Assembly: GCA_014804005.1 (NCBI GenBank)
Contig: JAAVAP010000013.1
Location: 386,302-450,301 of the forward strand
Reading direction: 5' to 3'
From: Treponema sp.
GTDB lineage: Bacteria; Spirochaetota; Spirochaetia; Treponematales; Treponemataceae
DNA length: 64,000 nt
Positions within the stretch are counted from its first letter, which is position 1. The number at the start of each line of letters is the position of its first letter. The translations under genes were made by a program, and so were the position numbers. Positions 1-64,000 of this stretch are shown piece after piece. Below the pieces are notes generated by a model, which saw only the letters and a list, made by a program, of their open reading frames with translations, was not told where the DNA came from and ran no database searches.

Positions 1-919
1 CGGCTTCATGCCTAATCGCAAGGCGGCGACCAAGGCGGCGCAAATCAGTCGGGTCGGAAATCCGAAGCTCTTTCATCCGCTTTTCCTGCTTGTGCCGATA
101 CTCTTCAATCTTGTCCTTCACATCTATGAAATCGTTGCTGAACTTGTCAATTTCCTCGGACTGCATATCGATTTTCTGAAGCTGCGGAACGATTTTTTTC
201 TGAAGGGCGAGGATTTCCTTGTTGTCCTGAATTTTCGCGTTCGAATCCAAGTCGAAAAGCTGACGCTTCAGCAAAATGTACTGCTTTAGTTCCGGAAGGA
301 TCGGCTTGAGATGCTCGGAATAAGCGTTCTTGAGGCGGCGTTTTTCCGCCATCTCCTCGGTGATTTCCTTGCGCGCGCGGCCCGGCTCATGCAAGTCGAT
401 TCGCGAGAACGCCTTCTGCGCCACGACGAAAAATTCTGGAATCATCTTTCCGGAATTCTTTATAACGTTCTTTATTATGTTCTCGCCGTCCTCCATCTGC
501 TTGGAAAGCACGACTTCCTGATCGGCGGAAAGGAGCGCTTCCTTGCCGATTTCGCGAAGGTACAGGCGGATTGGATCGTCGGAAGGAGCCGCTTCCTTGT
601 CGAATCCAACGAGACGCTTTTTCGGCGGAATGGCCGCTTCCTTTTCGGCCTGCTCGACGATCTTGGACTCCACGTCCTCGGCAATGTCGTCCTCGTCATT
701 GTCAACGACAAGATTTTCCTCGTCTTCCTCGGGCAGGTCGGGAATCACTTCCTGAATCGAAATTCCGCGCCGCTCGAGTTCCGTCATAAGGATCTCGCTT
801 TTTTCCTGGCTGCTCACGATTTCCGCGCCCACGGCTTCGGCGATTTCGTCCCAATTGAAAACTTTTTTATCTTTTTCTAAAATTTTTGAAACCAAAGAGT
901 CAAGCTCTTCTTTTTCCAT
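1..919 (-). CDS. rpoD: RNA polymerase primary sigma factor RpoD, N-terminal part (cut by window edge)
   Basis: This is the housekeeping sigma factor, which directs RNA polymerase to -35/-10 promoters. About 306 residues are readable from an ATG at 919, preceded by the Shine-Dalgarno AAGGAAA. An acidic region-1.1-like segment comes first (EEDEENLVVDNDEDD), then the sigma region 1.2 signature DDPIRLYLREIG near residue 114, then a charged helical non-conserved region. Regions 2-4 lie beyond the left edge, so the gene is incomplete here but open throughout. It follows dnaG by 24 bp on the same strand, the classic dnaG-rpoD order. Its presence fits the many TTGACA/TATAAT-type promoters in the window. 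Confidence 0.93.
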   Translation of the reverse strand, partial: MEKEELDSLVSKILEKDKKVFNWDEIAEAVGAEIVSSQEKSEILMTELERRGISIQEVIPDLPEEDEENLVVDNDEDDIAEDVESKIVEQAEKEAAIPPKKRLVGFDKEAAPSDDPIRLYLREIGKEALLSADQEVVLSKQMEDGENIIKNVIKNSGKMIPEFFVVAQKAFSRIDLHEPGRARKEITEEMAEKRRLKNAYSEHLKPILPELKQYILLKRQLFDLDSNAKIQDNKEILALQKKIVPQLQKIDMQSEEIDKFSNDFIDVKDKIEEYRHKQEKRMKELRISDPTDLRRLGRRLAIRHEA

Positions 920-943
920 TTCGTTTCCTTTTTTCAAGGCAAT

Positions 944-2725
944 TTAACGCTGCCTCAAATGTTTGTCTATCTGCGTTTTTTCAAGGATGAGTTCCTGCAA
1001 AAGCGTTTCGTCGTCGGAAGTGACCGGACGCAATTCCTTTATGCGCTCGGAAAGCTTTTCGCTTTTCCGTTTGAGCGACTTCCGTTTTATCAGCGCGATG
1101 CTGTCGTCAATGTATTTGGCCATATCGCCGTGAAATTCGTCCGATGCGGATGCGCCTGTTATTTGCCGCTGAATTTCCTCGTCTTGTGATTGGACAAGCA
1201 TTGCCGATAACGACACTTCGCCTTTTCTGTAACATTCCTCCAGATTCAAAAACAGTTCTCTCGCCATAGGATCTTCAAAGTCATCGGAAGTGAGTTCGCG
1301 GCGCATTTTCTGATACTCATCAGGATTGGATATGACGGCGAGCACGGCGCGAAGTTCGGCGTTGGGCTTTACCTGCTTTGTTCCGTCCTGTCCGTGCTCG
1401 GTCTTGGCGTTCAAGCGTCCGCGCGCGCCACTGCGATTGTTGAAGTCCCTTTTTACAGCCTCCGGCGCAAGATTGAAACTTTGAGCCAACTGCTCAAGGC
1501 TCGATTCCTTTTGAATGTCCGAGCGAAGCGAATCCACGTACGAGAAGAAGGCAAGCGCGGCCTTGGTCTTGTCGTCGGGCGAATCCGACGGATACGATTC
1601 CTTCAGTTTGGACAATAGAAAATCGCTATCTAACATAGCATTTTCCACGGATTTTGTCAAGGTTTCAGGGCCGAATTTTATCATAATTTCCGCAGGATCT
1701 TTCGCGCCAGAAAGCCGAATTATTTTCGTCGTAAAGTTGAATTCGCGGCACATTAAAATCGCGCGCTTGGTGGCATTCTGCCCCGCCCCGTCCGAATCGA
1801 ACGAAAGGAGCACAGTGTCCGCGAAGCCTTGCAGAATTTTCAGCTGCTGCTCGGTGAGGCTAGTTCCAAGCGGCGCGACGGCGTTGTCGATTCCGCATTG
1901 ATGGTAGGCGATCACGTCCATATAGCCTTCGCAGAGAATCACCGTTTTTTTCTGCTGAATCGACTTTTTCGCGAAATTGAACGCATACAATGTCTCGCGC
2001 TTTTTGTAGTGAGGAAGTTCGGGAGAATTGAGATATTTCGGTCCGTCCGCGTCTCCCAAAATCCTTCCGCCGAACGCGACCGCCTCGCCCTTCCTGTCGA
2101 AAATCGGAAAAATCAGGCGGCCTGAAAAAAGCGCGATGTCGGGATAGTTCTTGCTGAAAAGCCCGGTCTTTGAAAGGAATTCCGCGGAATAATTTTTTTG
2201 AAGCAGGAATTTTTTCAGCCAAGTGCGGTCGGAAGGCGCGTATCCCAATTTGAACTTGGAAATCGTTTCTTCGGAAAGTCCCCTGCCTTTGATGTATTCC
2301 AAAGCCTCGCGCCCCATTTGGTTTTGCGTGAGAAAAAAATGGAACGTCGATGCTATCCTGTCGTACACTTCGCGAACCGTGTCCAAGTCGGCATCGCGCT
2401 CGATTTTCACGTTTCCGCTTCCAGATTCGTAAGTGACTTCGATGTTGTTTTTTTTCGCGAGTTCCGAAATCGCGTCGGGATAGGAAAGGCTTTCCATTTC
2501 CATCACGAATTTTATCGCGTCGCCGCCAACTCCGCAGCCGAAACAGTGATAGAATTTTTTCACCGAATCAACGGTGAATGAAGGAGTTTTTTCGTTGTGG
2601 AACGGACAGCAGCCCCAATACTGCGAGCCTCGCCGCGTGAGATTCGTGTAGTCGCCGATGAGCGAAACGATGTCCACGCTCTCGCGCACTTTTTCGATTG
2701 TGTCTTTTGAAATGAAACCCGCCAT
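944..2725 (-). CDS. dnaG: DNA primase DnaG
   Basis: DnaG makes the RNA primers for chromosome replication at the fork. The 593-residue length is normal. The N-terminal CHC2 zinc finger is visible as C40-H43-C61-C64 (CPFHNEKTPSF then HCFGCGVGGD). The TOPRIM catalytic core contains LCEGYMDVIAYHQ near residue 265 and a downstream LSFDSDGAG acidic motif. The C-terminal helicase-interacting region is poorly conserved, as is usual. It starts 15 bp after mltG ends and ends 24 bp before rpoD, so the three genes are very likely co-transcribed. Confidence 0.97.
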   Translation of the reverse strand: MAGFISKDTIEKVRESVDIVSLIGDYTNLTRRGSQYWGCCPFHNEKTPSFTVDSVKKFYHCFGCGVGGDAIKFVMEMESLSYPDAISELAKKNNIEVTYESGSGNVKIERDADLDTVREVYDRIASTFHFFLTQNQMGREALEYIKGRGLSEETISKFKLGYAPSDRTWLKKFLLQKNYSAEFLSKTGLFSKNYPDIALFSGRLIFPIFDRKGEAVAFGGRILGDADGPKYLNSPELPHYKKRETLYAFNFAKKSIQQKKTVILCEGYMDVIAYHQCGIDNAVAPLGTSLTEQQLKILQGFADTVLLSFDSDGAGQNATKRAILMCREFNFTTKIIRLSGAKDPAEIMIKFGPETLTKSVENAMLDSDFLLSKLKESYPSDSPDDKTKAALAFFSYVDSLRSDIQKESSLEQLAQSFNLAPEAVKRDFNNRSGARGRLNAKTEHGQDGTKQVKPNAELRAVLAVISNPDEYQKMRRELTSDDFEDPMARELFLNLEECYRKGEVSLSAMLVQSQDEEIQRQITGASASDEFHGDMAKYIDDSIALIKRKSLKRKSEKLSERIKELRPVTSDDETLLQELILEKTQIDKHLRQR

Positions 2726-2740
2726 TTTTCGAGGCCTCGC

Positions 2741-3817
2741 CTAGCGCGACATTTTTTTCGTCTTGAAAATCAAATTCTGCATTTCGTGCTCTTCGAGCGT
2801 CTTCGTGAAAACGTGCCGCCCTTCTTCTTCGTCCATAAGGCGGAAATAGAAAAAGTCGCTTTGCGCGGGATTCGCCGCCGCCGAAAGCGCGACAAGTCCT
2901 GGATTTGAAATGGGCGCGGGCGGAAGCCCTGCGTTCAAATAAGTGTTGTAAGGGCTTTCGATTTTGAGATCGTCGAACGTGATGATGTCGGGATGCGGCC
3001 GCCCCAAAATTTCTGTGATGACGTATTCCACAGTGGCGCACGAATAAAGCCCGATGTGGTTTTTGATTCGGTTTGAAAAAACGCTCGCAATCATCAGGGC
3101 TTCTTCCGCCGCGCGATATTCGCGCTCGACCACGGAAGCGAGGATCACGATTTGATTGCGCCTTTCTTCGGAAGCGTCCGCGAAATTCTTTATTCCCGAA
3201 GTTTTCTCGAAAAAATTTTTCACCATTGCGCGGACGCAATTTTTCGCATTCGAATCCGAAACAAAATAATAAGTGTCTGGAAAAAGATAGCCTTCCGCGC
3301 TTTTAAATGGAATCCCGATTTCCTTCAAAAAATTTTCGTCGCGGCAGGCAGAGGAAAATTCCTTCGCCGAGCAGATTCCCGCCGCTTCGAAGCGTTCTGC
3401 GATTTTTGAAATCGTGAGTCCTTCCGGAATCGAAATTTTCGTCTGCTCGTCAAGTCCCGCAGAAATTACGCTGTAGATTCTCGCAGCGTCCATCGCGCTT
3501 GAAATCTCGCAAACGCCTGATTTCACAGTAAAAATGCCAGGGTGCGCGTTCGGGAAAATCAAGTATGCAAGGTTCGGAAAACGCGCGAGCAAATAAAAGA
3601 CGCGCTCGTTTTTTATGATGCCGTTTTGGCTGAGTCTTGCGGCCACTTCACGCGCCGTAGTTCCGCGTTCGATTTTGAGGCGCATGATTTTTTCGTTTTG
3701 GATTTCGTCGAGCGCGGAAGTCGCATCTTTGACGTAAAAGAAAGCCGCGAACGCCGCCGCCATGCAAAAAGCCGCCAGCACGAAAAGCGCGACAAGGATT
3801 TTTTTAGCAAATTTCAT
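2741..3817 (-). CDS. mltG: Endolytic murein transglycosylase MltG (YceG-like)
   Basis: MltG cleaves nascent glycan strands in the cell wall and thereby ends their growth. One N-terminal membrane anchor (residues 5-28) precedes a periplasmic catalytic domain. The family motifs are present: LASVVEREY, carrying the catalytic Glu, near residue 230, and SPYNTYLNAGLPPAPISNPG near residue 290. The 358-residue length is typical. The start overlaps the end of the 62-codon gene upstream by 14 bp, and dnaG follows at once, so it belongs to the rpoD train. Confidence 0.93.
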   Translation of the reverse strand: MKFAKKILVALFVLAAFCMAAAFAAFFYVKDATSALDEIQNEKIMRLKIERGTTAREVAARLSQNGIIKNERVFYLLARFPNLAYLIFPNAHPGIFTVKSGVCEISSAMDAARIYSVISAGLDEQTKISIPEGLTISKIAERFEAAGICSAKEFSSACRDENFLKEIGIPFKSAEGYLFPDTYYFVSDSNAKNCVRAMVKNFFEKTSGIKNFADASEERRNQIVILASVVEREYRAAEEALMIASVFSNRIKNHIGLYSCATVEYVITEILGRPHPDIITFDDLKIESPYNTYLNAGLPPAPISNPGLVALSAAANPAQSDFFYFRLMDEEEGRHVFTKTLEEHEMQNLIFKTKKMSR

Positions 3818-3992
3818 TTTTACAGAATTTCTCCACTTCGTCGATTGAAAGCCGTCCGTACAATTCGTCCTGCACTGCGCGGGAAAAAGCGAAAAGTTCG
3901 CGCGGAAGCTTGTCCTGCCGAGTCCGCAAAAAATGCGCGAGCGATTTCAGTTCTTCGCCCGAAAATTCATAGGAAAAATTCGCTTGCGTCAT
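3804..3992 (-). CDS. Small conserved-looking hypothetical protein (62 aa)
   Basis: I do not recognise this family. The 62-residue product is soluble-looking, with a helical, charged sequence (FSGEELKSLAHFL, SIDEVEKFCKNEIC) and no signal peptide. Its start overlaps the upstream metallo-hydrolase stop (ATGA) and its end overlaps mltG by 14 bp. This tight packing between two clear genes is the main reason to believe it is translated, probably by coupling. No function can be assigned. Confidence 0.7.
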   Translation of the reverse strand: MTQANFSYEFSGEELKSLAHFLRTRQDKLPRELFAFSRAVQDELYGRLSIDEVEKFCKNEIC

Positions 3993-4921
3993 AGACTGAA
4001 ACTTTTCCCTTCAATCGCAAGCTCGACTTCAAAATTCTGCGCGGATATGGATTTCGAATACATTTTCGCCGACTGAAAAATCGAATTGACTTTCTTGTCG
4101 TCGTAGGAAGGATCGTAATGGAAAAGGTACGCTTTCTTGACTTTCATTTCCACGGCGAAATCCAAGGCATAACTGAACGCCGAGTGCCCCCAATTGCTTT
4201 TTCCAAGCGCATCCTGCGGAGTGTACTGCGAGTCCAAAATCGCTACGTCCGCATAGCCGAAAACTTTCTTGATGTCGTCGTTCAATTCAAAATTCGAAAG
4301 CTCGACATCCGTGGCGTAGACGACTTTCTTTCCATTTTCCTCCACCGAATACGAATACGAGCCGCCGGGATGATTCATCTTGCAGCAGGAAACGGAAACG
4401 CCGCCAACGCGGCATTCCTTGCCTGGCGAAATCACGTTGAATTTTATCCTGTCCTTGACCACGCCGAAATCCACCGGATAAAAAGGCGCGCGCATTTGCA
4501 TTGCGAACATTTCAGCGATGTCCTCAACTGGCGAATAAATGTCGATCGCAACTTTGGAATCGTACAGCGGCCCGAAAAAAGGAAATCCTTGGATGTGATC
4601 CCAATGCAAGTGCGAAAGGAAAAGCGAATAGCGAGTGGTCGCCGCAAGATGCGAATCCAAGCCAAGCGCGCGCATTCCTGTGCCCGCGTCAAAAATCAGC
4701 ACGTCATTGGAAGACGAAGTTACCTGAACGCACGGCGTGTTTCCTCCGATTGTTCCATAAACATAAGGCGGAAGCGACGAAAGGAATTTTTGGCGCGCGT
4801 CTTGGCTTTCCAAATCCTTGGGCTGAACAAGCTGAACCACTGCGTTTATCTTCGCCTGAATCTGCTCCGGCGAAAGCGGCGAACCAAGAGAACCTCGTAC
4901 TCCCCAAAATTTTACGTCCAA
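3989..4921 (-). CDS. MBL-fold metallo-hydrolase
   Basis: This is a metallo-beta-lactamase-fold hydrolase of 310 residues, probably cytoplasmic because there is no signal peptide. The zinc-binding motif HLHWDH is near residue 109, with further candidate ligands in MNHPGGSY near residue 195 and YATDVE near residue 217. The N-terminus MDVKFWGVRGSLGSPLSP and the GGNTPCVQV strand resemble the RNase Z-related class of MBL proteins that often carry phosphodiesterase activity. The substrate cannot be read from sequence. It lies in the same train, 24 bp after the YkgJ gene. Confidence 0.88.
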   Translation of the reverse strand: MDVKFWGVRGSLGSPLSPEQIQAKINAVVQLVQPKDLESQDARQKFLSSLPPYVYGTIGGNTPCVQVTSSSNDVLIFDAGTGMRALGLDSHLAATTRYSLFLSHLHWDHIQGFPFFGPLYDSKVAIDIYSPVEDIAEMFAMQMRAPFYPVDFGVVKDRIKFNVISPGKECRVGGVSVSCCKMNHPGGSYSYSVEENGKKVVYATDVELSNFELNDDIKKVFGYADVAILDSQYTPQDALGKSNWGHSAFSYALDFAVEMKVKKAYLFHYDPSYDDKKVNSIFQSAKMYSKSISAQNFEVELAIEGKSFSL

Positions 4922-4945
4922 AATTTCCTCTCCAAAAATCCCGCT

Positions 4946-5404
4946 TCAATTCACAGACAATTCGCGCGTTATCGGCGTATTGTGCTCGTACAAAAATTTT
5001 TGCTCGTCGATTTCCTGCGCAGAACGCAGCGCGCCGCAATTCATTCCCTTGCAATCCTTTGCCTCGGCATCCCACGACTCGCGGCTTTTCAGAATCCACG
5101 GCCAAAACGGATATGTCGAGCATTGCACAGGACGCGCTCCGTAAGCCGTGCAGCCGTTTTCCCAAAGAACGCAGTCGTAGTTCCTTTTTTCCAAAAGGCA
5201 AAGCGCTTCGCGCGTTCCGTAGTATTGAACCCAACGGCAATATTTTCCTATGAAATCGTCCTCGTTCATTCTAAACCAATCGCACAGATTTGTCAAATCC
5301 TTTTTGGAAAGATAGACGTAGCCAGGTGAAATGCGGCAGCAGTCCGAGCATCGTTGACACTCAAATTTAAGCCCGTCCTTGTAAAAACACGAGTCTTCCG
5401 CCAA
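4946..5404 (-). CDS. YkgJ-family cysteine cluster protein, TTG start
   Basis: This is a Cys-rich protein of the YkgJ / zinc-iron-chelating family. The family signature is CQRCSDCCR near the N-terminus, followed by spaced cysteines in CRWVQYY, CLLEKRNYDC, CTAYGARPVQCSTYPFWP and CKGMNCG, which are likely metal ligands. An upstream in-frame ATG at 5452 would add a poly-Phe stretch. The better start is TTG at 5404, which lies 6 nt after the strong Shine-Dalgarno GGAGGGGG and gives 152 residues. The function of the family is unknown; some members sit next to polysaccharide or metabolic genes. Confidence 0.85.
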   Translation of the reverse strand: MAEDSCFYKDGLKFECQRCSDCCRISPGYVYLSKKDLTNLCDWFRMNEDDFIGKYCRWVQYYGTREALCLLEKRNYDCVLWENGCTAYGARPVQCSTYPFWPWILKSRESWDAEAKDCKGMNCGALRSAQEIDEQKFLYEHNTPITRELSVN

Positions 5405-5435
5405 AATTTCACCCCCTCCCCAAAAAAAGAAAAAA

Positions 5436-7100
5436 CTATTTAGACAGTACACCTGTTACCGCAAGTATTGAAATCGAAGTAGACACCGCGCTAATCAATG
5501 TCGTTATAATCGGCGCATAGAGGTTAAAATGATACAAACCTGAATTCGTCATCGCCTCTATGGTTGTTTCCGGGGTTATCGGATCTCTTTTCGAAATTTT
5601 TTTTCCGTTAATGTCCGTTATGACGATTTTTTCCCTTGAGTTTTCGGTCTTGATAAAACCGCCAGCGAGGGAGACGTAATATTCCCAGCCTCGGTCTGGA
5701 ACATACGGATAACGACCTGGAACTTTCACCGCGCCCGATACACTGACAAAATACTGTTTGAACGGAACGATGAGAGTGTCATTGCTTTGAAGAATTTCAT
5801 CGGAGTCAAAATCCTTGTCATACAAGATTTTGTAGATGCTTATGGGAATTTTGTTATTGTCGCGCATTATGTATGAATTTGCCGTGTCCGCCACTGGAGA
5901 AGAAAAAAACTGGCTATGTCCCCGCACGAAAGACGTGTACTTTTCTCCCATGTTAAAAGATATCGTAAGCCTGTTCGTGCTTTGCATTTCTTCAGTTTTT
6001 ATTTCTGATGACGTGAGAGACATACCCTCGCTCTTTATGTCTGACGATGAAAGCTCCGTGCCTCCAATAGTCGTTTCTTGCGGCATAACGACCGCGCCTT
6101 CAATGAAAATCGAGGGACGCAAGTCTTTGTAAGACGGAATGTAAATCGTGTCGTAAGACTCTATCTTGTAATTTTCATCGATGTCCTTCTGCGAAACATA
6201 AGTCTTGCCGCCAGTTTTTTCGGCTTCGGTGTTTATTTTGGTCAATTCTATTCTTGTCGTGTCGGCGCGTGGCGCAAGTCCTCCTCCGTAAACTTCGACC
6301 AAATCCTTTAGGTTTTCGCCTTCCAAAAGCTCGTAAGTTCCCGGACGCTCCACAGTGCCGTTTATCATCGCTATTCGCTGGAATCTGCTTATGGTTATTA
6401 CATCGTTGGGACGCAGATACGGATCTTGCGTCATATCGCCGAAACGTTCCGCCTTGAAAAGGTCGTAGTTTTTCGACTTGCCGTCTGCGGAAGTTATCAT
6501 GATGTTTCTTTTTGAAGAATACTTCGTGAGCAGTTCATTTTCTTCGAACAATGTGCTTTCATCGGCGTATGGATCGAGATTGTTTACATTCGTCTCCAAT
6601 TCGCTTTCTTTAAGGAGCGCGCTCAACCGCGTGAGCGCCCACACATTTTTTTCGGTAGTGGAAAAAACCTCGCCTTTTATTGTTACCTTGAATACCGCCG
6701 CGCTTGTGAGCACAAACTGAACACCGCTCATGGGATAGTTTCTCGTTACAAGGTTTTCCACCTGGCGTTTCAGTTCGACAAACGTTTTTCCCGAAGCGTC
6801 TATTACGCCGAGGTTCGCGACCCTTATTCTGTAAGTGGAATCGACTGGCAAGCTGTATGAAATGGCATCAGTTCCTATGACAAATGACAGCGTGTAAATG
6901 TCACCCGCCGTAACGAGGTAATCAGGAACGGACATTGCGATCTGAACGTTTCCACTTTGTGAAGCCAACGACAAATTATCCGAGGAGTTTTTTTTGTTTT
7001 TTGCGGATGCGGTTGACATATTGGACAAAGACAAACTTTGTGCAAATACGGGAAGCGCTGCCAAACAAAAAGAAAGCAATGCCAATAAAAATTTTCTCAT
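5436..7100 (-). CDS. Polysaccharide export protein, Wza/SLBB family
   Basis: This is a periplasmic or outer-membrane exporter for surface polysaccharide. A signal peptide is visible (MRKFLLALLSFCLAALPVFAQ, split at AQ). The poly-export domain follows (YLVTAGDIYTLSFVI near residue 60), then SLBB-type beta-grasp segments (VSGAVKVPGRYPYVPDRG, INGTVERPGTYELLEGEN). A C-terminal hydrophobic helix (LISAVSTSISILAVTGVL) could span a membrane. At 554 residues it is longer than E. coli Wza (about 380), with an inserted SSDIKSEGMSLTSSEIK repeat-like linker. It overlaps the Wzz-like gene by 4 bp, which fits a Wzz-Wza export pair. Confidence 0.87.
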   Translation of the reverse strand: MRKFLLALLSFCLAALPVFAQSLSLSNMSTASAKNKKNSSDNLSLASQSGNVQIAMSVPDYLVTAGDIYTLSFVIGTDAISYSLPVDSTYRIRVANLGVIDASGKTFVELKRQVENLVTRNYPMSGVQFVLTSAAVFKVTIKGEVFSTTEKNVWALTRLSALLKESELETNVNNLDPYADESTLFEENELLTKYSSKRNIMITSADGKSKNYDLFKAERFGDMTQDPYLRPNDVITISRFQRIAMINGTVERPGTYELLEGENLKDLVEVYGGGLAPRADTTRIELTKINTEAEKTGGKTYVSQKDIDENYKIESYDTIYIPSYKDLRPSIFIEGAVVMPQETTIGGTELSSSDIKSEGMSLTSSEIKTEEMQSTNRLTISFNMGEKYTSFVRGHSQFFSSPVADTANSYIMRDNNKIPISIYKILYDKDFDSDEILQSNDTLIVPFKQYFVSVSGAVKVPGRYPYVPDRGWEYYVSLAGGFIKTENSREKIVITDINGKKISKRDPITPETTIEAMTNSGLYHFNLYAPIITTLISAVSTSISILAVTGVLSK

Positions 7101-8137
7101 TTTCTATTTCCGCTCCTCAATTTTTCCATCGCTTCGGGGTCTTTTTTGATGTTTTCGACAGCGTTCAATGCGAATGCAATGAACACGGAAATGAAAAACG
7201 CTGCGAACGTTATGATTATACACAACATTCCGCGACTTGGCTTGGATTTTCTGTCTGGCACTTCCGCTTCTTCTATCACTTGGAAAACCGGCGTTTCGCT
7301 CGCCATCTTTATCTTCAAAAGTTCGTACTGCGTTTTTAGCTGGGTGTACACTTCTTTTTGGGCTTCCAATTCAAGGCGTATCATTGACGCCTCTGTCATT
7401 ATGGCGGGAAGAGTCGAACCATAGCCATAGGAAACTGAATTTTCAAGGCTTTGGATTTTCTTTTGCAAATTCAGGATTTCCTTGTGGGAATTGTCGATGT
7501 TCTGCTCGAGATTTTTCTTTTCCAAAAGGTTTTTGTCTATGCCCAAATTCAAGAACATGTTTTCAATCAACTTTACGGAAAAGTCCACGACATTTTTCGC
7601 GAATTCGGGATCTCTGTCAGTAAACGAAAGGGAGAATACCGATGACTCGTCGTCAAATTCGGCCGAAATCAATTTTTGCAAGGCCTTGCGGCTTTCGGCG
7701 CGCGGATGTTCTTCTATTTCAAAGCGCGTAATCAAGTCGAATTCGTCTACAACCGCGTCCAAAAAAGAATTCGTGCCTACAAAGAATGTCGCAAGCCCAC
7801 TATACGAAGAGCCTCCGCCCGCGCTTATTCCCGCGAGGCTTGCCAATCCGCCTAGCCCGCTCGACGAAAGCATGGAAGAAAGCGAACCCGATGAAGAATT
7901 CTCGTTGTTTATGAGCATCAAAGCCTTCGGTGTGTACAAATTGGGCAGGTAGCTCTTTTCGGGCGGCAAGACAATGGAAATCGCCGAAAAAGCCACGGCG
8001 AAAATCATGGCAAGGACGGTCGTTATTATTATGAGCCGTTTGTGCCGCAACAATACCGCGAGCAAGTCTATCAGGCTTATCTCATCGTCTTCGGGATTCT
8101 GCGCCCGTCTTTCTTCTTCGACATTTTCGTTATCCAA
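7097..8137 (-). CDS. Wzz-like polysaccharide chain-length / co-polymerase protein, probable TTG start
   Basis: This inner-membrane protein sets polysaccharide chain length and couples to the Wza-like exporter. Its domain order is a short cytoplasmic DDEISLIDLLAVLLRHKR segment, TM1 (LIIITTVLAMIFAVAFSAISI), a large periplasmic domain with a coiled coil (NLEQNIDNSHKEILNLQKK), and TM2 (MLCIIITFAAFFISVFIAFAL). A Gly/Ser-rich stretch (SGSLSSMLSSSGLGG) resembles family loops. No C-terminal tyrosine-kinase domain is present. An ATG exists at 8176, but TTG at 8137 has GGAG 6 nt upstream and starts just before the acidic N-terminus. Confidence 0.85.
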   Translation of the reverse strand: MDNENVEEERRAQNPEDDEISLIDLLAVLLRHKRLIIITTVLAMIFAVAFSAISIVLPPEKSYLPNLYTPKALMLINNENSSSGSLSSMLSSSGLGGLASLAGISAGGGSSYSGLATFFVGTNSFLDAVVDEFDLITRFEIEEHPRAESRKALQKLISAEFDDESSVFSLSFTDRDPEFAKNVVDFSVKLIENMFLNLGIDKNLLEKKNLEQNIDNSHKEILNLQKKIQSLENSVSYGYGSTLPAIMTEASMIRLELEAQKEVYTQLKTQYELLKIKMASETPVFQVIEEAEVPDRKSKPSRGMLCIIITFAAFFISVFIAFALNAVENIKKDPEAMEKLRSGNRK

Positions 8138-8209
8138 ATCTTTCTCCAAATTTTTATTTAGCCACGAGCATAGCATTTTTCCGCAAATTGTTCAAGAGTA
8201 AGCGGCATG

Positions 8210-9256
8210 TCATCCTTGTGTGTAGTTTTGCAGATGTCCTTCATTTCTTCTAATCACAGCATAATTGAGATAGTGGAACGTTATGAAAATCACTTCCACG
8301 AATACGACCGCTACAAGTAAAACGATTATCGCCGAACGCTGCGACATTAAATACGAGCCGATTACAATTATGCTTATGATTGTCTGAACCATCAGCAAAA
8401 AAAGCACCGCCGAAGTCTTTGAAAAACCGACGTTCAAAAGCTTGTGGTGGATGTGCGCCTTGTCCGGCGCGAACCAAAATCTATGCTCCCTCGTGCGCCG
8501 CCAAATCGCCGCGGTCACGTCCGTAACCGGAATCGAAGCCAAAAGGAACAGCGCGATTATTTTTGAATATTCGAATTTCGGATTCGAGCTGTCCAAAAGC
8601 GGAAATGCGGCTATCGCGAAACCGAGCGTCTGGCTTCCGCAGTCTCCCAAAAATATTTTCGCGGGCGGCTTGTTCCAGACCATAAAGCCGAGCACCGCGC
8701 CTGCCAAAATGAAATAGAAAGGATGAGTCGTGCCGCCAAGCAGAAGCTGCACGATGCCGAGCGTCAGCAGGGACAAAAATGAAATTCCGCTGCAAAGCCA
8801 GTCTATTCCGTCAATCAAATTGAATGCGTTTACGCAAAGCAAAATCCATATAAACGTCATCGTCCTTCCCAGCAACGGCGCAATCGTAAAGCCAAAAAAG
8901 TTTTTGAAATACATTTGGCTCAAGGCGACCATAAGGGCGGCGATTACTTGGAAAAGAAGTTTCAGCAGCGCGCGGAGGTTTATCAAGTCGTCCAAAAGCG
9001 CGAACACAAAAACTAGCGTAAACGCGACAAGCACGGGCAAAAACGAAACGAAATTGTCGCGCCGGAAAAAGACGACATATGCCGCAGAGACAATGGCGAA
9101 CGAAAGGAAAATTCCGATTCCACCCAAACGGGGAATGTTTCCGTCGTGAACCTTTCGGGAGTTCACCTCGTCGTAAATATTGTGTCGGCCGCAGTATCTG
9201 ATTGTAATCAGCACCAATATCAAGCTCAGCAAAAACGCGGCGAAAAAAACTACCAT
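8210..9256 (-). CDS. WecA/MraY-family polyprenyl-phosphate sugar-1-phosphate transferase
   Basis: This enzyme starts lipid-linked glycan synthesis by moving a sugar-1-phosphate (GlcNAc type in WecA and TagO) from its UDP form to undecaprenyl phosphate. It is a multi-pass membrane protein of 348 residues. Family motifs are RKVHDGNIPRLGG near residue 40, the metal-binding DDLINL, NAFNLIDGIDWL and FLGDCGSQTLGF, and a His-rich APDKAHIHHKLL loop. The chosen ATG at 9256 begins the first TM segment. Upstream in-frame ATGs at 9274 and 9328 would read through a run of ten G, so the N-terminus depends on tract length. It heads the Wzz-Wza train. Confidence 0.9.
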   Translation of the reverse strand: MVVFFAAFLLSLILVLITIRYCGRHNIYDEVNSRKVHDGNIPRLGGIGIFLSFAIVSAAYVVFFRRDNFVSFLPVLVAFTLVFVFALLDDLINLRALLKLLFQVIAALMVALSQMYFKNFFGFTIAPLLGRTMTFIWILLCVNAFNLIDGIDWLCSGISFLSLLTLGIVQLLLGGTTHPFYFILAGAVLGFMVWNKPPAKIFLGDCGSQTLGFAIAAFPLLDSSNPKFEYSKIIALFLLASIPVTDVTAAIWRRTREHRFWFAPDKAHIHHKLLNVGFSKTSAVLFLLMVQTIISIIVIGSYLMSQRSAIIVLLVAVVFVEVIFITFHYLNYAVIRRNEGHLQNYTQG

Positions 9257-9262
9257 TCCATA

Positions 9263-9272
9263 CCCCCCCCCC
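9263..9272 (-). repeat. Homopolymeric (G)10 tract beside the start codon
   Basis: Ten consecutive C on the plus strand read as ten G on the coding strand, 6 nt upstream of the transferase ATG at 9256. The tract overlaps the third base of another in-frame ATG at 9274. It could act as a very G-rich Shine-Dalgarno for the downstream ATG. Slippage would also switch the frame of the upstream starts and change promoter-to-start spacing. Poly-G tracts are known phase-variation sites in treponemes, so variation is a reasonable inference here. Confidence 0.9.
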
Positions 9273-9363
9273 ATACATACGCAAGCCTTGCCTTGCAGAC
9301 ACAGTCTTCGTTTTGGAGTAGAGTTCATACAAAGAAATTACAGGCTTTAAAAAAGCCCATAAC

Positions 9364-9392
9364 ATTGTAAACCAGACAATTGAATTAGTCAA
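9364..9392 (-). promoter_or_regulatory. Sigma70 promoter of the polysaccharide-mltG-dnaG-rpoD train
   Basis: The -35 box TTGACT (9387-9392) is separated by 17 bp from the -10 box TACAAT (9364-9369). The expected transcript starts near 9357 and has a leader of about 100 nt containing the hairpin GGCTTT-TT-AAAGCC and the G tract before the start at 9256. Confidence 0.75.
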
Positions 9393-9430
9393 TAGAATTA
9401 TCGGGAAATTTGGATTTTCAAAAAAAAGAA

Positions 9431-9455
9431 AACCGCACTTTTCGTGCGGTTTTTT
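9431..9455 (-). terminator. Rho-independent terminator after tRNA-Tyr
   Basis: On the minus strand the stem AACCGCAC / GTGCGGTT encloses a GAAAA loop and is followed by a U-rich run. It begins immediately at the 3' end of tRNA-Tyr and should separate the tRNA operon from the polysaccharide train. Confidence 0.85.
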
Positions 9456-9536
9456 GGGGAGTGAAGGATTCGAACCTACGAAGGCATAGCCAGCAGATTT
9501 ACAGTCTGTCCCCTTTGACCACTCGGGAAACTCCCC
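9455..9536 (-). tRNA. tRNA-Tyr (GTA)
   Basis: The acceptor stem GGGGAGT pairs with ACTCCCC, and the anticodon region ACTGTAAAT gives GTA. A long variable arm (class II) and the T-loop GGTTCGAATCC are present. The 82-nt gene ends in A and the following bases are AAA, so CCA must be added by the nucleotidyltransferase (cca at 13937). Confidence 0.95.
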
Positions 9537-9539
9537 AAT

Positions 9540-9612
9540 AGCTGCTTGTAGGACTTGGACCCACGACCCCGAGATTACAAATCACGTGCTCTACCAACTG
9601 AGCTAAAGCAGC
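9540..9612 (-). tRNA. tRNA-Thr (TGT)
   Basis: The acceptor stem GCTGCTT pairs with AAGCAGC. The D-arm TTAGCTCAGTTGGTAGAGC, the anticodon loop ATTTGTAAT (TGT) and the T-arm GGGTCCAAGTCC are all present. CCA is not encoded. The tRNA-Tyr gene follows after 3 nt, so the two are processed from one transcript. Confidence 0.95.
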
Positions 9613-9639
9613 AAACATTCTACGCTTGACGTGAGGAAT

Positions 9640-9668
9640 ATTCTAATATTTTCGCAAAAAAAAGTCAA
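9640..9668 (-). promoter_or_regulatory. Promoter of the tRNA-Thr/tRNA-Tyr operon
   Basis: The -35 box TTGACT (9663-9668), a 17-bp spacer with a T8 run, and the -10 box TAGAAT (9640-9645) lie 27 bp upstream of tRNA-Thr. This is one of the clearest promoters in the window. Confidence 0.85.
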
Positions 9669-9774
9669 GCGGAAATCGCAAAAATTTTATCAACAAGAGA
9701 AAACTTAATCAAGACGTTTTTCTTAGAAGATCTTTGTGGAAACAAAAAAAATTCCGTTCCGCATCGCTCGCCTT

Positions 9775-11322
9775 TCATTCCCCGTAAAGCCTCTCATATT
9801 CTTCCGCCACAGAATCCCATGAATAGCGCGTCATGACGTGCCGCGCGGCTTCTTGGATTATCGCGTGGAATTTTTCCGGATGCTCGAGACTTTCCCGCGC
9901 GAGGCGCAGAAGCGTTTCCGCCAAATTTTCCGCGTCGTTCTTTTCGTACAAGAATCCTGTCTTTCCGTCGATGATCTTGTTCAGTCCGCCTGTCGCGTGC
10001 GCCACTGGAATCGTGGCGAAAATTTGCGCTATGTAGTCTTCCGTGCCGCAAGGCTCGAACTCGCTCGGAAGAACTGCGAAATCCGCGCTCGCCGTGAAAA
10101 GCCTGCTCGACGATTTTTCGTAGCCGTAGAAGAACACCACGCGCCCCCGATTTTCCTGCGCGAACGAGCGGCACATTTCATGAAGCGATTCTTCGCCCTG
10201 CCCGTTTATTATGAAACGCGCGTCCTTGTTTTTTTGGAGAACATCCCGCGCCGCGTCAAGCAGGACTAGAATTCCCTTCTGGCGGACAAGCCTTCCGTGA
10301 TAGGAAAAATATATTTTCCCCTCGCCGTCCAAAAATCCGCTGCGCTCAAGCGATTTTCTTTTGTCCCGGTTTTCCTCGGAAAATTCCGAATAGATGCTTT
10401 TCAAAAAAAATTCCCGCGTCTTCCATTTTCCTTCCAAGTCAAGTTTTTCGGGCGAAAAAGGAAACGGCAAAGTGGAAAGCGAAGTGTCCTCGGGCGCGTA
10501 GCGCGACGAATCGAAACCGTTCGTGATTCCGACGATGCGAGTCTTGCGCTCGGCGAAAATCTGCGAAAGCCCGTCGGTGCAAGAATTGCTCGCGTCCAAA
10601 AGCTCGTCGGCGTACCATGGCGAGACCGTGGAAAGAACCGCGCTTTCCTCCGCAAGCAAGTACGGCTCGACGCGGCCGGAATTTGTCGCGCGCGCGAGAA
10701 TTTTTTCGGGCAAGCCGGTGTATGATTTCGCCTCGGAAACGCTCGCGAATTCGTGGTGATAATATGGGCCCGCGTTGTGAATCGAGACGATGAATTTCGT
10801 GGCGGAAAAATTCTTCTTTCGGAAATTCTTTATGATCGAAGGCAAAGCCGCGACGCACGCATCATGGCAATGAATCACGTCGGGCGAATCGCGCTCCGCG
10901 CACAGTTCTTCGCCGAAAGCCAAAATCGCCTTTTGGAAAACCGTGTTCATAAGGTGATTGTCGGCGTAGCCCTCCCCGACTTTCTTTTCAGGAAATTTTT
11001 CCAAATCCGCAAGGCAATAAGTGTAGACGTTTTTCTTTTCGGAAAAACATTCCGCGCCCACCAAGACGATTTTCACGCCGCAGAGAAATCCGCTTGAAAA
11101 GTCCACGCGGATTTTTTTTCCGGCGCAAGAAACTTTTGCGGAAGATTCCGCTCGCGAAAAATCCGAAATGCATTCCGTTTCCGCGCAGCCATAGAACGGA
11201 ACGAAGCATGTGACTTCGTGTCCCAGTTTGACGAGGCTTTCAGAAAGCGAGCGGACGACGTTCTTCACGCCGCCTGATTCCGCGATGCCCGAATATTCGC
11301 GGGCGGCCATCCATATTTTCAT
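9775..11322 (-). CDS. glgA: Glycogen/starch synthase GlgA (GT5)
   Basis: GlgA extends alpha-1,4-glucan from ADP- or UDP-glucose. The protein has 515 residues and two Rossmann-like domains. The N-terminal sequence MKIWMAAREYSGIAESGGV is typical of the GT5 subgroup in which the usual KTGG motif reads ESGG. The C-terminal half shows YHGRLVRQKGI, INGQGE, LPSEFEPCG with the active-site Glu pair, and HATGGLNKIIDG. Its start overlaps the aroH stop by 4 bp. With the GH57 enzyme and the CBM48-like protein elsewhere in the window it indicates a glycogen metabolism. Confidence 0.93.
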   Translation of the reverse strand: MKIWMAAREYSGIAESGGVKNVVRSLSESLVKLGHEVTCFVPFYGCAETECISDFSRAESSAKVSCAGKKIRVDFSSGFLCGVKIVLVGAECFSEKKNVYTYCLADLEKFPEKKVGEGYADNHLMNTVFQKAILAFGEELCAERDSPDVIHCHDACVAALPSIIKNFRKKNFSATKFIVSIHNAGPYYHHEFASVSEAKSYTGLPEKILARATNSGRVEPYLLAEESAVLSTVSPWYADELLDASNSCTDGLSQIFAERKTRIVGITNGFDSSRYAPEDTSLSTLPFPFSPEKLDLEGKWKTREFFLKSIYSEFSEENRDKRKSLERSGFLDGEGKIYFSYHGRLVRQKGILVLLDAARDVLQKNKDARFIINGQGEESLHEMCRSFAQENRGRVVFFYGYEKSSSRLFTASADFAVLPSEFEPCGTEDYIAQIFATIPVAHATGGLNKIIDGKTGFLYEKNDAENLAETLLRLARESLEHPEKFHAIIQEAARHVMTRYSWDSVAEEYERLYGE

Positions 11323-11693
11323 TTGGCGAAATCCGGGCGCAGGAATTCCGCGCCGTTTTTGTAGACATGAGAAATTTTCGAACCATGCGGAAGGTACGCC
11401 GTGACCATCACGCGAATCGTCCGCGAAAGCATTCCCTTTATCTCAAGCTCGTTCGTCGAAAAAAGCGCGATCGAAGAAACGTCGATTCCGACATCTCCGT
11501 GACGAAGCGCGTAGCATGGATTCAGCTCGTCAAGGTCGCGCGTCTGCGTGAACATTATCGAAACGATGTCCTCGGAAAGCACATTGTTCTTTTCGAAAAT
11601 TTCCTTGCAAAGCGACTCGACGTTCTGCAAAATCGATTCCCGGGAATTTTCCGCCCTTGTCGCGCCGCGAATCGCGAAAATCCTTTTTTCCAA
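11319..11693 (-). CDS. aroH: Chorismate mutase, AroH type
   Basis: This enzyme converts chorismate to prephenate for Phe/Tyr synthesis. The 124 residues match the Bacillus AroH trimeric fold rather than the AroQ helical class. Visible motifs are FAIRGATRAEN with the catalytic Arg, the NELEIKGMLSRTIRVM segment with Glu and Arg, and ISHVYKNGAEFLRPDF at the C-terminus. It lies 26 bp after the SPFH gene and overlaps glgA by 4 bp; the reason for linking an aromatic amino-acid enzyme to glycogen synthesis is not obvious. Confidence 0.92.
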   Translation of the reverse strand: MEKRIFAIRGATRAENSRESILQNVESLCKEIFEKNNVLSEDIVSIMFTQTRDLDELNPCYALRHGDVGIDVSSIALFSTNELEIKGMLSRTIRVMVTAYLPHGSKISHVYKNGAEFLRPDFAK

Positions 11694-11719
11694 TTTTTTC
11701 TCCTAAAAAATCAAGTGAA

Positions 11720-12550
11720 TCATTGCATCGAATTTATCGCTTCCAAAATTTTGGAAACATTGTCGGAGTTTTTCATAATGTCGGAAAGTTCGGGATATTT
11801 TTTGAGCGTATCTCCGAGAATTTCCATTTTCTTTATCGCAGAAGAAAAGCGCGAGCTTTCCTCCGCCGAAAGTCTCGCCTCTTCGGAAATAGATTCTTCC
11901 AGCTTTCTTATGAAATCGCCATAAGAAGCCATTGCGCTTTTGTAAAGCGCGATGGCGGGAACGGAATGCGAAATGATTTCAAGCGATTCAAGCGAACAGT
12001 TTTTCAAGCCGCCTTCCGCAGCCTCTTCCATGATTTTTTTCGCGCCTTCCACGGAAGCCACTTCTCCATTTTCCAAGGCGGAAATCGCGGCGTTCGAGGC
12101 GGCGGCACATGCTACCGAAGCCGCGCGTTCGAGGAATTTTTCCAAATCGTCCTGGCTTGAAATTTCGTTCGAGGCGACGAGACTTGCGATTTGTTCCGCC
12201 GAGCATTTCAGCGTCACCGAAAAAACGAACGAATACGAAAAGTCCACAGCGCCGCCGTAAACTTTTTCGTATTCCTTTCCGCTCGGAAGGATTCCGCCCA
12301 CGGATTTTTCGAAAGCGTAGGGCTTTGGCGTAAAAGTCAAAAGCGAAGCGTTCGTGGGAATGAGGAATTCCCAGTTCCATGAAAAACGCTCGTGCGTTAT
12401 CAGCTTTGGATTCGTTCCACCAGTCTTCGAAACCAAGATTCCGACATCTCCCGGCTTCACCTTGAACTGTGACCAGCCCAAATAAAACGCGAAGCCGCCC
12501 GCCGCCAGCAAGATGATCAGGCACATAAAAAACGAAGTGCTTTTTTTCAC
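11720..12550 (-). CDS. SPFH/band-7-like membrane-anchored protein, GTG start
   Basis: This is a stomatin/prohibitin-like protein of 276 residues with one N-terminal TM segment (FFMCLIILLAAGGFAFYLGW). The SPFH domain follows (VKPGDVGILVSKTGG, then ERFSWNWEFLIP). A Glu/Ala-rich helical C-terminus is likely to form a coiled coil. The cell role is not known; such proteins scaffold membrane complexes. The start is GTG at 12550, with the Shine-Dalgarno AGGGG 6 nt upstream. It is the first gene of the SPFH-aroH-glgA operon. Confidence 0.8.
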   Translation of the reverse strand: MKKSTSFFMCLIILLAAGGFAFYLGWSQFKVKPGDVGILVSKTGGTNPKLITHERFSWNWEFLIPTNASLLTFTPKPYAFEKSVGGILPSGKEYEKVYGGAVDFSYSFVFSVTLKCSAEQIASLVASNEISSQDDLEKFLERAASVACAAASNAAISALENGEVASVEGAKKIMEEAAEGGLKNCSLESLEIISHSVPAIALYKSAMASYGDFIRKLEESISEEARLSAEESSRFSSAIKKMEILGDTLKKYPELSDIMKNSDNVSKILEAINSMQ

Positions 12551-12560
12551 GAAATTCCCC

Positions 12561-12589
12561 TTGAAAGAAAAAAAATCCTTTGCTATATT
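12561..12589 (+). promoter_or_regulatory. Divergent promoter for the 12620 membrane gene
   Basis: TTGAAA (12561-12566), a 17-bp spacer and TATATT (12584-12589). The predicted transcript starts about 24 nt before the ATG at 12620 and includes an AGGAA at 12601. Confidence 0.7.
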
Positions 12590-12615
12590 TTAACGAAAAG
12601 AGGAATTGTTTTCAA
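12587..12615 (-). promoter_or_regulatory. Promoter of the SPFH-aroH-glgA operon
   Basis: TTGAAA (12610-12615), a 17-bp spacer and TAAAAT (12587-12592). The -10 shares 3 bp with the -10 of the divergent promoter at 12561-12589, so the two cannot be occupied together. Confidence 0.7.
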
Positions 12616-12619
12616 TACG

Positions 12620-12997
12620 ATGAAGCCAAAAGTTTTTAGAATGAGATTCGCGCCTTTCGTGTACCTCATGCAGAAAATTCTTTTCCGCATGACGCTTTTC
12701 ACGTTCCTGCTTTTGATTTCGTCCGCGCTGCTCTACGTCGCAGGAAATTTCCAGCGATTTTTGGATTCAAGCCAGACGTTCATTTTGCGCGAGACAATTT
12801 TCGTCGCCGTGACGCTCTTTTTCTTTTCGCTCGCGTCGATCGTCGCGGTGATTTTGGACAGCATATTTTCAAGATTCTTTTCGTGGAAAAAAGCCGCGTT
12901 TTTGATTTTCTGCGTTTTTTGCATCGCGCTCGCCGCCGCAAGTGGAATGGCCGCCCGAGGAATCCTTGCATTAATTACGCCTTTTTCCAGCTATTGA
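12620..12997 (+). CDS. Small multi-pass membrane protein of unknown function
   Basis: I do not recognise the family. The 125-residue product has about three hydrophobic helices (FRMTLFTFLLLISSALLYVA, ETIFVAVTLFFFSLASIVAV, AAFLIFCVFCIALAAASGMA), each bordered by basic residues. It has a good promoter of its own and stands divergent from the SPFH operon. AGGAA lies 14 nt before the ATG, an unusually long spacing, so the start is not certain; an ATG seven codons downstream is an alternative. Confidence 0.65.
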   Translation: MKPKVFRMRFAPFVYLMQKILFRMTLFTFLLLISSALLYVAGNFQRFLDSSQTFILRETIFVAVTLFFFSLASIVAVILDSIFSRFFSWKKAAFLIFCVFCIALAAASGMAARGILALITPFSSY

Positions 12998-13034
12998 ATT
13001 TCAATCATCGCGAGATTGCGCGCCATTCCGCGCT

Positions 13035-13841
13035 TTAAATTTTCTCAATCAAAATTCTCGCAGAAATCGGCAGGATAAGGACGAACGCGCCGCGCTTGAA
13101 ACAGAATTCTACGGGGCGTTTTTCCTTGAAATATTCTAGCGAAATCGTGTTGCTGATGCTCGGCATTCCGCGCTTCCTGAAAACTCCGCTTTCCCATTCA
13201 AGCCCGCGCGTTGTGATTTTTCCGCCGCGAAATTTCTTCGAGGCGCGCGCCACAGAAACCGGGCTTCCGGCTTCGAGGTTTTTCACGAAGAATTTGCGCT
13301 TTCGCGCGTTCAAGAGAACCTGCTCGCCGCAAAGCCAAGCGTCGGGCGAAAGCCTTCCGCCGAAAAGGTCGAATATTCCCAAAAAATGATCCGCGCGTCC
13401 GCCCGCGCCGCCTACGAGCGTTATGAAAGCGTTTTTGAAGCGAGCGCGCACGGAATTTATCGCAAGCTCCGTGTCCGTCAAGTCCTTGTACGAAGGCGAC
13501 TTTTCTATGATTTCATCGGGATATTTCGCAAGGATTTTCAAGTCGGAAATCGAATCGAAATCGCCCAAAATCAAGTCGGGCGAAAAGTCGATTCTAGGAC
13601 GGAAAGTTTCCGCCGCGCGAGGATTCGATTCAGAAATGTCAAAGTAATCGCAATAAACGCGAAGCGCGTCTATTCCGGAATCCGCCGCCACGACAAAATC
13701 AAGCCGCCTCGCCTCGCCGAAAACGAGCGGGCTTTCCCAAAAATCCTTCGTCTTTTCAGGCGCGGGAAATTCGCCTCCCGTGAAGACGACTGCGTGAATC
13801 GGCGCATTTTTTCCTTGCGATTCAATTTCATAATCCGACAT
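13035..13841 (-). CDS. Thiamine pyrophosphokinase
   Basis: This enzyme moves pyrophosphate from ATP to thiamine to make TPP. Motifs are FVVAADSGIDAL near residue 47, the Mg-binding PDLILGDFDSI near residue 90, KDLTDTELAI near residue 118, and GGAGGRADHFLG near residue 145. The product is about 268 residues from ATG 13841. An in-frame ATG at 13883 exists, but the -10 box TATGAT lies only 7 nt before 13841, so translation probably begins at the transcript end. Its C-terminal half is more divergent than usual. Confidence 0.85.
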   Translation of the reverse strand: MSDYEIESQGKNAPIHAVVFTGGEFPAPEKTKDFWESPLVFGEARRLDFVVAADSGIDALRVYCDYFDISESNPRAAETFRPRIDFSPDLILGDFDSISDLKILAKYPDEIIEKSPSYKDLTDTELAINSVRARFKNAFITLVGGAGGRADHFLGIFDLFGGRLSPDAWLCGEQVLLNARKRKFFVKNLEAGSPVSVARASKKFRGGKITTRGLEWESGVFRKRGMPSISNTISLEYFKEKRPVEFCFKRGAFVLILPISARILIEKI

Positions 13842-13848
13842 TGCGAAA

Positions 13849-13877
13849 ATCATAGCATGAAATTCCACAAAAATCAA
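13849..13877 (-). promoter_or_regulatory. Promoter of thiamine pyrophosphokinase (leaderless type)
   Basis: TTGATT (13872-13877), a 17-bp spacer and TATGAT (13849-13854). The -10 ends 7 nt before the ATG at 13841 and no Shine-Dalgarno is seen, so the mRNA probably begins at the start codon. Confidence 0.65.
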
Positions 13878-13897
13878 TCGCAATTTTTTATCTCAAG

Positions 13898-13926
13898 TTG
13901 ACGCTGAGTCGATTTTGATTTATAAT
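13898..13926 (+). promoter_or_regulatory. Promoter of cca (near-leaderless)
   Basis: TTGACG (13898-13903), a 17-bp spacer and a perfect TATAAT (13921-13926). The ATG is 10 nt further on, leaving a leader of only about 3-4 nt. Confidence 0.78.
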
Positions 13927-13936
13927 TTTATCGCAA

Positions 13937-15334
13937 ATGGAAAAAATCAGCATTCCGCAAGAACTCAAAAAAATGAATTCGATTTTCGAAGCGGCGGGCT
14001 TCGAGGCGTATCTCGTAGGCGGCGCGTTGCGCGACACGATCATGGGAAAAGAGGCGCATGACTGGGACATCGCGACAAACGCGAAGCCTGAGGACGTGAT
14101 GCGCATTTTCCGCCGCGTGATTCCCACCGGAATAAAGCACGGAACCGTAACCGTCCATTTTATGAAAAGGCAAATCGAAGTCACGACGTTCCGCACCGAA
14201 AGCGAATATTCTGACGGCCGCCACCCCGACAAAGTTGAATTCGCGTCAAGCATCGAAGAGGACTTGAGCCGCCGCGATTTTACGATGAACGCAATGGCGG
14301 CAAAACTCCGCGACGGGCGCATAGTAGACCCTTTTTGCGGGCGAAGCGACATCGAAGCAAAGACGATCCGAACGGTGGGAAACGCGCACGAACGCTTCAT
14401 GGAAGACGGCTTGCGTCCGATTCGTGCGATAAGGTTCGCATCTCAGCTTGAATTTAGTATAGAAAAGCGCACATTCGAAGATATTTTCGAAGAAGAAACT
14501 CTTAAAAAAATCGCGAGCATTTCGGCGGAGCGTTTCCGCGACGAGTTCTGCAAGATTCTGCTTTCGCACCGTCCGTCCGCAGGACTACGGCTTCTTGAAC
14601 AAACTGGAATCTTGAAAATCTTCATTCCCGAACTTCTCGAAGGGCGCGGCTGCGTTCAGCGCGATTCTCGCGGCTTCCACGAATTCGACGTGCTCGACCA
14701 CAATTTCCGCGCTTGCGATGGCGCGCCTTGCGATAAGCTCAACGTCCGGCTTGCCGCCCTCTTCCACGATATTGCAAAGCCACGCACGAAAACCGTGTCG
14801 CAGAATTGCGATGAAATCCATTTTTACAACCATGACTGCGCGGGAGAAAAACTTTCGCAAGGAATCCTGCGCCGCCTGAAATTCTCGAATGACACGGTTC
14901 AAAAAGTGAGCCATCTCGTGCGCGAACACATGTTTTTCTACGAAAGCGCGTGGAGCGACGCGGCAGTGCGCCGTTTCGTCCGGCGCGTGGGCGCGGAAAA
15001 CATCGACGACCTTTTCGACTTGCGATTGGCGGACGTTTACGGAATGAGAGGCGAAAATTCTTCGGACGCGGAATCTTGTGCGAAAAGCCGGACGTCAGAT
15101 GAAAAAGGAAGCCTTGCGGAATTGAAAGGCAGAATCGAAAAAGTCCTATCGCAAAATTCCGCGCTCAGCATAAAGGACCTTGCGATAGACGGAAACGACT
15201 TGATTGCGATTGGGATAAAACCCGGAAAGGAAATCGGAGCCGCGCTAAAAGAACTTCTCGAATTCGTTACGGAATCCCCCGAAATGAACACGCGCGAAAA
15301 ACTGCTCGAAGAAGCGAAAAGGTTTCTTGGATAA
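13937..15334 (+). CDS. cca: CCA tRNA nucleotidyltransferase with HD domain
   Basis: This enzyme adds or repairs the 3' CCA of tRNAs. The class II nucleotidyltransferase head shows LVGGALRDTIMG, HDWDIATNAKP with the catalytic Asp pair, and RRDFTMNAMA. The tRNA-binding neck has EDGLRPIRAIRFASQLEF. A C-terminal HD domain (LFHDIAKPRTK, then REHMFFYE) suggests extra phosphohydrolase activity, known in some homologues. The length is 465 residues. Both tRNA genes seen in this window lack CCA, so the activity is needed. A second family member lies at 44883. Confidence 0.93.
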   Translation: MEKISIPQELKKMNSIFEAAGFEAYLVGGALRDTIMGKEAHDWDIATNAKPEDVMRIFRRVIPTGIKHGTVTVHFMKRQIEVTTFRTESEYSDGRHPDKVEFASSIEEDLSRRDFTMNAMAAKLRDGRIVDPFCGRSDIEAKTIRTVGNAHERFMEDGLRPIRAIRFASQLEFSIEKRTFEDIFEEETLKKIASISAERFRDEFCKILLSHRPSAGLRLLEQTGILKIFIPELLEGRGCVQRDSRGFHEFDVLDHNFRACDGAPCDKLNVRLAALFHDIAKPRTKTVSQNCDEIHFYNHDCAGEKLSQGILRRLKFSNDTVQKVSHLVREHMFFYESAWSDAAVRRFVRRVGAENIDDLFDLRLADVYGMRGENSSDAESCAKSRTSDEKGSLAELKGRIEKVLSQNSALSIKDLAIDGNDLIAIGIKPGKEIGAALKELLEFVTESPEMNTREKLLEEAKRFLG

Positions 15335-15370
15335 TGAAAAAATCTTACCTTTTCTTTTTCAAACAAAACA

Positions 15371-15925
15371 TTACTCGACGGGAAGTTCAGTAAAACGAAT
15401 GTCTTTTATGCCAACTGCCTCTATCATGTTCTTGGCGGTCTCGGTGCAAACTACATCCAGATTTGTTTCTTTTATAACGAATATGTTGTTTGCAGTATCA
15501 ATGAGAGACAATTTTGCTTTTGACAGAACCAACTTGTCAATTAAACAAACCCTCTCTCCATCTACTCCTGTGCTATACTCCGACTTTTCAAAATTGAACG
15601 CCTCGTACTCGGGGAAAATCATCGAGTAATAGATGTCCCAAATCTGCTCCTTTTCCTTGTAGTACAGCTGAGTCGGAAGTGCCTCGTAGTCCTTGTTCAG
15701 TTGCTTTATTATGTCAAAAAGCCTTTGCGATACCAGTTTTGAATCCGCCAACGGGTAGTCCCCAGGATTGTATTTGTTTTTGACGTACATCGTTACGGGC
15801 AGCTTCAATTCTCTGTTTTCCCATAGATTCATCCATAAAAATTCTCCTTCCCATTCGCCAAAGAATCTAGGCTCGCAAAATTTTGTCGTTTCAACTCCAC
15901 AAGGTTTAAAAGAATAATATTTCAT
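15371..15925 (-). CDS. Hypothetical protein, possible polymorphic-toxin immunity protein
   Basis: This is a soluble protein of 184 residues that I cannot name with certainty. Features such as YPLADSKLVSQRLFDII in the middle and TAKNMIEAVGIKDIRFTELP at the C-terminus resemble the Imm11/DUF1629-type immunity proteins, but only loosely. It lies 8 bp after a YezG-like gene on the same strand, in an AT-rich stretch unlike the flanking cca and TPP kinase genes. The context supports an immunity role; the sequence alone does not prove it. Confidence 0.55.
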   Translation of the reverse strand: MKYYSFKPCGVETTKFCEPRFFGEWEGEFLWMNLWENRELKLPVTMYVKNKYNPGDYPLADSKLVSQRLFDIIKQLNKDYEALPTQLYYKEKEQIWDIYYSMIFPEYEAFNFEKSEYSTGVDGERVCLIDKLVLSKAKLSLIDTANNIFVIKETNLDVVCTETAKNMIEAVGIKDIRFTELPVE

Positions 15926-15933
15926 TTTGCCAA

Positions 15934-16404
15934 TTATGCGCTTGCGCCTTCCAATTTTGCCTTTTCTTCTTCAAACCATGCTTCCTGATTGTCAAATACT
16001 GAAACATCATCCGAAGTCCGATTTTCATATTTGTATTCCGCGTTGAACTTTTTTGTCTTCGGCTCGTATGTCAGGCGCATTTCTGTTGGCATAGGCTGAT
16101 TGTATTTGTCGCAGATTTTATGAATTTTGCAGACATCTTCATTCAAGATATCTAAAACTTGTCTCTGACAGTCAATTGAAACATCAAACTGAGTTTTTAA
16201 GCCTACATCGTTAAGTTTGCTGCATTTATATACATTCTTATTGAAACAATAGAAATATTGCGCCAATATCATCCCTTCATTTGCCGCGTAAACATATATC
16301 TTGTCGGCAAGTCCTTTTGAATACTCGTTGCAGATGTCCACCATGTCCGCCTGCAATGCGGAAAATTCATCTTCAAATGTTTTCTTCTTAAAAATTCCAA
16401 ACAT
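15934..16404 (-). CDS. YezG/DUF600-like immunity protein (second copy)
   Basis: This 156-residue protein starts at an ATG (MFGIFKKKTFEDEF) that directly follows the stop of the upstream YezG gene (TAGCATG). The DUF600-type pattern is visible as a helical N-terminus (LQADMVDICNEYSKG), a beta sheet (DKIYVYAANEGMILAQYFY), and the C-terminal MPTEMRLTYEPKTKKFNAEY followed by an acidic tail. Members neutralise secreted nuclease toxins in the YeeF-YezG systems. It is paralogous in design to the next gene rather than a duplicate of it. Confidence 0.7.
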   Translation of the reverse strand: MFGIFKKKTFEDEFSALQADMVDICNEYSKGLADKIYVYAANEGMILAQYFYCFNKNVYKCSKLNDVGLKTQFDVSIDCQRQVLDILNEDVCKIHKICDKYNQPMPTEMRLTYEPKTKKFNAEYKYENRTSDDVSVFDNQEAWFEEEKAKLEGASA

Positions 16405-16405
16405 G

Positions 16406-16747
16406 CTATGCCTTGTCCCATTCGTCCTGAAGTGCCTGATCCCATATAAACTCCATGTCGAAATGACCATTCTTCTCCAGCGTATAGACGGCGCGATTCC
16501 ACTTGTGTTCTGGATACATTGCTTCTTGAAGTTCAAAAATATTCTCACCTAAATCTTCATCTTGATTATCATTTATTAATCCAAATGCATTCTTATGCCC
16601 ATCCTTAAAAAAATAATAGGCATTTGTAGATAACATTTTCCCGAGAGATGATTCAATCTCGACAACAGCTTTTTCCCATTTGTCATCAATGGAATTGCAA
16701 ATCATATCTGCAATTAATTTGTACACATCCATCATAATGTTTACCAT
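16406..16747 (-). CDS. YezG-family immunity protein
   Basis: The 113-residue product has the YezG/DUF600 layout: YKLIADMICNSIDDKWEKAVVEIE, then NAYYFFKDGHKNAFGLIND, and a C-terminal KWNRAVYTLEKNGHFDMEFIWD. In Bacillus, YezG is the antitoxin of the YeeF nuclease. The ATG at 16747 overlaps the stop of the toxin-tail reading frame (TGATG), the arrangement expected of a toxin-immunity pair. Alternative ATGs at 16735 and 16732 exist. Confidence 0.72.
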   Translation of the reverse strand: MVNIMMDVYKLIADMICNSIDDKWEKAVVEIESSLGKMLSTNAYYFFKDGHKNAFGLINDNQDEDLGENIFELQEAMYPEHKWNRAVYTLEKNGHFDMEFIWDQALQDEWDKA

Positions 16748-16944
16748 CAATTATTATAGAATTTAAAATCTTTTATTTGTTTATTTCCATTTTTATCTAT
16801 CGTAGTACTTCTTACATCAAACCTTTTCGGTCTTTTACTATTTCCATAATAAACTATTTCTATGTTAATGTCAACTTTGTTCCCTCGGTCAGCGCATTGA
16901 CGCTCCGCCAAAGCCCTGCGTTTTTGTACTTTATTTTTCAACAA
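16747..16944 (-). pseudogene. C-terminal remnant of a nuclease toxin (YeeF-like)
   Basis: Only about 60 codons remain. The tail KVDINIEIVYYGNSKRPKRF followed by DVRSTTIDKNGNKQIKDFKF and a final YNN resembles the C-terminus of DNA/RNA non-specific endonuclease toxins of the LXG/YeeF type. The active-site region is missing. The reading frame runs into the left arm of a hairpin element at 16935, so the body of the toxin gene appears to have been replaced or deleted there. The adjacent YezG gene supports the identification. Confidence 0.55.
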
Positions 16945-16978
16945 CGACCAAATCTTCAGATTTGATAGTTGTTGAAAA
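16935..16978. repeat. Two-tier hairpin element at the toxin breakpoint
   Basis: An outer 11-bp inverted repeat (TTTTCAACAAC at 16935-16945, GTTGTTGAAAA at 16968-16978) encloses an inner perfect 7-bp repeat (CAAATCT / AGATTTG) with a 2-nt TC loop. The same architecture occurs at 61722-61766 with wholly different stem sequences. Confidence 0.85.
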
Positions 16979-17053
16979 CGCGATTGGTGCAGCGAAGCGT
17001 TTTCGCAACAAGCGCGTAGCGCGAAGTTTCCAGCGAAAATCGCAATAAATACG

Positions 17054-17074
17054 CGAGTTTCTGCAAGAAACTCG
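17054..17074. repeat. 9-bp hairpin CGAGTTTCT-GCA-AGAAACTCG
   Basis: This is a perfect inverted repeat with a 3-nt loop. Related CGAGTTT / AAACTCG stems recur at 59135-59173 and 61809-61837, so it belongs to the dispersed hairpin family. Confidence 0.8.
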
Positions 17075-17076
17075 GC

Positions 17077-17115
17077 ATTAACATTAGCGACGCAATTTCA
17101 GTCGCTGATGTTAAT
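17077..17115. repeat. 15-bp hairpin (ATTAACATTAGCGAC / GTCGCTGATGTTAAT)
   Basis: Fourteen Watson-Crick pairs and one G-T pair enclose a 9-nt loop containing ATTTCA. Similar CGAC-N-ATTTCAGCG cores are seen in the 61.9 kb chain. There is no T-run, so it is not a standard terminator. Confidence 0.85.
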
Positions 17116-17150
17116 TGCTGATTTTCGGGCGATTTATCCTGTATTTATGG

Positions 17151-17430
17151 AAGATGTTCTTTCACGTATGTGTTAGAAGGTCTTTCATTGTAATGTTAGA
17201 TGTTCTTTCACTTAAGTGTCAGAGGTTCTTTCATTTAAATGTTAGAAGGTCTTTAATGCAAATTTTGGAGTGTCTTTAACATAAGTTTTGGAACGTCTTC
17301 AATTGCTATTAAAGGGTGTCTTCAACGTACGTTTTGGAACGTCTTTAATTGCTATTAAAGGGAGTCTTTAACGTACGTTTTAGATGGTCTTCAACCGCAA
17401 TTAAAGTGTGTCTTAAATGTATAATGTTGG
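17151..17430. repeat. Array of twelve 23-bp units with variable palindromic cores
   Basis: TCTT blocks start at 17158, 17181, 17204, 17227, 17250, 17273, 17296, 17319, 17342, 17365, 17388 and 17411, exactly 23 bp apart. Each unit has the form TCTTY-core-WWRGA. The 10-bp cores differ but most are self-complementary or nearly so: CACTTAAGTG, CATTTAAATG, AACGTACGTT (twice), CATTGTAATG, CACGTATGTG and AATTGCTATT (twice), with weaker ones at both ends. The period is not a multiple of three, so it is not coding. There is no spacer/repeat distinction of the CRISPR type. Confidence 0.85.
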
Positions 17431-17472
17431 AAGATGTGACAAATTATGGAAAAATGTGCCACATGGAGAACT

Positions 17473-17583
17473 TTTCCGCACTTTTTTCAAATTTATTTCC
17501 GCAAATACGTGCGTGTATTTCGGGAAATATGCGTGCGTATTTCCGCAAATATTTTTACGTATTTCCGCAAATAAATTTAGCGC
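17473..17583. repeat. Array of about five 22-bp units (TTTCCGC-AAATA)
   Basis: TTT of the motif TTTCCGC or TTTCGGG occurs at 17473, 17496, 17518, 17540 and 17562, a step of 23 and then 22 bp. Between motifs, AAATAC-GTGCGT-GTATTT and similar inverted repeats form. Short overlapping reading frames cross it on both strands, but none has a start signal or a recognisable product. From 17584 to 17739 I see nothing specific. Confidence 0.75.
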
Positions 17584-17739
17584 GGGCTTGAAAAAAGCGG
17601 CGTTTTGTCTGTGGCAGGGACTAAAGCGTGTCCGCATCGGGGACATTCTCACGCACTAGGCGCGCGGACATGGGCATGTCACAGCCGCGGACGCGGAAGG
17701 ATTTGGGCGCGTCCGCCGAAAACGTCGCCCGCATGCCCC

Positions 17740-18834
17740 TCACTCCTTGCCAGCTTTCCTTTTCTTTGCAATCACAAGAATAATTGGGAGCAAGACAATC
17801 ATGAGGATGATTCCGAAGCCCACTTGAATAAATGGAAAGACAAAATCGTCATTCTCCTCTTTCTTATTCATCTTTACAGCGCGATTCACTTTGCTTTCGT
17901 CTTTTGTTTCGACTAGATTTTGAAGTTTGAGTTCTTCTTCCTCCGCAGGTTCTGCTTGTTCCGTTGCTAGCGCGACCGCCGGTTTTGTCATTATGCCGTT
18001 TTCGTCCTCGTAGTCGCAGCTGCCGTCCGCGTGGCGCGGAAAGGTGATACGAGAAAAATCGACCTCATGGTTTACATAAAAACTTCGAATTTCTGTCAAC
18101 ATGCTTTGATCAGCTCTTATCAATTCAAAGATCAATGTTCCGTCTTTGTATACAAATAAATAGTCGCCGTCAATTTGAAATTTCAAATACAGACTTTTCT
18201 TCCTTGGCTCATTTATGCCTTCAAAAATTGGCGAGTAGCCATTTCTAGGTGTCAATAAAATCAATTTTAGGTAAAATCCGTCGTTTTCTTTCTTTATATT
18301 TTCAATAAAAAAAGGTGTCCGCGAATACAATATGCAAGAATCATAGTCTTCTAAATAAATATTGCTGTAAAATTTTATGGAGAAAGGCTTGTAATAGTCA
18401 GAAAAATTCTCATCTCCATCCGCATATTTTTCATTCCAAAAATTCTTTAAATATGGCTCATTCAAAAACAAATTGTCGGTGGAATCATTCAGAATGTCTT
18501 TTAAGTAATAGTTCATCGTATATACGGAGCCGATTATGTCTTCGGGAAGGCTGTCGGAAGCGTTTTTTACTGTTATGTCCCTCATATAAACAAATTTATC
18601 CAGCTCCGAAAGATACAAAGTCGCATCCTTTCCTTCCCTGTCTTCAAAATAATGACAAATTTGGTCGTTTTCTGAATTCACTGTCAATACAGTGCCTTGA
18701 CTGACTTTTCCCATGTCTTCGCCCATATTGTCTACAAAGTTTGTGTCTTTATTGACTACGACTTCAAAAGTCTCTGAAAACATGACTTGAGAAAAAATGG
18801 AAAGCAATATAACTATGCCTATTGTCTTTTTCAT
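17740..18834 (-). CDS. Secreted, C-terminally membrane-anchored protein of unknown function
   Basis: The product is about 364 residues from ATG 18834, which has GGAGGT 9 nt upstream. It carries a signal peptide (KKTIGIVILLSIFSQVMFS), a long beta-rich extracytoplasmic domain without recognisable motifs, a Glu/Lys-rich linker near residue 315, and a C-terminal TM helix (FIQVGFGIILMIVLLPIILV) followed by a basic tail. The anchor and orientation suggest a periplasmic domain tethered to the inner membrane. It is AT-rich relative to core genes and sits in the accessory island. Confidence 0.7.
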   Translation of the reverse strand: MKKTIGIVILLSIFSQVMFSETFEVVVNKDTNFVDNMGEDMGKVSQGTVLTVNSENDQICHYFEDREGKDATLYLSELDKFVYMRDITVKNASDSLPEDIIGSVYTMNYYLKDILNDSTDNLFLNEPYLKNFWNEKYADGDENFSDYYKPFSIKFYSNIYLEDYDSCILYSRTPFFIENIKKENDGFYLKLILLTPRNGYSPIFEGINEPRKKSLYLKFQIDGDYLFVYKDGTLIFELIRADQSMLTEIRSFYVNHEVDFSRITFPRHADGSCDYEDENGIMTKPAVALATEQAEPAEEEELKLQNLVETKDESKVNRAVKMNKKEENDDFVFPFIQVGFGIILMIVLLPIILVIAKKRKAGKE

Positions 18835-18876
18835 AATCAATATACCTCCTCATGGTCAAATGGGGGTTCACAAATC

Positions 18877-19404
18877 TTATATTTCATCCAATAACAATTT
18901 ATTTAATAAATCTTCGTTCATATCGCTAAAAGAAATTGTCTTTGTAATAATATGTTCCCTTTCTTTCATTTCTATCTCTTCAGAAGTACGAGACACGACA
19001 TAAGATTCAAAAAACTTTGTCAGCACAAAAGTATTTTCTTCAATGTTGCTAAAGGTTAAATATATATGTCTAAAACTTAGTACGGCTTCAAGCGTGAAAT
19101 TGCCGGCATTCGAAGTAAGTCCGCAATATCCGCAAGATGGATCATTCTCATCTATTTCAAAAAGTTTTGCTCTGGCAATTTCTTTATTTGAGATTTTATT
19201 TGTTATCGTTATAATAACGCCTTCTTTTATTTGTATTTGGTTTTTGGAATCTCCATAAACTCGTACAATATATTCATTTCCATCTCTTAAAGTAACAGAA
19301 GTCATATCTTTTTCTGAATATCTGTTTTGCAATGAGAAAACGGCTTGAGCAAATAGAAGAGCCGTAAAAAATAAAAGGATTGTCTTTTTCATTTTGTTTC
19401 GCAT
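18877..19404 (-). CDS. Secreted protein of unknown function (175 aa)
   Basis: The start at 19404 has the strong Shine-Dalgarno GGAGGT 6 nt upstream. A signal peptide is visible (KKTILLFFTALLFAQAVFS), followed by a beta-rich domain of about 120 residues with one CGYC motif near residue 93 that could form a disulphide. The C-terminus is acidic and helical. No family is recognised. It sits between two other secreted proteins of the same AT-rich island, 43 bp upstream of the 17740 gene. Confidence 0.7.
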   Translation of the reverse strand: MRNKMKKTILLFFTALLFAQAVFSLQNRYSEKDMTSVTLRDGNEYIVRVYGDSKNQIQIKEGVIITITNKISNKEIARAKLFEIDENDPSCGYCGLTSNAGNFTLEAVLSFRHIYLTFSNIEENTFVLTKFFESYVVSRTSEEIEMKEREHIITKTISFSDMNEDLLNKLLLDEI

Positions 19405-19501
19405 TTTTCTACCTCCGTGATTTCTTCTTAGTTTACCAATGCTCCGAAAATTGTGTATACAATTTCCGTTGTGATTTCTATTTTTTATGAGATTATATCA
19501 T

Positions 19502-20392
19502 TTATTCTTGCATTTTACTATTGATGTATTCCAAGGTAGCTTCCAAATAAAAAGAATTGGTTATTAGCATATCTATGCTTTCCATGCAAGTTTTTATTTT
19601 ACTCATTTTCTTGTAAATCATTTCTGGCGTATTGCCATTTCCAAAAACATCCTCACTGTAATCAAACAAATATTGGCTTACAAACCAAAAACTACTGCAA
19701 ACTAGTTCTTTTTGAGTTTTTGAAATTTTTTTCTCTTCTTTTTCATAAAGTTTATATAAATAGTACTCAGCATACGCTTCAATTTTTATAGATTCGTCAA
19801 TATAGTATTTTCCTCCATTTCCTAAATACGAATAAGCATCGTTTATATACTGTAAAATTGAAATTATATTCTTTCTTACTTCATCTGATATTTGCATTTT
19901 ACATGTTTTCGTTTTCCGTAGAAGTTTTGTGTATAAAAGAAAATACGTAATTTCTTCGGCAGTTCCGCTGAACAATGAAATTGGCGCCCTGTTTTCATGA
20001 TATGTTTTATAAGGAGATTCTATAACTCTTTTTGAGTGCCAGAGTTCCGGCGTACAGTCAATTATAAAATTGTAATCATCAGGTTGAAATGATTCAAAAA
20101 TATTCCCATTTAATAAAGCTAATTTTACTATTTCTTTTTCATGGAAAGTCTTTCTCTCTTTATCGTAATCTGAATATGTTTTTTGAAATTTTGTAAAAAG
20201 ACTTTCTGCCTCTGGATAATCTTGTTTTAGATTTTTCTGACCATATAAATTGAAAAAAGGAAATAAGAAAATTAATATAATTATGAGTTTTTTCAATTTG
20301 ATTTGCATTTTTCTGCCAAGGACAAAATCATTGCAAAAAAGCGCGCCGGACAACCAGGATACCAAAAACATGATTGCGGCATTTTTCTTCAT
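19502..20392 (-). CDS. Secreted protein of unknown function, possible chimeric N-terminus
   Basis: The reading frame of 296 residues has two hydrophobic leaders in a row: AAIMFLVSWLSGALFC at the start, and KLIIILIFLFPFFNLYG after a second Met (20308). The first start at 20392 has GGAGG 6 nt upstream. The first 28 codons are GC-rich like the core genes and the rest is AT-rich, so an old gene start appears fused to an island gene. The mature part is helical and Tyr/Lys-rich (YNFIIDCTPELWHSKR, EAYAEYYLYKLYEKEEKK), with no known motif. Confidence 0.65.
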   Translation of the reverse strand: MKKNAAIMFLVSWLSGALFCNDFVLGRKMQIKLKKLIIILIFLFPFFNLYGQKNLKQDYPEAESLFTKFQKTYSDYDKERKTFHEKEIVKLALLNGNIFESFQPDDYNFIIDCTPELWHSKRVIESPYKTYHENRAPISLFSGTAEEITYFLLYTKLLRKTKTCKMQISDEVRKNIISILQYINDAYSYLGNGGKYYIDESIKIEAYAEYYLYKLYEKEEKKISKTQKELVCSSFWFVSQYLFDYSEDVFGNGNTPEMIYKKMSKIKTCMESIDMLITNSFYLEATLEYINSKMQE

Positions 20393-20410
20393 TTCGCGCC
20401 TCCGCCTTGC

Positions 20411-21058
20411 TTATCTTGCCCAATCGCGATTTTTCTTCGGCTTTCCGTGTCCGAAATAGACGATTCTTTCTCCCATGCCGCTGATTTTTTTCGCGCTTTC
20501 CAGCATTTGTTCGTAATCATGGTAAAGCATGGAAACCGTCGGATAAAACATGTTCATCAGCGCGTCGCCCACAATGATTCCGTCTTTGCCCAAATCTATT
20601 CCGATTGAACCTTTTGTGTGCCCCGGCAAAGCGACAATCTTCGCGCTTATTCCGAATTCTTCCAGCGAATCGCCGTCCTGCAAATACACTTCGGGCGCAA
20701 AAGGCGGTATTTCATCGCGGTAGAAAGATTTTACGGAAAAAAACAAAACCGCCTTTCCTGCCAAAGTCTTTGCATGCAAGGGCTGCAACATATTGTCTTT
20801 GATAAGCTCTTCGTCCGCCTTGCAAATCGCGATGGGAACGTTCAGCTTTTCGGAAATGAACGCCGCGTTTTGGCAATGATCCATGTGCGCGTGCGTCAGG
20901 ACAATCAGCCTGATGTTAGTCTTGCGGCAGGCGGACAGAATCTTTTCGCGATATTTCGTCCGCGCCGTATCGACGAGAACAGCGTTTCCGTTTTCTTCAA
21001 GAATATAGCAATTTCCGTTGCCGCATTTTATTCGCCGTATGTTTGTCAAGCCTTTCAT
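20411..21058 (-). CDS. MBL-fold hydrolase, glyoxalase-II-like
   Basis: This is a metallo-beta-lactamase-fold protein of 215 residues starting at ATG 21058, with GAGGAAA upstream. Zinc ligands are visible as THAHMDHCQ near residue 62, the ALPGHTKGSIG strand near residue 152, VGDALMN near residue 172, and a final FGHGKP. This is the glyoxalase II / hydroxyacylglutathione hydrolase-like arrangement, but the substrate is unknown. The next gene downstream (20392) follows after 18 bp. Confidence 0.85.
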   Translation of the reverse strand: MKGLTNIRRIKCGNGNCYILEENGNAVLVDTARTKYREKILSACRKTNIRLIVLTHAHMDHCQNAAFISEKLNVPIAICKADEELIKDNMLQPLHAKTLAGKAVLFFSVKSFYRDEIPPFAPEVYLQDGDSLEEFGISAKIVALPGHTKGSIGIDLGKDGIIVGDALMNMFYPTVSMLYHDYEQMLESAKKISGMGERIVYFGHGKPKKNRDWAR

Positions 21059-21107
21059 AAAATTTCCTCGTTTGACGGAGGGCAAACGCCGGCTTTGCGA
21101 GCCGCGC

Positions 21108-22214
21108 TCAAATTGCCATGCCCATGGAGGCGCGCACTTCTTCGAGAGTTGCCTGCGCGATTTCACGAGCCTGCTTTATTCCGTCGAGCAAGACTTGGCG
21201 GATATACGCGCCGTCCTTTTCAAGCCGCGCGCGTTCGGCACGATGCGGCCGCAGGGTTTCGTTCAAAGCCTCGGTGAGCGCGGACTTCAATGCGCCGCCT
21301 CCGCCCTCGCCCAGCCTGCTTGCCACGGCTTCGGGCGTTTCTCCCGTGCAAAGCGAAATGAGCTGCAAAAGGTTCGCCACTTCCGGACGCTTTTCAGGCT
21401 CGTATGTTATGAGACGCTCGGAGTCGGTCTTCGCCTTTTTTATCAGCGCGGCGGTTTCGTCCTCGGTATTGTAGAGGAAAACGCAGTTTCCAAGAGACTT
21501 GCTCATCTTCGCGTTTCCGTCAAGTCCTTTTATCATCGGGGCTTTGGAAAGAAGCGCGTGCGGCGCGGGAAAAATCGGGCTTTTTTTCGCGTATTTGTTG
21601 TTGAAGCGGCGGGCAATCGTCCGCGTGATTTCCAAGTGCGGAAGCTGGTCCTTTCCGACGGGCACGACATTCGCCTTGCAGAAAAGTATGTCGCACGCCT
21701 GATGCACGGGATATGTGTACATTCCCTCATTCACGCCCTGGCGGAAATTTCCGTTCGCGCACGCCTTTTGGATTTCGTCCTTCACCGTGGGATTTCGCGC
21801 CAATTCCGAATTGCTCACCAAAGTGAGGAACGGAAGCATGAGCTGGTTCGCCTCGGGAACATAGCTGTGCGGAAAAATGCATATATCCGCGCCGGGCTTT
21901 ATTCCCGCCGCCAAATAGTCCACCACCAATTGGAAAGTGTTCTCGCCGATTTGCGAAAACGCCTCGTGGTCCGTGAGCACCTGATAGTCCGCCACCAAAA
22001 TCATCGTGGGCACGCCGAGATTCTGCAAGCGCACGCGGTTTTGCAGCGAGCCGAAATAATGCCCGATGTGAAGCCTTCCCGTGGGACGGTCGCCAGAAAG
22101 AATGCGGTATTTCTTGGGATTCGTTTCGATGTCCCGCTCTATTTCCTGACTTTTTTTCAGCGCGGCTTCGTAAGTGCCGCCGAGATCCGTGTATTGAATT
22201 TCATTTTCTGCCAT
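21108..22214 (-). CDS. trpS: Tryptophanyl-tRNA synthetase
   Basis: This enzyme charges tRNA-Trp. It is a class I synthetase of 368 residues, with the HIGH motif as GRLHIGHYFGS near residue 47 and the KMSKS motif as NAKMSKSLGN near residue 225. ATP- and Trp-binding features such as GKDQLPHLE are present. The roughly 35-residue N-terminal stretch before the Rossmann core is slightly longer than usual. It is transcribed away from folC; both promoters lie in the 55-bp gap. Confidence 0.95.
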   Translation of the reverse strand: MAENEIQYTDLGGTYEAALKKSQEIERDIETNPKKYRILSGDRPTGRLHIGHYFGSLQNRVRLQNLGVPTMILVADYQVLTDHEAFSQIGENTFQLVVDYLAAGIKPGADICIFPHSYVPEANQLMLPFLTLVSNSELARNPTVKDEIQKACANGNFRQGVNEGMYTYPVHQACDILFCKANVVPVGKDQLPHLEITRTIARRFNNKYAKKSPIFPAPHALLSKAPMIKGLDGNAKMSKSLGNCVFLYNTEDETAALIKKAKTDSERLITYEPEKRPEVANLLQLISLCTGETPEAVASRLGEGGGGALKSALTEALNETLRPHRAERARLEKDGAYIRQVLLDGIKQAREIAQATLEEVRASMGMAI

Positions 22215-22220
22215 AAAATT

Positions 22221-22249
22221 ATCCTACAACATATAGATTTTTTTTTCAA
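22221..22249 (-). promoter_or_regulatory. trpS promoter (leaderless type)
   Basis: TTGAAA (22244-22249), a 17-bp spacer and TAGGAT (22221-22226). The ATG is 6 nt after the -10 box. The AGGA inside the -10 could alternatively act as a Shine-Dalgarno on a longer transcript. Confidence 0.6.
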
Positions 22250-22262
22250 GATGGGTTAATAT
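22234..22262 (+). promoter_or_regulatory. folC promoter candidate (leaderless type)
   Basis: TAATAT (22257-22262) lies 7 nt before the ATG at 22270. A weak TAGATT (22234-22239) is 17 bp further upstream. It overlaps the trpS promoter on the other strand. Confidence 0.45.
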
Positions 22263-22269
22263 CTTGAAA

Positions 22270-23712
22270 ATGAATTTTCAGCAATGGCTCGACACGTTCC
22301 TCAACTTCGAGAAACTGCCGCAAAAGAATATTTTTTGGCTCGACATGATGGAATGCCTCGCACAAATTTTCGGAAATCCCGAAGGCTTCGTGCCGTGCGT
22401 CCATGTCGCAGGCTCAAAGGGAAAAGGCTCGGTCTCGCGGATGATTTCAAGCATACTTTCGGAAGCCGGCCTCAAGACGGGGCTTTACTCCTCCCCGCAC
22501 ATTTTGAGTTTCTACGAGCGAATAACGCAAAACGGAAATTTTTTCCCTGACGAAATCTATGAAAAATGCGCGGACGAATTGCGGAACAAAATCGATTCGG
22601 CGTTGAATTGCGCGGAAGGCGCGGAATTTCCGCTTCCCAAAGGACGAAGCGTCACGTGGTTTGAAATTGTGACGATTTACGCGTTTTTGTGCTTCCGCGC
22701 GGCGAAAGTTGACGCGAGCGTCCTTGAAGTGGGACTCGGAGGAAAGCTCGACGCGACGAACATCGTCCGGCCGGAAATAAGCGTGATAAACACGATTGAG
22801 CTTGAGCACACGGAATTCCTCGGCGACACGATCGAAAAAATCGCCTCGGAAAAAGCGGGAATCATAAAGGAAAAAACGCCCGTCTTGTGCGCATCCTGCA
22901 AAGATTCCGTGCGCGAAGTTTTCCAGAAAAAAGCGCGCGAAATGGACGCGCCGATTTTCTTTTCCGATGACTTGCTCGAAAGCCTGAAATTTTCATACGA
23001 GCAAAGCGAAGGCAAATTTTTCATGACGACGGAATTTTCCTCGAAAATTTTCTCGCGCCCGATAAAGGCTAAAATGCGGCTGCTCGGCGAAGTTCAGGCG
23101 AAGAATGCGTTTTTGGCGGCGGCGGCGGTTCGAATCGCGTTCCCGAAAATAAGCGAAGCGCAAATCGAGCGCGGCTTGGAAAAAGCCGCGTTGCGCGCGC
23201 GCTTTGAGACGATGCCATTTCCGAAATGCGAAAATTTGGAAGAAAACGGCGAGAAAAGATTTTTCGTCTTGGACGGCGCGCACACGGCGGAATCGATTCG
23301 CGGAACGCTCGAAACATTCGATTCAATTTTCGGCGAAAACGGCATCGCGAACGCTTGCGGAAAAAAATCAGGCAAGATTCCCGCCCACCTGCTTTTCGCA
23401 TGCGCCGCAGACAAAGACATAGAGCGCATCGCAAAGCTTTTGAAAAAGGCTTGCTTCCAGAAAATCACGCTCACGTCATTGAACGGCGCGAAAAAAAGCG
23501 ATCCGAAAAAATGCGCCGAAGCCTTCGAAAAGGAAGGCATTGAGTTCACGCTCGAAGAGAACATCGAAAACGCCTTGGAAAGCGCGTTGAAATTCGCCGC
23601 GAAAGAGAATGCCGTGCTGCTTGCGACTGGCTCTTTTTATTTGGCGGCGGAAATCTTGGAAATTCTCACTCGCCGAAAATCCGTCCGAAAGTCCACGCGC
23701 TCACAGTCGTAA
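22270..23712 (+). CDS. folC: Dihydrofolate/folylpolyglutamate synthase FolC
   Basis: FolC adds glutamate to dihydropteroate and folates in the cytoplasm. Mur-ligase fold motifs are HVAGSKGKGSVSRM (ATP P-loop) near residue 46, YSSPHILSFYERI, EVGLGGKLDATN, NTIELEHTEFLGDTIE, SEKAGIIK, and the C-terminal LDGAHTAES. The length is about 480 residues, somewhat above the usual 430, through Lys/Glu-rich insertions. A TTG at 22264 is an alternative start. Its last 47 bp overlap the end of the convergent DUF4340-like gene. Confidence 0.92.
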   Translation: MNFQQWLDTFLNFEKLPQKNIFWLDMMECLAQIFGNPEGFVPCVHVAGSKGKGSVSRMISSILSEAGLKTGLYSSPHILSFYERITQNGNFFPDEIYEKCADELRNKIDSALNCAEGAEFPLPKGRSVTWFEIVTIYAFLCFRAAKVDASVLEVGLGGKLDATNIVRPEISVINTIELEHTEFLGDTIEKIASEKAGIIKEKTPVLCASCKDSVREVFQKKAREMDAPIFFSDDLLESLKFSYEQSEGKFFMTTEFSSKIFSRPIKAKMRLLGEVQAKNAFLAAAAVRIAFPKISEAQIERGLEKAALRARFETMPFPKCENLEENGEKRFFVLDGAHTAESIRGTLETFDSIFGENGIANACGKKSGKIPAHLLFACAADKDIERIAKLLKKACFQKITLTSLNGAKKSDPKKCAEAFEKEGIEFTLEENIENALESALKFAAKENAVLLATGSFYLAAEILEILTRRKSVRKSTRSQS

Positions 23713-24595
23713 CGTAATCAAGCGACTTTATCGCAAGCGACTCGCTTTCGTTTCTCGCGGCGGAAGGAATCGTGACAAATCGGCAAAAATAGTCGCCCTC
23801 CGCGCCTCCAGTCGGCATGAAAAATGCTTGATAAATGTTGCCCCTTCCGTCGTCGATTTTCGCGCAAGGCAATTCCGCCGAAAATCCGTTTTGAGAATAT
23901 CGCAAGTTTTCAATCGAAAAATTCTGGATTTCGTCCAAGAAAATCTTTCCATGGCGAAGACGCGCGATTTGCGATAAATCCTTTTCAATTCCAATCGCAA
24001 GCGGACTTATCGCAAGAGTTCCTCCGTCAATTTTATCGCAAACGCTTTCCGGAAAAATGTTCGGATCGCACCAAAAATCAGGCGAAAGCGTAAGATACGC
24101 CAAAATCGCAGAATCCGTGCAGAATATTTTTTTCTGCTTGTCAACATAAAACGCGATTCTGCGCCTTGAATCCGCCGCGCCGAAAAATATTTTCGAAACG
24201 ATTTTTCCATTCTGCGAAAATTCAAGGCAAAAGGCGTCGCCTTGCGACAAGGAAAAAGAATCAATATTCTTCAAATTATCTGAAATTTCACACACTTTGA
24301 TAACGTTTCGAGAATCGTCAAGTAGATTTTTGACTACTGTACTGTCGCAAGGAAAAACGGCGTTCTTTCCTTCGGGCGAAACGTAATCGTAAATCCAAAA
24401 CGCGCCGCGCTTTGAAATGGTCGCGCTTCCCTCTTTTTCGTATCGCAAGGAAATTTCATCGATTTCGTATTTCGGATTCACAAGCGCACTTTCAAAAGAT
24501 TTTTCGCTTTTAGGGCTTGCGATAAAGAAAATCGCGACAAGAATTGCAAGGATGATTTGCGGAAAGAATTTTTTTGCGATAAAAATAAATTTCAT
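23666..24595 (-). CDS. DUF4340-like membrane-anchored partner of a GldFG-type ABC system
   Basis: The product is 309 residues from ATG 24595 with GGGAG 5 nt upstream. One N-terminal TM helix (FFPQIILAILVAIFFIAS) is followed by a beta-rich extracytoplasmic domain (WIYDYVSPEGKNAVFPCDST, FGAADSRRRIAFYVDKQK) of DUF4340 type. Such proteins are commonly encoded with ABC-2 permease/GldG auxiliary proteins, and here the two genes upstream are exactly those. Its role is unknown. It ends inside folC on the opposite strand. Confidence 0.72.
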   Translation of the reverse strand: MKFIFIAKKFFPQIILAILVAIFFIASPKSEKSFESALVNPKYEIDEISLRYEKEGSATISKRGAFWIYDYVSPEGKNAVFPCDSTVVKNLLDDSRNVIKVCEISDNLKNIDSFSLSQGDAFCLEFSQNGKIVSKIFFGAADSRRRIAFYVDKQKKIFCTDSAILAYLTLSPDFWCDPNIFPESVCDKIDGGTLAISPLAIGIEKDLSQIARLRHGKIFLDEIQNFSIENLRYSQNGFSAELPCAKIDDGRGNIYQAFFMPTGGAEGDYFCRFVTIPSAARNESESLAIKSLDYVTTVSAWTFGRIFGE

Positions 24596-24640
24596 TTTTT
24601 CTCCCATAATTGCCCCGCCCAATAATTCGCGATTTTCAAA

Positions 24641-26944
24641 TCAACGTCCGCCAGCGTTTTTCAAAAGAATCGCAAGTTTTCCGCGACGCTTTTTTCTTGC
24701 GATAAAAAACGCAGTCATTACAAAAAGAACCGCAGCCGGCATAAGCAAAAAGTTTATCGCAAGCGTTTTTTGGATTGCCCGCGCCGCTTCTTCCGCGCTC
24801 GTGATTTTGTAAAGCCCTGCGTCGGATACGCCGAAAGAATTCTTTAGTTCCGCCAAATCGTCATCGCCGTTCAATCGCAAAAGTTCCGTTCCCAAAAAAT
24901 TCAAGTTGCGATAGTCGCCCATTTCTCCGCCCGCCATCGCAAGAAGCATGTCGCTTGCGAAATATTGTCCCGAAATCAAAGTCACGCGAGGCGCGGCATT
25001 TTCAAGCGAATTGTAAATTCCTGAAATTTTTCCGTTGATTTTCGCGCCGAGGACGGAAACGCGTTTTTGCGAAAACTCGCCGTTTTCGGGAGCGGCTTTC
25101 GGAATCGTAAACGGATTCGTCTCAAAAAGCGACGCTCCGAAAGTTCCGCGCATGTCAGGAAGAAAAATCCACGATGAGCCGCTCGTGAAAAAAATCGGCT
25201 CGGCGGAATCGCTTGCGACCCGAATCGGGCTTGCCCAAAAAAACTCAAGGCCAGCCGGCGCGTTTTCTTGCGGCAAAAGATTTATCCAAAGCGGATAGTT
25301 CACGTATTTGTATTCGTTTTGGGGATTCTGCGCGTCCTGCGCGGAATAAAAGCTCGCGCGCACGTTCGAAATGTCGGCCGCGAGCGCGAGTTCGAAAGAC
25401 GCGCCCCACTTTTCCAAAACTGGAATGAAAGTGTCGCCCGAATTTTCTGTGATTCCCCAGTCGTCCTCGACGTTCGCGCTGTAAGGCGAAGTCATTATCA
25501 GGGCCGCGCCGCCGCGCAAAATGAAATTCTCGATTGCGGCGGAATCTTCCTGCGAAAGATTTTTCGTTCCGTAAAGGACAAGCGGCGAGGAAGTTTCTGC
25601 TTCCGCCAAAATCCGCGCGTCAAAAATTGGAATTGTTTCAAAGCCTTCGAGATTGAGCCATTGAAGTGAAACCTTGCAATCTTTTTCCAAGTCCAAGTCG
25701 CCGCCGCTCAAAACATACGCCTTTCGGCTCGTCTTGTTCAAAAGAAAATCAATTCGCAAAGCCAAGTCAAATTCAAGCGAGTTCGTGGAGAACGCAAGCG
25801 GAATCACCGCGATTCCCTCAAGATATTCAATCACGATAGCGGAATAAGTGTCGATGAATTCGACGCGGTTGTTTTTCACGCTTTGGATTTGGTAAGGCTG
25901 AACGCCTAGATCCTTGAGATTTTTTTCTTCGCCGCGCCGCGTAGGATCAAGCTCCGTGCAGGAAACGTTTTTGTTTTCGAGCGCGAGCGATTGCAGGAAA
26001 AATCCCACTTCGCGCACTTCAGGATAAAGCGAAAGCAGTTCCGAAGAACGGTAATAAGTTATGCGGATTTTTTCATGGGCGGACGAAATCAAATTCTTCG
26101 TAAAAGGCGAAATCGAAAATTGCTTCGAGCGGCTCAAATCAAAACGCTTGTAGACGCGGCTTGAATCGAGGCTGGCGAAAATCAAAATCAACAGAAAAGT
26201 AAAAGTCGAAAGCGCGTTTTTCTTCGAAAAATAATTTTTTCCTTTGCGAGTTTCCGCCGCGAAAACCGCAAGTTCCAAAAAAAGAATCGCGGAAATCACA
26301 TAGAAAAAAAAGTCGCGCGTGTCCAAAACGCCTTTTCCCGCCGAATCAAAATGCCATGCGAAACTTAAGGAGCGCACCAACGCTGCCGAAAAGTCCGAAA
26401 GCTGCGCGAGAGTCGGAAGGAAATGCGCCAAATTTATCGCAGACAAAGCGAGCGCGGAAAAGAAAAAATATGCCGCGCGATTTTGTACGAGTTCCGACAA
26501 AAAGACGCAAAGCGAAATCGAAGAGAGCGCGAAAAAAATTATCCCGAGGTACGCCGTGAAAAGCGCGCCGAAGTCAACGTCGCCGAAAAAATTCACGCAA
26601 ATCGGAACGAGCGCGGTGGGCGAAATCGCGAGCGCGAAAAAAATCAAAGCCGAAACGATGCGCGAAAAAAACATCTCGCGCGCGGAATAAGGAAGCATCG
26701 TGTCAAGCGCGCGTCCTTTCGTCTCGAGGCAAAGCGACGGAATAAAAACGCTCGCGATGTACGGCATCAAAAGGAAAAATCGGCTCAAAGACGCGCTGCC
26801 CTTTCCTTCGACAAAAAATTGTCCTGCGAAAAAAAATCCCGCTGCGCAAAACACGCAGAAAACAATCGCTGCGATGTAATAGAACGGATTTATTGCGTAG
26901 GAAAAAATTTCTTTTTTAAGGAGAGCGGAAAATTTATTTTTCAT
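24641..26944 (-). CDS. Fused GldF-like ABC-2 permease and GldG-like auxiliary protein
   Basis: The start at 26944 (MKNKFSALLKKEIFSYAINP) has GGAG upstream and overlaps the ATPase stop. Residues 1-240 form an ABC-2 permease with six hydrophobic helices. The rest is a large extracytoplasmic GldG/ABC-transporter auxiliary domain, with features such as EKIRITYYRSSELLSLYP, AYVLSGGDLDLEK and FILRGGAALIMTSPYS, ending in a last TM helix (FLLMPAAVLFVMTAFFIA) and a basic tail. In gliding Bacteroidetes these are separate GldF and GldG proteins; here they are one chain of about 767 residues. Confidence 0.82.
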   Translation of the reverse strand: MKNKFSALLKKEIFSYAINPFYYIAAIVFCVFCAAGFFFAGQFFVEGKGSASLSRFFLLMPYIASVFIPSLCLETKGRALDTMLPYSAREMFFSRIVSALIFFALAISPTALVPICVNFFGDVDFGALFTAYLGIIFFALSSISLCVFLSELVQNRAAYFFFSALALSAINLAHFLPTLAQLSDFSAALVRSLSFAWHFDSAGKGVLDTRDFFFYVISAILFLELAVFAAETRKGKNYFSKKNALSTFTFLLILIFASLDSSRVYKRFDLSRSKQFSISPFTKNLISSAHEKIRITYYRSSELLSLYPEVREVGFFLQSLALENKNVSCTELDPTRRGEEKNLKDLGVQPYQIQSVKNNRVEFIDTYSAIVIEYLEGIAVIPLAFSTNSLEFDLALRIDFLLNKTSRKAYVLSGGDLDLEKDCKVSLQWLNLEGFETIPIFDARILAEAETSSPLVLYGTKNLSQEDSAAIENFILRGGAALIMTSPYSANVEDDWGITENSGDTFIPVLEKWGASFELALAADISNVRASFYSAQDAQNPQNEYKYVNYPLWINLLPQENAPAGLEFFWASPIRVASDSAEPIFFTSGSSWIFLPDMRGTFGASLFETNPFTIPKAAPENGEFSQKRVSVLGAKINGKISGIYNSLENAAPRVTLISGQYFASDMLLAMAGGEMGDYRNLNFLGTELLRLNGDDDLAELKNSFGVSDAGLYKITSAEEAARAIQKTLAINFLLMPAAVLFVMTAFFIARKKRRGKLAILLKNAGGR

Positions 26945-27707
26945 GAGTTTTCTCCATGATTCGGCCTTTCGCGTCTTCCGTAAAAAACAAATACGCTTCT
27001 TCCAAATTTTTCGCACGCGCGTTTTTTACGAGTTCAGAAACAGTTCCGCTCGCGACGATTTTTCCGCCGTTTATTATGAGAATTTCATCCGCCAAATTTT
27101 CCGCCTCTTGGATTATGTGCGTGGAAAAAATTATCGCCGCCGAGGATTTCAGATTTTTTATGAGGACGCGCATTTCGCGGATTTGGCTCGGGTCGAGGCC
27201 TGTCGTCGGCTCGTCCAAAATCAGGATTTCGGGGGCGTGCACGATGGCCTGCGCGAAATTCACGCGCTGCTTGTAGCCGTGGCTCAATGACGCGACTTTT
27301 TGGAAAAGCACATCTTCGAGCGCGCAAAGCTTTATCACGCGCAGAATCGCGCTTTGTATCTCGGATTTTTCCGAGGACTGGATTCGCAATCTCGCCACGT
27401 TCAAAAGAAATTCTTCCACCGTGAAATTGTCGTACAAAAAAGGCTCGTCTCCGACAAAGCCCGTAATCCGCTTCGAATCGGAACTTTTTTCCGCCACGTC
27501 GAAGGTTCTTCCGTCCTGCGCCGTAATAAAAATGTTTCCGCTCGTAGCATAATGTGCGCCCGCAATTGCCTTGAGGAGAGTCGTTTTTCCCGCACCGTTC
27601 GGTCCCAAAAGCACGACGATTTCGCCTTTTTTCGCGCGGAAGGAAATTCCGTCGCACGCAAACTTATTCGAGGAATATGATTTTCGAAAGTCTTTCACCT
27701 CGATCAC
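26934..27707 (-). CDS. ABC transporter ATP-binding protein (GldA-like)
   Basis: This is the energy-coupling ATPase for the fused permease encoded next. It is 257 residues with Walker A GPNGAGKTTLLKAIAG near residue 35, a signature region LSHGYKQRVNFAQAI near residue 144, Walker B EILILDEPTTGLDPSQ near residue 163 and the switch His in STHIIQEAE. The order ATPase-permease/GldG-DUF4340 forms a compact three-gene operon, starting 21 bp after rnz. Confidence 0.92.
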   Translation of the reverse strand: MIEVKDFRKSYSSNKFACDGISFRAKKGEIVVLLGPNGAGKTTLLKAIAGAHYATSGNIFITAQDGRTFDVAEKSSDSKRITGFVGDEPFLYDNFTVEEFLLNVARLRIQSSEKSEIQSAILRVIKLCALEDVLFQKVASLSHGYKQRVNFAQAIVHAPEILILDEPTTGLDPSQIREMRVLIKNLKSSAAIIFSTHIIQEAENLADEILIINGGKIVASGTVSELVKNARAKNLEEAYLFFTEDAKGRIMEKTHEK

Positions 27708-27728
27708 GGAAAAGTCCTTGAATTTTTT

Positions 27729-28655
27729 TCAGTCAACATAGGGAATGTCGATTTTCATTCTGTCGCGAGAAAGAATCGCTTCGGGAAAGACTTCGCGAGC
27801 GTCGGCTTCCAAAGCGAGAAGTTCCCTGTCGGTGTAGCGCGGGCTGTAATGAATCATCGCCATTTTTTTGACGCAGGCATCGCGCGCGATTGTTCCTGCC
27901 TGCCTTGCCGTCATGTGCTTTTTTTCGAGAGCCTGATCCAAAAGGGAATGTTCGAACATCGACTCGCAAATCAAAAGATCCGAACCTTTCACTTCCTGCG
28001 CGATTTCGGGAAAATAAAGCGTGTCGGTAACGTAGCCGAATTTGCGCCCGCTTCTTTTCGCGCCCATCACTTGCTCCGGGCGCACGACGCTTCCGTCTTT
28101 CGCGCGCACTTCTTCCCCGCCCTGAAGCTTCGACCAAAGCGGTCCGCGCGGAACGCCAAGTTCAATTGCGGCATCAGGATTGAACTCGCCCGGGCGGTCG
28201 AACTCTTCAAGGACATAGCCCACGCATGTCTTTGTGTGACGCAATGGAAAGGCGCGGACACGGAATTCCTTTTCCTCGTGAACGACGCACGGAGTGGAAA
28301 TCTCTTTTACAACCACAGGATAATTTATGTACATGTCCAGGACTTTTCGGCTTGTCTCGATATATTCGGCAATTTTCGGCGGACCATAAATGTAAAGCGG
28401 CTCTTTGCGTTCTACTTGCGCGGAAAGCATCATTATTCCGGGAAGCCCCGTAACGTGGTCTGCGTGAGTATGCGAGACGAAAATTGCATTTATCTTTTTC
28501 CACTTGAGATTGAGCCTGCGAAGCGAAACTTGCGTTCCCTCCCCGCCGTCAAACAAAAAAAGGTCGCCGTCTCGCCGCAGCAAAACGCTGGTAAGATGCC
28601 TGTAAGGAAGCGGCATCATGCCTCCGCATCCAAGTATAAACGCTTCCATGTTCAT
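27729..28655 (-). CDS. rnz: Ribonuclease Z
   Basis: RNase Z cuts pre-tRNAs at the 3' end, needed here because tRNA genes lack CCA and are longer transcripts. It is an MBL-fold protein of about 308 residues with HTHADHVTG near residue 61 and the family features FLFDGGEGTQVSLRR, FPLRHTKTCVGYVL and the long exosite insert. The second zinc-site residues lie in ESMFEHSLLDQALEKKHMT and IHYSPRY. The start is one of three close ATGs (28661, 28655, 28649); the first overlaps the FemAB stop (ATGA). Confidence 0.92.
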   Translation of the reverse strand: MNMEAFILGCGGMMPLPYRHLTSVLLRRDGDLFLFDGGEGTQVSLRRLNLKWKKINAIFVSHTHADHVTGLPGIMMLSAQVERKEPLYIYGPPKIAEYIETSRKVLDMYINYPVVVKEISTPCVVHEEKEFRVRAFPLRHTKTCVGYVLEEFDRPGEFNPDAAIELGVPRGPLWSKLQGGEEVRAKDGSVVRPEQVMGAKRSGRKFGYVTDTLYFPEIAQEVKGSDLLICESMFEHSLLDQALEKKHMTARQAGTIARDACVKKMAMIHYSPRYTDRELLALEADAREVFPEAILSRDRMKIDIPYVD

Positions 28656-28657
28656 TT

Positions 28658-29926
28658 TCATCTCCCACGGATTTTCTTCAAAAATTTCTTGTGCCACCAT
28701 GCACGCGCGCGCTCGGCAAGCGAGCAAAATGCATAGATACCTTTCAGCGGAACGTCGAACGTGCCCACGCGATGAACGTTCTTTCCTCCGAAGCCCGTCT
28801 TAAAGAGAAAAAGGCCGTGCATCGGATGTCGCTCGTCGTCGGTGGGAGGAATTCCGTACAAATCATAGTAACGCGCGCCGGCATTCCTCGCATCGCGCAT
28901 CGCAGTCCATTGCAGCAAAAAATTTGGCATGAGATTTCTCTTCGTGTTGCTCGAAGCTCCATAAAGATAGACTCCCTCGCGCTTTGTGACAAGCGTCATT
29001 ATCGCGCCGAGAACATCGCCTTCGTGCCGCGCGATGTAAAGCCAAACAAGCGGAACGTCCATTCCGTCGATTTTTTCGCGAGCCGCCTTTTCAAGCAAGT
29101 CCAAATAATATTGCTTCGAATGAATCGCAATTCCGTCGCGAGCGGAAGTTATCCGATACACTTCATAAAATTCGTCAACTTTTTTTGAAAGATTCGCGAA
29201 AAGATCATCACGCGCCGAAACGGACAAATTGGAATCGGGCGAATTATCACTTGAATCTGAAACGCTAGCCAAAGCTGATTCCGCGCCAACCCTTTCAATC
29301 TCGACACCCTTGCGAGAAGCAAGATTGATATTGTAACGCCACTTGCTTTTCATCGAAGACAAGATTTCCTCTTCGGAACGCTCAAGATTCACGAGCGAAG
29401 TGTCGGGCGGCTGAATGTCAACGCGGGCTTTTTTGAGCGAACGCCCGTTCTTGCCAGCGAAAGCGTTCACCTCGCGAATAAAATCATCGCGAGCCTGAGC
29501 CGAATCAAATTCCAACATGGGATCGAAGCGGACGCAAATCGCATTTTTTGGAAGATGCGGCCGAATCGCAAAGGCAGCTTTTTCAAGCACTTCGCAGAAT
29601 TCGGCGGACACAGAATCCGAGTGGAAAAGCGGATACATCGGAACGTATGCGATGGAAAAAAGTCCTTTCGCGAACGAGCGCACAAGCACGAAGACGCGAG
29701 AAAATCCATTTTCGGCATCTTGCGAAACGCCACCTTTTTCGATTTCGTCCGCAGCGCGAGCGTCAGGAATCCGCGAAATTTCAATGTCCAAAGGAATCAT
29801 TTTCCAGCCGTGCGATGCCTTGAATTCCGCCCAAAATTGCGTTTGCTGGAAATTGGGAAATTCGTCCGTAGCGAAAAAATCAGGGGAATTTGTTTTTCTT
29901 GCATTCACTTCAAAAATTGCGTTCAA
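28658..29926 (-). CDS. FemAB-family peptidoglycan bridge aminoacyltransferase, TTG start
   Basis: FemAB/MurM-type enzymes use aminoacyl-tRNA to add residues to lipid II cross-bridges. The double GNAT fold is visible in FQQTQFWAEFKASHGWK near residue 31 and the second-domain features SSMKSKWRYNINLASRKGVE, FYEVYRITSARDGIAIHSKQ, and YLYGASSNTKRNLMPNFLLQ with the YDLYGIPP strand. The likely start is TTG at 29926, 6 nt after GGAG and just past the stop of the upstream gene, giving 422 residues. A GTG/ATG-type start at 29962 would overlap that gene. A low-complexity Ser/Asp stretch interrupts the second domain. Confidence 0.85.
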   Translation of the reverse strand: MNAIFEVNARKTNSPDFFATDEFPNFQQTQFWAEFKASHGWKMIPLDIEISRIPDARAADEIEKGGVSQDAENGFSRVFVLVRSFAKGLFSIAYVPMYPLFHSDSVSAEFCEVLEKAAFAIRPHLPKNAICVRFDPMLEFDSAQARDDFIREVNAFAGKNGRSLKKARVDIQPPDTSLVNLERSEEEILSSMKSKWRYNINLASRKGVEIERVGAESALASVSDSSDNSPDSNLSVSARDDLFANLSKKVDEFYEVYRITSARDGIAIHSKQYYLDLLEKAAREKIDGMDVPLVWLYIARHEGDVLGAIMTLVTKREGVYLYGASSNTKRNLMPNFLLQWTAMRDARNAGARYYDLYGIPPTDDERHPMHGLFLFKTGFGGKNVHRVGTFDVPLKGIYAFCSLAERARAWWHKKFLKKIRGR

Positions 29927-29927
29927 A

Positions 29928-30302
29928 TCATTCTCCGTGGCTGTTCCAATTGTCGATGTCAAAAAAATTTCCCTTGTAGAAATTTTTTCCGCCGGCAGGT
30001 CGCGCCGTCAAGCGGAATTCCACGCAGCCGTCAGGACAAATTATGGATTTCGTATATTTTCCGTCGCCGCCGACATTCGTCAAATCTCCGCCGCTGCGCA
30101 CGGCTTCCATAATCGGGAAAAGCGCGACCATCGTTTTGGAGCAAATCCCCTGCCCCGCAGCGTTCACGGGACAGCCGTATCCGCAAAAATACTTGTCGCC
30201 AGGCTCTTCACCGTTGCGGCAATAATTTTCCGTGTGCTCGCTTCGGGTAAGGCGCACGACCTCTATCTCGAACTCGTATTCCTCATCATACCACTTTTTC
30301 AT
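29928..30302 (-). CDS. TIGR04076-family protein
   Basis: This is a small protein of 124 residues starting at ATG 30302 with the strong Shine-Dalgarno GGAGGAAAA. The TIGR04076 pattern is present: FEIEVVRLTRSE at the start, CGYGCPVNAAGQGICSKTMV in the middle, and a C-terminal CPDGCVEFRLTARP. The conserved cysteines suggest metal binding, but no function is established. It is co-transcribed with FemAB and rnz. Confidence 0.8.
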   Translation of the reverse strand: MKKWYDEEYEFEIEVVRLTRSEHTENYCRNGEEPGDKYFCGYGCPVNAAGQGICSKTMVALFPIMEAVRSGGDLTNVGGDGKYTKSIICPDGCVEFRLTARPAGGKNFYKGNFFDIDNWNSHGE

Positions 30303-30357
30303 TTTTCCTCCAAATTCATCGCAAGGCAAAGCCCTTTTTTTTCAGAAGCCCCTTACG

Positions 30358-30398
30358 GTAGCGGAACGGTGCAGACGCTACTCCAGCGGAAGCGAAAC
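30358..30398. repeat. Dispersed palindromic element sharing a 16-mer with 59210-59225
   Basis: The hairpin GTAGCG-N12-CGCTAC (30358-30363, 30376-30381) is followed by CCAGCGGAAGCGAAAC (30383-30398). The same 16 bases occur at 59210-59225, also beside a GTAGCGC/GCGCTAC hairpin, so this is a copied element. It fills the 106-bp gap between the GNAT and TIGR04076 genes. Confidence 0.7.
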
Positions 30399-30408
30399 AA
30401 GTCGCGCC

Positions 30409-30903
30409 TCATCGCAAGGAAAGCGACATCGCCTCTTTGTTTTCCGCAAACCCGAGCGATTCGTAAAGAATCCTGCCTTCTTCCGTGGCATCAAGCGTGA
30501 TTTCCGTGGCACCCCGCGCCCTCGCCTCTTCGATCAATCGCGCGACCATTTTTTTGCCGATTCCGCGCCGCCTTGCCTCCGCGCGGACATATACATTCAT
30601 CAAATGCGCGCGCTTTCCAGCGGGATGCTCGAACGTCGGCATAACGTCTATAAAGCAAAGCGATGCCACGCCGATGCACTTTCCGTTTCCGTCAAGCGCG
30701 AACACGGTGGCATGGTCGCCGCAAAGAAAATATTCCCTGCTTTTCGAAACCAAGTCCGCGTCAAAACAAAAACCTTCCGAAAAGCCGTAAACCACGCGAA
30801 GACATTCAAGGCGCATTTCCATGAAAAGCGCCTCGTCGGAACTGCGAGAAAGCCTTATTTCGATTTCCGCGCAATCAGATTTCAAAGCAGAATCATTCGT
30901 CAT
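30409..30903 (-). CDS. GNAT-family N-acetyltransferase
   Basis: This is an acetyl-CoA-dependent transferase of 164 residues from ATG 30903 with GGGAG 5 nt upstream. The GNAT core shows CIGVASLCFIDVMPTFEHPA, the acetyl-CoA-binding VYVRAEARRRGIGKKMVARL near residue 102, and the late YESLGFAENKEAMSL. The substrate cannot be told. It follows metG by 22 bp in the same train. Confidence 0.88.
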   Translation of the reverse strand: MTNDSALKSDCAEIEIRLSRSSDEALFMEMRLECLRVVYGFSEGFCFDADLVSKSREYFLCGDHATVFALDGNGKCIGVASLCFIDVMPTFEHPAGKRAHLMNVYVRAEARRRGIGKKMVARLIEEARARGATEITLDATEEGRILYESLGFAENKEAMSLSLR

Positions 30904-30925
30904 AGCGTCTCCCAAACGAAGCCTG

Positions 30926-33295
30926 CTAGTGCACCGAGCCGTTTCGCGTAAGAGCCGTCTTTACGACATTCCCCGCGCAGGAAAGATTTTTTCCACCGAT
31001 TTGCACGCAGTTTTCAACAACGTTTATTTCGACCTTAAAGAAATCGTCTGCGGAAATGGAATCAGGCTTTGACGAAGGAATTTGATCGCCTTCCAAGACA
31101 ACTTCCGTGCCGGGCGCGGCGGGCGAAGCGTCCAAGACTTCCACACCGTCGCTTCCGTCGGCTTTTTTGTAATCCGCCGCGAGAAGCATTCCACGGCTTT
31201 CGACGCCACGCATCTTGCGCGGAGCGAGATTGTCCGCGATGATGACGGTTTTTCCGAGAAGCTCGTCTTCCCTCAAATACGGAACGAGGCCGCTTTGGAT
31301 AACGCGATCAGTGCCACTTCCGTCGTCGAGATGCTCGATGTAAAGTTTTTCCGCCTGCGGATTGCGCTCAATGCTCACGATTTTCGCGACCTTGAGCCTT
31401 ATCGTCCGCGCGAAAAACGCCGCCTGCTCTTCAAACGGAAGAATTCCCGAATCTTCGGCACTTTCTTTCTTTTTCGCGCCGCCTTGCGCGGAAGAAGAAT
31501 CCTTGGCGGAATTCGACTTTCCGCCGTCCGCATGAGCCTTTTTCCCGGAGAATTTTTCCTTGAAAGCGTCGGAAGTTTTTTTGTCGAGCGGAGTAAAATA
31601 AACTTCCGTCGTGCCCACGCTCTCCAATCCGGAAAGTTTTCCCAAGTCTTCCCAAGAAAGCCCTTCGACATTCTTTCCCGAAAGCGTCTTTTCACGCAGG
31701 GTTTTCCCGAAATACGACATGACTTTCCGCGCGTATTGCGGAAGATACGGCTGGAGCATTATCATGATGTCCTTGATGACATAGCAAAGATTGTAGATGA
31801 GACGCTCCGCCTTTTCAGGCTCGGAAACGCGGGTTTTCCACGGCTCCGCCGCCTGGAACGCCTTGTTGCAAATGTCGGAAATTTCGAATATCTGATGGAA
31901 AGCGTCCTTGAGATTCGCCCATTCCAGATTTTCGGTTATCTTCGCCTCGAGAGCGCGCACCTTCTCCCAAAGCGCCTTGTCCTCCGCGCCATGAGGAATT
32001 TTTCCGCCATAATATTTGTTCACGAAAAGCAGCGTGCGGTTCACCAAATTTCCGAGATTTCCCACCAATTCAGAATTGAGCTTTTCCTGAAAGTCCTTCC
32101 AAGTGAACTGGAAGTCCTGGCGTTCCGGCCGATTGTAGAAAATGTAGAATCGCCATGCGTCGGCAGGAATTCCGCTTTCGACAGCGTCGCTTCCGAACAC
32201 GCCGATGTTGCGGCTTTTCGAGAATTTTCCGTCCTCGTAATTTAGATATTCGGTGGAACTCATGTGGAAGAGTTTCGTCCAGCCGCCCTCCGAATCTTCG
32301 CGCGTCTCGCTTCCAAGCAAAGTGCACGGAAAAATCACGGTGTGGAACGGAATGTTGTCCTTTCCGATGAATTGGAAAAGCTCGACATCGCCTGAAGCCG
32401 CGGAATTTCCTTCTCCGCCGCTCGCTTCCGAACGCCACCAAGATTTCCAGTCGAAGCTTTTGCGTCCCGATGCAGAAAGCTCATCCGCAAGCTGTTTCGT
32501 TATCGAAATGTATCCGATGGGCGCGTTGAACCAAACATAGAAAACTTTGTCCTCGTAGCCCGCGCGAGGAACTGGAATGCCCCACTTGAGGTCGCGAGTG
32601 ATGGCGCGTTCCGCAAGGCCGTCGCGTATCCAAGCCTTGGTGATGTTTATGGCGTTCTCGCTCCAGCGTCCGCGCACGCTCGCATCTTCCATCCATTTTT
32701 CAAGCCTTCCTGCGAGCGCGGGAAGGTCGATGTAAAGGTGTTTCGTTTCGCGCACTTCGGGCTCCGCGCCGCAAATCGTGCATTTCGCGCCCTTCAATTC
32801 CGTAGGATCAATCAACGCGCCGCAAGCGTCGCATTGGTCGCCGCGAGCCTTGTCGCTTCCGCATTTCGGGCACACTCCGCTCACATAGCGATCCGCCAAA
32901 AATCTCTGGCATTTCGGGCAGAAAAGCTGCTTTCCGGTCTTTTCTTTTATGAGATTGTTTTCCTCCAAGCGGCGATACAGCATCTGCGTGATTTCGGTGC
33001 ATTCTTCGTTTGAAGTGCGCCCGAAAATGTCGAAATCTATGGCGAACCATTCGTAGATTTTCCTGTGCTCTTCAAAATAATGGTCGCAAAGCTCGCGCGG
33101 AGAAACTCCGTCTTCCTGCGCCTTAGTTTCCGTCGCAGTGCCATATTCGTCCGTTCCGCAGACATAAAGCGTCTCGTAGCCTCGGCTTCGGCAAAAGCGC
33201 GCGAAAACGTCCGCCGAAAGCATTTGAATGAGATTTCCCAAATGCGGAATGTTGTTCACGTACGGCAGAGCCGAAGTAACAAGTCTTTTTTTCAT
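30926..33295 (-). CDS. metG: Methionyl-tRNA synthetase with C-terminal Trbp111 domain
   Basis: This enzyme charges initiator and elongator tRNA-Met. It is about 789 residues from ATG 33295 with GGAGG upstream. The class I signature appears as PYVNNIPHLGNL at the N-terminus and the KMSKS equivalent as GKFSKSRNIG. The connective peptide has two zinc knuckles (CPKCQRFLADRYVSGVCPKC, CDACGALI with CTICG). A Lys/Ser-rich linker then leads to a C-terminal tRNA-binding OB-fold domain (VKIVSIERNPQAEKLYIEH-like strand, ending VGGKNLSC-like). The full dimer-type architecture is intact. Confidence 0.95.
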   Translation of the reverse strand: MKKRLVTSALPYVNNIPHLGNLIQMLSADVFARFCRSRGYETLYVCGTDEYGTATETKAQEDGVSPRELCDHYFEEHRKIYEWFAIDFDIFGRTSNEECTEITQMLYRRLEENNLIKEKTGKQLFCPKCQRFLADRYVSGVCPKCGSDKARGDQCDACGALIDPTELKGAKCTICGAEPEVRETKHLYIDLPALAGRLEKWMEDASVRGRWSENAINITKAWIRDGLAERAITRDLKWGIPVPRAGYEDKVFYVWFNAPIGYISITKQLADELSASGRKSFDWKSWWRSEASGGEGNSAASGDVELFQFIGKDNIPFHTVIFPCTLLGSETREDSEGGWTKLFHMSSTEYLNYEDGKFSKSRNIGVFGSDAVESGIPADAWRFYIFYNRPERQDFQFTWKDFQEKLNSELVGNLGNLVNRTLLFVNKYYGGKIPHGAEDKALWEKVRALEAKITENLEWANLKDAFHQIFEISDICNKAFQAAEPWKTRVSEPEKAERLIYNLCYVIKDIMIMLQPYLPQYARKVMSYFGKTLREKTLSGKNVEGLSWEDLGKLSGLESVGTTEVYFTPLDKKTSDAFKEKFSGKKAHADGGKSNSAKDSSSAQGGAKKKESAEDSGILPFEEQAAFFARTIRLKVAKIVSIERNPQAEKLYIEHLDDGSGTDRVIQSGLVPYLREDELLGKTVIIADNLAPRKMRGVESRGMLLAADYKKADGSDGVEVLDASPAAPGTEVVLEGDQIPSSKPDSISADDFFKVEINVVENCVQIGGKNLSCAGNVVKTALTRNGSVH

Positions 33296-33332
33296 ATTTC
33301 CTCCCTGTGCCAAACGGCAAAACCATTAAGTG

Positions 33333-35357
33333 CTATTTTTTTCTCTGCTTGCGCGCGTATGAAAGCGCGAAACTTATCGTTTTTTCCACTTCCATTCCAG
33401 CGGAAAGATCCAAATCCCAAATGAACGCGCTCACGAACGTGCGCGACTCGTTTTGAACGATGTCCCCGTCCATGTTGCGCCTGCGGAACGCCACGGGGAA
33501 ATATGTCACGCCCGCTTCCTCATTGGGCGTGAACACAAAGGAAACTCCCGAATTTGCGTCGCTTATCTGCATCGCGGAAACCTTGTCCACGATTCCGCCG
33601 TCAAACGCAAGATGGCATGCCGAATCGGAAGTTCCGGCAATGACGCTTCCCGCAGAAACAAGCTCGAAGTTGTACGGCTTGTAGTCGCTTCCAAGCAAAT
33701 TGAGTTCCGCGAGATTCATTTCCACCGCGAATTTCGCCTTCACCGCGATCGGGCCTTCGTTCCGTATTATGTACTGGACTAGGATGCCGTTCGAATTCAC
33801 GGAATATTTTTTGCGCAGAAGAATCGGCTGATCCATGGTGGAAAATTTCGTTCTCGCCTCAAGAAGGATTTCCTGCTTTTGGCTTGAGAACGAAATCTCA
33901 CGGTAACGGCGCGCCGAAAAAAGACCGTTCCGGCAAGTCTCGCCTCGACAATATTTGGCCGCCTCATTCTCTTCGAATATGTGGTCAACGAAAAAGCCGC
34001 GAAAATAGTTGTCGTCTATTCCGTCGAACGCGCGGATTCGGCTGAAATTGTCAACGTAGTTCACTCCCGACTTGATGACATTCAGCTCGAAAATCGAGCC
34101 GCCGGCCTGCGTTATGCACAAGCCGTATTTTTCAAGCCTGCAAACATATTCGCAAAAGCCGTCCCCGTCATAGTCGTAGCTTGTCACAGATTCCTTGAAC
34201 GGGGAACACTCGCGGAGGATTTTTTCCGCCTCCGTAAGATTCTTGTATGACATTTGGCGCGCCGCGAACGCCTCAAGTTCGCTTTTTGAACGGCAGATGA
34301 ACGATTCTCCCGCCTGCGCCGCCATCAGCCTTTCCCTTGCGGCATTTTTCCTGATTTTGTCGCCGCGACATTGATTAAGGAGCAGGCTTATGTATACCAT
34401 CCTGTTGTAAAGAAAGCGGCTCGCGTCGTAAGTCTGGATGTAGTCATAGATATTGACGGGATGACCGCATGAATTTTCAACTTTTTGATATGGAACGGAA
34501 CACCATTTCGCGATGTCGGGACTGATTCCCGCATTGATGTAGCCTTGGGCGAAAGCCTCGCTGGACTTGGCGCAGACATTCGGAAGGGAAAATTCCACGC
34601 GGACATCTTCGCGCTCGCCAGCCAAGGCGGAAAATTCCTCGAACCATGATTTTTCCAAAAGTTGGGCGACGCTTTCTTCGTCAAAAGGCACTGCGAACAC
34701 TCTTATCAAAGGATTTTCGCGTTCCGAATTTTCGACATCGCAAGCGCAAGTCGATACTATTTCGTTCACTTCCGAAACAATGCGCGAAAGGCATTCGCGT
34801 GGACTTTCATTTTTCCGAGGAGCAAACCGAGAACACACAGGCAAAACCTTGACAGTCTTGCCCCTGTAGCTCATCACGAGCGGCAAAAGCAGCCGCTTTG
34901 ACGGCGGCAGCAAAGCATTCTCAAGCAAGACATATTCCATATTGCATTCGTCGAGCGTGAGAACCAGCGACGAATCCCAACTGTCCGCGAACAGCCGCAT
35001 TCCGCGCGGCCTTCGGCCGAAATTCTGCCTTATCGCGAGCGAAAGTTTTTCGATTTGCGCAGAACGATCCGTCGGAAACAACAGCGGAAAAAGCGGATTG
35101 TAGTATCCTCCGCCTATGATTTCGATTTGCTTGCGCACGAGAAGAGTTTTCAGCAGTTCCACAAATTCGGGATTGTGCTTTCTGAAAAGCTCAAGCTGCG
35201 GTCCGCTGAAATGGAACGAGAATTTAAAATCCGGATTTCCGAACAGCAGCACGCCGAGAGGCTTGTAGGCTTTTTCATAGGCTTCCTTGTACGAAGAGAT
35301 ATCCTGAAACTGTGAGATTTTGCCAGCGAACACTGGGCAAATGCGCAATGAAATCAT
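33333..35357 (-). CDS. GH57-family glycoside hydrolase / 4-alpha-glucanotransferase
   Basis: The GH57 enzymes cleave or transfer alpha-1,4-glucans. The protein is 674 residues from ATG 35357. The N-terminal beta/alpha barrel shows FSFHFSGPQLELFRKHNPEF, IEIIGGGYYNPLFPLLFP, and MRLFADSWDSSLVLTLDECN. The C-terminal beta-sandwich (DUF1925/1926-like) includes FSARRYREISFSSQKQE and the VQYIIRNEGPIAVKAKFAVE strand. No signal peptide is seen, so it probably acts on cytoplasmic glycogen or maltodextrin together with GlgA. It sits between rnfB and metG in the minus train. Confidence 0.85.
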   Translation of the reverse strand: MISLRICPVFAGKISQFQDISSYKEAYEKAYKPLGVLLFGNPDFKFSFHFSGPQLELFRKHNPEFVELLKTLLVRKQIEIIGGGYYNPLFPLLFPTDRSAQIEKLSLAIRQNFGRRPRGMRLFADSWDSSLVLTLDECNMEYVLLENALLPPSKRLLLPLVMSYRGKTVKVLPVCSRFAPRKNESPRECLSRIVSEVNEIVSTCACDVENSERENPLIRVFAVPFDEESVAQLLEKSWFEEFSALAGEREDVRVEFSLPNVCAKSSEAFAQGYINAGISPDIAKWCSVPYQKVENSCGHPVNIYDYIQTYDASRFLYNRMVYISLLLNQCRGDKIRKNAARERLMAAQAGESFICRSKSELEAFAARQMSYKNLTEAEKILRECSPFKESVTSYDYDGDGFCEYVCRLEKYGLCITQAGGSIFELNVIKSGVNYVDNFSRIRAFDGIDDNYFRGFFVDHIFEENEAAKYCRGETCRNGLFSARRYREISFSSQKQEILLEARTKFSTMDQPILLRKKYSVNSNGILVQYIIRNEGPIAVKAKFAVEMNLAELNLLGSDYKPYNFELVSAGSVIAGTSDSACHLAFDGGIVDKVSAMQISDANSGVSFVFTPNEEAGVTYFPVAFRRRNMDGDIVQNESRTFVSAFIWDLDLSAGMEVEKTISFALSYARKQRKK

Positions 35358-35391
35358 AAAGCGTACACTTCCTTTCCCACCCAATTCGCCC

Positions 35392-35970
35392 CTATTTTAG
35401 CATTATATAGCAATCCTTCCAAAGTTTAAAGCCCTTTTTTTCCGGAATTTCGACAACGCGCGTGGGCTTTTCGCCGTTCTTGAATTCGAACGCGTTCCGT
35501 CCTTTCGGAAAAAGTTCGATGAGCCGCTTTGGACAAGCTTCAACGCACGCGCCGCAACCGCAACAATTTTCGGTCACTATGGCGCATCCTTGCGTGATGT
35601 CAATAGCTTCCTGCGGACACGCCGAAACGCAGTCGCCGAAGCCAATGCAGTCCATGTTGTCCGAACTCGCCGTTCCATAAGTGTGCTCGAAAATGGCGCA
35701 GTTCCTAATTCCGTTGTAAACAAGGCGCGCTTCTTTCGCCTGTTCGCTTCCGCGAGGCGACGCGAGCACCACGGCGCGGTTTTCCGTGGGCACAACGCTG
35801 TTGTCAACCGAACGCTGAGTATAGTCAAGTTCGAACGGCGCGAAAATCGGGTCGATGTTATCCAAAATGAGCTTTTTCACCGTGGGCAAAAGAATGTTCA
35901 TCACGAAGAACAGGAACAGCGCGATTGCCGCGAGGAGAACGATCAAAAGAAATATTTCCAAAAACAACAT
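35392..35970 (-). CDS. rnfB: RnfB-like ferredoxin subunit, N-terminal cluster domain missing
   Basis: This subunit passes electrons within Rnf-type ion-pumping complexes. It has 192 residues from ATG 35970 with GGGAGGG upstream. One N-terminal TM helix is followed by about 100 residues without the usual four-cysteine RnfB N-domain, then two ferredoxin motifs. The second is complete (CCGCGACVEACPK). The first reads CIGFGDCVSACP, with Phe where the second Cys is expected. It is last of the rnf genes, 11 bp after rnfA. Confidence 0.8.
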   Translation of the reverse strand: MLFLEIFLLIVLLAAIALFLFFVMNILLPTVKKLILDNIDPIFAPFELDYTQRSVDNSVVPTENRAVVLASPRGSEQAKEARLVYNGIRNCAIFEHTYGTASSDNMDCIGFGDCVSACPQEAIDITQGCAIVTENCCGCGACVEACPKRLIELFPKGRNAFEFKNGEKPTRVVEIPEKKGFKLWKDCYIMLK

Positions 35971-35981
35971 AAGCCCTCCCG

Positions 35982-36545
35982 TTATTTTCCGACGGCGAAA
36001 TTCAGCCACGAGGAGTCGAGCGAATAAAGCGCGAGCATGAGGACAAACATGCAAAGAAGAAAGCCGATTTTCTGTCCGTACGAATCTGTGTTCCGAAAAA
36101 GGGCGATCCTTCCGCCGAGCGTCCGAAGCACAGGAATCAGCGCGTAATACGAAGTGAGAGCCGCGATGCTTGTCATTATCGAGCCAACGAGCCCGTTTCC
36201 CTCGTCAAGCGCGAGGATTATCGCAAGGTATGGAAGCGCGAATTCCGCGCATGTCTTCCGCGCCGTAAGCTGCACGATGATTTCGAAGAAAACCGCGAAC
36301 GTCACGAAAATCAAAAGCGCGACCAAAGGATAGAGATCGTCCAGCTCAAGAGGCGCGAGCAAAAAACGCTTCATCAAGAACGTGAGCGCGACAGTGGCGA
36401 CGACCACGCAGTACATTTTGAGCGCGCGCAAAAACAATTTCCCCTGAGAAACGCTCGTCTCGAGCACGGGCAAAATTCCAACCCCGTATATCAAGGCCGC
36501 CGAGGAAAAAATAATGTAGAAAAACAAAGTGTCAACCAATCTCAT
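35982..36545 (-). CDS. rnfA: RnfA-like membrane subunit
   Basis: This is a six-helix membrane protein of 187 residues with the RnfA/RnfE/NqrD-E fold. Its position between rnfE and rnfB is standard. The start has GGAGGGCG upstream. The segment that normally reads LGLCP here reads GVGILPVLE, and the second half shows FALPYLAIILAL where NCAVLG would be expected. Both cysteines that bind the intramembrane [2Fe-2S] in known RnfA therefore seem absent. Confidence 0.8.
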   Translation of the reverse strand: MRLVDTLFFYIIFSSAALIYGVGILPVLETSVSQGKLFLRALKMYCVVVATVALTFLMKRFLLAPLELDDLYPLVALLIFVTFAVFFEIIVQLTARKTCAEFALPYLAIILALDEGNGLVGSIMTSIAALTSYYALIPVLRTLGGRIALFRNTDSYGQKIGFLLCMFVLMLALYSLDSSWLNFAVGK

Positions 36546-37143
36546 ATTCGCCCTCCGACTTTTCGATGATGTTCATCTTGCGTTGCACCGTGAGCAAAGC
36601 CGCCATGCAAAGCACGACCAAAAGCAGCGCGCCCGGAACAGATGCGAAGAGCGAGCAGAACGCCGTGGAACGCGCGTCGAAAAACCTCGCCTCGCCGATT
36701 CCGTTCGGCATGGGAAAGGAAATCGTCCCGAATCCGAGCAAGTCGCGGAGGAAAAAAAACACGAGCGCGAACGCCGAAAAAACAAGGCTTTGCCTGAGCG
36801 CGTCGGATGGATATGGCGTTCTTTCCGCGAATACATTTCCGAAAAGAAAAACCGAAACTGGCGGCAGGAAAATCACAAAGCCGAGCGTCAGCGCGATGAC
36901 AGGCGAAAAAAGGATCAGAATCTGCCTGAAAAGCACGGTCGCGAAAATCACGAACAAAAGCATGACTACTTTGCGCAGGTTTCCGAATTCGAAACGTCTA
37001 ACGAAAGCGGCGAACGACGCCGAAGCCAGCACGAGCAGATTCATCTCGACAATGAGAACCAAACCGTATGCGAGACGGCCGGAAGCCGAAACCAAAAGCG
37101 CGAACGACGCCGCAATGAATATGAAATAAATCCTCTTGTTCAT
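36532..37143 (-). CDS. rnfE: RnfE-like membrane subunit
   Basis: This is a multi-pass membrane protein of 203 residues that overlaps rnfG by 4 bp and rnfA by 14 bp. Topology and position fit RnfE, the pseudo-symmetric partner of RnfA. As in RnfA, no cysteine occurs in the first helix pair (GRLAYGLVLIVEMNLLVL) or at the second site (LFGNVFAERTPYPSD). The cytoplasmic C-terminus is short and acidic. Confidence 0.75.
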   Translation of the reverse strand: MNKRIYFIFIAASFALLVSASGRLAYGLVLIVEMNLLVLASASFAAFVRRFEFGNLRKVVMLLFVIFATVLFRQILILFSPVIALTLGFVIFLPPVSVFLFGNVFAERTPYPSDALRQSLVFSAFALVFFFLRDLLGFGTISFPMPNGIGEARFFDARSTAFCSLFASVPGALLLVVLCMAALLTVQRKMNIIEKSEGEYEIG

Positions 37144-37619
37144 CTTTTCTCCCGAAGACGCGCCGCAGCGTCGAAAATTTCATCCGCCTGTTCAATCCAA
37201 AAATCCATCGAACGCGAGCGATCCGCATCCGAAAATTCCTCGGCGACGGAACTCTTCAAATACGCGATTCCCGCAAAGCGCGTCTCCCCTTCCTCGCGAA
37301 CGAAAACCGCAGGAAGCGGACCATAATATGTCGTGACGCGCATCACGAGCGCAAGCCCTTCCGAAAATTCCCGCAAAGTTCCGTCCGAATTTCGGGAAAT
37401 CTCAAAGCACGCAAAATTTCCGCCGCCCTCTTCAGGGCGCAGCATTTTTCCCACCGAATATTCGGAAGAAGGAATGACGTTCTGCACGGCGATGCGAAGT
37501 CCACGCTCCCAATTGCCGCGTGAAAGCACGATAAAAAGGCTGAGGACAAGGAAGAACGCGCAGACAATTCCAATGAATTCGCCGAACTGAACCAATCTTT
37601 TCTTCGATCCGTAGTTCAT
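37140..37619 (-). CDS. rnfG: RnfG-like periplasmic subunit without visible FMN-attachment motif
   Basis: RnfG normally has one TM helix and a periplasmic domain with a covalently bound FMN on the Thr of an SGATxT-type motif. Here the TM helix (IVCAFFLVLSLFIVLSRG) and a domain of about 115 residues are present, including LALVMRVTTYYGPLPAVFV, but the C-terminal stretch reads SSVAEEFSDADRSRSMDF with no SGAT motif. At 159 residues it is shorter than typical RnfG (about 200). The assignment rests on position, topology and the partial domain. Confidence 0.65.
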   Translation of the reverse strand: MNYGSKKRLVQFGEFIGIVCAFFLVLSLFIVLSRGNWERGLRIAVQNVIPSSEYSVGKMLRPEEGGGNFACFEISRNSDGTLREFSEGLALVMRVTTYYGPLPAVFVREEGETRFAGIAYLKSSVAEEFSDADRSRSMDFWIEQADEIFDAAARLREKR

Positions 37620-38671
37620 CGCGCACCCTCCCTTTCCAAAAGCGACGCGATTTTCTTGCGCCGCGAAGAATCCTCATAGTGAACGATGGCGGGAGAAACG
37701 ATGTCGAGGAAAAGCACCGTCATCGCAGACCCGATCGGGGAAGTTCCAGTTCCGCAGAACGCGAACGCGACGACCCCGCCCAAAACCGCGTAGACAATCT
37801 TTCCGGCGAGCGAACGCGGAAGAGTTCCCTGCCATTGAAGCAAAAAGAACGCGGTGAAAATCGTTCCGCCCGAAAAAAGCGCGAGCGCGATGTCGCCAGA
37901 AAAAGGCGCGCCGCCAAGCAAAGCCGGCGAAAGGAATTTGACGAGCAAAGAATACGACGCGAGAAAGACGCAAGGAACGAGCCCGCCCTCAATGTCGAAC
38001 GCGATGAGAAAAATCGAGGCGAGCAAAGTGAGAGCGTTGAATCGGAACGCGGGAATAGCGCACTGGGCATCCCAAAGCAGCGAGACGAATCCGCCCGGAA
38101 CAGACGCGCCAAATTTGTCAAACACTGCGGCATTCAGGAAATCCGTGATTCCGTCGTCGAGCGGAATTCTGGAAGGAAGCCCTTCCACCAAAAAAAGCGA
38201 AGGATTTTTCAAAACAAGTTCAGTCTTGGAAATCAGAAATCCAGGGAAATAAAAATGTCCCACGAACCACGCTCCCGCCAAAGTGAACGCGACGGGATTC
38301 AGCCAGGAAATTCCCTGCCTGCCGAAAACGCATTTCGCCGAGAACATCATGACGAACGTAAGCAAAAGCGCGGCAACTGGAGGAAATCCAGCAGGAAAAT
38401 AAAATCCGATGAGAGTTCCTGAAAGCAAAGCGTATGCGGCGGAAAACAAGGAACGCCCGCCCTCGAGGAATTCCTGAAATTCGGAAAGAAGCGCGCCGAT
38501 TATCGTGCACAAAATTATCGCGAGAGAAGAATAGCTTTTCGTCGTAACCAGCGCCAAAATCTGCGGACACAACGCCGCCCAAAAGCAGACCATATAAAAC
38601 GTCGAGGATTTCGAAAAGCGTCTGTACGGACCTGTCGAAACAATTCGGTAGAATTTTCTATTTGTTCCCAT
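37616..38671 (-). CDS. rnfD: RnfD-like membrane subunit
   Basis: This is a NqrB/RnfD-family membrane protein of 351 residues with about nine hydrophobic helices. Recognisable parts are GRQGISWLNPVAFTLAGAWF near residue 118 and GTGTSPIGSAMTVLFLDIVS near the C-terminus. The loop that carries the FMN-linked Thr (SGATxx) in known RnfD reads PLDDGITDFLNAAVFDKFG, with no SGAT. It overlaps rnfG by 4 bp and rnfC by 14 bp. Confidence 0.82.
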   Translation of the reverse strand: MGTNRKFYRIVSTGPYRRFSKSSTFYMVCFWAALCPQILALVTTKSYSSLAIILCTIIGALLSEFQEFLEGGRSLFSAAYALLSGTLIGFYFPAGFPPVAALLLTFVMMFSAKCVFGRQGISWLNPVAFTLAGAWFVGHFYFPGFLISKTELVLKNPSLFLVEGLPSRIPLDDGITDFLNAAVFDKFGASVPGGFVSLLWDAQCAIPAFRFNALTLLASIFLIAFDIEGGLVPCVFLASYSLLVKFLSPALLGGAPFSGDIALALFSGGTIFTAFFLLQWQGTLPRSLAGKIVYAVLGGVVAFAFCGTGTSPIGSAMTVLFLDIVSPAIVHYEDSSRRKKIASLLEREGAR

Positions 38672-39998
38672 TTTGCCTTTCCTTGAGGATTTTCACGCTT
38701 TGGAACAGCGGAAGCTTTACAGGACACACGCAGTTGCAAAGCCCGCATTCCACGCACAACGCCGCCGCGCGAACGAATTCTGCGGAAACTTCCACTCCCG
38801 AAATATGCGACAAAATCATGTCAGGGCAGATTTGCGCCGGGCACGAAGCGCGGCATTTTCCGCAACCCGTGCAGTACGCCACGGAAAAATCCGCCGTGTC
38901 GTGATGCGAAACGAATTCCACGGACTTGACGTATTTCGTAACCGGAGTTTCCAGCGACGAAACCGCGAAACCGTTCTTGTTTCCGTTCACTATGATTTTT
39001 CCGATATTTTCCTTCGCCAATCCCAATTCTTCCGCGATGCTTTTAAAACTCGTTCCGACGCAAACTTTCAGAACCGCGCTCGACTTGAGGCAGTCGCCCG
39101 AAACGCTCACGTTGACGCGCGTTACAGGAATGTTGTAAACCACGGCGTCATACAATGCCGAAAGTGTCTCGCAGTCCACGAAAAGCGATTCCTCGCAAAT
39201 CTCGCGTTCCGAATCCGAAAGCCTCATGTTTTTCTTGTATCGTTCGACGATGTCGTGCTTCGTTCCGCACGGAAATTTCCTGTGATTCATCGCAACGAAA
39301 CGGAAGCGCTCGTCATCCTCGTCCTTTAGGCCGGAAAGCCTTTCGATGAGCGCGCCGCCGTTTTTCGCATAGGCGAACACAACTTCTTTCGGAGAAATTA
39401 TTTCGCATAGAATCTGCACCGCAGAAATTATTTTATCGAACTGAGAATTCGCAAGGACGCGATCGGTCTGACACGAAAAATCCTCATCGTAGAGACGGAC
39501 AAAAATTTTTGCGCCGGACAATGCCTGCCTGTCGCGCGGACGGGTGGTTTCCATAATCGCGTGTATGTCTTCCGCAAGCGAAGTCGGCTCGCGCATGCTG
39601 AAAGTGTTTATCACGCCGTGCGCGCCAATCCTGTTCAGCAGGGAATTTTTTCCGAAAGTCTTCCAGTCGATTTCCTGCGGCTTTTTTCCGATGTGCGAGA
39701 ATTCTCCCGCCAAAGCGATTTCCAGCGCGACACCGCATTTTCCGTTAGGAAAAGTGCAGCTTTTCATTCCAAGCACACGCCCTGGAATCGGAGAATGTAT
39801 TCTCGCGCCATAAAACGAATCCGACGATGATTGTGGCTCGGCAATCACCTGTCCTTCCTCCACCCGCGCTCCGTCCACCACGACGCTTTCGCACGAAACG
39901 CCATTTTCCTGACAAAGCGGAACGAAGACACGAGCCGGCAAAAACGCCGTCGTAACGCTTTTTACGAGGGAGTTATTTCCAGCAAAACTATAAGACAT
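38658..39998 (-). CDS. rnfC: RnfC-like iron-sulphur subunit
   Basis: RnfC is the peripheral subunit that exchanges electrons with NAD(H) in Rnf complexes. The 446 residues include an N-terminal biotinyl-lipoyl-like sandwich (PIPGRVLGMKSCTFPNGK), a central Rossmann-like domain, an SLBB-like stretch, and two [4Fe-4S] motifs near the C-terminus (CTGCGKCRASCP, CVECGLCNCVCP). The Gly-rich nucleotide/FMN loop usually reading GxGGAGFP is here NRIGAHGVINTFSM, which is strongly altered. It overlaps the 472-residue gene upstream by 11 bp. Confidence 0.85.
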   Translation of the reverse strand: MSYSFAGNNSLVKSVTTAFLPARVFVPLCQENGVSCESVVVDGARVEEGQVIAEPQSSSDSFYGARIHSPIPGRVLGMKSCTFPNGKCGVALEIALAGEFSHIGKKPQEIDWKTFGKNSLLNRIGAHGVINTFSMREPTSLAEDIHAIMETTRPRDRQALSGAKIFVRLYDEDFSCQTDRVLANSQFDKIISAVQILCEIISPKEVVFAYAKNGGALIERLSGLKDEDDERFRFVAMNHRKFPCGTKHDIVERYKKNMRLSDSEREICEESLFVDCETLSALYDAVVYNIPVTRVNVSVSGDCLKSSAVLKVCVGTSFKSIAEELGLAKENIGKIIVNGNKNGFAVSSLETPVTKYVKSVEFVSHHDTADFSVAYCTGCGKCRASCPAQICPDMILSHISGVEVSAEFVRAAALCVECGLCNCVCPVKLPLFQSVKILKERQNGNK

Positions 39999-41406
39999 TG
40001 CGACCCTTTCTCCAAATCAAAATAAAATAGAACGCCACGGCAAGCGGAAGGAACATCGCCATTAAAAGAACCGCCGCCCCGGCTTCTCCGCCGTCCGCGC
40101 CGCTTTCTCCCGAAGCGTATTCGGTGGAAAATTTTCTGCCTTGCGCAAACCAAAGTTTTTCCAGCGCGGGATAGTCAGCATTCAGCACCGAAGCCGCCTC
40201 TTTTTTCCTGAACGCCTCGTCGTAAGTGCAGACTACCTGCTCGCTCGCGCGAATTTCGCCGCCTCTTTTTTCATAGCGAGTCTGCTTTACGACATCGCCT
40301 TCGGAAGGACGGACGAAAGCCGTTGCCGAAGAAAGCTCTCCAAGCGAACGGTATTCAAGCGCGACCGCGTTCCACCTCTGAACAAAAAAATCGTCCAGCG
40401 AGGCGAATTCCGAAGAGTTTCCATTATAATCCTTCGGGGCTGGAAAATACAAGTCCCCTCCGCCGTTTCCCGATGAAAAATTCGCACCCGTGAGGAACAA
40501 AACCAAAAGTAAGAACGCGCCACACGAGCAGATCGCCATTCCCTTCACAGAGCGGCGATTCATTTTGCCGACCATTTTCGCGTCGCGAATCAAAACCGGC
40601 ACGAACGGAAATCGTCTCTCGTAGTCCTCCTCCAAGTTGAGGAGCAAAAACAAAGCCGAAGCCGAAGCGACGAAATTCAAAATGAAAAGGATTCCGCCGA
40701 CAAATCCCATCGCGAACGAAGCGAGCAAGGAAGCCGCGCAGAAAATCCACACGCACCAATTTTTCAATATGAACTCCGTTCCGCCGCGCCTTCTCCAAAC
40801 TTTCTGCGCCAAAAAAATCGCGTAGATTTCGATTGAAGCCGCAGCGGCAGCCACATAGAGCGGATTGCAAAAACAAAACGCCACTGGAAACACCGCCGCC
40901 GCCACAAAAACCGCGCGATTTTCCGAAAGCCACAGGAACGCCGCGAACACCGCCAAAACCACTGCCGGAACAAGCCATGGAAAGACCGTTCCAGCGTCAA
41001 GAATCGCGCTTATCCTGTAGTTGTGTTCGAGCAATTCCGTCGCCGCCTTAATTCCGTCCTTGTGCGCGTCCGGAACATAATAAAGACGCGCCTTTCCGTC
41101 CCTGTCGAAAAAATAAAGCGACTTTCCTTTCTCGTAAGAATCAACGCCGCCCGCATCCTGCAAAAGAATCGATTCAAGCGCAGAGGACGCGCCGCCGCGC
41201 TGGGCAGAAAGCGAAATCACGTCAGAACAGCCCGCTTCCAAAAGCGCGTTCGAAACCGCGCTGTCGTCTGAATCGCAAGGAACGCTCAAGACTGTGTACC
41301 CCTTCCACAACTTGTACGAAGGATGCGTCCGCAGAACAATGAACAAGACCGTCACGAAAAGCGCGACAAAAACGGGGGCAAAATATCTTTTCACAAAATC
41401 GACCAT
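39988..41406 (-). CDS. Multi-pass membrane protein of unknown function linked to the rnf genes
   Basis: The product is 472 residues with an N-terminal anchor (YFAPVFVALFVTVLFIVL), a periplasmic domain of about 100 residues (CDSDDSAVSNALLEAGCSDV, YEKGKSLYFFDRDGKARLYY), six or so central helices, a second extracytoplasmic domain (FASLDDFFVQRWNAVALEY), and a last helix followed by RKGRNVL. No family is recognised. Its overlap with rnfC and place at the head of the cluster suggest a partner of the complex, perhaps structural. Confidence 0.7.
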   Translation of the reverse strand: MVDFVKRYFAPVFVALFVTVLFIVLRTHPSYKLWKGYTVLSVPCDSDDSAVSNALLEAGCSDVISLSAQRGGASSALESILLQDAGGVDSYEKGKSLYFFDRDGKARLYYVPDAHKDGIKAATELLEHNYRISAILDAGTVFPWLVPAVVLAVFAAFLWLSENRAVFVAAAVFPVAFCFCNPLYVAAAAASIEIYAIFLAQKVWRRRGGTEFILKNWCVWIFCAASLLASFAMGFVGGILFILNFVASASALFLLLNLEEDYERRFPFVPVLIRDAKMVGKMNRRSVKGMAICSCGAFLLLVLFLTGANFSSGNGGGDLYFPAPKDYNGNSSEFASLDDFFVQRWNAVALEYRSLGELSSATAFVRPSEGDVVKQTRYEKRGGEIRASEQVVCTYDEAFRKKEAASVLNADYPALEKLWFAQGRKFSTEYASGESGADGGEAGAAVLLMAMFLPLAVAFYFILIWRKGRNVL

Positions 41407-41419
41407 TTCAAACCACCGA

Positions 41420-41899
41420 CTAAAGCACAGCGAACCCGAGACCTATGAAAAAACCGAAAATCACGCCGAAAATCACTTCCATTGGACTGTGCCCCATGAC
41501 TTCCTTCACAGGCCTGTAGCTCGCGACTCCTTTTTCCTGAAGCTCCATGCCGAGTTCGTTGAGCCTCCTTGCCTGCATTCCGCTTGCGCGTCTCACTCCG
41601 AGCGCGTCCCGAACCGTGACCATCAAAAAGCAGAACGAAAGCATGAAAACGTCGCTCGAAAGCCCAGAGCGGAACGCCACGCACGTTGAAAGCGTCGCGA
41701 CGAGCGAAGAGTGGCTCGAAGGAAAACCGCCCGTTCGCCAAACGAGCGATTCGAAAAGCGCTTTAATGCTGTGAATCTTTCCGGAAAAAAGGCTTATTAT
41801 CGTCTTGATGAACTGCGCGCAAAACCAGCTGAAAATGCACGCCTGAAACACAGGATTTGAGAACAATTCGAGAAGCCGAGATTTTACGACATAAAGCAC
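41420..41899 (-). CDS. Divergent PAP2-family (DUF212) membrane protein, GTG start
   Basis: This is a membrane protein of 159 residues of the DUF212 / divergent PAP2 class. Family features are FIKTIISLFSGK, the phosphatase-like RTGGFPSSHSSLVATLSTCV near residue 55, VTVRDALGVRRASGMQARRL, and GHSPMEVIFGVIFGFFIG at the C-terminus. Substrate and function are unknown. The start is GTG at 41899, with a -10 box only 6 nt upstream. It is the first gene of the rnf train, 13 bp before the 472-residue gene. Confidence 0.88.
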   Translation of the reverse strand: MLYVVKSRLLELFSNPVFQACIFSWFCAQFIKTIISLFSGKIHSIKALFESLVWRTGGFPSSHSSLVATLSTCVAFRSGLSSDVFMLSFCFLMVTVRDALGVRRASGMQARRLNELGMELQEKGVASYRPVKEVMGHSPMEVIFGVIFGFFIGLGFAVL

Positions 41900-41905
41900 G
41901 ATACT

Positions 41906-41933
41906 ATTTTACTCACTCTCAAACTTTTGTCTA
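41906..41933 (-). promoter_or_regulatory. Promoter of the PAP2-rnf train (leaderless type, GTG)
   Basis: TAGACA (41928-41933), a 16-bp spacer and TAAAAT (41906-41911). The GTG start codon lies 6 nt after the -10 box and no Shine-Dalgarno is visible. Confidence 0.6.
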
Positions 41934-42130
41934 GTAGCAAAACGCGATTTGATGACGATATCAATGAAAAAAAACGCAATGCGGACGAGCACGGCAAAAT
42001 TGCAAAAATATAATTCGCAGAAAATTCCGTGCTCACAAAAACCTTCGCGCCCGTATGCATAAAAATTTTCCAAACCTCGCCCGCCCTGAACTTACGCACA
42101 AAACCACTGGAATTTTCGCGCGATTCGCTG

Positions 42131-42136
42131 TAAAAT
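42131..42136 (+). promoter_or_regulatory. -10 box candidate 7 nt before rluA-family start
   Basis: TAAAAT at 42131-42136 precedes ATG 42144 by 7 nt. The matching -35 (TGGAAT at 42108-42113) is weak, so the promoter is tentative. Confidence 0.4.
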
Positions 42137-42143
42137 GTCCGTC

Positions 42144-43190
42144 ATGGAATGGAAAGAATTCACGCTGGGAGAAAACGACGCGGGGCGCAGATTGGATCGC
42201 CTCGCGCTCAGGCTTCTTCCGCACAGGACGCAAAGCCAAATATATTCCGCCATCCGAAAAGGACTTGTAAAACTTGAAGGACGCAAGGCATCGCCTGGGC
42301 AAATCACGCGCGCAGGCGAAACGCTTTCTGTGGCGGCGTTCCTGCTTCAAGACGAGCGAAAACATTTTGACGGCGCGTCATCGGGGCAAAACGGAGAATC
42401 CAGCGCGGCAAAAAAAAATCCGTCCGAAAAAATCCAAGTGATATTCCAAAACCGCCACCTTCTTTTCGTGAACAAGCCGAAGGGAATTCCAGTCCACGGC
42501 GAAAACTCGCTCGCGCAAATTCTGCTTGAATCCCCGCAATATTTTCATCATTTGCATTCCAGTTCGGACGAAATCGCAAGCCAACCACTTGAAAAAAATT
42601 CGCCCGAAAAATCCATATCGTTCCGCCCGGGACCTCTTCACCGTCTCGACAAAGGAACGACCGGAATAATCGCGTTCTCAAAATCCCTAGCGGGAGCACA
42701 ATGGTTCAGCGAAGAAATCAAGTCGCATTCCATACGGAAAATTTACGTCGGAATCGCGGAAGGCAAAATCGCGCACGAAGAAGAATGGCTTGAAAAAATC
42801 GACGGAAAAGAAGCGCGGACAAAGGTCTCTCCAATCGAATACGGAGAAATTTTCGGACGCGAAGCGACGCTCGCGCGATACGAAATTTCAACGGGACGAA
42901 AGCATCAAATCCGCATCCATTCCGAGGCGCACGGACATCCGCTCGCAGGCGACACGGCGCACGGAGGAAAATTCGGCGCGTCAAAAAATTCGGAAGAAAG
43001 CGATAAAGCGAAACGCAAAGAAAATTTCTTTTTGCACGCGCTTGAAATGAAATTTCCCGAAAACAGCCTCGGAGTTCCTTTCAAGTTGCGCGCAGAAATC
43101 CCCGAAGAATTCCGCGTCGCAATCGCCGAGGGATTCGGAAAATTCCGAGGAAATTCCCAAGACTTCTATCTAGAAAACGCATCAGTTTGA
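42144..43190 (+). CDS. RluA-family rRNA pseudouridine synthase
   Basis: This enzyme isomerises uridines in rRNA or tRNA. An N-terminal S4 RNA-binding domain (GRRLDRLALRLLPHRTQSQI) precedes the catalytic domain. The catalytic Asp motif is PLHRLDKGTTGIIAFSK near residue 172, followed by RTKVSPIEYG and STGRKHQIRIHSEAHGHPLA. The product is about 348 residues, with an insertion of about 45 residues before the catalytic loop compared with RluC/D. ATG 42135 is an in-frame alternative, but it overlaps the -10 box. The exact target (RluC, D or A type) cannot be told. Confidence 0.9.
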   Translation: MEWKEFTLGENDAGRRLDRLALRLLPHRTQSQIYSAIRKGLVKLEGRKASPGQITRAGETLSVAAFLLQDERKHFDGASSGQNGESSAAKKNPSEKIQVIFQNRHLLFVNKPKGIPVHGENSLAQILLESPQYFHHLHSSSDEIASQPLEKNSPEKSISFRPGPLHRLDKGTTGIIAFSKSLAGAQWFSEEIKSHSIRKIYVGIAEGKIAHEEEWLEKIDGKEARTKVSPIEYGEIFGREATLARYEISTGRKHQIRIHSEAHGHPLAGDTAHGGKFGASKNSEESDKAKRKENFFLHALEMKFPENSLGVPFKLRAEIPEEFRVAIAEGFGKFRGNSQDFYLENASV

Positions 43191-43326
43191 ACGTTTTTTA
43201 TCATAAATTTTATTAAAAAGTATTCAAATTGATACAAATTTCACACCTTTTCAAAGTTTTTTTTCGAAGCATTCTCGTCGGCACAAAATTTTTCCTGCAT
43301 ATTCTTTTCGTCGCGCGAAAATCTGC

Positions 43327-43355
43327 TTGCTTTAAAAGCCGATATGCCTTATACT
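43327..43355 (+). promoter_or_regulatory. Promoter of the carbonic anhydrase gene
   Basis: TTGCTT (43327-43332), a 17-bp spacer and TATACT (43350-43355). The leader is about 55 nt and contains the Shine-Dalgarno GGAGGA at 43408-43413. Confidence 0.7.
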
Positions 43356-43417
43356 AAAAGCGCGGAGCGTTTGGCACGACCTATTCGAAGCGCAATGCGA
43401 AAATTATGGAGGAAAAC

Positions 43418-43984
43418 ATGGAAGGCAAAAATCTTTCTGCGGCGGAATCGCTCGCGAAACTCAAAGAAGGAAACAAGCGTTATTTGACGGCGGAGGCCAA
43501 TCCCGGAGACATCTCGCCGCAAATCAGGCGGAGCACTTTCGAAAACGGGCAAAGTCCTTACGCGATCGTCGTAACATGCTCGGATTCAAGGGTGATTCCG
43601 GAGGGAATATTTTCTGCGGGAATCGGAGAGATTTTCACGATTCGCGTGGCTGGAAACGTGATGGATTCGCACCAAATCGGAAGCGTGGAATATGCGGCTG
43701 AACATCTCGGCACAAAACTCGCGCTCGTCCTCGGACACACAAATTGCGGCGCAGTGGGTGCTGCGCTCAGCGGAAATCCCGGAGGCTTCGTCCACTACAT
43801 AACCGATGAAATCAAAAAAGCCATTGGCGCAGAAAAAGACGCGTACAAAGCCTGTTGCCTCAACGTGCAAAGGAGCGTGTCCGTCATTAAGGAAAGTCTG
43901 AAAGAACTTGTGGAAAAAGGCTTGCTTGAAGTTCGCGGCGCGATTTACCATATCGACAGCGGAGAAGTAACTTTCCTTGATTGA
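43418..43984 (+). CDS. Beta-class carbonic anhydrase
   Basis: This enzyme interconverts CO2 and bicarbonate. The 188 residues from ATG 43418 (GGAGGA 4 nt upstream) carry the zinc ligands and dyad of the beta class: VVTCSDSRVIPEGIF near residue 52 (Cys, Asp, Arg) and LGHTNCGAVGAAL near residue 107 (His and Cys). An upstream ATG at 43406 overlaps the Shine-Dalgarno and is unlikely. It is followed with a small overlap or gap by the P-loop gene. Confidence 0.94.
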   Translation: MEGKNLSAAESLAKLKEGNKRYLTAEANPGDISPQIRRSTFENGQSPYAIVVTCSDSRVIPEGIFSAGIGEIFTIRVAGNVMDSHQIGSVEYAAEHLGTKLALVLGHTNCGAVGAALSGNPGGFVHYITDEIKKAIGAEKDAYKACCLNVQRSVSVIKESLKELVEKGLLEVRGAIYHIDSGEVTFLD

Positions 43985-43991
43985 CGCGCCT

Positions 43992-44870
43992 ATGCCATTA
44001 GCAAATTTGTTGAACAAATTCAAGACTGTCTCTGTCTACGCGCTCGTGGGAGAAAGCGGCACCGGAAAAAGCTTTAAGGCGAAGCTTCTCGCGCAAAAAT
44101 ACGGAATCGAAGCGATAATCGACGACGGGCTTTTGATTCAGGACGACAAGATTCTTGGAGGCCGCTCCGCGAAGACCGAAAAGACGTACATGGGCGCGGT
44201 TCGCGTGGCAGTGTTCGACGACAAGGAGCACCGTGACGAAATCGCCGGAAAAATCCGCGAAATGAAATTCAAGAAAATCCTTCTAATCGGCACTTCGGAA
44301 AAAATGGTTTCGAAAATCGCCTCTCGCCTTTTCCTGCCCGCGCCTTCCACTGTGATAAAAATCGAGGACATCGCCACGCGCGAAGAAATCGACAAGGCGA
44401 TTCGCTCGCGGCAAATCGAAGGAAAGCACGTCATTCCCGTGCCCGCGATCGAAATAAAGCGAAATTACTCGCACATTTTCAACGATTCGATAAAAGTGTT
44501 TTTCAGGAAAGGCGGTCCGCTTTCAAAAATTTTCCGTGGCGGCAAAAAGGAAGTGTTCGAAAAGTCAGTGGTGACGCCCGAATTCTCGAAGAAAGGCCGC
44601 GTGGCGATTTCCGAGGCCGCGCTCACGCAGATGACCATGCACTGCGTGCAGGAGTTCGATGAGAAAATCCGCGTGCGAAAAATCACGATCAAGACGAATT
44701 CTCGGGGTTACCGCATCGTCATCACAGTGGACGTTCCGTTCGGAAGGCAGCTCACGGGCGAAGTCTACAAACTCCAACAGTACATAATCGAGAACATCGA
44801 AAAGTACACTGGAATTCTAATCGAGGAAGTGAGCATAATAATCGACAAGATTACGATGCAAAAAAACTGA
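43992..44870 (+). CDS. P-loop protein with C-terminal Asp23-like domain
   Basis: The product is about 292 residues. The N-terminus has a clear Walker A motif (LVGESGTGKSFKAKLL near residue 18) followed by an adenylate-kinase-like core (KKILLIGTSEKMVSKI). A basic middle section (KRNYSHIFNDSIKVFFRKGG) leads to a C-terminal Asp23/Gls24 (DUF322)-like fold with VAISEAALTQMTMHC and ITVDVPFGRQLTGEVYKLQQ. The function is unknown; Asp23 proteins are linked to the cell envelope in Firmicutes. A TTG at 43977 inside the carbonic anhydrase gene is an alternative start. No Shine-Dalgarno is evident. Confidence 0.75.
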   Translation: MPLANLLNKFKTVSVYALVGESGTGKSFKAKLLAQKYGIEAIIDDGLLIQDDKILGGRSAKTEKTYMGAVRVAVFDDKEHRDEIAGKIREMKFKKILLIGTSEKMVSKIASRLFLPAPSTVIKIEDIATREEIDKAIRSRQIEGKHVIPVPAIEIKRNYSHIFNDSIKVFFRKGGPLSKIFRGGKKEVFEKSVVTPEFSKKGRVAISEAALTQMTMHCVQEFDEKIRVRKITIKTNSRGYRIVITVDVPFGRQLTGEVYKLQQYIIENIEKYTGILIEEVSIIIDKITMQKN

Positions 44871-44882
44871 AAAGAAAGCCAT

Positions 44883-46046
44883 TTATTCGGAAGCGTCGCC
44901 TTTCGAGGCGGGCTTTCTCCGCCTGCGCCTTCGTCTTTTCGGCGCGGCGTTCGGCTCTCCGCTTTCGGGACGCGGCGGCTTTGGAATGCGGATGTTGACG
45001 CCGATTTCACGCAGAACGCTTCTTATCGCGTATTCGAGTTCCACCCTCGGAGGATTCATCGGTAAAACGAATCGGCGCGTTTCGTTCCAAGTCTTTTCGT
45101 AGAGTTCTCCAACCGCGCTGTTTTCCGCGATTTCCTTTTTCCAGTCCGTGAGCGAAAGAATGAAATCCTTGACAAGGAAAACAAGCTTTTTTCCGAGGCG
45201 AGATTCCTTTTCCACGGTGCTGAGCACGTCGAGCCTTTTCAGATTCTCAAAGTAATTCTTTTCGAATTCCCTGTCGCTCAAAATAAGATTGGTGGCCGCC
45301 GGCTGTAGGTACATATAGATGTCCACATCCAAAGCCTCTCGCACTATGTCGAAAGCATGAGCCGAATTTACAATTTTGAAGATTTCTTCGGTGAGGCGGC
45401 TTGGCGAAACCGGCGAAAGTAGGCTCGCGCTTTTTTTTATCTTGTGCCTGAGCTGCCACTGCATTGCGCAATGCGTGGTGACCGAATATTTCACGGCGCG
45501 AAGCATCCTCACGGGATCTTCCACGAATATTCTGTCCAAAGGAATCACGGGGCGAATCACGCCCTTCCTTATGTCGCGCACGCCTCCCACATAGTCTATC
45601 ACATGCTCCTGAATCGGATCGTAGTACAACGCGTTGAGCGTGAAGTCGCGCCTCATCACGTCCTCGTCCATCGTGCCGAAGTCGTTTCCCACCGAGCCTT
45701 CGACCGTGGAACGGAACGTGCTCACTTCGAAAATCTTCGGGCCGAAAACGACGTGGACAAGGCGAAAGCGGCGGCCGATAATCCGAGCCGAGCGAAAAAG
45801 CCGCCTTATCCTTGATGGCGTTGCGTCGGTTACAATGTCGAAATCTTTCGGCGTGTTTCCGACCAAAAGGTCGCGCACGGCCCCTCCGACAAAGTACGCG
45901 GAATGTCCGTTTTCCTTGAGCCGCCTTATTATCCTAATTGCGTCAGAATCTATTCTTTCAATCGGAATCCGATGCTCGTCTTTTGTATAGACGACCGCCT
46001 TTTTTACAGGACGACCGTCATTGTCTTTTCCGTAGCGAACTAACAC
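44883..46046 (-). CDS. PcnB-like poly(A)/tRNA nucleotidyltransferase family polymerase, GTG start
   Basis: This is a class II nucleotidyltransferase of 387 residues. Motifs are YFVGGAVRDLLVGNTPKDFD near residue 51 with the DxD pair, VFGPKIFEVSTFRSTVEG, MRRDFTLNALYYD and EDPVRMLRAVKYS. The C-terminus ends in an Arg/Lys-rich tail (PKRRRRRRRKP), which favours a poly(A) polymerase role rather than CCA addition; the HD-bearing cca at 13937 covers the latter. The start is GTG at 46046 with a perfect TATAAT 8 nt upstream. Confidence 0.87.
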   Translation of the reverse strand: MLVRYGKDNDGRPVKKAVVYTKDEHRIPIERIDSDAIRIIRRLKENGHSAYFVGGAVRDLLVGNTPKDFDIVTDATPSRIRRLFRSARIIGRRFRLVHVVFGPKIFEVSTFRSTVEGSVGNDFGTMDEDVMRRDFTLNALYYDPIQEHVIDYVGGVRDIRKGVIRPVIPLDRIFVEDPVRMLRAVKYSVTTHCAMQWQLRHKIKKSASLLSPVSPSRLTEEIFKIVNSAHAFDIVREALDVDIYMYLQPAATNLILSDREFEKNYFENLKRLDVLSTVEKESRLGKKLVFLVKDFILSLTDWKKEIAENSAVGELYEKTWNETRRFVLPMNPPRVELEYAIRSVLREIGVNIRIPKPPRPESGEPNAAPKRRRRRRRKPASKGDASE

Positions 46047-46054
46047 GATGTTTC

Positions 46055-46083
46055 ATTATACCGAATTCAAAGATGTTTTTCAA
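46055..46083 (-). promoter_or_regulatory. Promoter of the pcnB-like gene (leaderless type, GTG)
   Basis: TTGAAA (46078-46083), a 17-bp spacer and TATAAT (46055-46060). GTG is 8 nt downstream. The promoter sits in the last codons of the upstream hydrolase gene. Confidence 0.75.
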
Positions 46084-47002
46084 GCCACTTGATCGTGTCT
46101 TCTATGACGGCGTCTCCGTCCACTTCGTTGAAAATTTCGTGTCTGTCCTCTGGCCATGACTTGACTTCTACATCGCTCATTCCGTTGGACTTGTAAACGG
46201 AAACGAGTTGCTCGATTGTCTTGCCGTAGTCGCCCACAGGATCTTCCTCGCCATAAATGAAATACACAGGAAGGTTTTGCGGAATGCGTTTCATCGCGGC
46301 CGGCGCGTGAATCTGCAAGAGACCGCTCGCGAGGTCGTGGAAGAACCCCGCCGTAGGAAGCGTGCCGCACCATATATCCGAGTTGTACATTTCCACGTTG
46401 AACTCGTTGCGGGAAAGCCAGTCCATTTCCGTCTTGGGATTTTTTACGCGCTTGTTGTACGAGCCGAACGCGCACCATTTGCAGAAGTTCGAGTGATGCC
46501 GCTTTCCGAAAAACTTTGAAATTCCGAAAACGAATTTCGCCATACGCATAAGCCCGATGCGAGGTCCTGCCGTGCCGCAAAGCACAACGCCGTCAATCAA
46601 ATCGCCGCTTTCTTCGATGAATCCCTGCGAAACGAAAGAGCCGAACGAGTGCCCTATCAAAAACGCTTTTTTGTTCGGATAATCCGCTTTCAAACTCAAA
46701 AGGACCTCCTCAAGGTCGCTCACAACCTTGCTGAATCCGTCCTTGTCCGCGAGATGCCCTAATCCGCCCTTGCCCGCTTCCTGCGCCTTGAGTGCGGTCC
46801 TTCCGTGCCCGCGATGGTCGTGCGCGCAGAAAACAAATCCGTGCTCCGCGAAAATCGTTCCCATCTTGTCGTATCGGGCGGCATGCTCTCCCATGCCGTG
46901 GCTCATCTGAACGACACCTTTTATCTCGCCGTCCGGAATCCACCGCATGACGCTAACTTCCGTCCCGTCCTTCATCGCCTGATAGAAATTGTTCGTCGTC
47001 AT
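46067..47002 (-). CDS. Alpha/beta hydrolase, monoacylglycerol-lipase-like
   Basis: This is a serine hydrolase of 311 residues, cytoplasmic by the absence of a leader. The oxyanion and nucleophile motifs are QMSHGMGEHAARYDK near residue 32, CAHDHRGHGRT near residue 59 and LIGHSFGSFVSQGF near residue 115, with the likely acid in IYGEEDPVGDYG and a His in EDRHEIFNE. It resembles lysophospholipase/monoglyceride lipase. The Shine-Dalgarno GGAG lies 8 nt before the ATG. It diverges from the methyltransferase gene. Confidence 0.88.
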   Translation of the reverse strand: MTTNNFYQAMKDGTEVSVMRWIPDGEIKGVVQMSHGMGEHAARYDKMGTIFAEHGFVFCAHDHRGHGRTALKAQEAGKGGLGHLADKDGFSKVVSDLEEVLLSLKADYPNKKAFLIGHSFGSFVSQGFIEESGDLIDGVVLCGTAGPRIGLMRMAKFVFGISKFFGKRHHSNFCKWCAFGSYNKRVKNPKTEMDWLSRNEFNVEMYNSDIWCGTLPTAGFFHDLASGLLQIHAPAAMKRIPQNLPVYFIYGEEDPVGDYGKTIEQLVSVYKSNGMSDVEVKSWPEDRHEIFNEVDGDAVIEDTIKWLEKHL

Positions 47003-47004
47003 AA

Positions 47005-47033
47005 TTGAAACTCCGTGGAAAAAATGTTACGAT
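47005..47033 (+). promoter_or_regulatory. Promoter of the uracil methyltransferase gene (leaderless type)
   Basis: TTGAAA (47005-47010), a 17-bp spacer and TACGAT (47028-47033). The ATG at 47040 follows after 6 nt with no Shine-Dalgarno. Confidence 0.65.
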
Positions 47034-47039
47034 AACCTG

Positions 47040-48257
47040 ATGGCTATTCACAATATTATAACACAGAAAATGACTTTTGGGGGAAAATCTTTTGGAAAAA
47101 TTGACGGAAAAAACGTATTCGCTCCGTTCGCCCTTCCGGAAGAAAAACTCCGTGTCGAAATAATAAAATCGACTCGCGACTGGGACGAAGCGCGAATCGT
47201 CGAAATCCTCGAGCCTTCCCCGCGAAGAATCGCGCCGCCCTGCCCGCTCTACCAAAAATGCGGCGGCTGCAACTTGATGCACGCTGACTACGAATTCCAA
47301 CTGGAAATGAAAAAGCGAATCGCCGAAGAACTTTTCGCGCGGGCATCCGTGCCAATTCCGCCAATGAAAGTCATTTCGAAAAATCCGCTCGGCTACAGAA
47401 ACCGAATGGAATTTTTTGCAGGCGGATTGCAGGAGCGCGGCACGAACAGCGTCATCGCGTTCGAACAATGTCCTGTCGCTTCCGCCGAAATAAACGGCTG
47501 GCTCGCGAGCACGCCGATCGAACTTCGCCCGAAATGCCGCGCGATGGTTTTCGGAAGCGACCGCGCCGAGCCGAACCTCACGATCGCAGAAATTCCTTCG
47601 GAAAAAAATTCGAAAAAATCCGATTCCAAAGAAAAAATTCTGCGCGGAAAAAAATTCCGCACGCCGCGAAAATCGCAGCAACCAGTTTCGCAAAATCCCG
47701 TGGAAGTGAATTTATGCGGAAAGAAAATTGCGTTCGACGCGAAGGGATTTTTCCAATCTAATTTAGGAATGCTTGAACTTGCCATTCCGAAAATCATGCA
47801 AGGGCTTTCGGGAAAACACGCGCTCGACTTATATTCAGGCTGCGGAACTTTTTCAGCTTTCCTCGCAGAAAATTTTTCGCGCGTTACGATGGTCGAGCAC
47901 AACAGGGGCGCGGTCGCCTTTGCCGAGCAGAACCTTGTGGGCGCTCCGCATTCGACTTTCGCCGTAAGCGGAGCGGAATTCGCAAAATACCACGCGGAAT
48001 CCGCGGCGAAGCAAGGCGGCGCGTTCGACCTGGTATTCGCCGACCCGCCGCGCAGCGGAATGGAAAAGGAAGTGTGCGAATGGCTTTGCAAAAGCGGCGT
48101 TCCGAAAATCGCGTACCTTTCCTGCGACACCGCGACGCAAACGCGAGATGTTGCAAAATTGGCGGAAAGCGGTTATATTGTTGAGGAAGCGTGGCTCTTG
48201 GATTTTTATCCGCAGACGAGCCATATAGAAACTTTCTTAATCTGTGTCAAAAATTAG
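47040..48257 (+). CDS. 23S rRNA (uracil-5)-methyltransferase family protein (RlmD/RumA-like)
   Basis: This SAM-dependent enzyme methylates U in rRNA. The product is 405 residues. A short TRAM-like N-terminus (GKSFGKIDGKNVFAPFALPE) precedes the [4Fe-4S] cysteines in CPLYQKCGGCNLMH near residue 75. The SAM site is LDLYSGCGTFSAFLAE near residue 262, FADPPRSGMEKE follows near residue 337, and the catalytic Cys is in YLSCDTATQTRD. A Lys/Ser-rich insertion near residue 185 is unusual. The start at 47040 is chosen because the promoter ends 6 nt before it. Confidence 0.88.
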   Translation: MAIHNIITQKMTFGGKSFGKIDGKNVFAPFALPEEKLRVEIIKSTRDWDEARIVEILEPSPRRIAPPCPLYQKCGGCNLMHADYEFQLEMKKRIAEELFARASVPIPPMKVISKNPLGYRNRMEFFAGGLQERGTNSVIAFEQCPVASAEINGWLASTPIELRPKCRAMVFGSDRAEPNLTIAEIPSEKNSKKSDSKEKILRGKKFRTPRKSQQPVSQNPVEVNLCGKKIAFDAKGFFQSNLGMLELAIPKIMQGLSGKHALDLYSGCGTFSAFLAENFSRVTMVEHNRGAVAFAEQNLVGAPHSTFAVSGAEFAKYHAESAAKQGGAFDLVFADPPRSGMEKEVCEWLCKSGVPKIAYLSCDTATQTRDVAKLAESGYIVEEAWLLDFYPQTSHIETFLICVKN

Positions 48258-48266
48258 GCAATAATT

Positions 48267-50060
48267 ATGAAATTTTGTACATTTTTAGCATATTTCTTGA
48301 TTTTGTTTTTTGTCTCAAAAAACATTGCGTTTTCTGCCGAAACGGATTTGTCGATTTCGCAGGAAGAATCGCGGAGTATAATGGGCGACCTCGACTTGGA
48401 AAAAACTCCGCACGAATGGCTTTCCGTGATAAGCGGGCGCGCACTTATAGAGCCAGTGCGCACTTCCTACGGATGGGCGGCCGTTACGGACGGACGAATG
48501 ATAACGGCGTTTTCAGAAAACGGCGCGGTGCTTTGGCAGAAGTCGATTCCTTCCGCGCCGGAAAAATTCATTTCGGCTTCGAAAAACGATTTCCTTGCGG
48601 CGACTCTCAAAAACAAAAAGCTCGCCTTGCTCAATCCAAGCGGCGTTGTGCTTTGGACAGCGGAAACAGAATTGCAGGCGGCGACCGCACCACTTTTCGG
48701 GCGCGATGGAAGAATCTTCGTTTTCGCATCGGATTCGGCGGCGTGTTTCGGAGCGAATGGAATCCGAAAGTGGACTGCGAAAATTCCAGCGATGAATCGG
48801 GAACTTCCTCCAGTTGAACTGAACGACGGAAGCGTGATAATTTTCGCAGAAGCCTTGGAAAACGGAAAAACTGTCGGGACAAGGATTTCGCCATTCGGGG
48901 AAATGCTCGAGCGGATAGTTTTCGCAGACCAAATTCGAGGAACATTTTCCGTGCCAGACGGCGCGCTCCTTTCTTTCGCGGACGGAACGCTCGGACTCTG
49001 CGCAGTTGACAAGGTAAGCCGCTCGGTAATGTCGAAATGGGTCATAAACGACCTTGCCCTTTCTGCAGGAACAATTTTCGAAAACCTCGGCTCACAAGTG
49101 CTCGTGGCTGCGGCAAGCCCTTCGCCTTCCGGAACAAAAATCCACATCGTGAACACAAACGCGGCGCGAACAATTCGCTCGTTCGACATTCCCGAAATCA
49201 AGTCCGCAAATTATGTCGAATACACATCGAACGGAATTTTCGTCGCCGATTCGGCATCGGGCGCACTCTACAGCATCGCCGGAAAAAAAATCCGAGCCGT
49301 GCGCTTTCCAAAAAATTCTGGGCGTGACGCATTCGACTTCGTGCTTTTCGGACAAAACGGAGTCGCAGTCCTCGTCTCAAAATCATGGAAAATCACGGGC
49401 TGGAAAATCGTCAGGGGCGGCACGGCCGACTCCGCGCAAAAAACGCAGACGGGCTACGAAACTTTCTACAGCGAAGTCCCGAACGATTTTTCAAGAATGC
49501 ATGACGCTCCGAAAATCTCACGGAAAAATGCGCTTCTTTCAGGCGACTACGCTTCGGAAGAAAAAAAATTTTGGAAGGATGCGCAATTCGTTATGGAAGA
49601 ATATTTCACGCAGAGAACAAGCCTGAGCGCGACAATGCCTCGAACTTCGGAAGAAACGCCCGCGGAATTCGGCCTTGACGAACAGATGGCGGTCATCTCA
49701 ATGCTCGGCGCATTCGGAACGCGGGACGCGGCGAATTATCTTGCGCGAGTGCTTGGCTTGGAAAAGGACGAGACTGTCCTCCGAGCCGCGCTCAAATCCG
49801 TGCAGGAATTCGGCTATGACCCCGACTTTCTTGTAATCGGCGCAATCGAGCAACTGATAAAAAAATCAAATCCCAAGCAGGAAAAACTCATTGCAGAATG
49901 TTGCGAAAGCCTATATTCAATATGCCGCTTTATGGGTCGCCCCGCCCTTTACAAAAAAGGACGTGCGATCATATCGAATCTGTTCCTTCCGCAATACAGC
50001 CAGTCCACAAAAAAAAGCGCGAGAAAAGTCTACGAAAAACTTGCAGAGATCAATCTATAA
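48267..50060 (+). CDS. Secreted beta-propeller-like protein with HEAT-like C-terminus
   Basis: The 597-residue product starts 9 bp after the methyltransferase gene. A signal peptide (FLAYFLILFFVSKNIAFSA) is followed by repeated blades of about 45 residues, with a PQQ-propeller look (YGWAAVTDGRMITAFSENGA, KNKKLALLNPSGVVLW, RDGRIFVFASDSAACFGANG). The last 150 residues are helical (AVISMLGAFGTRDAANYLAR, VLRAALKSVQEFGYDP), resembling HEAT/PBS repeats. Function is unknown; a periplasmic scaffold is one possibility. Confidence 0.72.
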   Translation: MKFCTFLAYFLILFFVSKNIAFSAETDLSISQEESRSIMGDLDLEKTPHEWLSVISGRALIEPVRTSYGWAAVTDGRMITAFSENGAVLWQKSIPSAPEKFISASKNDFLAATLKNKKLALLNPSGVVLWTAETELQAATAPLFGRDGRIFVFASDSAACFGANGIRKWTAKIPAMNRELPPVELNDGSVIIFAEALENGKTVGTRISPFGEMLERIVFADQIRGTFSVPDGALLSFADGTLGLCAVDKVSRSVMSKWVINDLALSAGTIFENLGSQVLVAAASPSPSGTKIHIVNTNAARTIRSFDIPEIKSANYVEYTSNGIFVADSASGALYSIAGKKIRAVRFPKNSGRDAFDFVLFGQNGVAVLVSKSWKITGWKIVRGGTADSAQKTQTGYETFYSEVPNDFSRMHDAPKISRKNALLSGDYASEEKKFWKDAQFVMEEYFTQRTSLSATMPRTSEETPAEFGLDEQMAVISMLGAFGTRDAANYLARVLGLEKDETVLRAALKSVQEFGYDPDFLVIGAIEQLIKKSNPKQEKLIAECCESLYSICRFMGRPALYKKGRAIISNLFLPQYSQSTKKSARKVYEKLAEINL

Positions 50061-50069
50061 TGATATAAT
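50041..50069 (+). promoter_or_regulatory. Promoter of the P83/100 gene
   Basis: TTGCAG (50041-50046), a 17-bp spacer and a perfect TATAAT (50064-50069) lie at the end of the upstream gene. The leader of about 50 nt has two small hairpins built from ATCAC/GTGAT and a GAGGGAAAT Shine-Dalgarno. Confidence 0.72.
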
Positions 50070-50127
50070 ATTTAAATCACTTTCGTGAAAATCACAAACG
50101 TGATAATCAAAACAAACTGAGGGAAAT

Positions 50128-51717
50128 ATGAGAAAGATTTCAGTCGCAATGGCCGCGGCGTTTTTAGCCGCGACTTCAATTTTCGCGATCGGCGTTGACG
50201 AGGACGAAATCCGTTCTGTAAACCAGACGATCGTATTCGAAAACTACACAGGACCGCACGCAACGGTTGACACTTTGGATCAAATCAAGCAAATCGGGCG
50301 CGGGCTTGGAAGCGCAATCGCATCCGACTTGGATTCGCAGAGAACTGCCGGCAACACGGCAAAATATTACGTGATTCACGCCATCGACAGTTCCGTCGCC
50401 GAAAAGCTCGACGCGGACATACTCGTGCTCGGCACGAACGCCTCCGTGGATCACATCCGAAACCTGCGCCACATCATAGCCGGCTATCTTTCCGCCGCGT
50501 ACAATTATTCCGAAAGCGACGCGCAGACAATCGCGACGTTCGTAACGGTATACAACGCGGTCTATCGCCAAAACATGGACGCGTTCAGATCAAAGTACAA
50601 AGACATCGTGACGAGCAACCTCACAGCAAGCCGCGCAGGACTTTCCACGCGCTACAGCGAATGGCCGGGCAATTCGCAAATCGTGATTCCAATCAGCGAC
50701 ATTTCGGGCGGACTTTCCACGGTGGACACAAGCGTAATCAGCGACCGCGAAGTCATCAACTCAATGCAGGAGGACGACGACAAGAACATCGACGCCCGCA
50801 AAGATATGGTTGACATAAAGGAGCGCGAGGCGGAAAACGCGAACGAAAAGGCGCAGGAATCGCAGAAAGCCGCCACCGAAGAACAGCGCAAGGCGGACGA
50901 GGCGCAAAAGCAAGCCGACCAAAAGAAAGAAGACGCGCAGAAAGCCCAGCAAAAAGCCGATGAGGCGCAGAAAAAGGCCGACGAAAATCCAGATGATGAG
51001 CAAGCGCAGAAAGAAGCCCAGCAGGCTCAAAAAGAAGCGGACCAAGCAAAAAAGGCCGAAGACGACGCACAGCAGGAAGCCGATGAAACACAGAAAAAGG
51101 CCGACGAAGCAAAACAAACCGCTTCCGAACAGCAGGCCGTGGCGGACAAAAAGCAGGCCGAAGCGCAGGAAGAGCGCAGGACGATAGCGCAGGATCAGGA
51201 AGCCGTCGAAAAGGCAGAGGAAGCCGCGACAAACGCTCCGGGCGTCTACGGTCTCAGCCTCGCAAGCGCAAACAGCATGAATTCGGCAATCGTAAAAGTA
51301 AACACGAAAGACGGCTCAATCCTTCAAAAGTCGGAAGTCGATGTGATCAAAAACCGTACGATGTTCCCGATCGGAGGAGGATTCCTCGCCGTGGCCGGCG
51401 CGAATTCCGGAAACGGGGCGGTCAAATTGGTATTCATTGACGAAAAGTCGCTTGAAATCACCAAGGAAAGCGAGGAAACGCTTTCTGACAATTCGGTTTT
51501 GGTTCAGGACGGAAGCAACTATCTCGTCATAGTAAAGGAGCGCAACGAATGCTTCGCGGCAAAATATGACGCCAACTTGAATCTGCTCAAAAAAAGCCCC
51601 GTTTCGGTAAGTCCGAATTCGCCGATAGTAAAAACCTCGGCCGGCTACATGGCAACGGATGAGGCGGGTCAGCCGATCATTCTAGACACGGCAGAACTCA
51701 ATATTACTACAAAATAA
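50128..51717 (+). CDS. P83/100-family protein
   Basis: This is a homologue of the Borrelia p83/100 antigen. It has 529 residues, a signal peptide (ISVAMAAAFLAATSIFAIG), an N-terminal domain of about 200 residues (NQTIVFENYTGPHATVDTLD, DADILVLGTNASVDHIRNL), and a long coiled coil from about residue 230 to 370 rich in Lys/Glu/Ala/Gln (AQKAQQKADEAQKKADE). A C-terminal beta-propeller-like part follows (MFPIGGGFLAVAGANSGNG, VSVSPNSPIVKTSAGYM). Its exact role is unsettled; a structural periplasmic protein is likely. It has its own promoter, and a large hairpin follows the gene. Confidence 0.85.
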   Translation: MRKISVAMAAAFLAATSIFAIGVDEDEIRSVNQTIVFENYTGPHATVDTLDQIKQIGRGLGSAIASDLDSQRTAGNTAKYYVIHAIDSSVAEKLDADILVLGTNASVDHIRNLRHIIAGYLSAAYNYSESDAQTIATFVTVYNAVYRQNMDAFRSKYKDIVTSNLTASRAGLSTRYSEWPGNSQIVIPISDISGGLSTVDTSVISDREVINSMQEDDDKNIDARKDMVDIKEREAENANEKAQESQKAATEEQRKADEAQKQADQKKEDAQKAQQKADEAQKKADENPDDEQAQKEAQQAQKEADQAKKAEDDAQQEADETQKKADEAKQTASEQQAVADKKQAEAQEERRTIAQDQEAVEKAEEAATNAPGVYGLSLASANSMNSAIVKVNTKDGSILQKSEVDVIKNRTMFPIGGGFLAVAGANSGNGAVKLVFIDEKSLEITKESEETLSDNSVLVQDGSNYLVIVKERNECFAAKYDANLNLLKKSPVSVSPNSPIVKTSAGYMATDEAGQPIILDTAELNITTK

Positions 51718-51783
51718 TTGGCGAAAGCCGTGGCAGAAATAGTCAAAAATCTTGCAAAATAAATTCCACTTGCAAATGCAAGC

Positions 51784-51820
51784 AATAGAAAGCGGCGCGC
51801 TTCGCGCGCCGCTTTCTATT
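51784..51820. terminator. Strong bidirectional hairpin after the P83/100 gene
   Basis: A perfect 16-bp stem (AATAGAAAGCGGCGCG at 51784-51799, CGCGCCGCTTTCTATT at 51805-51820) has a CTTCG loop. T-rich sequence follows on the plus strand. It should end plus-strand transcription. Confidence 0.8.
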
Positions 51821-51850
51821 ACTTTACTTTCCGCACGTAAATAGGCTCAT

Positions 51851-51890
51851 AAAAAAAATCCAGTTCCTGCCGCACGCGACAGGAACTGGA
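51851..51890 (-). terminator. Terminator of the DUF2259-like gene
   Basis: On the minus strand, an 11-bp stem TCCAGTTCCTG / CAGGAACTGGA with a 10-nt loop is followed by eight T. It lies 42 bp past the gene's stop codon. Confidence 0.85.
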
Positions 51891-51931
51891 AAAACAAAAT
51901 GGAGGAACAACTGGCACGATTTTTTTCGCGC

Positions 51932-52621
51932 CTATAATTTGACCGTCTCGACCATATAGCGTATGGAGGTACCAACTTGGTCTTCGACAGTCTTCTCAAC
52001 CACAAAAACAAGGGAGGAGCTTTTCGCGTCGCGGAATATACGGACAATCTTGTAGCCCGTAACGCCAGCGCGCTTTCGTTCGGGCGAACCCACTTTGTAT
52101 TTTTTTTCCGTCTCAGAATTTTTTATCGAAAGGTCGATGTAGAAACTGGATTTGCAGTTCTGCCCGAAGCCTTCGAAAGTGGGCACAAGGCGCACGCTGA
52201 AATCACATTGTTCCAGAGAATTTTCGTCGCCATAATTCTTGAACGAAATTGTTTCCGCTCCATCCTTGGCTTCATTTTCCATTACATAAAGCGTGTTGTC
52301 GCTCGAAGTCTTGGCGCAGCCGTACTTCGCGATTTCCGATGAATGCCGCGCGCAAAGGTTGTCGTAAACTTCCTTGCCGTTTTTCTCAGACTTCGCCTCG
52401 ATCTTTTTGAAAACGCCTCCGGGGATATATTCATTTTTTGCCACGTCCACGGCGTAGATTTCCGCGTATGGACGGAATTTCACATCCGTCATCCCATACT
52501 GCCCGAAAACATAGATTTTGCCATCGTCCGAAAATCCGATGTCCTTGAACGCGGCCGCGTCGCCGGCAAAAGAGATTCCAGCCACAAAAAAAATCAAACC
52601 TGCGATGATTGCCCTTTTCAT
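51932..52621 (-). CDS. Secreted DUF2259-like protein
   Basis: This is a 229-residue protein with a signal peptide (RAIIAGLIFFVAGISFAG) and GGAG 5 nt before the ATG. The mature part begins FKDIGFSDDGKIYVFGQYG and includes LVPTFEGFGQNCKSSFYIDL and AGVTGYKIVRIFRDAKSSSL, the pattern of predicted secreted DUF2259 proteins of treponemes. Four cysteines could form disulphides. Function is unknown. It has a dedicated terminator and faces the P83/100 gene. Confidence 0.72.
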   Translation of the reverse strand: MKRAIIAGLIFFVAGISFAGDAAAFKDIGFSDDGKIYVFGQYGMTDVKFRPYAEIYAVDVAKNEYIPGGVFKKIEAKSEKNGKEVYDNLCARHSSEIAKYGCAKTSSDNTLYVMENEAKDGAETISFKNYGDENSLEQCDFSVRLVPTFEGFGQNCKSSFYIDLSIKNSETEKKYKVGSPERKRAGVTGYKIVRIFRDAKSSSLVFVVEKTVEDQVGTSIRYMVETVKL

Positions 52622-52708
52622 TGCTTCTCCATAAAAATTGAAAAGAATTGAAATCGCTTGCGCGAATTCAAAGTTCCTGTTTTATTTTCGGCGCGAATGG
52701 ATTTACTC

Positions 52709-52737
52709 TTTACTATTTTTTGTTTTGACGGTAAAAT
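52709..52737 (+). promoter_or_regulatory. Promoter of the 52744 membrane gene (leaderless type)
   Basis: TTTACT (52709-52714), a 17-bp spacer and TAAAAT (52732-52737). The ATG follows after 6 nt and there is no Shine-Dalgarno. Confidence 0.6.
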
Positions 52738-52743
52738 AAAACA

Positions 52744-53541
52744 ATGACGCTCAAAGGAAAGAACCGATACACTTTCATTCTCTCGACTTTTTTTCTTGGA
52801 CTTTCGATATTCTTCCTTGCATATTTCATCCTGAAAATGAACGCGGAATCCCAAAGCGCGATTGAAGGAGCGAATTCGGAAGTCTTCGGACGGAACGCAT
52901 GGGCGACGATTTTTTCTTCGTTCTACCTGATGGCGTTCGTCCCTGCGGCGGCGTTTTTCGCCTACTCGCATTTCATCAAGACGCCTTCGATGGAAATCGT
53001 ATATTTCATGCTTTTTCTGCTCGGATGCTCGACAGGCTTGGTGCGGCTTTTCGCCCTTTTCGAAACCGCATCGGGAACGTTTCCCGAATACTACGTTTTT
53101 TTCGGACGGACGGCGTTTTGGGGACAGCTTCTTTGCTTCGCCTCGCTTTTTATGGTGGCGGTGGCGGGAATGCCGGACCAGCGCGTGAACGTCGAGCACA
53201 ACATTTTCATCGTGCTTATTTTCTCGCTCACTTTGGCGAAATTTGTTCCCGTGAACACTTTGGAATTTGCGGAAAACTTTTCGCTCGGAAACGGAGCGAG
53301 ATGGCTTTTGATTTTTTTCTGCGCGCTCGCGGCAATTCTCACGGCAGCGACGCATTCGCTGAAAGCATGGCAAAGCGAAAACAACGCGCACTATTCCCTC
53401 GCGGCGGACACAATCATAATGGAAACGGGACTTATGCTCCTTGTGTCAGGAAAAACTCTCGTGCCGACAATCATAGGCGCCGTGATTCTTGTGGCGGGGA
53501 CTTTCCGATATTTGGGCGTTCTCCACAAACTTTACATGTAG
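52744..53541 (+). CDS. Multi-pass membrane protein of unknown function
   Basis: The product has 265 residues and about seven hydrophobic helices, the first two being FILSTFFLGLSIFFLAYFIL and WATIFSSFYLMAFVPAAAFF. Polar loops contain few charged motifs; VPVNTLEFAENFSLGNGAR is the longest. Overall it resembles 7-TM sensor-type membrane domains without an attached signalling domain. No family is recognised. Its last 10 bp overlap the convergent kinase gene. Confidence 0.7.
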   Translation: MTLKGKNRYTFILSTFFLGLSIFFLAYFILKMNAESQSAIEGANSEVFGRNAWATIFSSFYLMAFVPAAAFFAYSHFIKTPSMEIVYFMLFLLGCSTGLVRLFALFETASGTFPEYYVFFGRTAFWGQLLCFASLFMVAVAGMPDQRVNVEHNIFIVLIFSLTLAKFVPVNTLEFAENFSLGNGARWLLIFFCALAAILTAATHSLKAWQSENNAHYSLAADTIIMETGLMLLVSGKTLVPTIIGAVILVAGTFRYLGVLHKLYM

Positions 53542-54152
53542 AAAAAATGGACGATCGCTCCAAGCGCGACTGGAATCAAAATGTTGTCGAAATCTTTTAG
53601 CGGAAGAATTTCGATAAGCATTCCCGAAACGGCGAGGCACAGCGCGGCTTCTGCATTTTGCAGGACGCAGAACGTAGAAATGAAAATCGCCAAAAAGCAC
53701 ACGAGGCTTCCGGCGCAAGTCTTTCCGCCTGTATATGGAATGTGCAGGTTTCCGAAAATTTTTCCAGCAAGGCTAGCAAGTCCGTCCCCGAACGCGAGCG
53801 CGAGAATTCCCGTTGCGGCCGCCTTCTGCTCCCACAACAACGCGCTCAAAAAAATTCCAATGACAAGCGTCAAAGGGCCGAGCACGAATTTCCCTTTATC
53901 GCGCGCGCGCGCCGCCATGTCCGTGATGTCGGAAACCAGCGGAATCGAAATTCCCCGCAGCGCAAGAATTTGGCAAAGCGTGTAGCCCACGCCCGCCAAG
54001 ACCAAAAGCGTCATAGTCGCGCCGTAAAATCGCGCCAAAAAAAACGGAACGAACGCCGCGCAAAGATGGATTGACTTTCGGAAAATTTCCTTGTATAATG
54101 AGATGAGATGCTTTTTCCATAAAAGCCCGATGTAGGGGCAAAAAACTTTCAC
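53532..54152 (-). CDS. SEC59/DGK1/VTE5-like CTP-dependent lipid kinase, GTG start
   Basis: This is an integral membrane protein of 206 residues, of the phosphatidate cytidylyltransferase/dolichol-kinase-like group. Family features are EIFRKSIHLCAAFVPFFLAR near residue 23, LGPLTLVIGIFLSALLWEQ, LALAFGDGLASLAGKIFG near residue 117, YTGGKTCAGSLVCFLAI and LPLKDFDNILIPVALGAIV. It probably phosphorylates a lipid alcohol with CTP. The GTG start overlaps the TPR gene stop (GTGA), with AGGG 8-9 nt upstream. Confidence 0.82.
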   Translation of the reverse strand: MKVFCPYIGLLWKKHLISLYKEIFRKSIHLCAAFVPFFLARFYGATMTLLVLAGVGYTLCQILALRGISIPLVSDITDMAARARDKGKFVLGPLTLVIGIFLSALLWEQKAAATGILALAFGDGLASLAGKIFGNLHIPYTGGKTCAGSLVCFLAIFISTFCVLQNAEAALCLAVSGMLIEILPLKDFDNILIPVALGAIVHFFYM

Positions 54153-57100
54153 TGCTCAAGCCCTTTTTCGCCGTCGAGTATGCGCGGAATTTCCGTATAA
54201 ATCGCAGGCTCAAAGTCTGGGAAAGGATTCGTCGCATAGCGCAAATTCTGCTCGGCGAGATTGCTTCCAGGAAGTCGCACCATCGTTTCCTGATTTCTCG
54301 TGAGCGCGTCGTAGTAGCGTATTGAATCCTGAAAATTCACCAAAGCCGCCGCGTTGAGCGAGCTGTTTCCGCTCTGGCGGGAAACTCGGAATTGGCTCAC
54401 GCCGAGATTGTTCGCGCCTTTCATATATGTTTCAACCATGTCGCCCGCGCTCGCCTCAATTTGCGGAACGACGATTCCATATTTCTCGCGCTGAAAGTCA
54501 AGGTACGAAAGAAGCCTGCCGTAATAACTCTGCGCCGTGAAATTGTCGCCACGAAGCGAAAGCGTGTTTCCGAGCGCAAGGAGCGTGTGGGAATCCTGCT
54601 CGCCTTCCTCCGAAGCCTTGAGGAAATTTCCAAGCGCGGAAGCGTAGTCGTTGTTGGAATAGTCGATGTATCCCACGCGATATCTGATTGAAGGCGTGTC
54701 CATATAATTTTGAATCGCAGCGTTGTAATTTCGCCGCGCGCCGTCCAAGTCGCCGGAAATGAAATACTCAAGGTTTCCCATGTCCGCATACATCGCGCCC
54801 ACATTTTTGTCGCCATCGAATTTTCGCGCGCGTTGCCGTTTTTCAAACAAATTTATTCCTTCGGTAAGCGCCTCGCGCGCCAAAATGTATTCGCGGTCAT
54901 AAAGATATTCTTCGCCCAAAAGTCTGTAATTGTTCAACTGCTTGTAGACATCGCGATTTTTGAGCGAGGCGGATTCATTGAAAAGCCGTTCTGTGTTCTT
55001 CAGCGAATCCAAAGCCTTGGAATGGTCGCCCACTTCCACAAGATAGCGGGAGAAATTGTAGCTGGCGATCGGATTCTGCGGATCGGCTCGAATCGCAAAA
55101 AGCATCATGTCGCGCAAATCCTCGATTTTATCGCGCAAATATTCCTGCTCTCGCGGAAGCTCGCCGAAAAGTTTGTCCATAAGATATCCGCTCATTTCCA
55201 CCCAATCGTCCGCGCCAAGCGACTTTTCACGAGGATAGAAAAATTCCTTGAGTTCAAGGACATTGTGAAGCTGATCCGTGCGAATGTTGTACCGCAGGAA
55301 ACGCGATTGATATACGTCGGCGTTTTTCGCGCCGTAGAGCCGCATCGCAAGCGAATATTGGTCGAAAGCGTCCTGGAATTTCGCGGGATTTTCTTCCGTG
55401 GCCCATTCCAAATAAGTGTCGCCCAGCGCGAGAATTCCGTCGGGATCGTTCACATGGTAGTCGAGAACCTCGCGCTTGAGAATCTCCTCGGCGCGGGCAT
55501 AGTCGCCCAAATCGGAAAGCTGCATGTCGGCATACTCCAAGCCGGCCTGCTTGTCGTGATCGAAACGCTGCAAAATCGCCTTGTAGAATTTTTCCGCACG
55601 GTCGTACTGCCTGTGGGCGCGGTAACCTTGCGCGTATTTGTAGAACCATTTTTTCTTCGGCTTGTGGGTGAGTGCCTCGTCAAAAACCATCTCGGATTGC
55701 GGATAGTTGTCGCTCTCCAAAAGCGCGTATCCTTCCTTGTAAAGTTTTTCCGCCCAAAGCGGCTGAACGATGTACTGATGCCCGAGATAGCCGACGCAGA
55801 AAAGAATCATCGCCGCGAGCAATCCAATGAGCGCGGCAGGAAGAATTTTCGCCTTGAGCTGATATTTGAACGAAGCCTTGTATGCGGCGTATTCCTCCGC
55901 GGTGCGTTTTTCAAAGTCGCGTGGAACATGCAAGGTTATGTCGAGAATTTTTTCCAAATATCCCGCCAGTTGCCGCGCCGAAACCTTGTTCAAAATTTTG
56001 TCTATGAGTTCAAAAACAACTTCGTCCTTGAATTCATTTTTGACAATCATATCCTCCACGGCAATGCGCACGTTCAGAGGATATTCGCTCAAATTTTTCT
56101 TGAATTTTTTGTACTCTTCGGGAGTAAGTCCAGTTCTATGTCTCGGGTCGGGCATCGCGCCGCTAAAGTCAACGTTGTCCAATCCGCCCTTCGGCGGCTT
56201 TTTCGCATAAGGATCCGCGTCCGTCTCCGAAAATCCCGGAATCGTGAAATCGTCGTTCATGTCAAGCTCGAAGTCGCCATCCGCAGCGTTCAAATTCGAG
56301 CCTGTTTCAGGCGGATTGAAATCAGAAAGCGGAGAATCTCCGCCGCTGAAATCCGTCACGCCGCCCAAATCGCCGAAATCGGGCATGCCGCCGCTCGTGT
56401 CGATGTCCGCGTTTTCCCCGCCGACCGAATTTCCAGAATCCTGTCCGAAAGAGCCGATGTCAAAATCCGCGCTGAAAATGTCATCGCTGTCCGAAGACGC
56501 GGGCGCATCGTATTCCGAAACGTCAAATCCGAGCCCAGAATCCTCGCCGACCGAATTTTCCGGCGCGGAAGGAACGAAATCCTCCGCCTCAAACGACGCA
56601 TCGTCCGCCGCAGAAGGAATTTCCGCAGAAACGCCGCCTTGCGCTTCGCCGGCGTTCTCATTTTCCATCGCGTCAAAATCGATGTCACCGAATCCCGAAC
56701 TGTCTCCGTCATCCTGCGGCACATATTCCGCTTGAGAATCTTCTTGGACCGCTTCCTGAGCCGCAGCTTCCTCCGCGAGATCTTCCTCGGTCTTTGGAAG
56801 CTTTCCAAATTCGCCAGTCACATAATAAGGCGGATTCGCGCTCGTCACAGGATTTTCAGTGAAAATATCGGGCTTTAGAATCGCAATGTCGTCGGCAATT
56901 TCCTTGGGCTTGAAAGGAATTTTTTGCGCGGCCTTTTTTCCGCCTTTTTTTTCAGGAAGTTCGTCTTCTGAATCCACAGAAGCAACTTCATCGCCCAAAA
57001 TAGAATTCACGTTAATTTCAGCGGAATCCGCCGTAGACGAAGCAGGAGAATAATCCTCGATTTCTATTCCGTCGATGCCCAAGTCGCTCAAGTCGAAACC

Positions 57101-58231
57101 GTCATCGGAAGCAGCCTTTTCGGCAGGAGCGTCAGGCCGCTCTTCGCTTGCGGCGGGCGCGCCTTGATTTTCCTCCGAAGGATTTTCCGAAATCTCGCTT
57201 TCATTCTGGGCTGAATCTTCCTGCGAAGAAAAATCGCCGAGATCATCAAAGTCGCCCAAATCGAAGCCGTCATTTGAATCGGAAGTTGAATCCGCATTTT
57301 CAGAATCTGCGGATTGCGCCTCGGAAGAAAGCGCGTTTTCAGGCGCGGCATTATCGTCAAAATTTTGTCCGTCAAAAGAAAGCGCGTCGCCCTGCTCGAA
57401 ATCAGGCAAAGAATCAAAAAGTGCCGACTCCTCGGCGGGAGTGGGATCTGATTCCTCGCTCGCTTCGGGCGCGCCTTGATTTTCGTCTGAAGAATTTTCC
57501 AAAACTTCATTTTCATTCGAAGCGGAATTTTCCGCAGGACTTTCAAACGCGTCAAGATCACCCAAATCTCCAAGGTCGAACAAATCATCTGCCGCAGAAA
57601 CATTTTCCGCAGACGAAGTGTTTTCCGAAGGCGGCGCGGATTTTTGCTCGGAAGGAACAGAATCCGTATCGCCGGAATTCAAAAGCTCGTCAAGTTCAGG
57701 GATGCCCGCAAATTCAGCTTCCGCGGATTTTTCATTGCCGCCGAAAGACGAAGCGTCTTCCAAATTGCCGTCGTCGTCGAATCCGAATCCCGAATACCCG
57801 CTTCCGTCTATGCCTTTGGGCTTTTCAGGCTCGGGTTCGGGCTCTTCTTCCTCTTCCAAAAACGACATCGCGCTCGGAACGGAATTCTTTTTTTTCTCGT
57901 CGCTCGACGAAGACTCGAACGCGCTCAAGTCGGGCATGTCGCCAAGGCTCGCGCCAAAACCTGCGCCTCCGAAAATATCGTCATCTCCGCTCGCCTTTCG
58001 CTCGGCTTCCGCCTTCGCAGCCGCCTCGGCTTCTTCCTGCGCAATCTGTTCAGGGGTCTTTGGTTTTTCCGGCATGCCAGTTACGAAGTCCTCGCTGTCA
58101 TCCACATCCGGAATGGATTCTGGAACGGGAAAAGGCATTGCTTTTTCGCCGCGCGCCGCGCGCACGTTTATCTCGTTGCCCAATTTGAGAACTTGTTCGC
58201 TTAACTTTTTCAACTGACTGAAGCCAGGCAC
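54149..58231 (-). CDS. Large membrane-anchored TPR protein with acidic low-complexity N-terminus, GTG start
   Basis: The product is 1360 residues. The cytoplasmic part (about 1-800) is acidic and Ser/Pro/Gly-rich, with imperfect internal repeats around ENQGAPEASEES and ENQGAPAASEERP. A conserved helical segment (LTPEEYKKFKKNLSEYPLNV, near residue 700) precedes a single TM helix (ILPAALIGLLAAMILFCVG, near residue 810). The rest is about ten TPR-like helical hairpins (AEKFYKAILQRFDHDKQAGL, ALGDTYLEWATEENPAKFQD). This layout resembles the spirochaetal periplasmic flagellar collar protein FlcA of Borrelia, an inference only. The start is GTG at 58231 with GAGGTGGG upstream. Confidence 0.78.
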   Translation of the reverse strand: MPGFSQLKKLSEQVLKLGNEINVRAARGEKAMPFPVPESIPDVDDSEDFVTGMPEKPKTPEQIAQEEAEAAAKAEAERKASGDDDIFGGAGFGASLGDMPDLSAFESSSSDEKKKNSVPSAMSFLEEEEEPEPEPEKPKGIDGSGYSGFGFDDDGNLEDASSFGGNEKSAEAEFAGIPELDELLNSGDTDSVPSEQKSAPPSENTSSAENVSAADDLFDLGDLGDLDAFESPAENSASNENEVLENSSDENQGAPEASEESDPTPAEESALFDSLPDFEQGDALSFDGQNFDDNAAPENALSSEAQSADSENADSTSDSNDGFDLGDFDDLGDFSSQEDSAQNESEISENPSEENQGAPAASEERPDAPAEKAASDDGFDLSDLGIDGIEIEDYSPASSTADSAEINVNSILGDEVASVDSEDELPEKKGGKKAAQKIPFKPKEIADDIAILKPDIFTENPVTSANPPYYVTGEFGKLPKTEEDLAEEAAAQEAVQEDSQAEYVPQDDGDSSGFGDIDFDAMENENAGEAQGGVSAEIPSAADDASFEAEDFVPSAPENSVGEDSGLGFDVSEYDAPASSDSDDIFSADFDIGSFGQDSGNSVGGENADIDTSGGMPDFGDLGGVTDFSGGDSPLSDFNPPETGSNLNAADGDFELDMNDDFTIPGFSETDADPYAKKPPKGGLDNVDFSGAMPDPRHRTGLTPEEYKKFKKNLSEYPLNVRIAVEDMIVKNEFKDEVVFELIDKILNKVSARQLAGYLEKILDITLHVPRDFEKRTAEEYAAYKASFKYQLKAKILPAALIGLLAAMILFCVGYLGHQYIVQPLWAEKLYKEGYALLESDNYPQSEMVFDEALTHKPKKKWFYKYAQGYRAHRQYDRAEKFYKAILQRFDHDKQAGLEYADMQLSDLGDYARAEEILKREVLDYHVNDPDGILALGDTYLEWATEENPAKFQDAFDQYSLAMRLYGAKNADVYQSRFLRYNIRTDQLHNVLELKEFFYPREKSLGADDWVEMSGYLMDKLFGELPREQEYLRDKIEDLRDMMLFAIRADPQNPIASYNFSRYLVEVGDHSKALDSLKNTERLFNESASLKNRDVYKQLNNYRLLGEEYLYDREYILAREALTEGINLFEKRQRARKFDGDKNVGAMYADMGNLEYFISGDLDGARRNYNAAIQNYMDTPSIRYRVGYIDYSNNDYASALGNFLKASEEGEQDSHTLLALGNTLSLRGDNFTAQSYYGRLLSYLDFQREKYGIVVPQIEASAGDMVETYMKGANNLGVSQFRVSRQSGNSSLNAAALVNFQDSIRYYDALTRNQETMVRLPGSNLAEQNLRYATNPFPDFEPAIYTEIPRILDGEKGLEQ

Positions 58232-58251
58232 TTATTTTCCCACCTCTGAAT

Positions 58252-58280
58252 ATTATACACAAATTAACGGAAATTTACAA
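58252..58280 (-). promoter_or_regulatory. Promoter of the TPR giant
   Basis: TTGTAA (58275-58280), a 17-bp spacer and a perfect TATAAT (58252-58257), about 20 nt before the GTG start. Unlike the leaderless cases, a Shine-Dalgarno fits in the short leader. Confidence 0.8.
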
Positions 58281-58323
58281 TATAAACTTTAAGAATTCTC
58301 AAATATTTTCCGATAGTTAAATC

Positions 58324-59076
58324 GTGATGAAAAAGCTGAATTTGTTTTTGGCATGCGCGATTTTCTGCGCGGGCGCGAGCTTCGCCGCCAAGGAAAAAGA
58401 CGTTCCGCTCGTGGAATCAAAATATTCGTTCGAGTACCGCGAAACCGCGCAAAAACTTCGCGAGCCCAAAGCACCGTTTGAACAGGACGGGTTGATAGTT
58501 TTTTCGGCGCAAGAAGGACCTCATTACGTTGGCATCGCGTTCGACTTTGAAAATTTCCAAAAAATTCATCCCTTCCAAAAACGCATCATTTTGGATGAAG
58601 ACGGCGAAAAAGACCGCGCCTGGTATTTCTACATTCTCGAAGAATATCCAAAGACGGACAAAATTTTGTACCGCCTCATAATCGACGGGCTTTGGACCAC
58701 CGACCCGATGAATCCGAAGCAACACTATGACGAGACGACGGGAATCAGGCTTTCGCAAATCGACGTGAGACGCGAATACGAAATCGCGACTTCCGTGAAA
58801 ACCAGCTCGAACGGAAAAAGCGTACATTTCGTCTACAAGGGAAAAAGCGGACAAAACGTGCGCGTGGCTGGAACTTTTTCAAATTGGGACAGCTGGATTT
58901 ACAGGCTTGCGGAAACTTCGCGCGGATTCTACGAGCTCACGCTCCCGATGAACGAAGGCACGTACTATTATGTCTACTGCATCGGCACGAAAGAATTTCC
59001 GGACTTGACGAACCACGAACGAGCGATAAAAGACGGCGGAAAAGCAGTAAGCAAAATAATAGTTACTAATGAATAG
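58324..59076 (+). CDS. Secreted protein with glycogen-binding (CBM48/isoamylase-N-like) domains
   Basis: This is a 250-residue protein with a signal peptide (KLNLFLACAIFCAGASFAA). The C-terminal half is a clear early-set glycogen-binding fold: VHFVYKGKSGQNVRVAGTFS, NWDSWIYRLAETSRGFYELT, LPMNEGTYYYVYCIG. The N-terminal half (YHYVGIAF-like strand, AWYFYILEEYPKTDKILYRL, DGLWTTDPMNPK) looks like a second, degenerate copy. No catalytic domain is attached, so it may bind glucan or simply be structural in the periplasm. The start is GTG 58324 or ATG 58327. Confidence 0.75.
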   Translation: MMKKLNLFLACAIFCAGASFAAKEKDVPLVESKYSFEYRETAQKLREPKAPFEQDGLIVFSAQEGPHYVGIAFDFENFQKIHPFQKRIILDEDGEKDRAWYFYILEEYPKTDKILYRLIIDGLWTTDPMNPKQHYDETTGIRLSQIDVRREYEIATSVKTSSNGKSVHFVYKGKSGQNVRVAGTFSNWDSWIYRLAETSRGFYELTLPMNEGTYYYVYCIGTKEFPDLTNHERAIKDGGKAVSKIIVTNE

Positions 59077-59134
59077 TTATTAGTTAATAGTTTATTGCGA
59101 TTTTTTTGAAGCCCATTATGAATGATTCGCTTCG

Positions 59135-59225
59135 CGAGTTTTTGCAAGTCCTTACGTGCAAGCAAAAAACTCGGTAAGTAGCGCCACGCGCTACGACCAG
59201 CCGTTAGCCCCAGCGGAAGCGAAAC
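59135..59225. repeat. Chain of palindromes between the CBM48 and ffh genes
   Basis: CGAGTTTTTGC / GCAAAAAACTCG (59135-59173), the perfect hairpin GTAGCGC-CAC-GCGCTAC (59178-59194) and the 16-mer CCAGCGGAAGCGAAAC (59210-59225, also at 30383) lie in a row. A short TCGCAAG-C-CTTGCGA palindrome follows near 59236. The genes on either side converge. Confidence 0.75.
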
Positions 59226-59253
59226 TGTAAGTAAATCGCAAGCCTTGCGAACA

Positions 59254-60588
59254 TCAGCCCAAACCGAACTGGCTCATCAATTTTGCCTGCATTCCTTTGT
59301 TGCGAGAAAGTTTTTTCATCGTGAGCTTCGTTTTTTCGAACTGCTTTATCAACTTGTTCACTTCGGCGACACTTGTGCCGGAGCCTTTGGCGATTCGCTT
59401 GCGGCGGGAAGGTCCGATTATCAAGTGATTCGCGCGCTCCTTTTTCGTCATCGAAAGGATTATCGCTTCCTGCCTTTTCATTCCGCTCGTATCAATGTCG
59501 CGTCCTTGCATCGCCTGCGCCGCGCCCGGAATCATTTCCAAAAGAGAGTTCACGTTTCCCATCTTTTTCACTTGCTGAAGCTGCTCGAGCATGTCTTCCA
59601 AAGTAAATTCGTTGCGAGCCATTTTCCGCTGCATTTTCTGCGCGGCTTTCTCGTCAATCTTTTCCTGCGCGCGCTCCACGAGCGAAACAACATCGCCCAT
59701 TCCAAGAATTCGGCTCGCGATTCTGTCGGGATGAAAAACTTCGAAATCTTCGGTCTTTTCGCCAGTGCCAATAAAAAGAATCGGCTTTTGCGTGATTGAC
59801 TTGAGCGAAAGCGCGGCACCGCCCCTCGCGTCCGAATCAAACTTCGTAAGAATAACGCCCGTCAAGCCCAGCCGCTCGTCGAAAGTTTTCGCGATGTCCA
59901 CGGCGTTCTGTCCGGTCATCGCGTCGGCGACAAGCAAAACTTCGTCGGGCGAAACTGCCTTTTTCATTTCGACAAGTTCCGCCATCATTGCGTCGTCGAT
60001 TTGAAGGCGGCCGGCCGTATCCAAAATTATCGTGTCAAGTCCGTTTTTCTTTGCAAAGCCGATGGCTTCGCGAGCGACCTTCACGGCATCGCGCGCGCCC
60101 TCTTCCTTGTAAAAAGCGACTTCGATTTTTTTCGCGAGAACTTCGAGCTGCTCAACGGCGGCGGGGCGCACCAAGTCGCAGGCGACAAGGAGCGGACGGC
60201 GGCCTTCTTTTTTGAGACGCGCGGCCAACTTGTGCGAAGCCGTGGTTTTTCCCGCGCCCTGCAATCCGAGCATCAAAATCACGGACTGAGTGTCAGGGCC
60301 TTTGAGCTTCAAGTCGCGCTTTTCGTCTCCGAGCATCGAAGTGATTTTGTCGTAGATTATTTTTACGAACTGCTGCCCGGGATCTACGGCCTTGAGAACT
60401 TTTTCACCCTTGGCTTCTTCGATCGTGCTGTTGACGAACCTGCGCACAACGCGCAAATTCACGTCGGCTTCGAGCAAAGCCATCTTTATCTGCTCGACGG
60501 TTTCCTCGATGTTCTTTTCGGTAATTGTGGATTTTCCGCTGAGCGCGCGCACGACATTTCCGAGCGCGCCGGTAATTTTTTCAAGCAT
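59254..60588 (-). CDS. ffh: Signal recognition particle protein Ffh
   Basis: Ffh binds signal sequences and 4.5S RNA and delivers ribosomes to FtsY. It is 444 residues with an N-domain, a GTPase G-domain (MLGLQGAGKTTASHKLA near residue 107, DTAGRLQIDDAM near residue 193, LTKFDSDARGGAAL near residue 248), and a Met-rich M-domain from about residue 300 (RGMQAKLMSQ-like end, FGLG). GGAG lies 7 nt before the ATG. Promoter TTGTTT-17-TAGAAT is just upstream. No SRP RNA gene was found nearby. Confidence 0.96.
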   Translation of the reverse strand: MLEKITGALGNVVRALSGKSTITEKNIEETVEQIKMALLEADVNLRVVRRFVNSTIEEAKGEKVLKAVDPGQQFVKIIYDKITSMLGDEKRDLKLKGPDTQSVILMLGLQGAGKTTASHKLAARLKKEGRRPLLVACDLVRPAAVEQLEVLAKKIEVAFYKEEGARDAVKVAREAIGFAKKNGLDTIILDTAGRLQIDDAMMAELVEMKKAVSPDEVLLVADAMTGQNAVDIAKTFDERLGLTGVILTKFDSDARGGAALSLKSITQKPILFIGTGEKTEDFEVFHPDRIASRILGMGDVVSLVERAQEKIDEKAAQKMQRKMARNEFTLEDMLEQLQQVKKMGNVNSLLEMIPGAAQAMQGRDIDTSGMKRQEAIILSMTKKERANHLIIGPSRRKRIAKGSGTSVAEVNKLIKQFEKTKLTMKKLSRNKGMQAKLMSQFGLG

Positions 60589-60602
60589 AAAATTTCTCCA
60601 TC

Positions 60603-60631
60603 ATTCTAGACTGTTTCGGCGACCAAAACAA
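60603..60631 (-). promoter_or_regulatory. Promoter of ffh
   Basis: TTGTTT (60626-60631), a 17-bp spacer and TAGAAT (60603-60608), between gpsA and ffh. Confidence 0.6.
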
Positions 60632-60641
60632 CGGCGAGTTT

Positions 60642-61709
60642 CTATTCGGACTGCTTGTAATTCATCAGCAGTTCGAGCATAAAATCTTCCGGCTCAATCT
60701 CGCGGTTCAAAATGCGGAAAAGCCCGTCGCAAATCAAAAGCTTCAAGTTTTTCGCCTGCGCGATTTCGTGGACGCATTTGCACGCCACAGCCCCTTCCGG
60801 CAAATATCCGATTTTGTTTATGTTCGCAACCAAGTCGTCAAGATTTTTGAATCGCGAAAGCAAATCGGTCTTGATGATTTCCTGGCCGAATCTCCGGTTG
60901 CGTCCGTACTTTGATTTGCACGTAACGTCGAGATCGCCCACACCCGAAATCGAAGTGAACGTTTCGGCGTGAGTCGCGCCCATCGCGAATCCAAGCGTCT
61001 GGATTTCGTTCAATCCTGCGGCCATCAAAAGCGATTCCGTGTTGTCACCGAAAATTTCCGAAGTTTCAGAAAGCGCGTCGAGCGCGCCGTAGACCACGGC
61101 GATCACATTTTTCGCCGCCGCGCAAATCTGCACGCCCACAACGTCGAGGCTCGAATAAGGCATTATTCCAGGAACACGCATCAGTTCGCGGAATTTTATC
61201 GAAACCTTGGGATTTTCGCTCGCCGCCACAAGCCCTGTGATTTTTCCCATCGCCACTTCCTCGGCATGGCTCGGTCCTGAAATGTAGCAAGTCGAGCCTT
61301 TGTACGAAAGCGGAAGGACGCTTTCCATCGTCTCAAGAATGAGACGCGGAACGCGCTCGCTCGGAACGAAGCCTTTCGTGAGCACGCCGATGTTCGCAGT
61401 TCCTTCTGCGATGCATTTTACGCCGAGGATTTTTTTGATTGTCGAAGCCAAATAAAGCGAAGGGCTTGCCAAGACGAGGAATTTTTTTTCCGACACGACT
61501 TCTTCTATGTCGCTGGAGGCGCGAAGATTTTTTTCAAGCTTGAATCCGCCCAAAAATCGCTTGTTTTCGTGCTCGTCATTTATGGAAGAAACAACGTCGC
61601 CTTCCATTGCCCAAAGCGTGACATCGTGCCCGCCGCGCGCCAAAGCCTGCGCGAAGGCCGTTCCCCATGCGCCCGCTCCGAGAATTCCGACAGTCTTTTG
61701 TGAAGCCAT
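60642..61709 (-). CDS. gpsA: NAD(P)-dependent glycerol-3-phosphate dehydrogenase
   Basis: GpsA reduces dihydroxyacetone phosphate to sn-glycerol 3-phosphate for phospholipids. The 355 residues contain the Rossmann motif GILGAGAWGTAFAQAL at the N-terminus, NKRFLGGFKL, VLTKGFVPS, SGPSHAEEVAMG, the catalytic Lys in AAAKNVIAVVYG near residue 190, and GDLDVTCKSKYGRNRRFG near residue 250. The Shine-Dalgarno GAGGA precedes the ATG. Upstream lies a 250-bp hairpin chain instead of an ordinary leader. Confidence 0.95.
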   Translation of the reverse strand: MASQKTVGILGAGAWGTAFAQALARGGHDVTLWAMEGDVVSSINDEHENKRFLGGFKLEKNLRASSDIEEVVSEKKFLVLASPSLYLASTIKKILGVKCIAEGTANIGVLTKGFVPSERVPRLILETMESVLPLSYKGSTCYISGPSHAEEVAMGKITGLVAASENPKVSIKFRELMRVPGIMPYSSLDVVGVQICAAAKNVIAVVYGALDALSETSEIFGDNTESLLMAAGLNEIQTLGFAMGATHAETFTSISGVGDLDVTCKSKYGRNRRFGQEIIKTDLLSRFKNLDDLVANINKIGYLPEGAVACKCVHEIAQAKNLKLLICDGLFRILNREIEPEDFMLELLMNYKQSE

Positions 61710-61721
61710 AACATTCCTCTA

Positions 61722-61958
61722 AAACCAAGCATCGAAGAAAACTTCAGTTTTCGAGATGCTTGGTTTCGCCTGCGCCAGCAACTTGTTGCGGCGCAGGTAT
61801 TTCAATAATCGAGTTTTGCGAGAAGCGCGAAACTCGAGCCGAAAACTTTCGCGATATTTTAGCGGCAGTTTTCGGCATTCCTCTAAAATAATCGAGTTTT
61901 GCAAGAAGCTCAAAACTAGAGTTGAAAACCGCGCGACATTTCAGCGATGATTTTCAAC
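61722..61958. repeat. Chain of six hairpins between ndk and gpsA
   Basis: The palindromes, in order, are AAACCAAGCATC-(GAAAACT-TC-AGTTTTC)-GATGCTTGGTTT (61722-61766); CCTGCGCC-(GCAAC-TT-GTTGC)-GGCGCAGG (61769-61797); TCGAGTTT / AAACTCGA (61809-61837); GCCGAAAACT / AGTTTTCGGC (61838-61876); AGTTTTG / CAAAACT (61895-61917); GTTGAAAA / TTTTCAAC (61921-61958). The fourth and sixth enclose inner CGC-ATTT(C/T)AGCG cores. The first has the same two-tier plan as 16935-16978. Confidence 0.85.
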
Positions 61959-61966
61959 GTCCCAAT

Positions 61967-62413
61967 TTAATACCAAACCGAAGAATTGTCTTCCCAGTCA
62001 ATCAACTCTTCTTGCTTGAAGAACAAATTGATTTCGCGCTCCGCGCTTTCATCGCTGTCGGACGCATGGATTATGTTGCACTGAGTGTGAAGGCAAAAAT
62101 CTCCGCGAATCGTGCCGGGCGCGGCTTCCGAAGGGCGCGTCGAGCCGACCAATTTTCGCACAATCGAAATGCAGTCGTCGCCCTGCAAGCACATCGCCAC
62201 CACGGGTCCTGAAGTTATGTAATCCACAAGTTCGCCATAAAAAGGCTTTTCCTTGTGCTCGGCATAATGACGCGAAGCCAATTCCTGCGAAACATTCATC
62301 ATCTTGAGGCCGACGAACTTGAGCCCTTTTTTTTCAAGGCGGCGGATCACTTCGCCTACAAGCCTGCGATTCAAAACGCCAGGCTTCAACATTGCAAAAC
62401 ATCGTGTTCCCAT
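61967..62413 (-). CDS. ndk: Nucleoside diphosphate kinase
   Basis: Ndk equalises nucleoside triphosphate pools. The product is 148 residues from ATG 62413. Motifs are TRCFAMLKPGVLNRRLVGEV at the N-terminus, HYAEHKEKPFYGELVDYITS, GSTRPSEAAPGTIRGDF, and the catalytic His in NIIHASDSDESAEREI near residue 117. The frame is open further upstream, but the promoter -10 box sits 9 nt before 62413, so this is the start. Confidence 0.95.
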   Translation of the reverse strand: MGTRCFAMLKPGVLNRRLVGEVIRRLEKKGLKFVGLKMMNVSQELASRHYAEHKEKPFYGELVDYITSGPVVAMCLQGDDCISIVRKLVGSTRPSEAAPGTIRGDFCLHTQCNIIHASDSDESAEREINLFFKQEELIDWEDNSSVWY

Positions 62414-62422
62414 AATTTGCCC

Positions 62423-62451
62423 ATTATACAGGATTTCGAACAGTGTTTCAA
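62423..62451 (-). promoter_or_regulatory. Promoter of ndk (near-leaderless)
   Basis: TTGAAA (62446-62451), a 17-bp spacer and a perfect TATAAT (62423-62428). Only 9 nt separate the -10 box from the ATG, leaving a leader of about 2-4 nt. Confidence 0.78.
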
Positions 62452-62589
62452 GCACTTTCGCGAAAAATGTGGAAACGCGAAAAAAGCCTTTTGAATCGCG
62501 CGTTGGAGTTTGTTGATTGCAAAAATGCGCGCGGATTACGAAAACTTCGGAAACTTCCGACGTGATTTTCCGGCGCACTTTGCGAAACG

Positions 62590-64000
62590 CTATTTCGTGT
62601 ACAACGTCTTTATTTCCTTCGCGTAGATTTTTTCGATTTGATGGCGCATCACGGTCTGCTTGGCGTTTATTTCCCTGCCGATTTTAAAGCTTTCGGGAAG
62701 AAGCGCGAATCGCGCCACGCGCTCGCACGTGCGGAATCCGTTCTTGCCGTCCACGAGATTGTCGATTTCCTCGCGAATCAAATTGCGGAATTCGCTCGTT
62801 TCCAAAAGCGTGTCGTAAGAATCGTAATAAATCCGGTTTTCTCCAGCGAACTGCAAGGCTGCGTCTTTGTTCGGAACGATGAGCGCGGCGATGTATTTTT
62901 TGTCCTGCCCGACGACCACGGCGGATTCCACGAACTTGGAACGGCAAATCGCGTTTTCCACCATTTGAGGCTCGATGTTTTCCCCGTCCAAAAGAACTAT
63001 CGTGTCTTTCGCGCGTCCCGTAATCGCGATTTCATTCCAAAAAGAAAGCATCGCGATGTCGCCCGTATTTATCCAGCCGTCCTTGTCCAAAACCTTTTGC
63101 GTAATGTCGGGACGGCGATAATAGCCTTTCATCACTTGTCGTCCGCGCGCGAAAAGAAGACCGCGTTTTCCGGGACTAAGCGGCGTACCGCTCAAAGGAA
63201 TGCCGTCTTTTTGCGGCACGATTTTCACTTCCGCGCTCGGAAAGACTTTCCCGACGCAACCCGAACGGTTTCGGACAGGACTTCCCATCGCAAGGAAAGG
63301 CGCTGTTTCCGTCATTCCATAGCAGTCCAAAAGCTTCACGCCGAGCGTCCTGAAGAACAAGTCCGCCTCGCGCTGAAGCGAGCCTCCGCCGCAAAGCAAC
63401 GCGCGAATCTTTCCGCCGAGCCGCTTTTTTATTCTTCGGAACACGAGCAAATAGCAAAGCCAATAAAACGGCGAAAGGATTGCGAAAGGAATTATGCTGT
63501 AGATTTTGTCGATGACGCTTGTCTTGAGCGAAAAATGGCAGACGAGCGAAAAAAATCTGTCGTGCGCCCAAGTCCATGCCGCGCCGATTTTCATCGAAAA
63601 ATTGAAAAGCAGCAACGCCGGACGATTTTTCTTCTTTTTTCTTGCACGATAGAAACTTTGCACGAACGCGTCCCAAAGGCGAGGAACGCCCGCAATCCAC
63701 TGCGGATGAATCGCATCAATGTCTTCCTGCATGATCGAAATGGCGGGCTTTGAATACGCGATTCCGCTTTTGAGCGTGATCGCAAAATAAGTGAGCGCGC
63801 GCTCCATGATATGCCAAACGGGAAGAACTGAAAGCCACATGTCGCCCTCGCGCGCCGTGACCAAGACATCGCGCGCCACTTCGCATTGCGCTATGAAATT
63901 GTCGTGCGTAAGCATAACGCCTTTCGGAGTGCCGGTCGTGCCGCTCGTGAAAATCACGGTCGCAACGTCGCCGCCCTCGGTCTTTTCCATTTCGGCTTCC
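62590..64000 (-). CDS. Long-chain acyl-CoA synthetase (AMP-forming), C-terminal part cut by window edge
   Basis: This enzyme activates fatty acids to acyl-CoA through an acyl-adenylate. About 470 residues are readable, open to the right edge. Motifs are the AMP-binding IFTSGTTGTPKGVMLTHDN, LSVLPVWHIMERALTYF, LLDCYGMTETAPFLAMGSP, DGWINTGDIAM, ITGRAKDTIVLLDGENIEP and a C-terminal hinge with QTVMRHQIEKIYAKEIK. An inner hydrophobic stretch (IIPFAILSPFYWLCYLLVF) is typical of the FadD15/eukaryotic-like long-chain group. The N-terminal part lies beyond base 64000. Confidence 0.9.
   Translation of the reverse strand, partial: EAEMEKTEGGDVATVIFTSGTTGTPKGVMLTHDNFIAQCEVARDVLVTAREGDMWLSVLPVWHIMERALTYFAITLKSGIAYSKPAISIMQEDIDAIHPQWIAGVPRLWDAFVQSFYRARKKKKNRPALLLFNFSMKIGAAWTWAHDRFFSLVCHFSLKTSVIDKIYSIIPFAILSPFYWLCYLLVFRRIKKRLGGKIRALLCGGGSLQREADLFFRTLGVKLLDCYGMTETAPFLAMGSPVRNRSGCVGKVFPSAEVKIVPQKDGIPLSGTPLSPGKRGLLFARGRQVMKGYYRRPDITQKVLDKDGWINTGDIAMLSFWNEIAITGRAKDTIVLLDGENIEPQMVENAICRSKFVESAVVVGQDKKYIAALIVPNKDAALQFAGENRIYYDSYDTLLETSEFRNLIREEIDNLVDGKNGFRTCERVARFALLPESFKIGREINAKQTVMRHQIEKIYAKEIKTLYTK

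Follow-up and report, generated by a model that had tools for sequence, protein, structure and literature searches.

The window, a stretch of 64,000 nucleotides of Treponema sp. DNA, carries an array of twelve dyad-symmetric 23-bp units (positions 17158 to 17433, + strand) which is an orphan copy of a unit family found upstream of HU-like genes on contigs C16 and C13 of the same genome. Arrays of this class keep a fixed pitch and palindromic units, accompany genes for HU-HIG/DUF4469 proteins and turn over rapidly in sequence. On balance, we give about an even chance to the view that the window array is a DNA-level scaffold of this class, on which HU-like dimers would assemble at a fixed pitch of 22 to 23 bp by recognizing shape.

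Unit structure and dyad symmetry

Unit starts follow one another at 23-bp steps from 17158 to 17411 (n = 12, zero insertions or deletions), with a consensus near TCTTTAACGTACGTTAAAGA followed by NNN. The left part of the array consists of TCTTTCA..TGTTAGA units and the right part of ..GTAC..TTGGA and ..TTGC..AAAGG units in alternation, so that a 46-bp rhythm is superimposed on the 23-bp one; the twelfth unit is degenerate. A pattern of the letters common to two adjacent units matched ten times, always inside the array, and never in 100 shuffles of the window. An earlier sequence-only reading was right to count twelve 23-bp units free of insertions and deletions. The exact register that it described holds throughout the window's array, but not in the corresponding array of a second genome of the genus (G150), which includes a unit of 24 bp. 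The array does not have the identical repeats and unrelated spacers of a CRISPR, as spacers are absent and the units are contiguous and diverged. No Rfam 15 family scored above its gathering score over the array, and a BLAST search with the array found no match among phages or plasmids.

Of the 60 positions scored in the ten-base cores (5 pairs per unit, 12 units), 49 were paired. Base shuffles of the cores gave a mean of 19.7 and at most 33 paired positions, and exchange of right arms among units a mean of 33.0 and at most 46 (20,000 trials); none of these trials reached 49, the control on which the dyad count had been made to depend. Cores are thus mostly palindromic, as had been proposed, although only 4 of the 12 are perfect. 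Across all six of the genome's arrays with such units (64 units), 251 of 320 pairs were matched, against 189 ± 7 after arm exchange. Two-sided changes were counted in 71 cells, where shuffles gave 41.6 ± 5.2, in agreement with the suspected compensation between the two arms. Covariation was seen at pairs 6-15, 8-13, 9-12 and 10-11, and its score fell when the register was slid by ±1 to 3. The proposed second tier of matching outer arms (TCT/RGA) is likewise present, at 91 to 98% paired when T.G is counted. A dyad centred on the spacer rather than on the core was considered and rejected, since its variable positions showed no covariation.

Related copies and surroundings of the array

BLAST and a two-unit covariance model located five further arrays of the window's unit family in the genome (on C15, C18, C13, C16 and C1), and all six arrays step at 23 bp; the same-genus genomes G101 and G150 also carry the family. 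The C16 and C13 arrays lie directly upstream of a HU-HIG/DUF4469 gene, of which the C1 copy retains a fragment. The duplicated segment shared by C16 and C13 begins with the array and ends 3 bp beyond the stop codon. A second unit class (CCCTAAACGGACGTTTTGGGGTG), also at a 23-bp pitch, occurs in G151, G077, G092 and G173. At the G150 locus that corresponds to the window the flanking genes are 89 to 97% identical to those of the window, yet the array differs, with at least 16 units, several of them identical; arrays therefore turn over quickly.

The window copy has both the exact 22/23-bp pitch and the dyad-symmetric units of the class, and no DUF4469 gene adjoins it (no PF14734 match in the 64-kb window). 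Beside it lies a second, unrelated tandem palindrome array with a period of 22 (TATTTCCGCAAATACGTGCG; 17483 to 17598), which also adjoins the C15 and C18 copies. Beyond this, a gene without a confident Pfam match (17740 to 18840, − strand) has its 3′ end facing the array, and a gene oriented likewise toward the array precedes the C15 and C18 copies. On the opposite flank of the array, the nearest open frame (16747 to 16944, − strand) is codirectional with that gene and occurs once in the genome. Between this frame and the array is a stretch with two hairpins (17026 to 17119, + strand), common to the window and the C15 copy, with a sub-threshold match to the TD-2 RNA motif (Rfam RF03162; 31.8 bits against a gathering score of 48.7). 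TD-2 is a hairpin element of Treponema that adjoins some array loci, but it lies outside the 23-bp arrays themselves. Two genes further off (15371 to 16548) resemble immunity proteins (Imm11 and YezG-like), with Pfam matches near the cut-offs.

Arrays of fixed pitch at DUF4469 loci

In this genome, all 11 PF14734 (DUF4469) loci have an array with a period of 22 or 23 bp. The scan for periods of 15 to 60 covered 40 DUF4469 loci of further genomes in the genus, in most cases along with some 4 kb of flank at either end; these loci are phylogenetically non-independent, many of the assemblies are fragmented and the named records are metagenome-assembled. A 22/23-bp array (or one of double period) was present at 26 loci, and the other 14 had no array at threshold. 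Arrays of period 22, 23 or double lay upstream at 25 of the 40 loci, and downstream arrays comprised one clear 23-bp case and one weak segment of period 45. The only other upstream periods were a 24 and a 27, both at 23-bp arrays. Distances from array to gene were 58 to 690 bp or about 1.2 to 1.6 kb, apart from three 22-bp upstream arrays some 3 kb away, and arrays at about 1.2 to 1.6 kb were often upstream of an operon of XRE, M78 (ImmA/IrrE-like) and HU genes. Over the scanned loci, a set not free of short-repeat tracts and related loci, dyad symmetry was supported at a Fisher P of about 2 × 10−48.

The arrays extend beyond the genus. In a complete genome from a sister genus of the same family (G341), 8 of 9 loci have an array just after the stop codon, and in G282, from another family, 22/23-bp arrays occur at several loci. 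It is also worth noting that several genes of G341 (L260, L261 and similar) have short tandem repeats of 7 or 8 bp upstream, near promoter-like sequence, which suggests phase-variable expression of these HU-DUF4469 genes.

Outside the window, 791 kb of this genome contained seven 23-bp segments, four of them at DUF4469 loci; of the remainder, one (C18) belongs to the window's unit family, one (C13, 158 kb) to the unit family of the DUF4469 locus at 90 kb on C18, and one is borderline. No 23-bp array was found in 400 kb of two genomes that lack DUF4469. This genome's HU gene of canonical appearance (C17:51173) has no array. Arrays of 22 bp also occur without a DUF4469 neighbor, which makes the association with these genes strongest at the 23-bp pitch. 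Other repeats of the genome include many apparently noncoding arrays of period 41 to 42 with two alternating palindromes (L153:8253-8601, L145:6465-6791, L162:4425-4788 and others). Repeats of 23 residues (period 69) also run through numerous genes that resemble leucine-rich-repeat genes (e.g., L168:9737-10790), and these have no relation to the 23-bp arrays.

Units are mostly unrelated between loci. Homologous loci of other species carry GACAGTCCAGTGTACGTGGTGCT (G099), CAACACCTGACGACGGCGGTCGT (G011) or the second unit class (G173 and G151). Where proteins were above 90% identical the units matched, whereas for many protein pairs at 70 to 85% identity (some loci being compared by the DUF4469 part alone) they were no more alike than shuffles, and paralogues within G341 have almost identical HU arms and unrelated arrays. 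Across 41 non-redundant arrays no convincing universal motif emerged, with CATAAG recurring in a few. Since proteins that are 70 to 85% identical often carry unrelated arrays, it is the geometry that is conserved and not the sequence. The earlier argument that decay alone would not keep both spacing and dyads is supported, because dozens of loci share the pitch although their sequences are unrelated.

The proposed partner, an HU-HIG/DUF4469 protein

The putative partner protein encoded on C16 and C13 combines a HU-type domain with a DUF4469 Ig-like domain (PF18291/PF14848 and PF14734), and we take such proteins to be the HU superfamily's HU-HIG clade. The proposals that Burroughs et al. reportedly made for this clade in 2017 concern partition and mobile elements rather than palindrome arrays next to the genes. 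Searched against solved structures, a family profile matched 4fmr and HU-alpha, and the predicted HU-type fold is supported by both Pfam and this search; an AlphaFold prediction for one HU-DUF4469 protein (mean pLDDT of 57 over the HU part) was too poor for a structure search. The gene family is carried by named Treponema metagenome-assembled records, in line with the genus assumed in the sequence-only reading. It was not found in viral contigs or phages, and among plasmids a single case was found, pTS1 of Treponema saccharophilum, where a 23-bp array (score 0.62 to 0.64, at threshold) stands before genes in the order helix-turn-helix, hypothetical, DUF4469. Operons of XRE, M78 and HU-DUF4469 genes were seen at L126, L175, L182, L183, L188 and L196, and the L126 peptidase matches the CapP and RmrA models in PADLOC. 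In a control that sought M78 genes without a HU neighbor, the clear M78 matches of this genome fell within HU operons.

Proposed function and alternatives

We infer that HU-type homodimers would recognize each dyad mainly by its shape, through bendability or a tendency to form hairpins or cruciforms, and not by its base sequence. Neighboring dimers would touch, perhaps via the Ig-like domain, and so fix the 23-bp pitch, and the resulting nucleoprotein patch may tune the transcription unit next to it, in many cases its own operon. HU proteins are not sequence-specific in their binding of double-stranded DNA and favor junctions and DNA that is distorted (PMC5683647); such properties would permit recognition by shape. 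Escherichia coli HU covers 9 to 10 bp per dimer (PMC5683647), which means that some other factor must set a 23-bp pitch. The window array may have lost its own gene, or never had one, and would then be either a target in trans of the C16 protein or a relic. A wider generalization, to which we hold only tentatively, is that the arrays are shape-coded cis elements: HU-HIG/DUF4469 proteins may read the geometry of a 22- to 23-bp lattice while its sequences are rapidly replaced, with orphan arrays serving as sites in trans. The arrays could instead have the XRE regulator, or some third protein, as their partner.

HU and IHF proteins are known from junction or inverted-repeat DNA, and in Porphyromonas gingivalis the gene for HU PG0121 flanks an operon with a 77-bp inverted repeat at its 5′ end (PMC3969353). 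Those systems share with ours a HU-type protein and a preference for distorted DNA, which is predicted for ours, but no fixed-pitch tandem array is described in them (PMC5683647, PMC3969353), and the proteins here have the extra DUF4469 Ig-like domain.

The strongest competitor, which we nevertheless regard as unlikely, is an array of sequence-specific operators for a conventional dimeric repressor (XRE where present), each regulator having a palindrome of its own and cooperativity fixing the 23-bp spacing. Cooperativity fixes the spacing of the lambda operators, and lambda oR and ImmR/ImmA are operator arrays of dimeric phage-type repressors. Palindromes at fixed spacing suit dimers and private sequences suit private regulators; at many loci the palindromes, about 23 to 24 bp apart, lie beside XRE and M78 genes, many of them upstream of XRE, M78 and HU-DUF4469 operons, and pTS1 has its array before a helix-turn-helix gene. 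However, at L190, L191, L208 and L212 the array directly precedes the HU gene with no XRE gene between, and in the sister genus it comes after the HU gene. Among the flanking genes examined in the window there is no XRE regulator gene, as there is at other array loci, and the neighbor common to the loci is the HU gene. These arrays also differ from phage-type operators in having up to 15 or more units and in changing sequence while the HU-type protein stays similar.

Somewhat less probable again is a functionless by-product of mutation, in which tandem duplication and template switching at quasi-palindromes make and homogenize the arrays. Rapid turnover of units, as in G150, is consistent with this, and cores such as CATTGTAATG and CATTACAGTG look flipped between copies; correction of palindromes could also mimic compensatory change. 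Such a process leaves unexplained both the period of 22 to 23 with the near absence of others and the placement of the arrays beside HU-DUF4469 genes.

We think it improbable that the arrays act as a multi-hairpin RNA (leader, 3′ UTR or small RNA). Folding of the array as RNA is far superior to that of shuffles, with z = −6.3 on one strand and −5.6 on the other, and sister-genus arrays directly follow the stop codon. Yet the two strands fold about equally well, as would those of any DNA palindrome, and on the gene-sense strand G-U cells (275) were not in excess of A-C cells (327). Furthermore, upstream arrays precede sites that by eye look like promoters (e.g., L126 and L132), which would leave the arrays outside the operon transcript. 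Function at the level of DNA is thus more likely than function as RNA.

A mobile REP/BIME-like palindrome spread by a transposase is the least credible alternative: the arrays, like REP/BIME elements (PMC2817692), are intergenic, palindromic, regularly spaced and dispersed, with alternating unit types, but no Y1/REP-type transposase (PF01797) was found in the genome (92% complete) whereas six control genomes gave matches, the window's unit family is limited to six arrays and other loci have unrelated units private to each, no unit has a GTAG-type tag (as compared with the REPs listed in PMC2817692), and the fixed 22- to 23-bp pitch and HU-type partner gene set the arrays apart.

Of the three functions that the sequence-only reading had offered, dimer-binding sites are the best fit, as a prediction, and a multi-hairpin RNA is disfavored; for a recombination substrate no evidence was found, though modules of array and gene have been duplicated as units.

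Implications

Our searches of the literature on DUF4469, HU-HIG and palindromic tandem repeats of Treponema found nothing relevant, and no description of a pairing between HU-DUF4469 genes and palindrome arrays was found in the open-access literature and databases searched. HU-HIG/DUF4469 proteins form a large, uncharacterized branch of the HU superfamily, and the private arrays beside most of their genes provide a concrete candidate for their DNA partner. If it is geometry rather than sequence that evolution has kept in these arrays, they would follow a rule that is unusual among bacterial regulatory sites.
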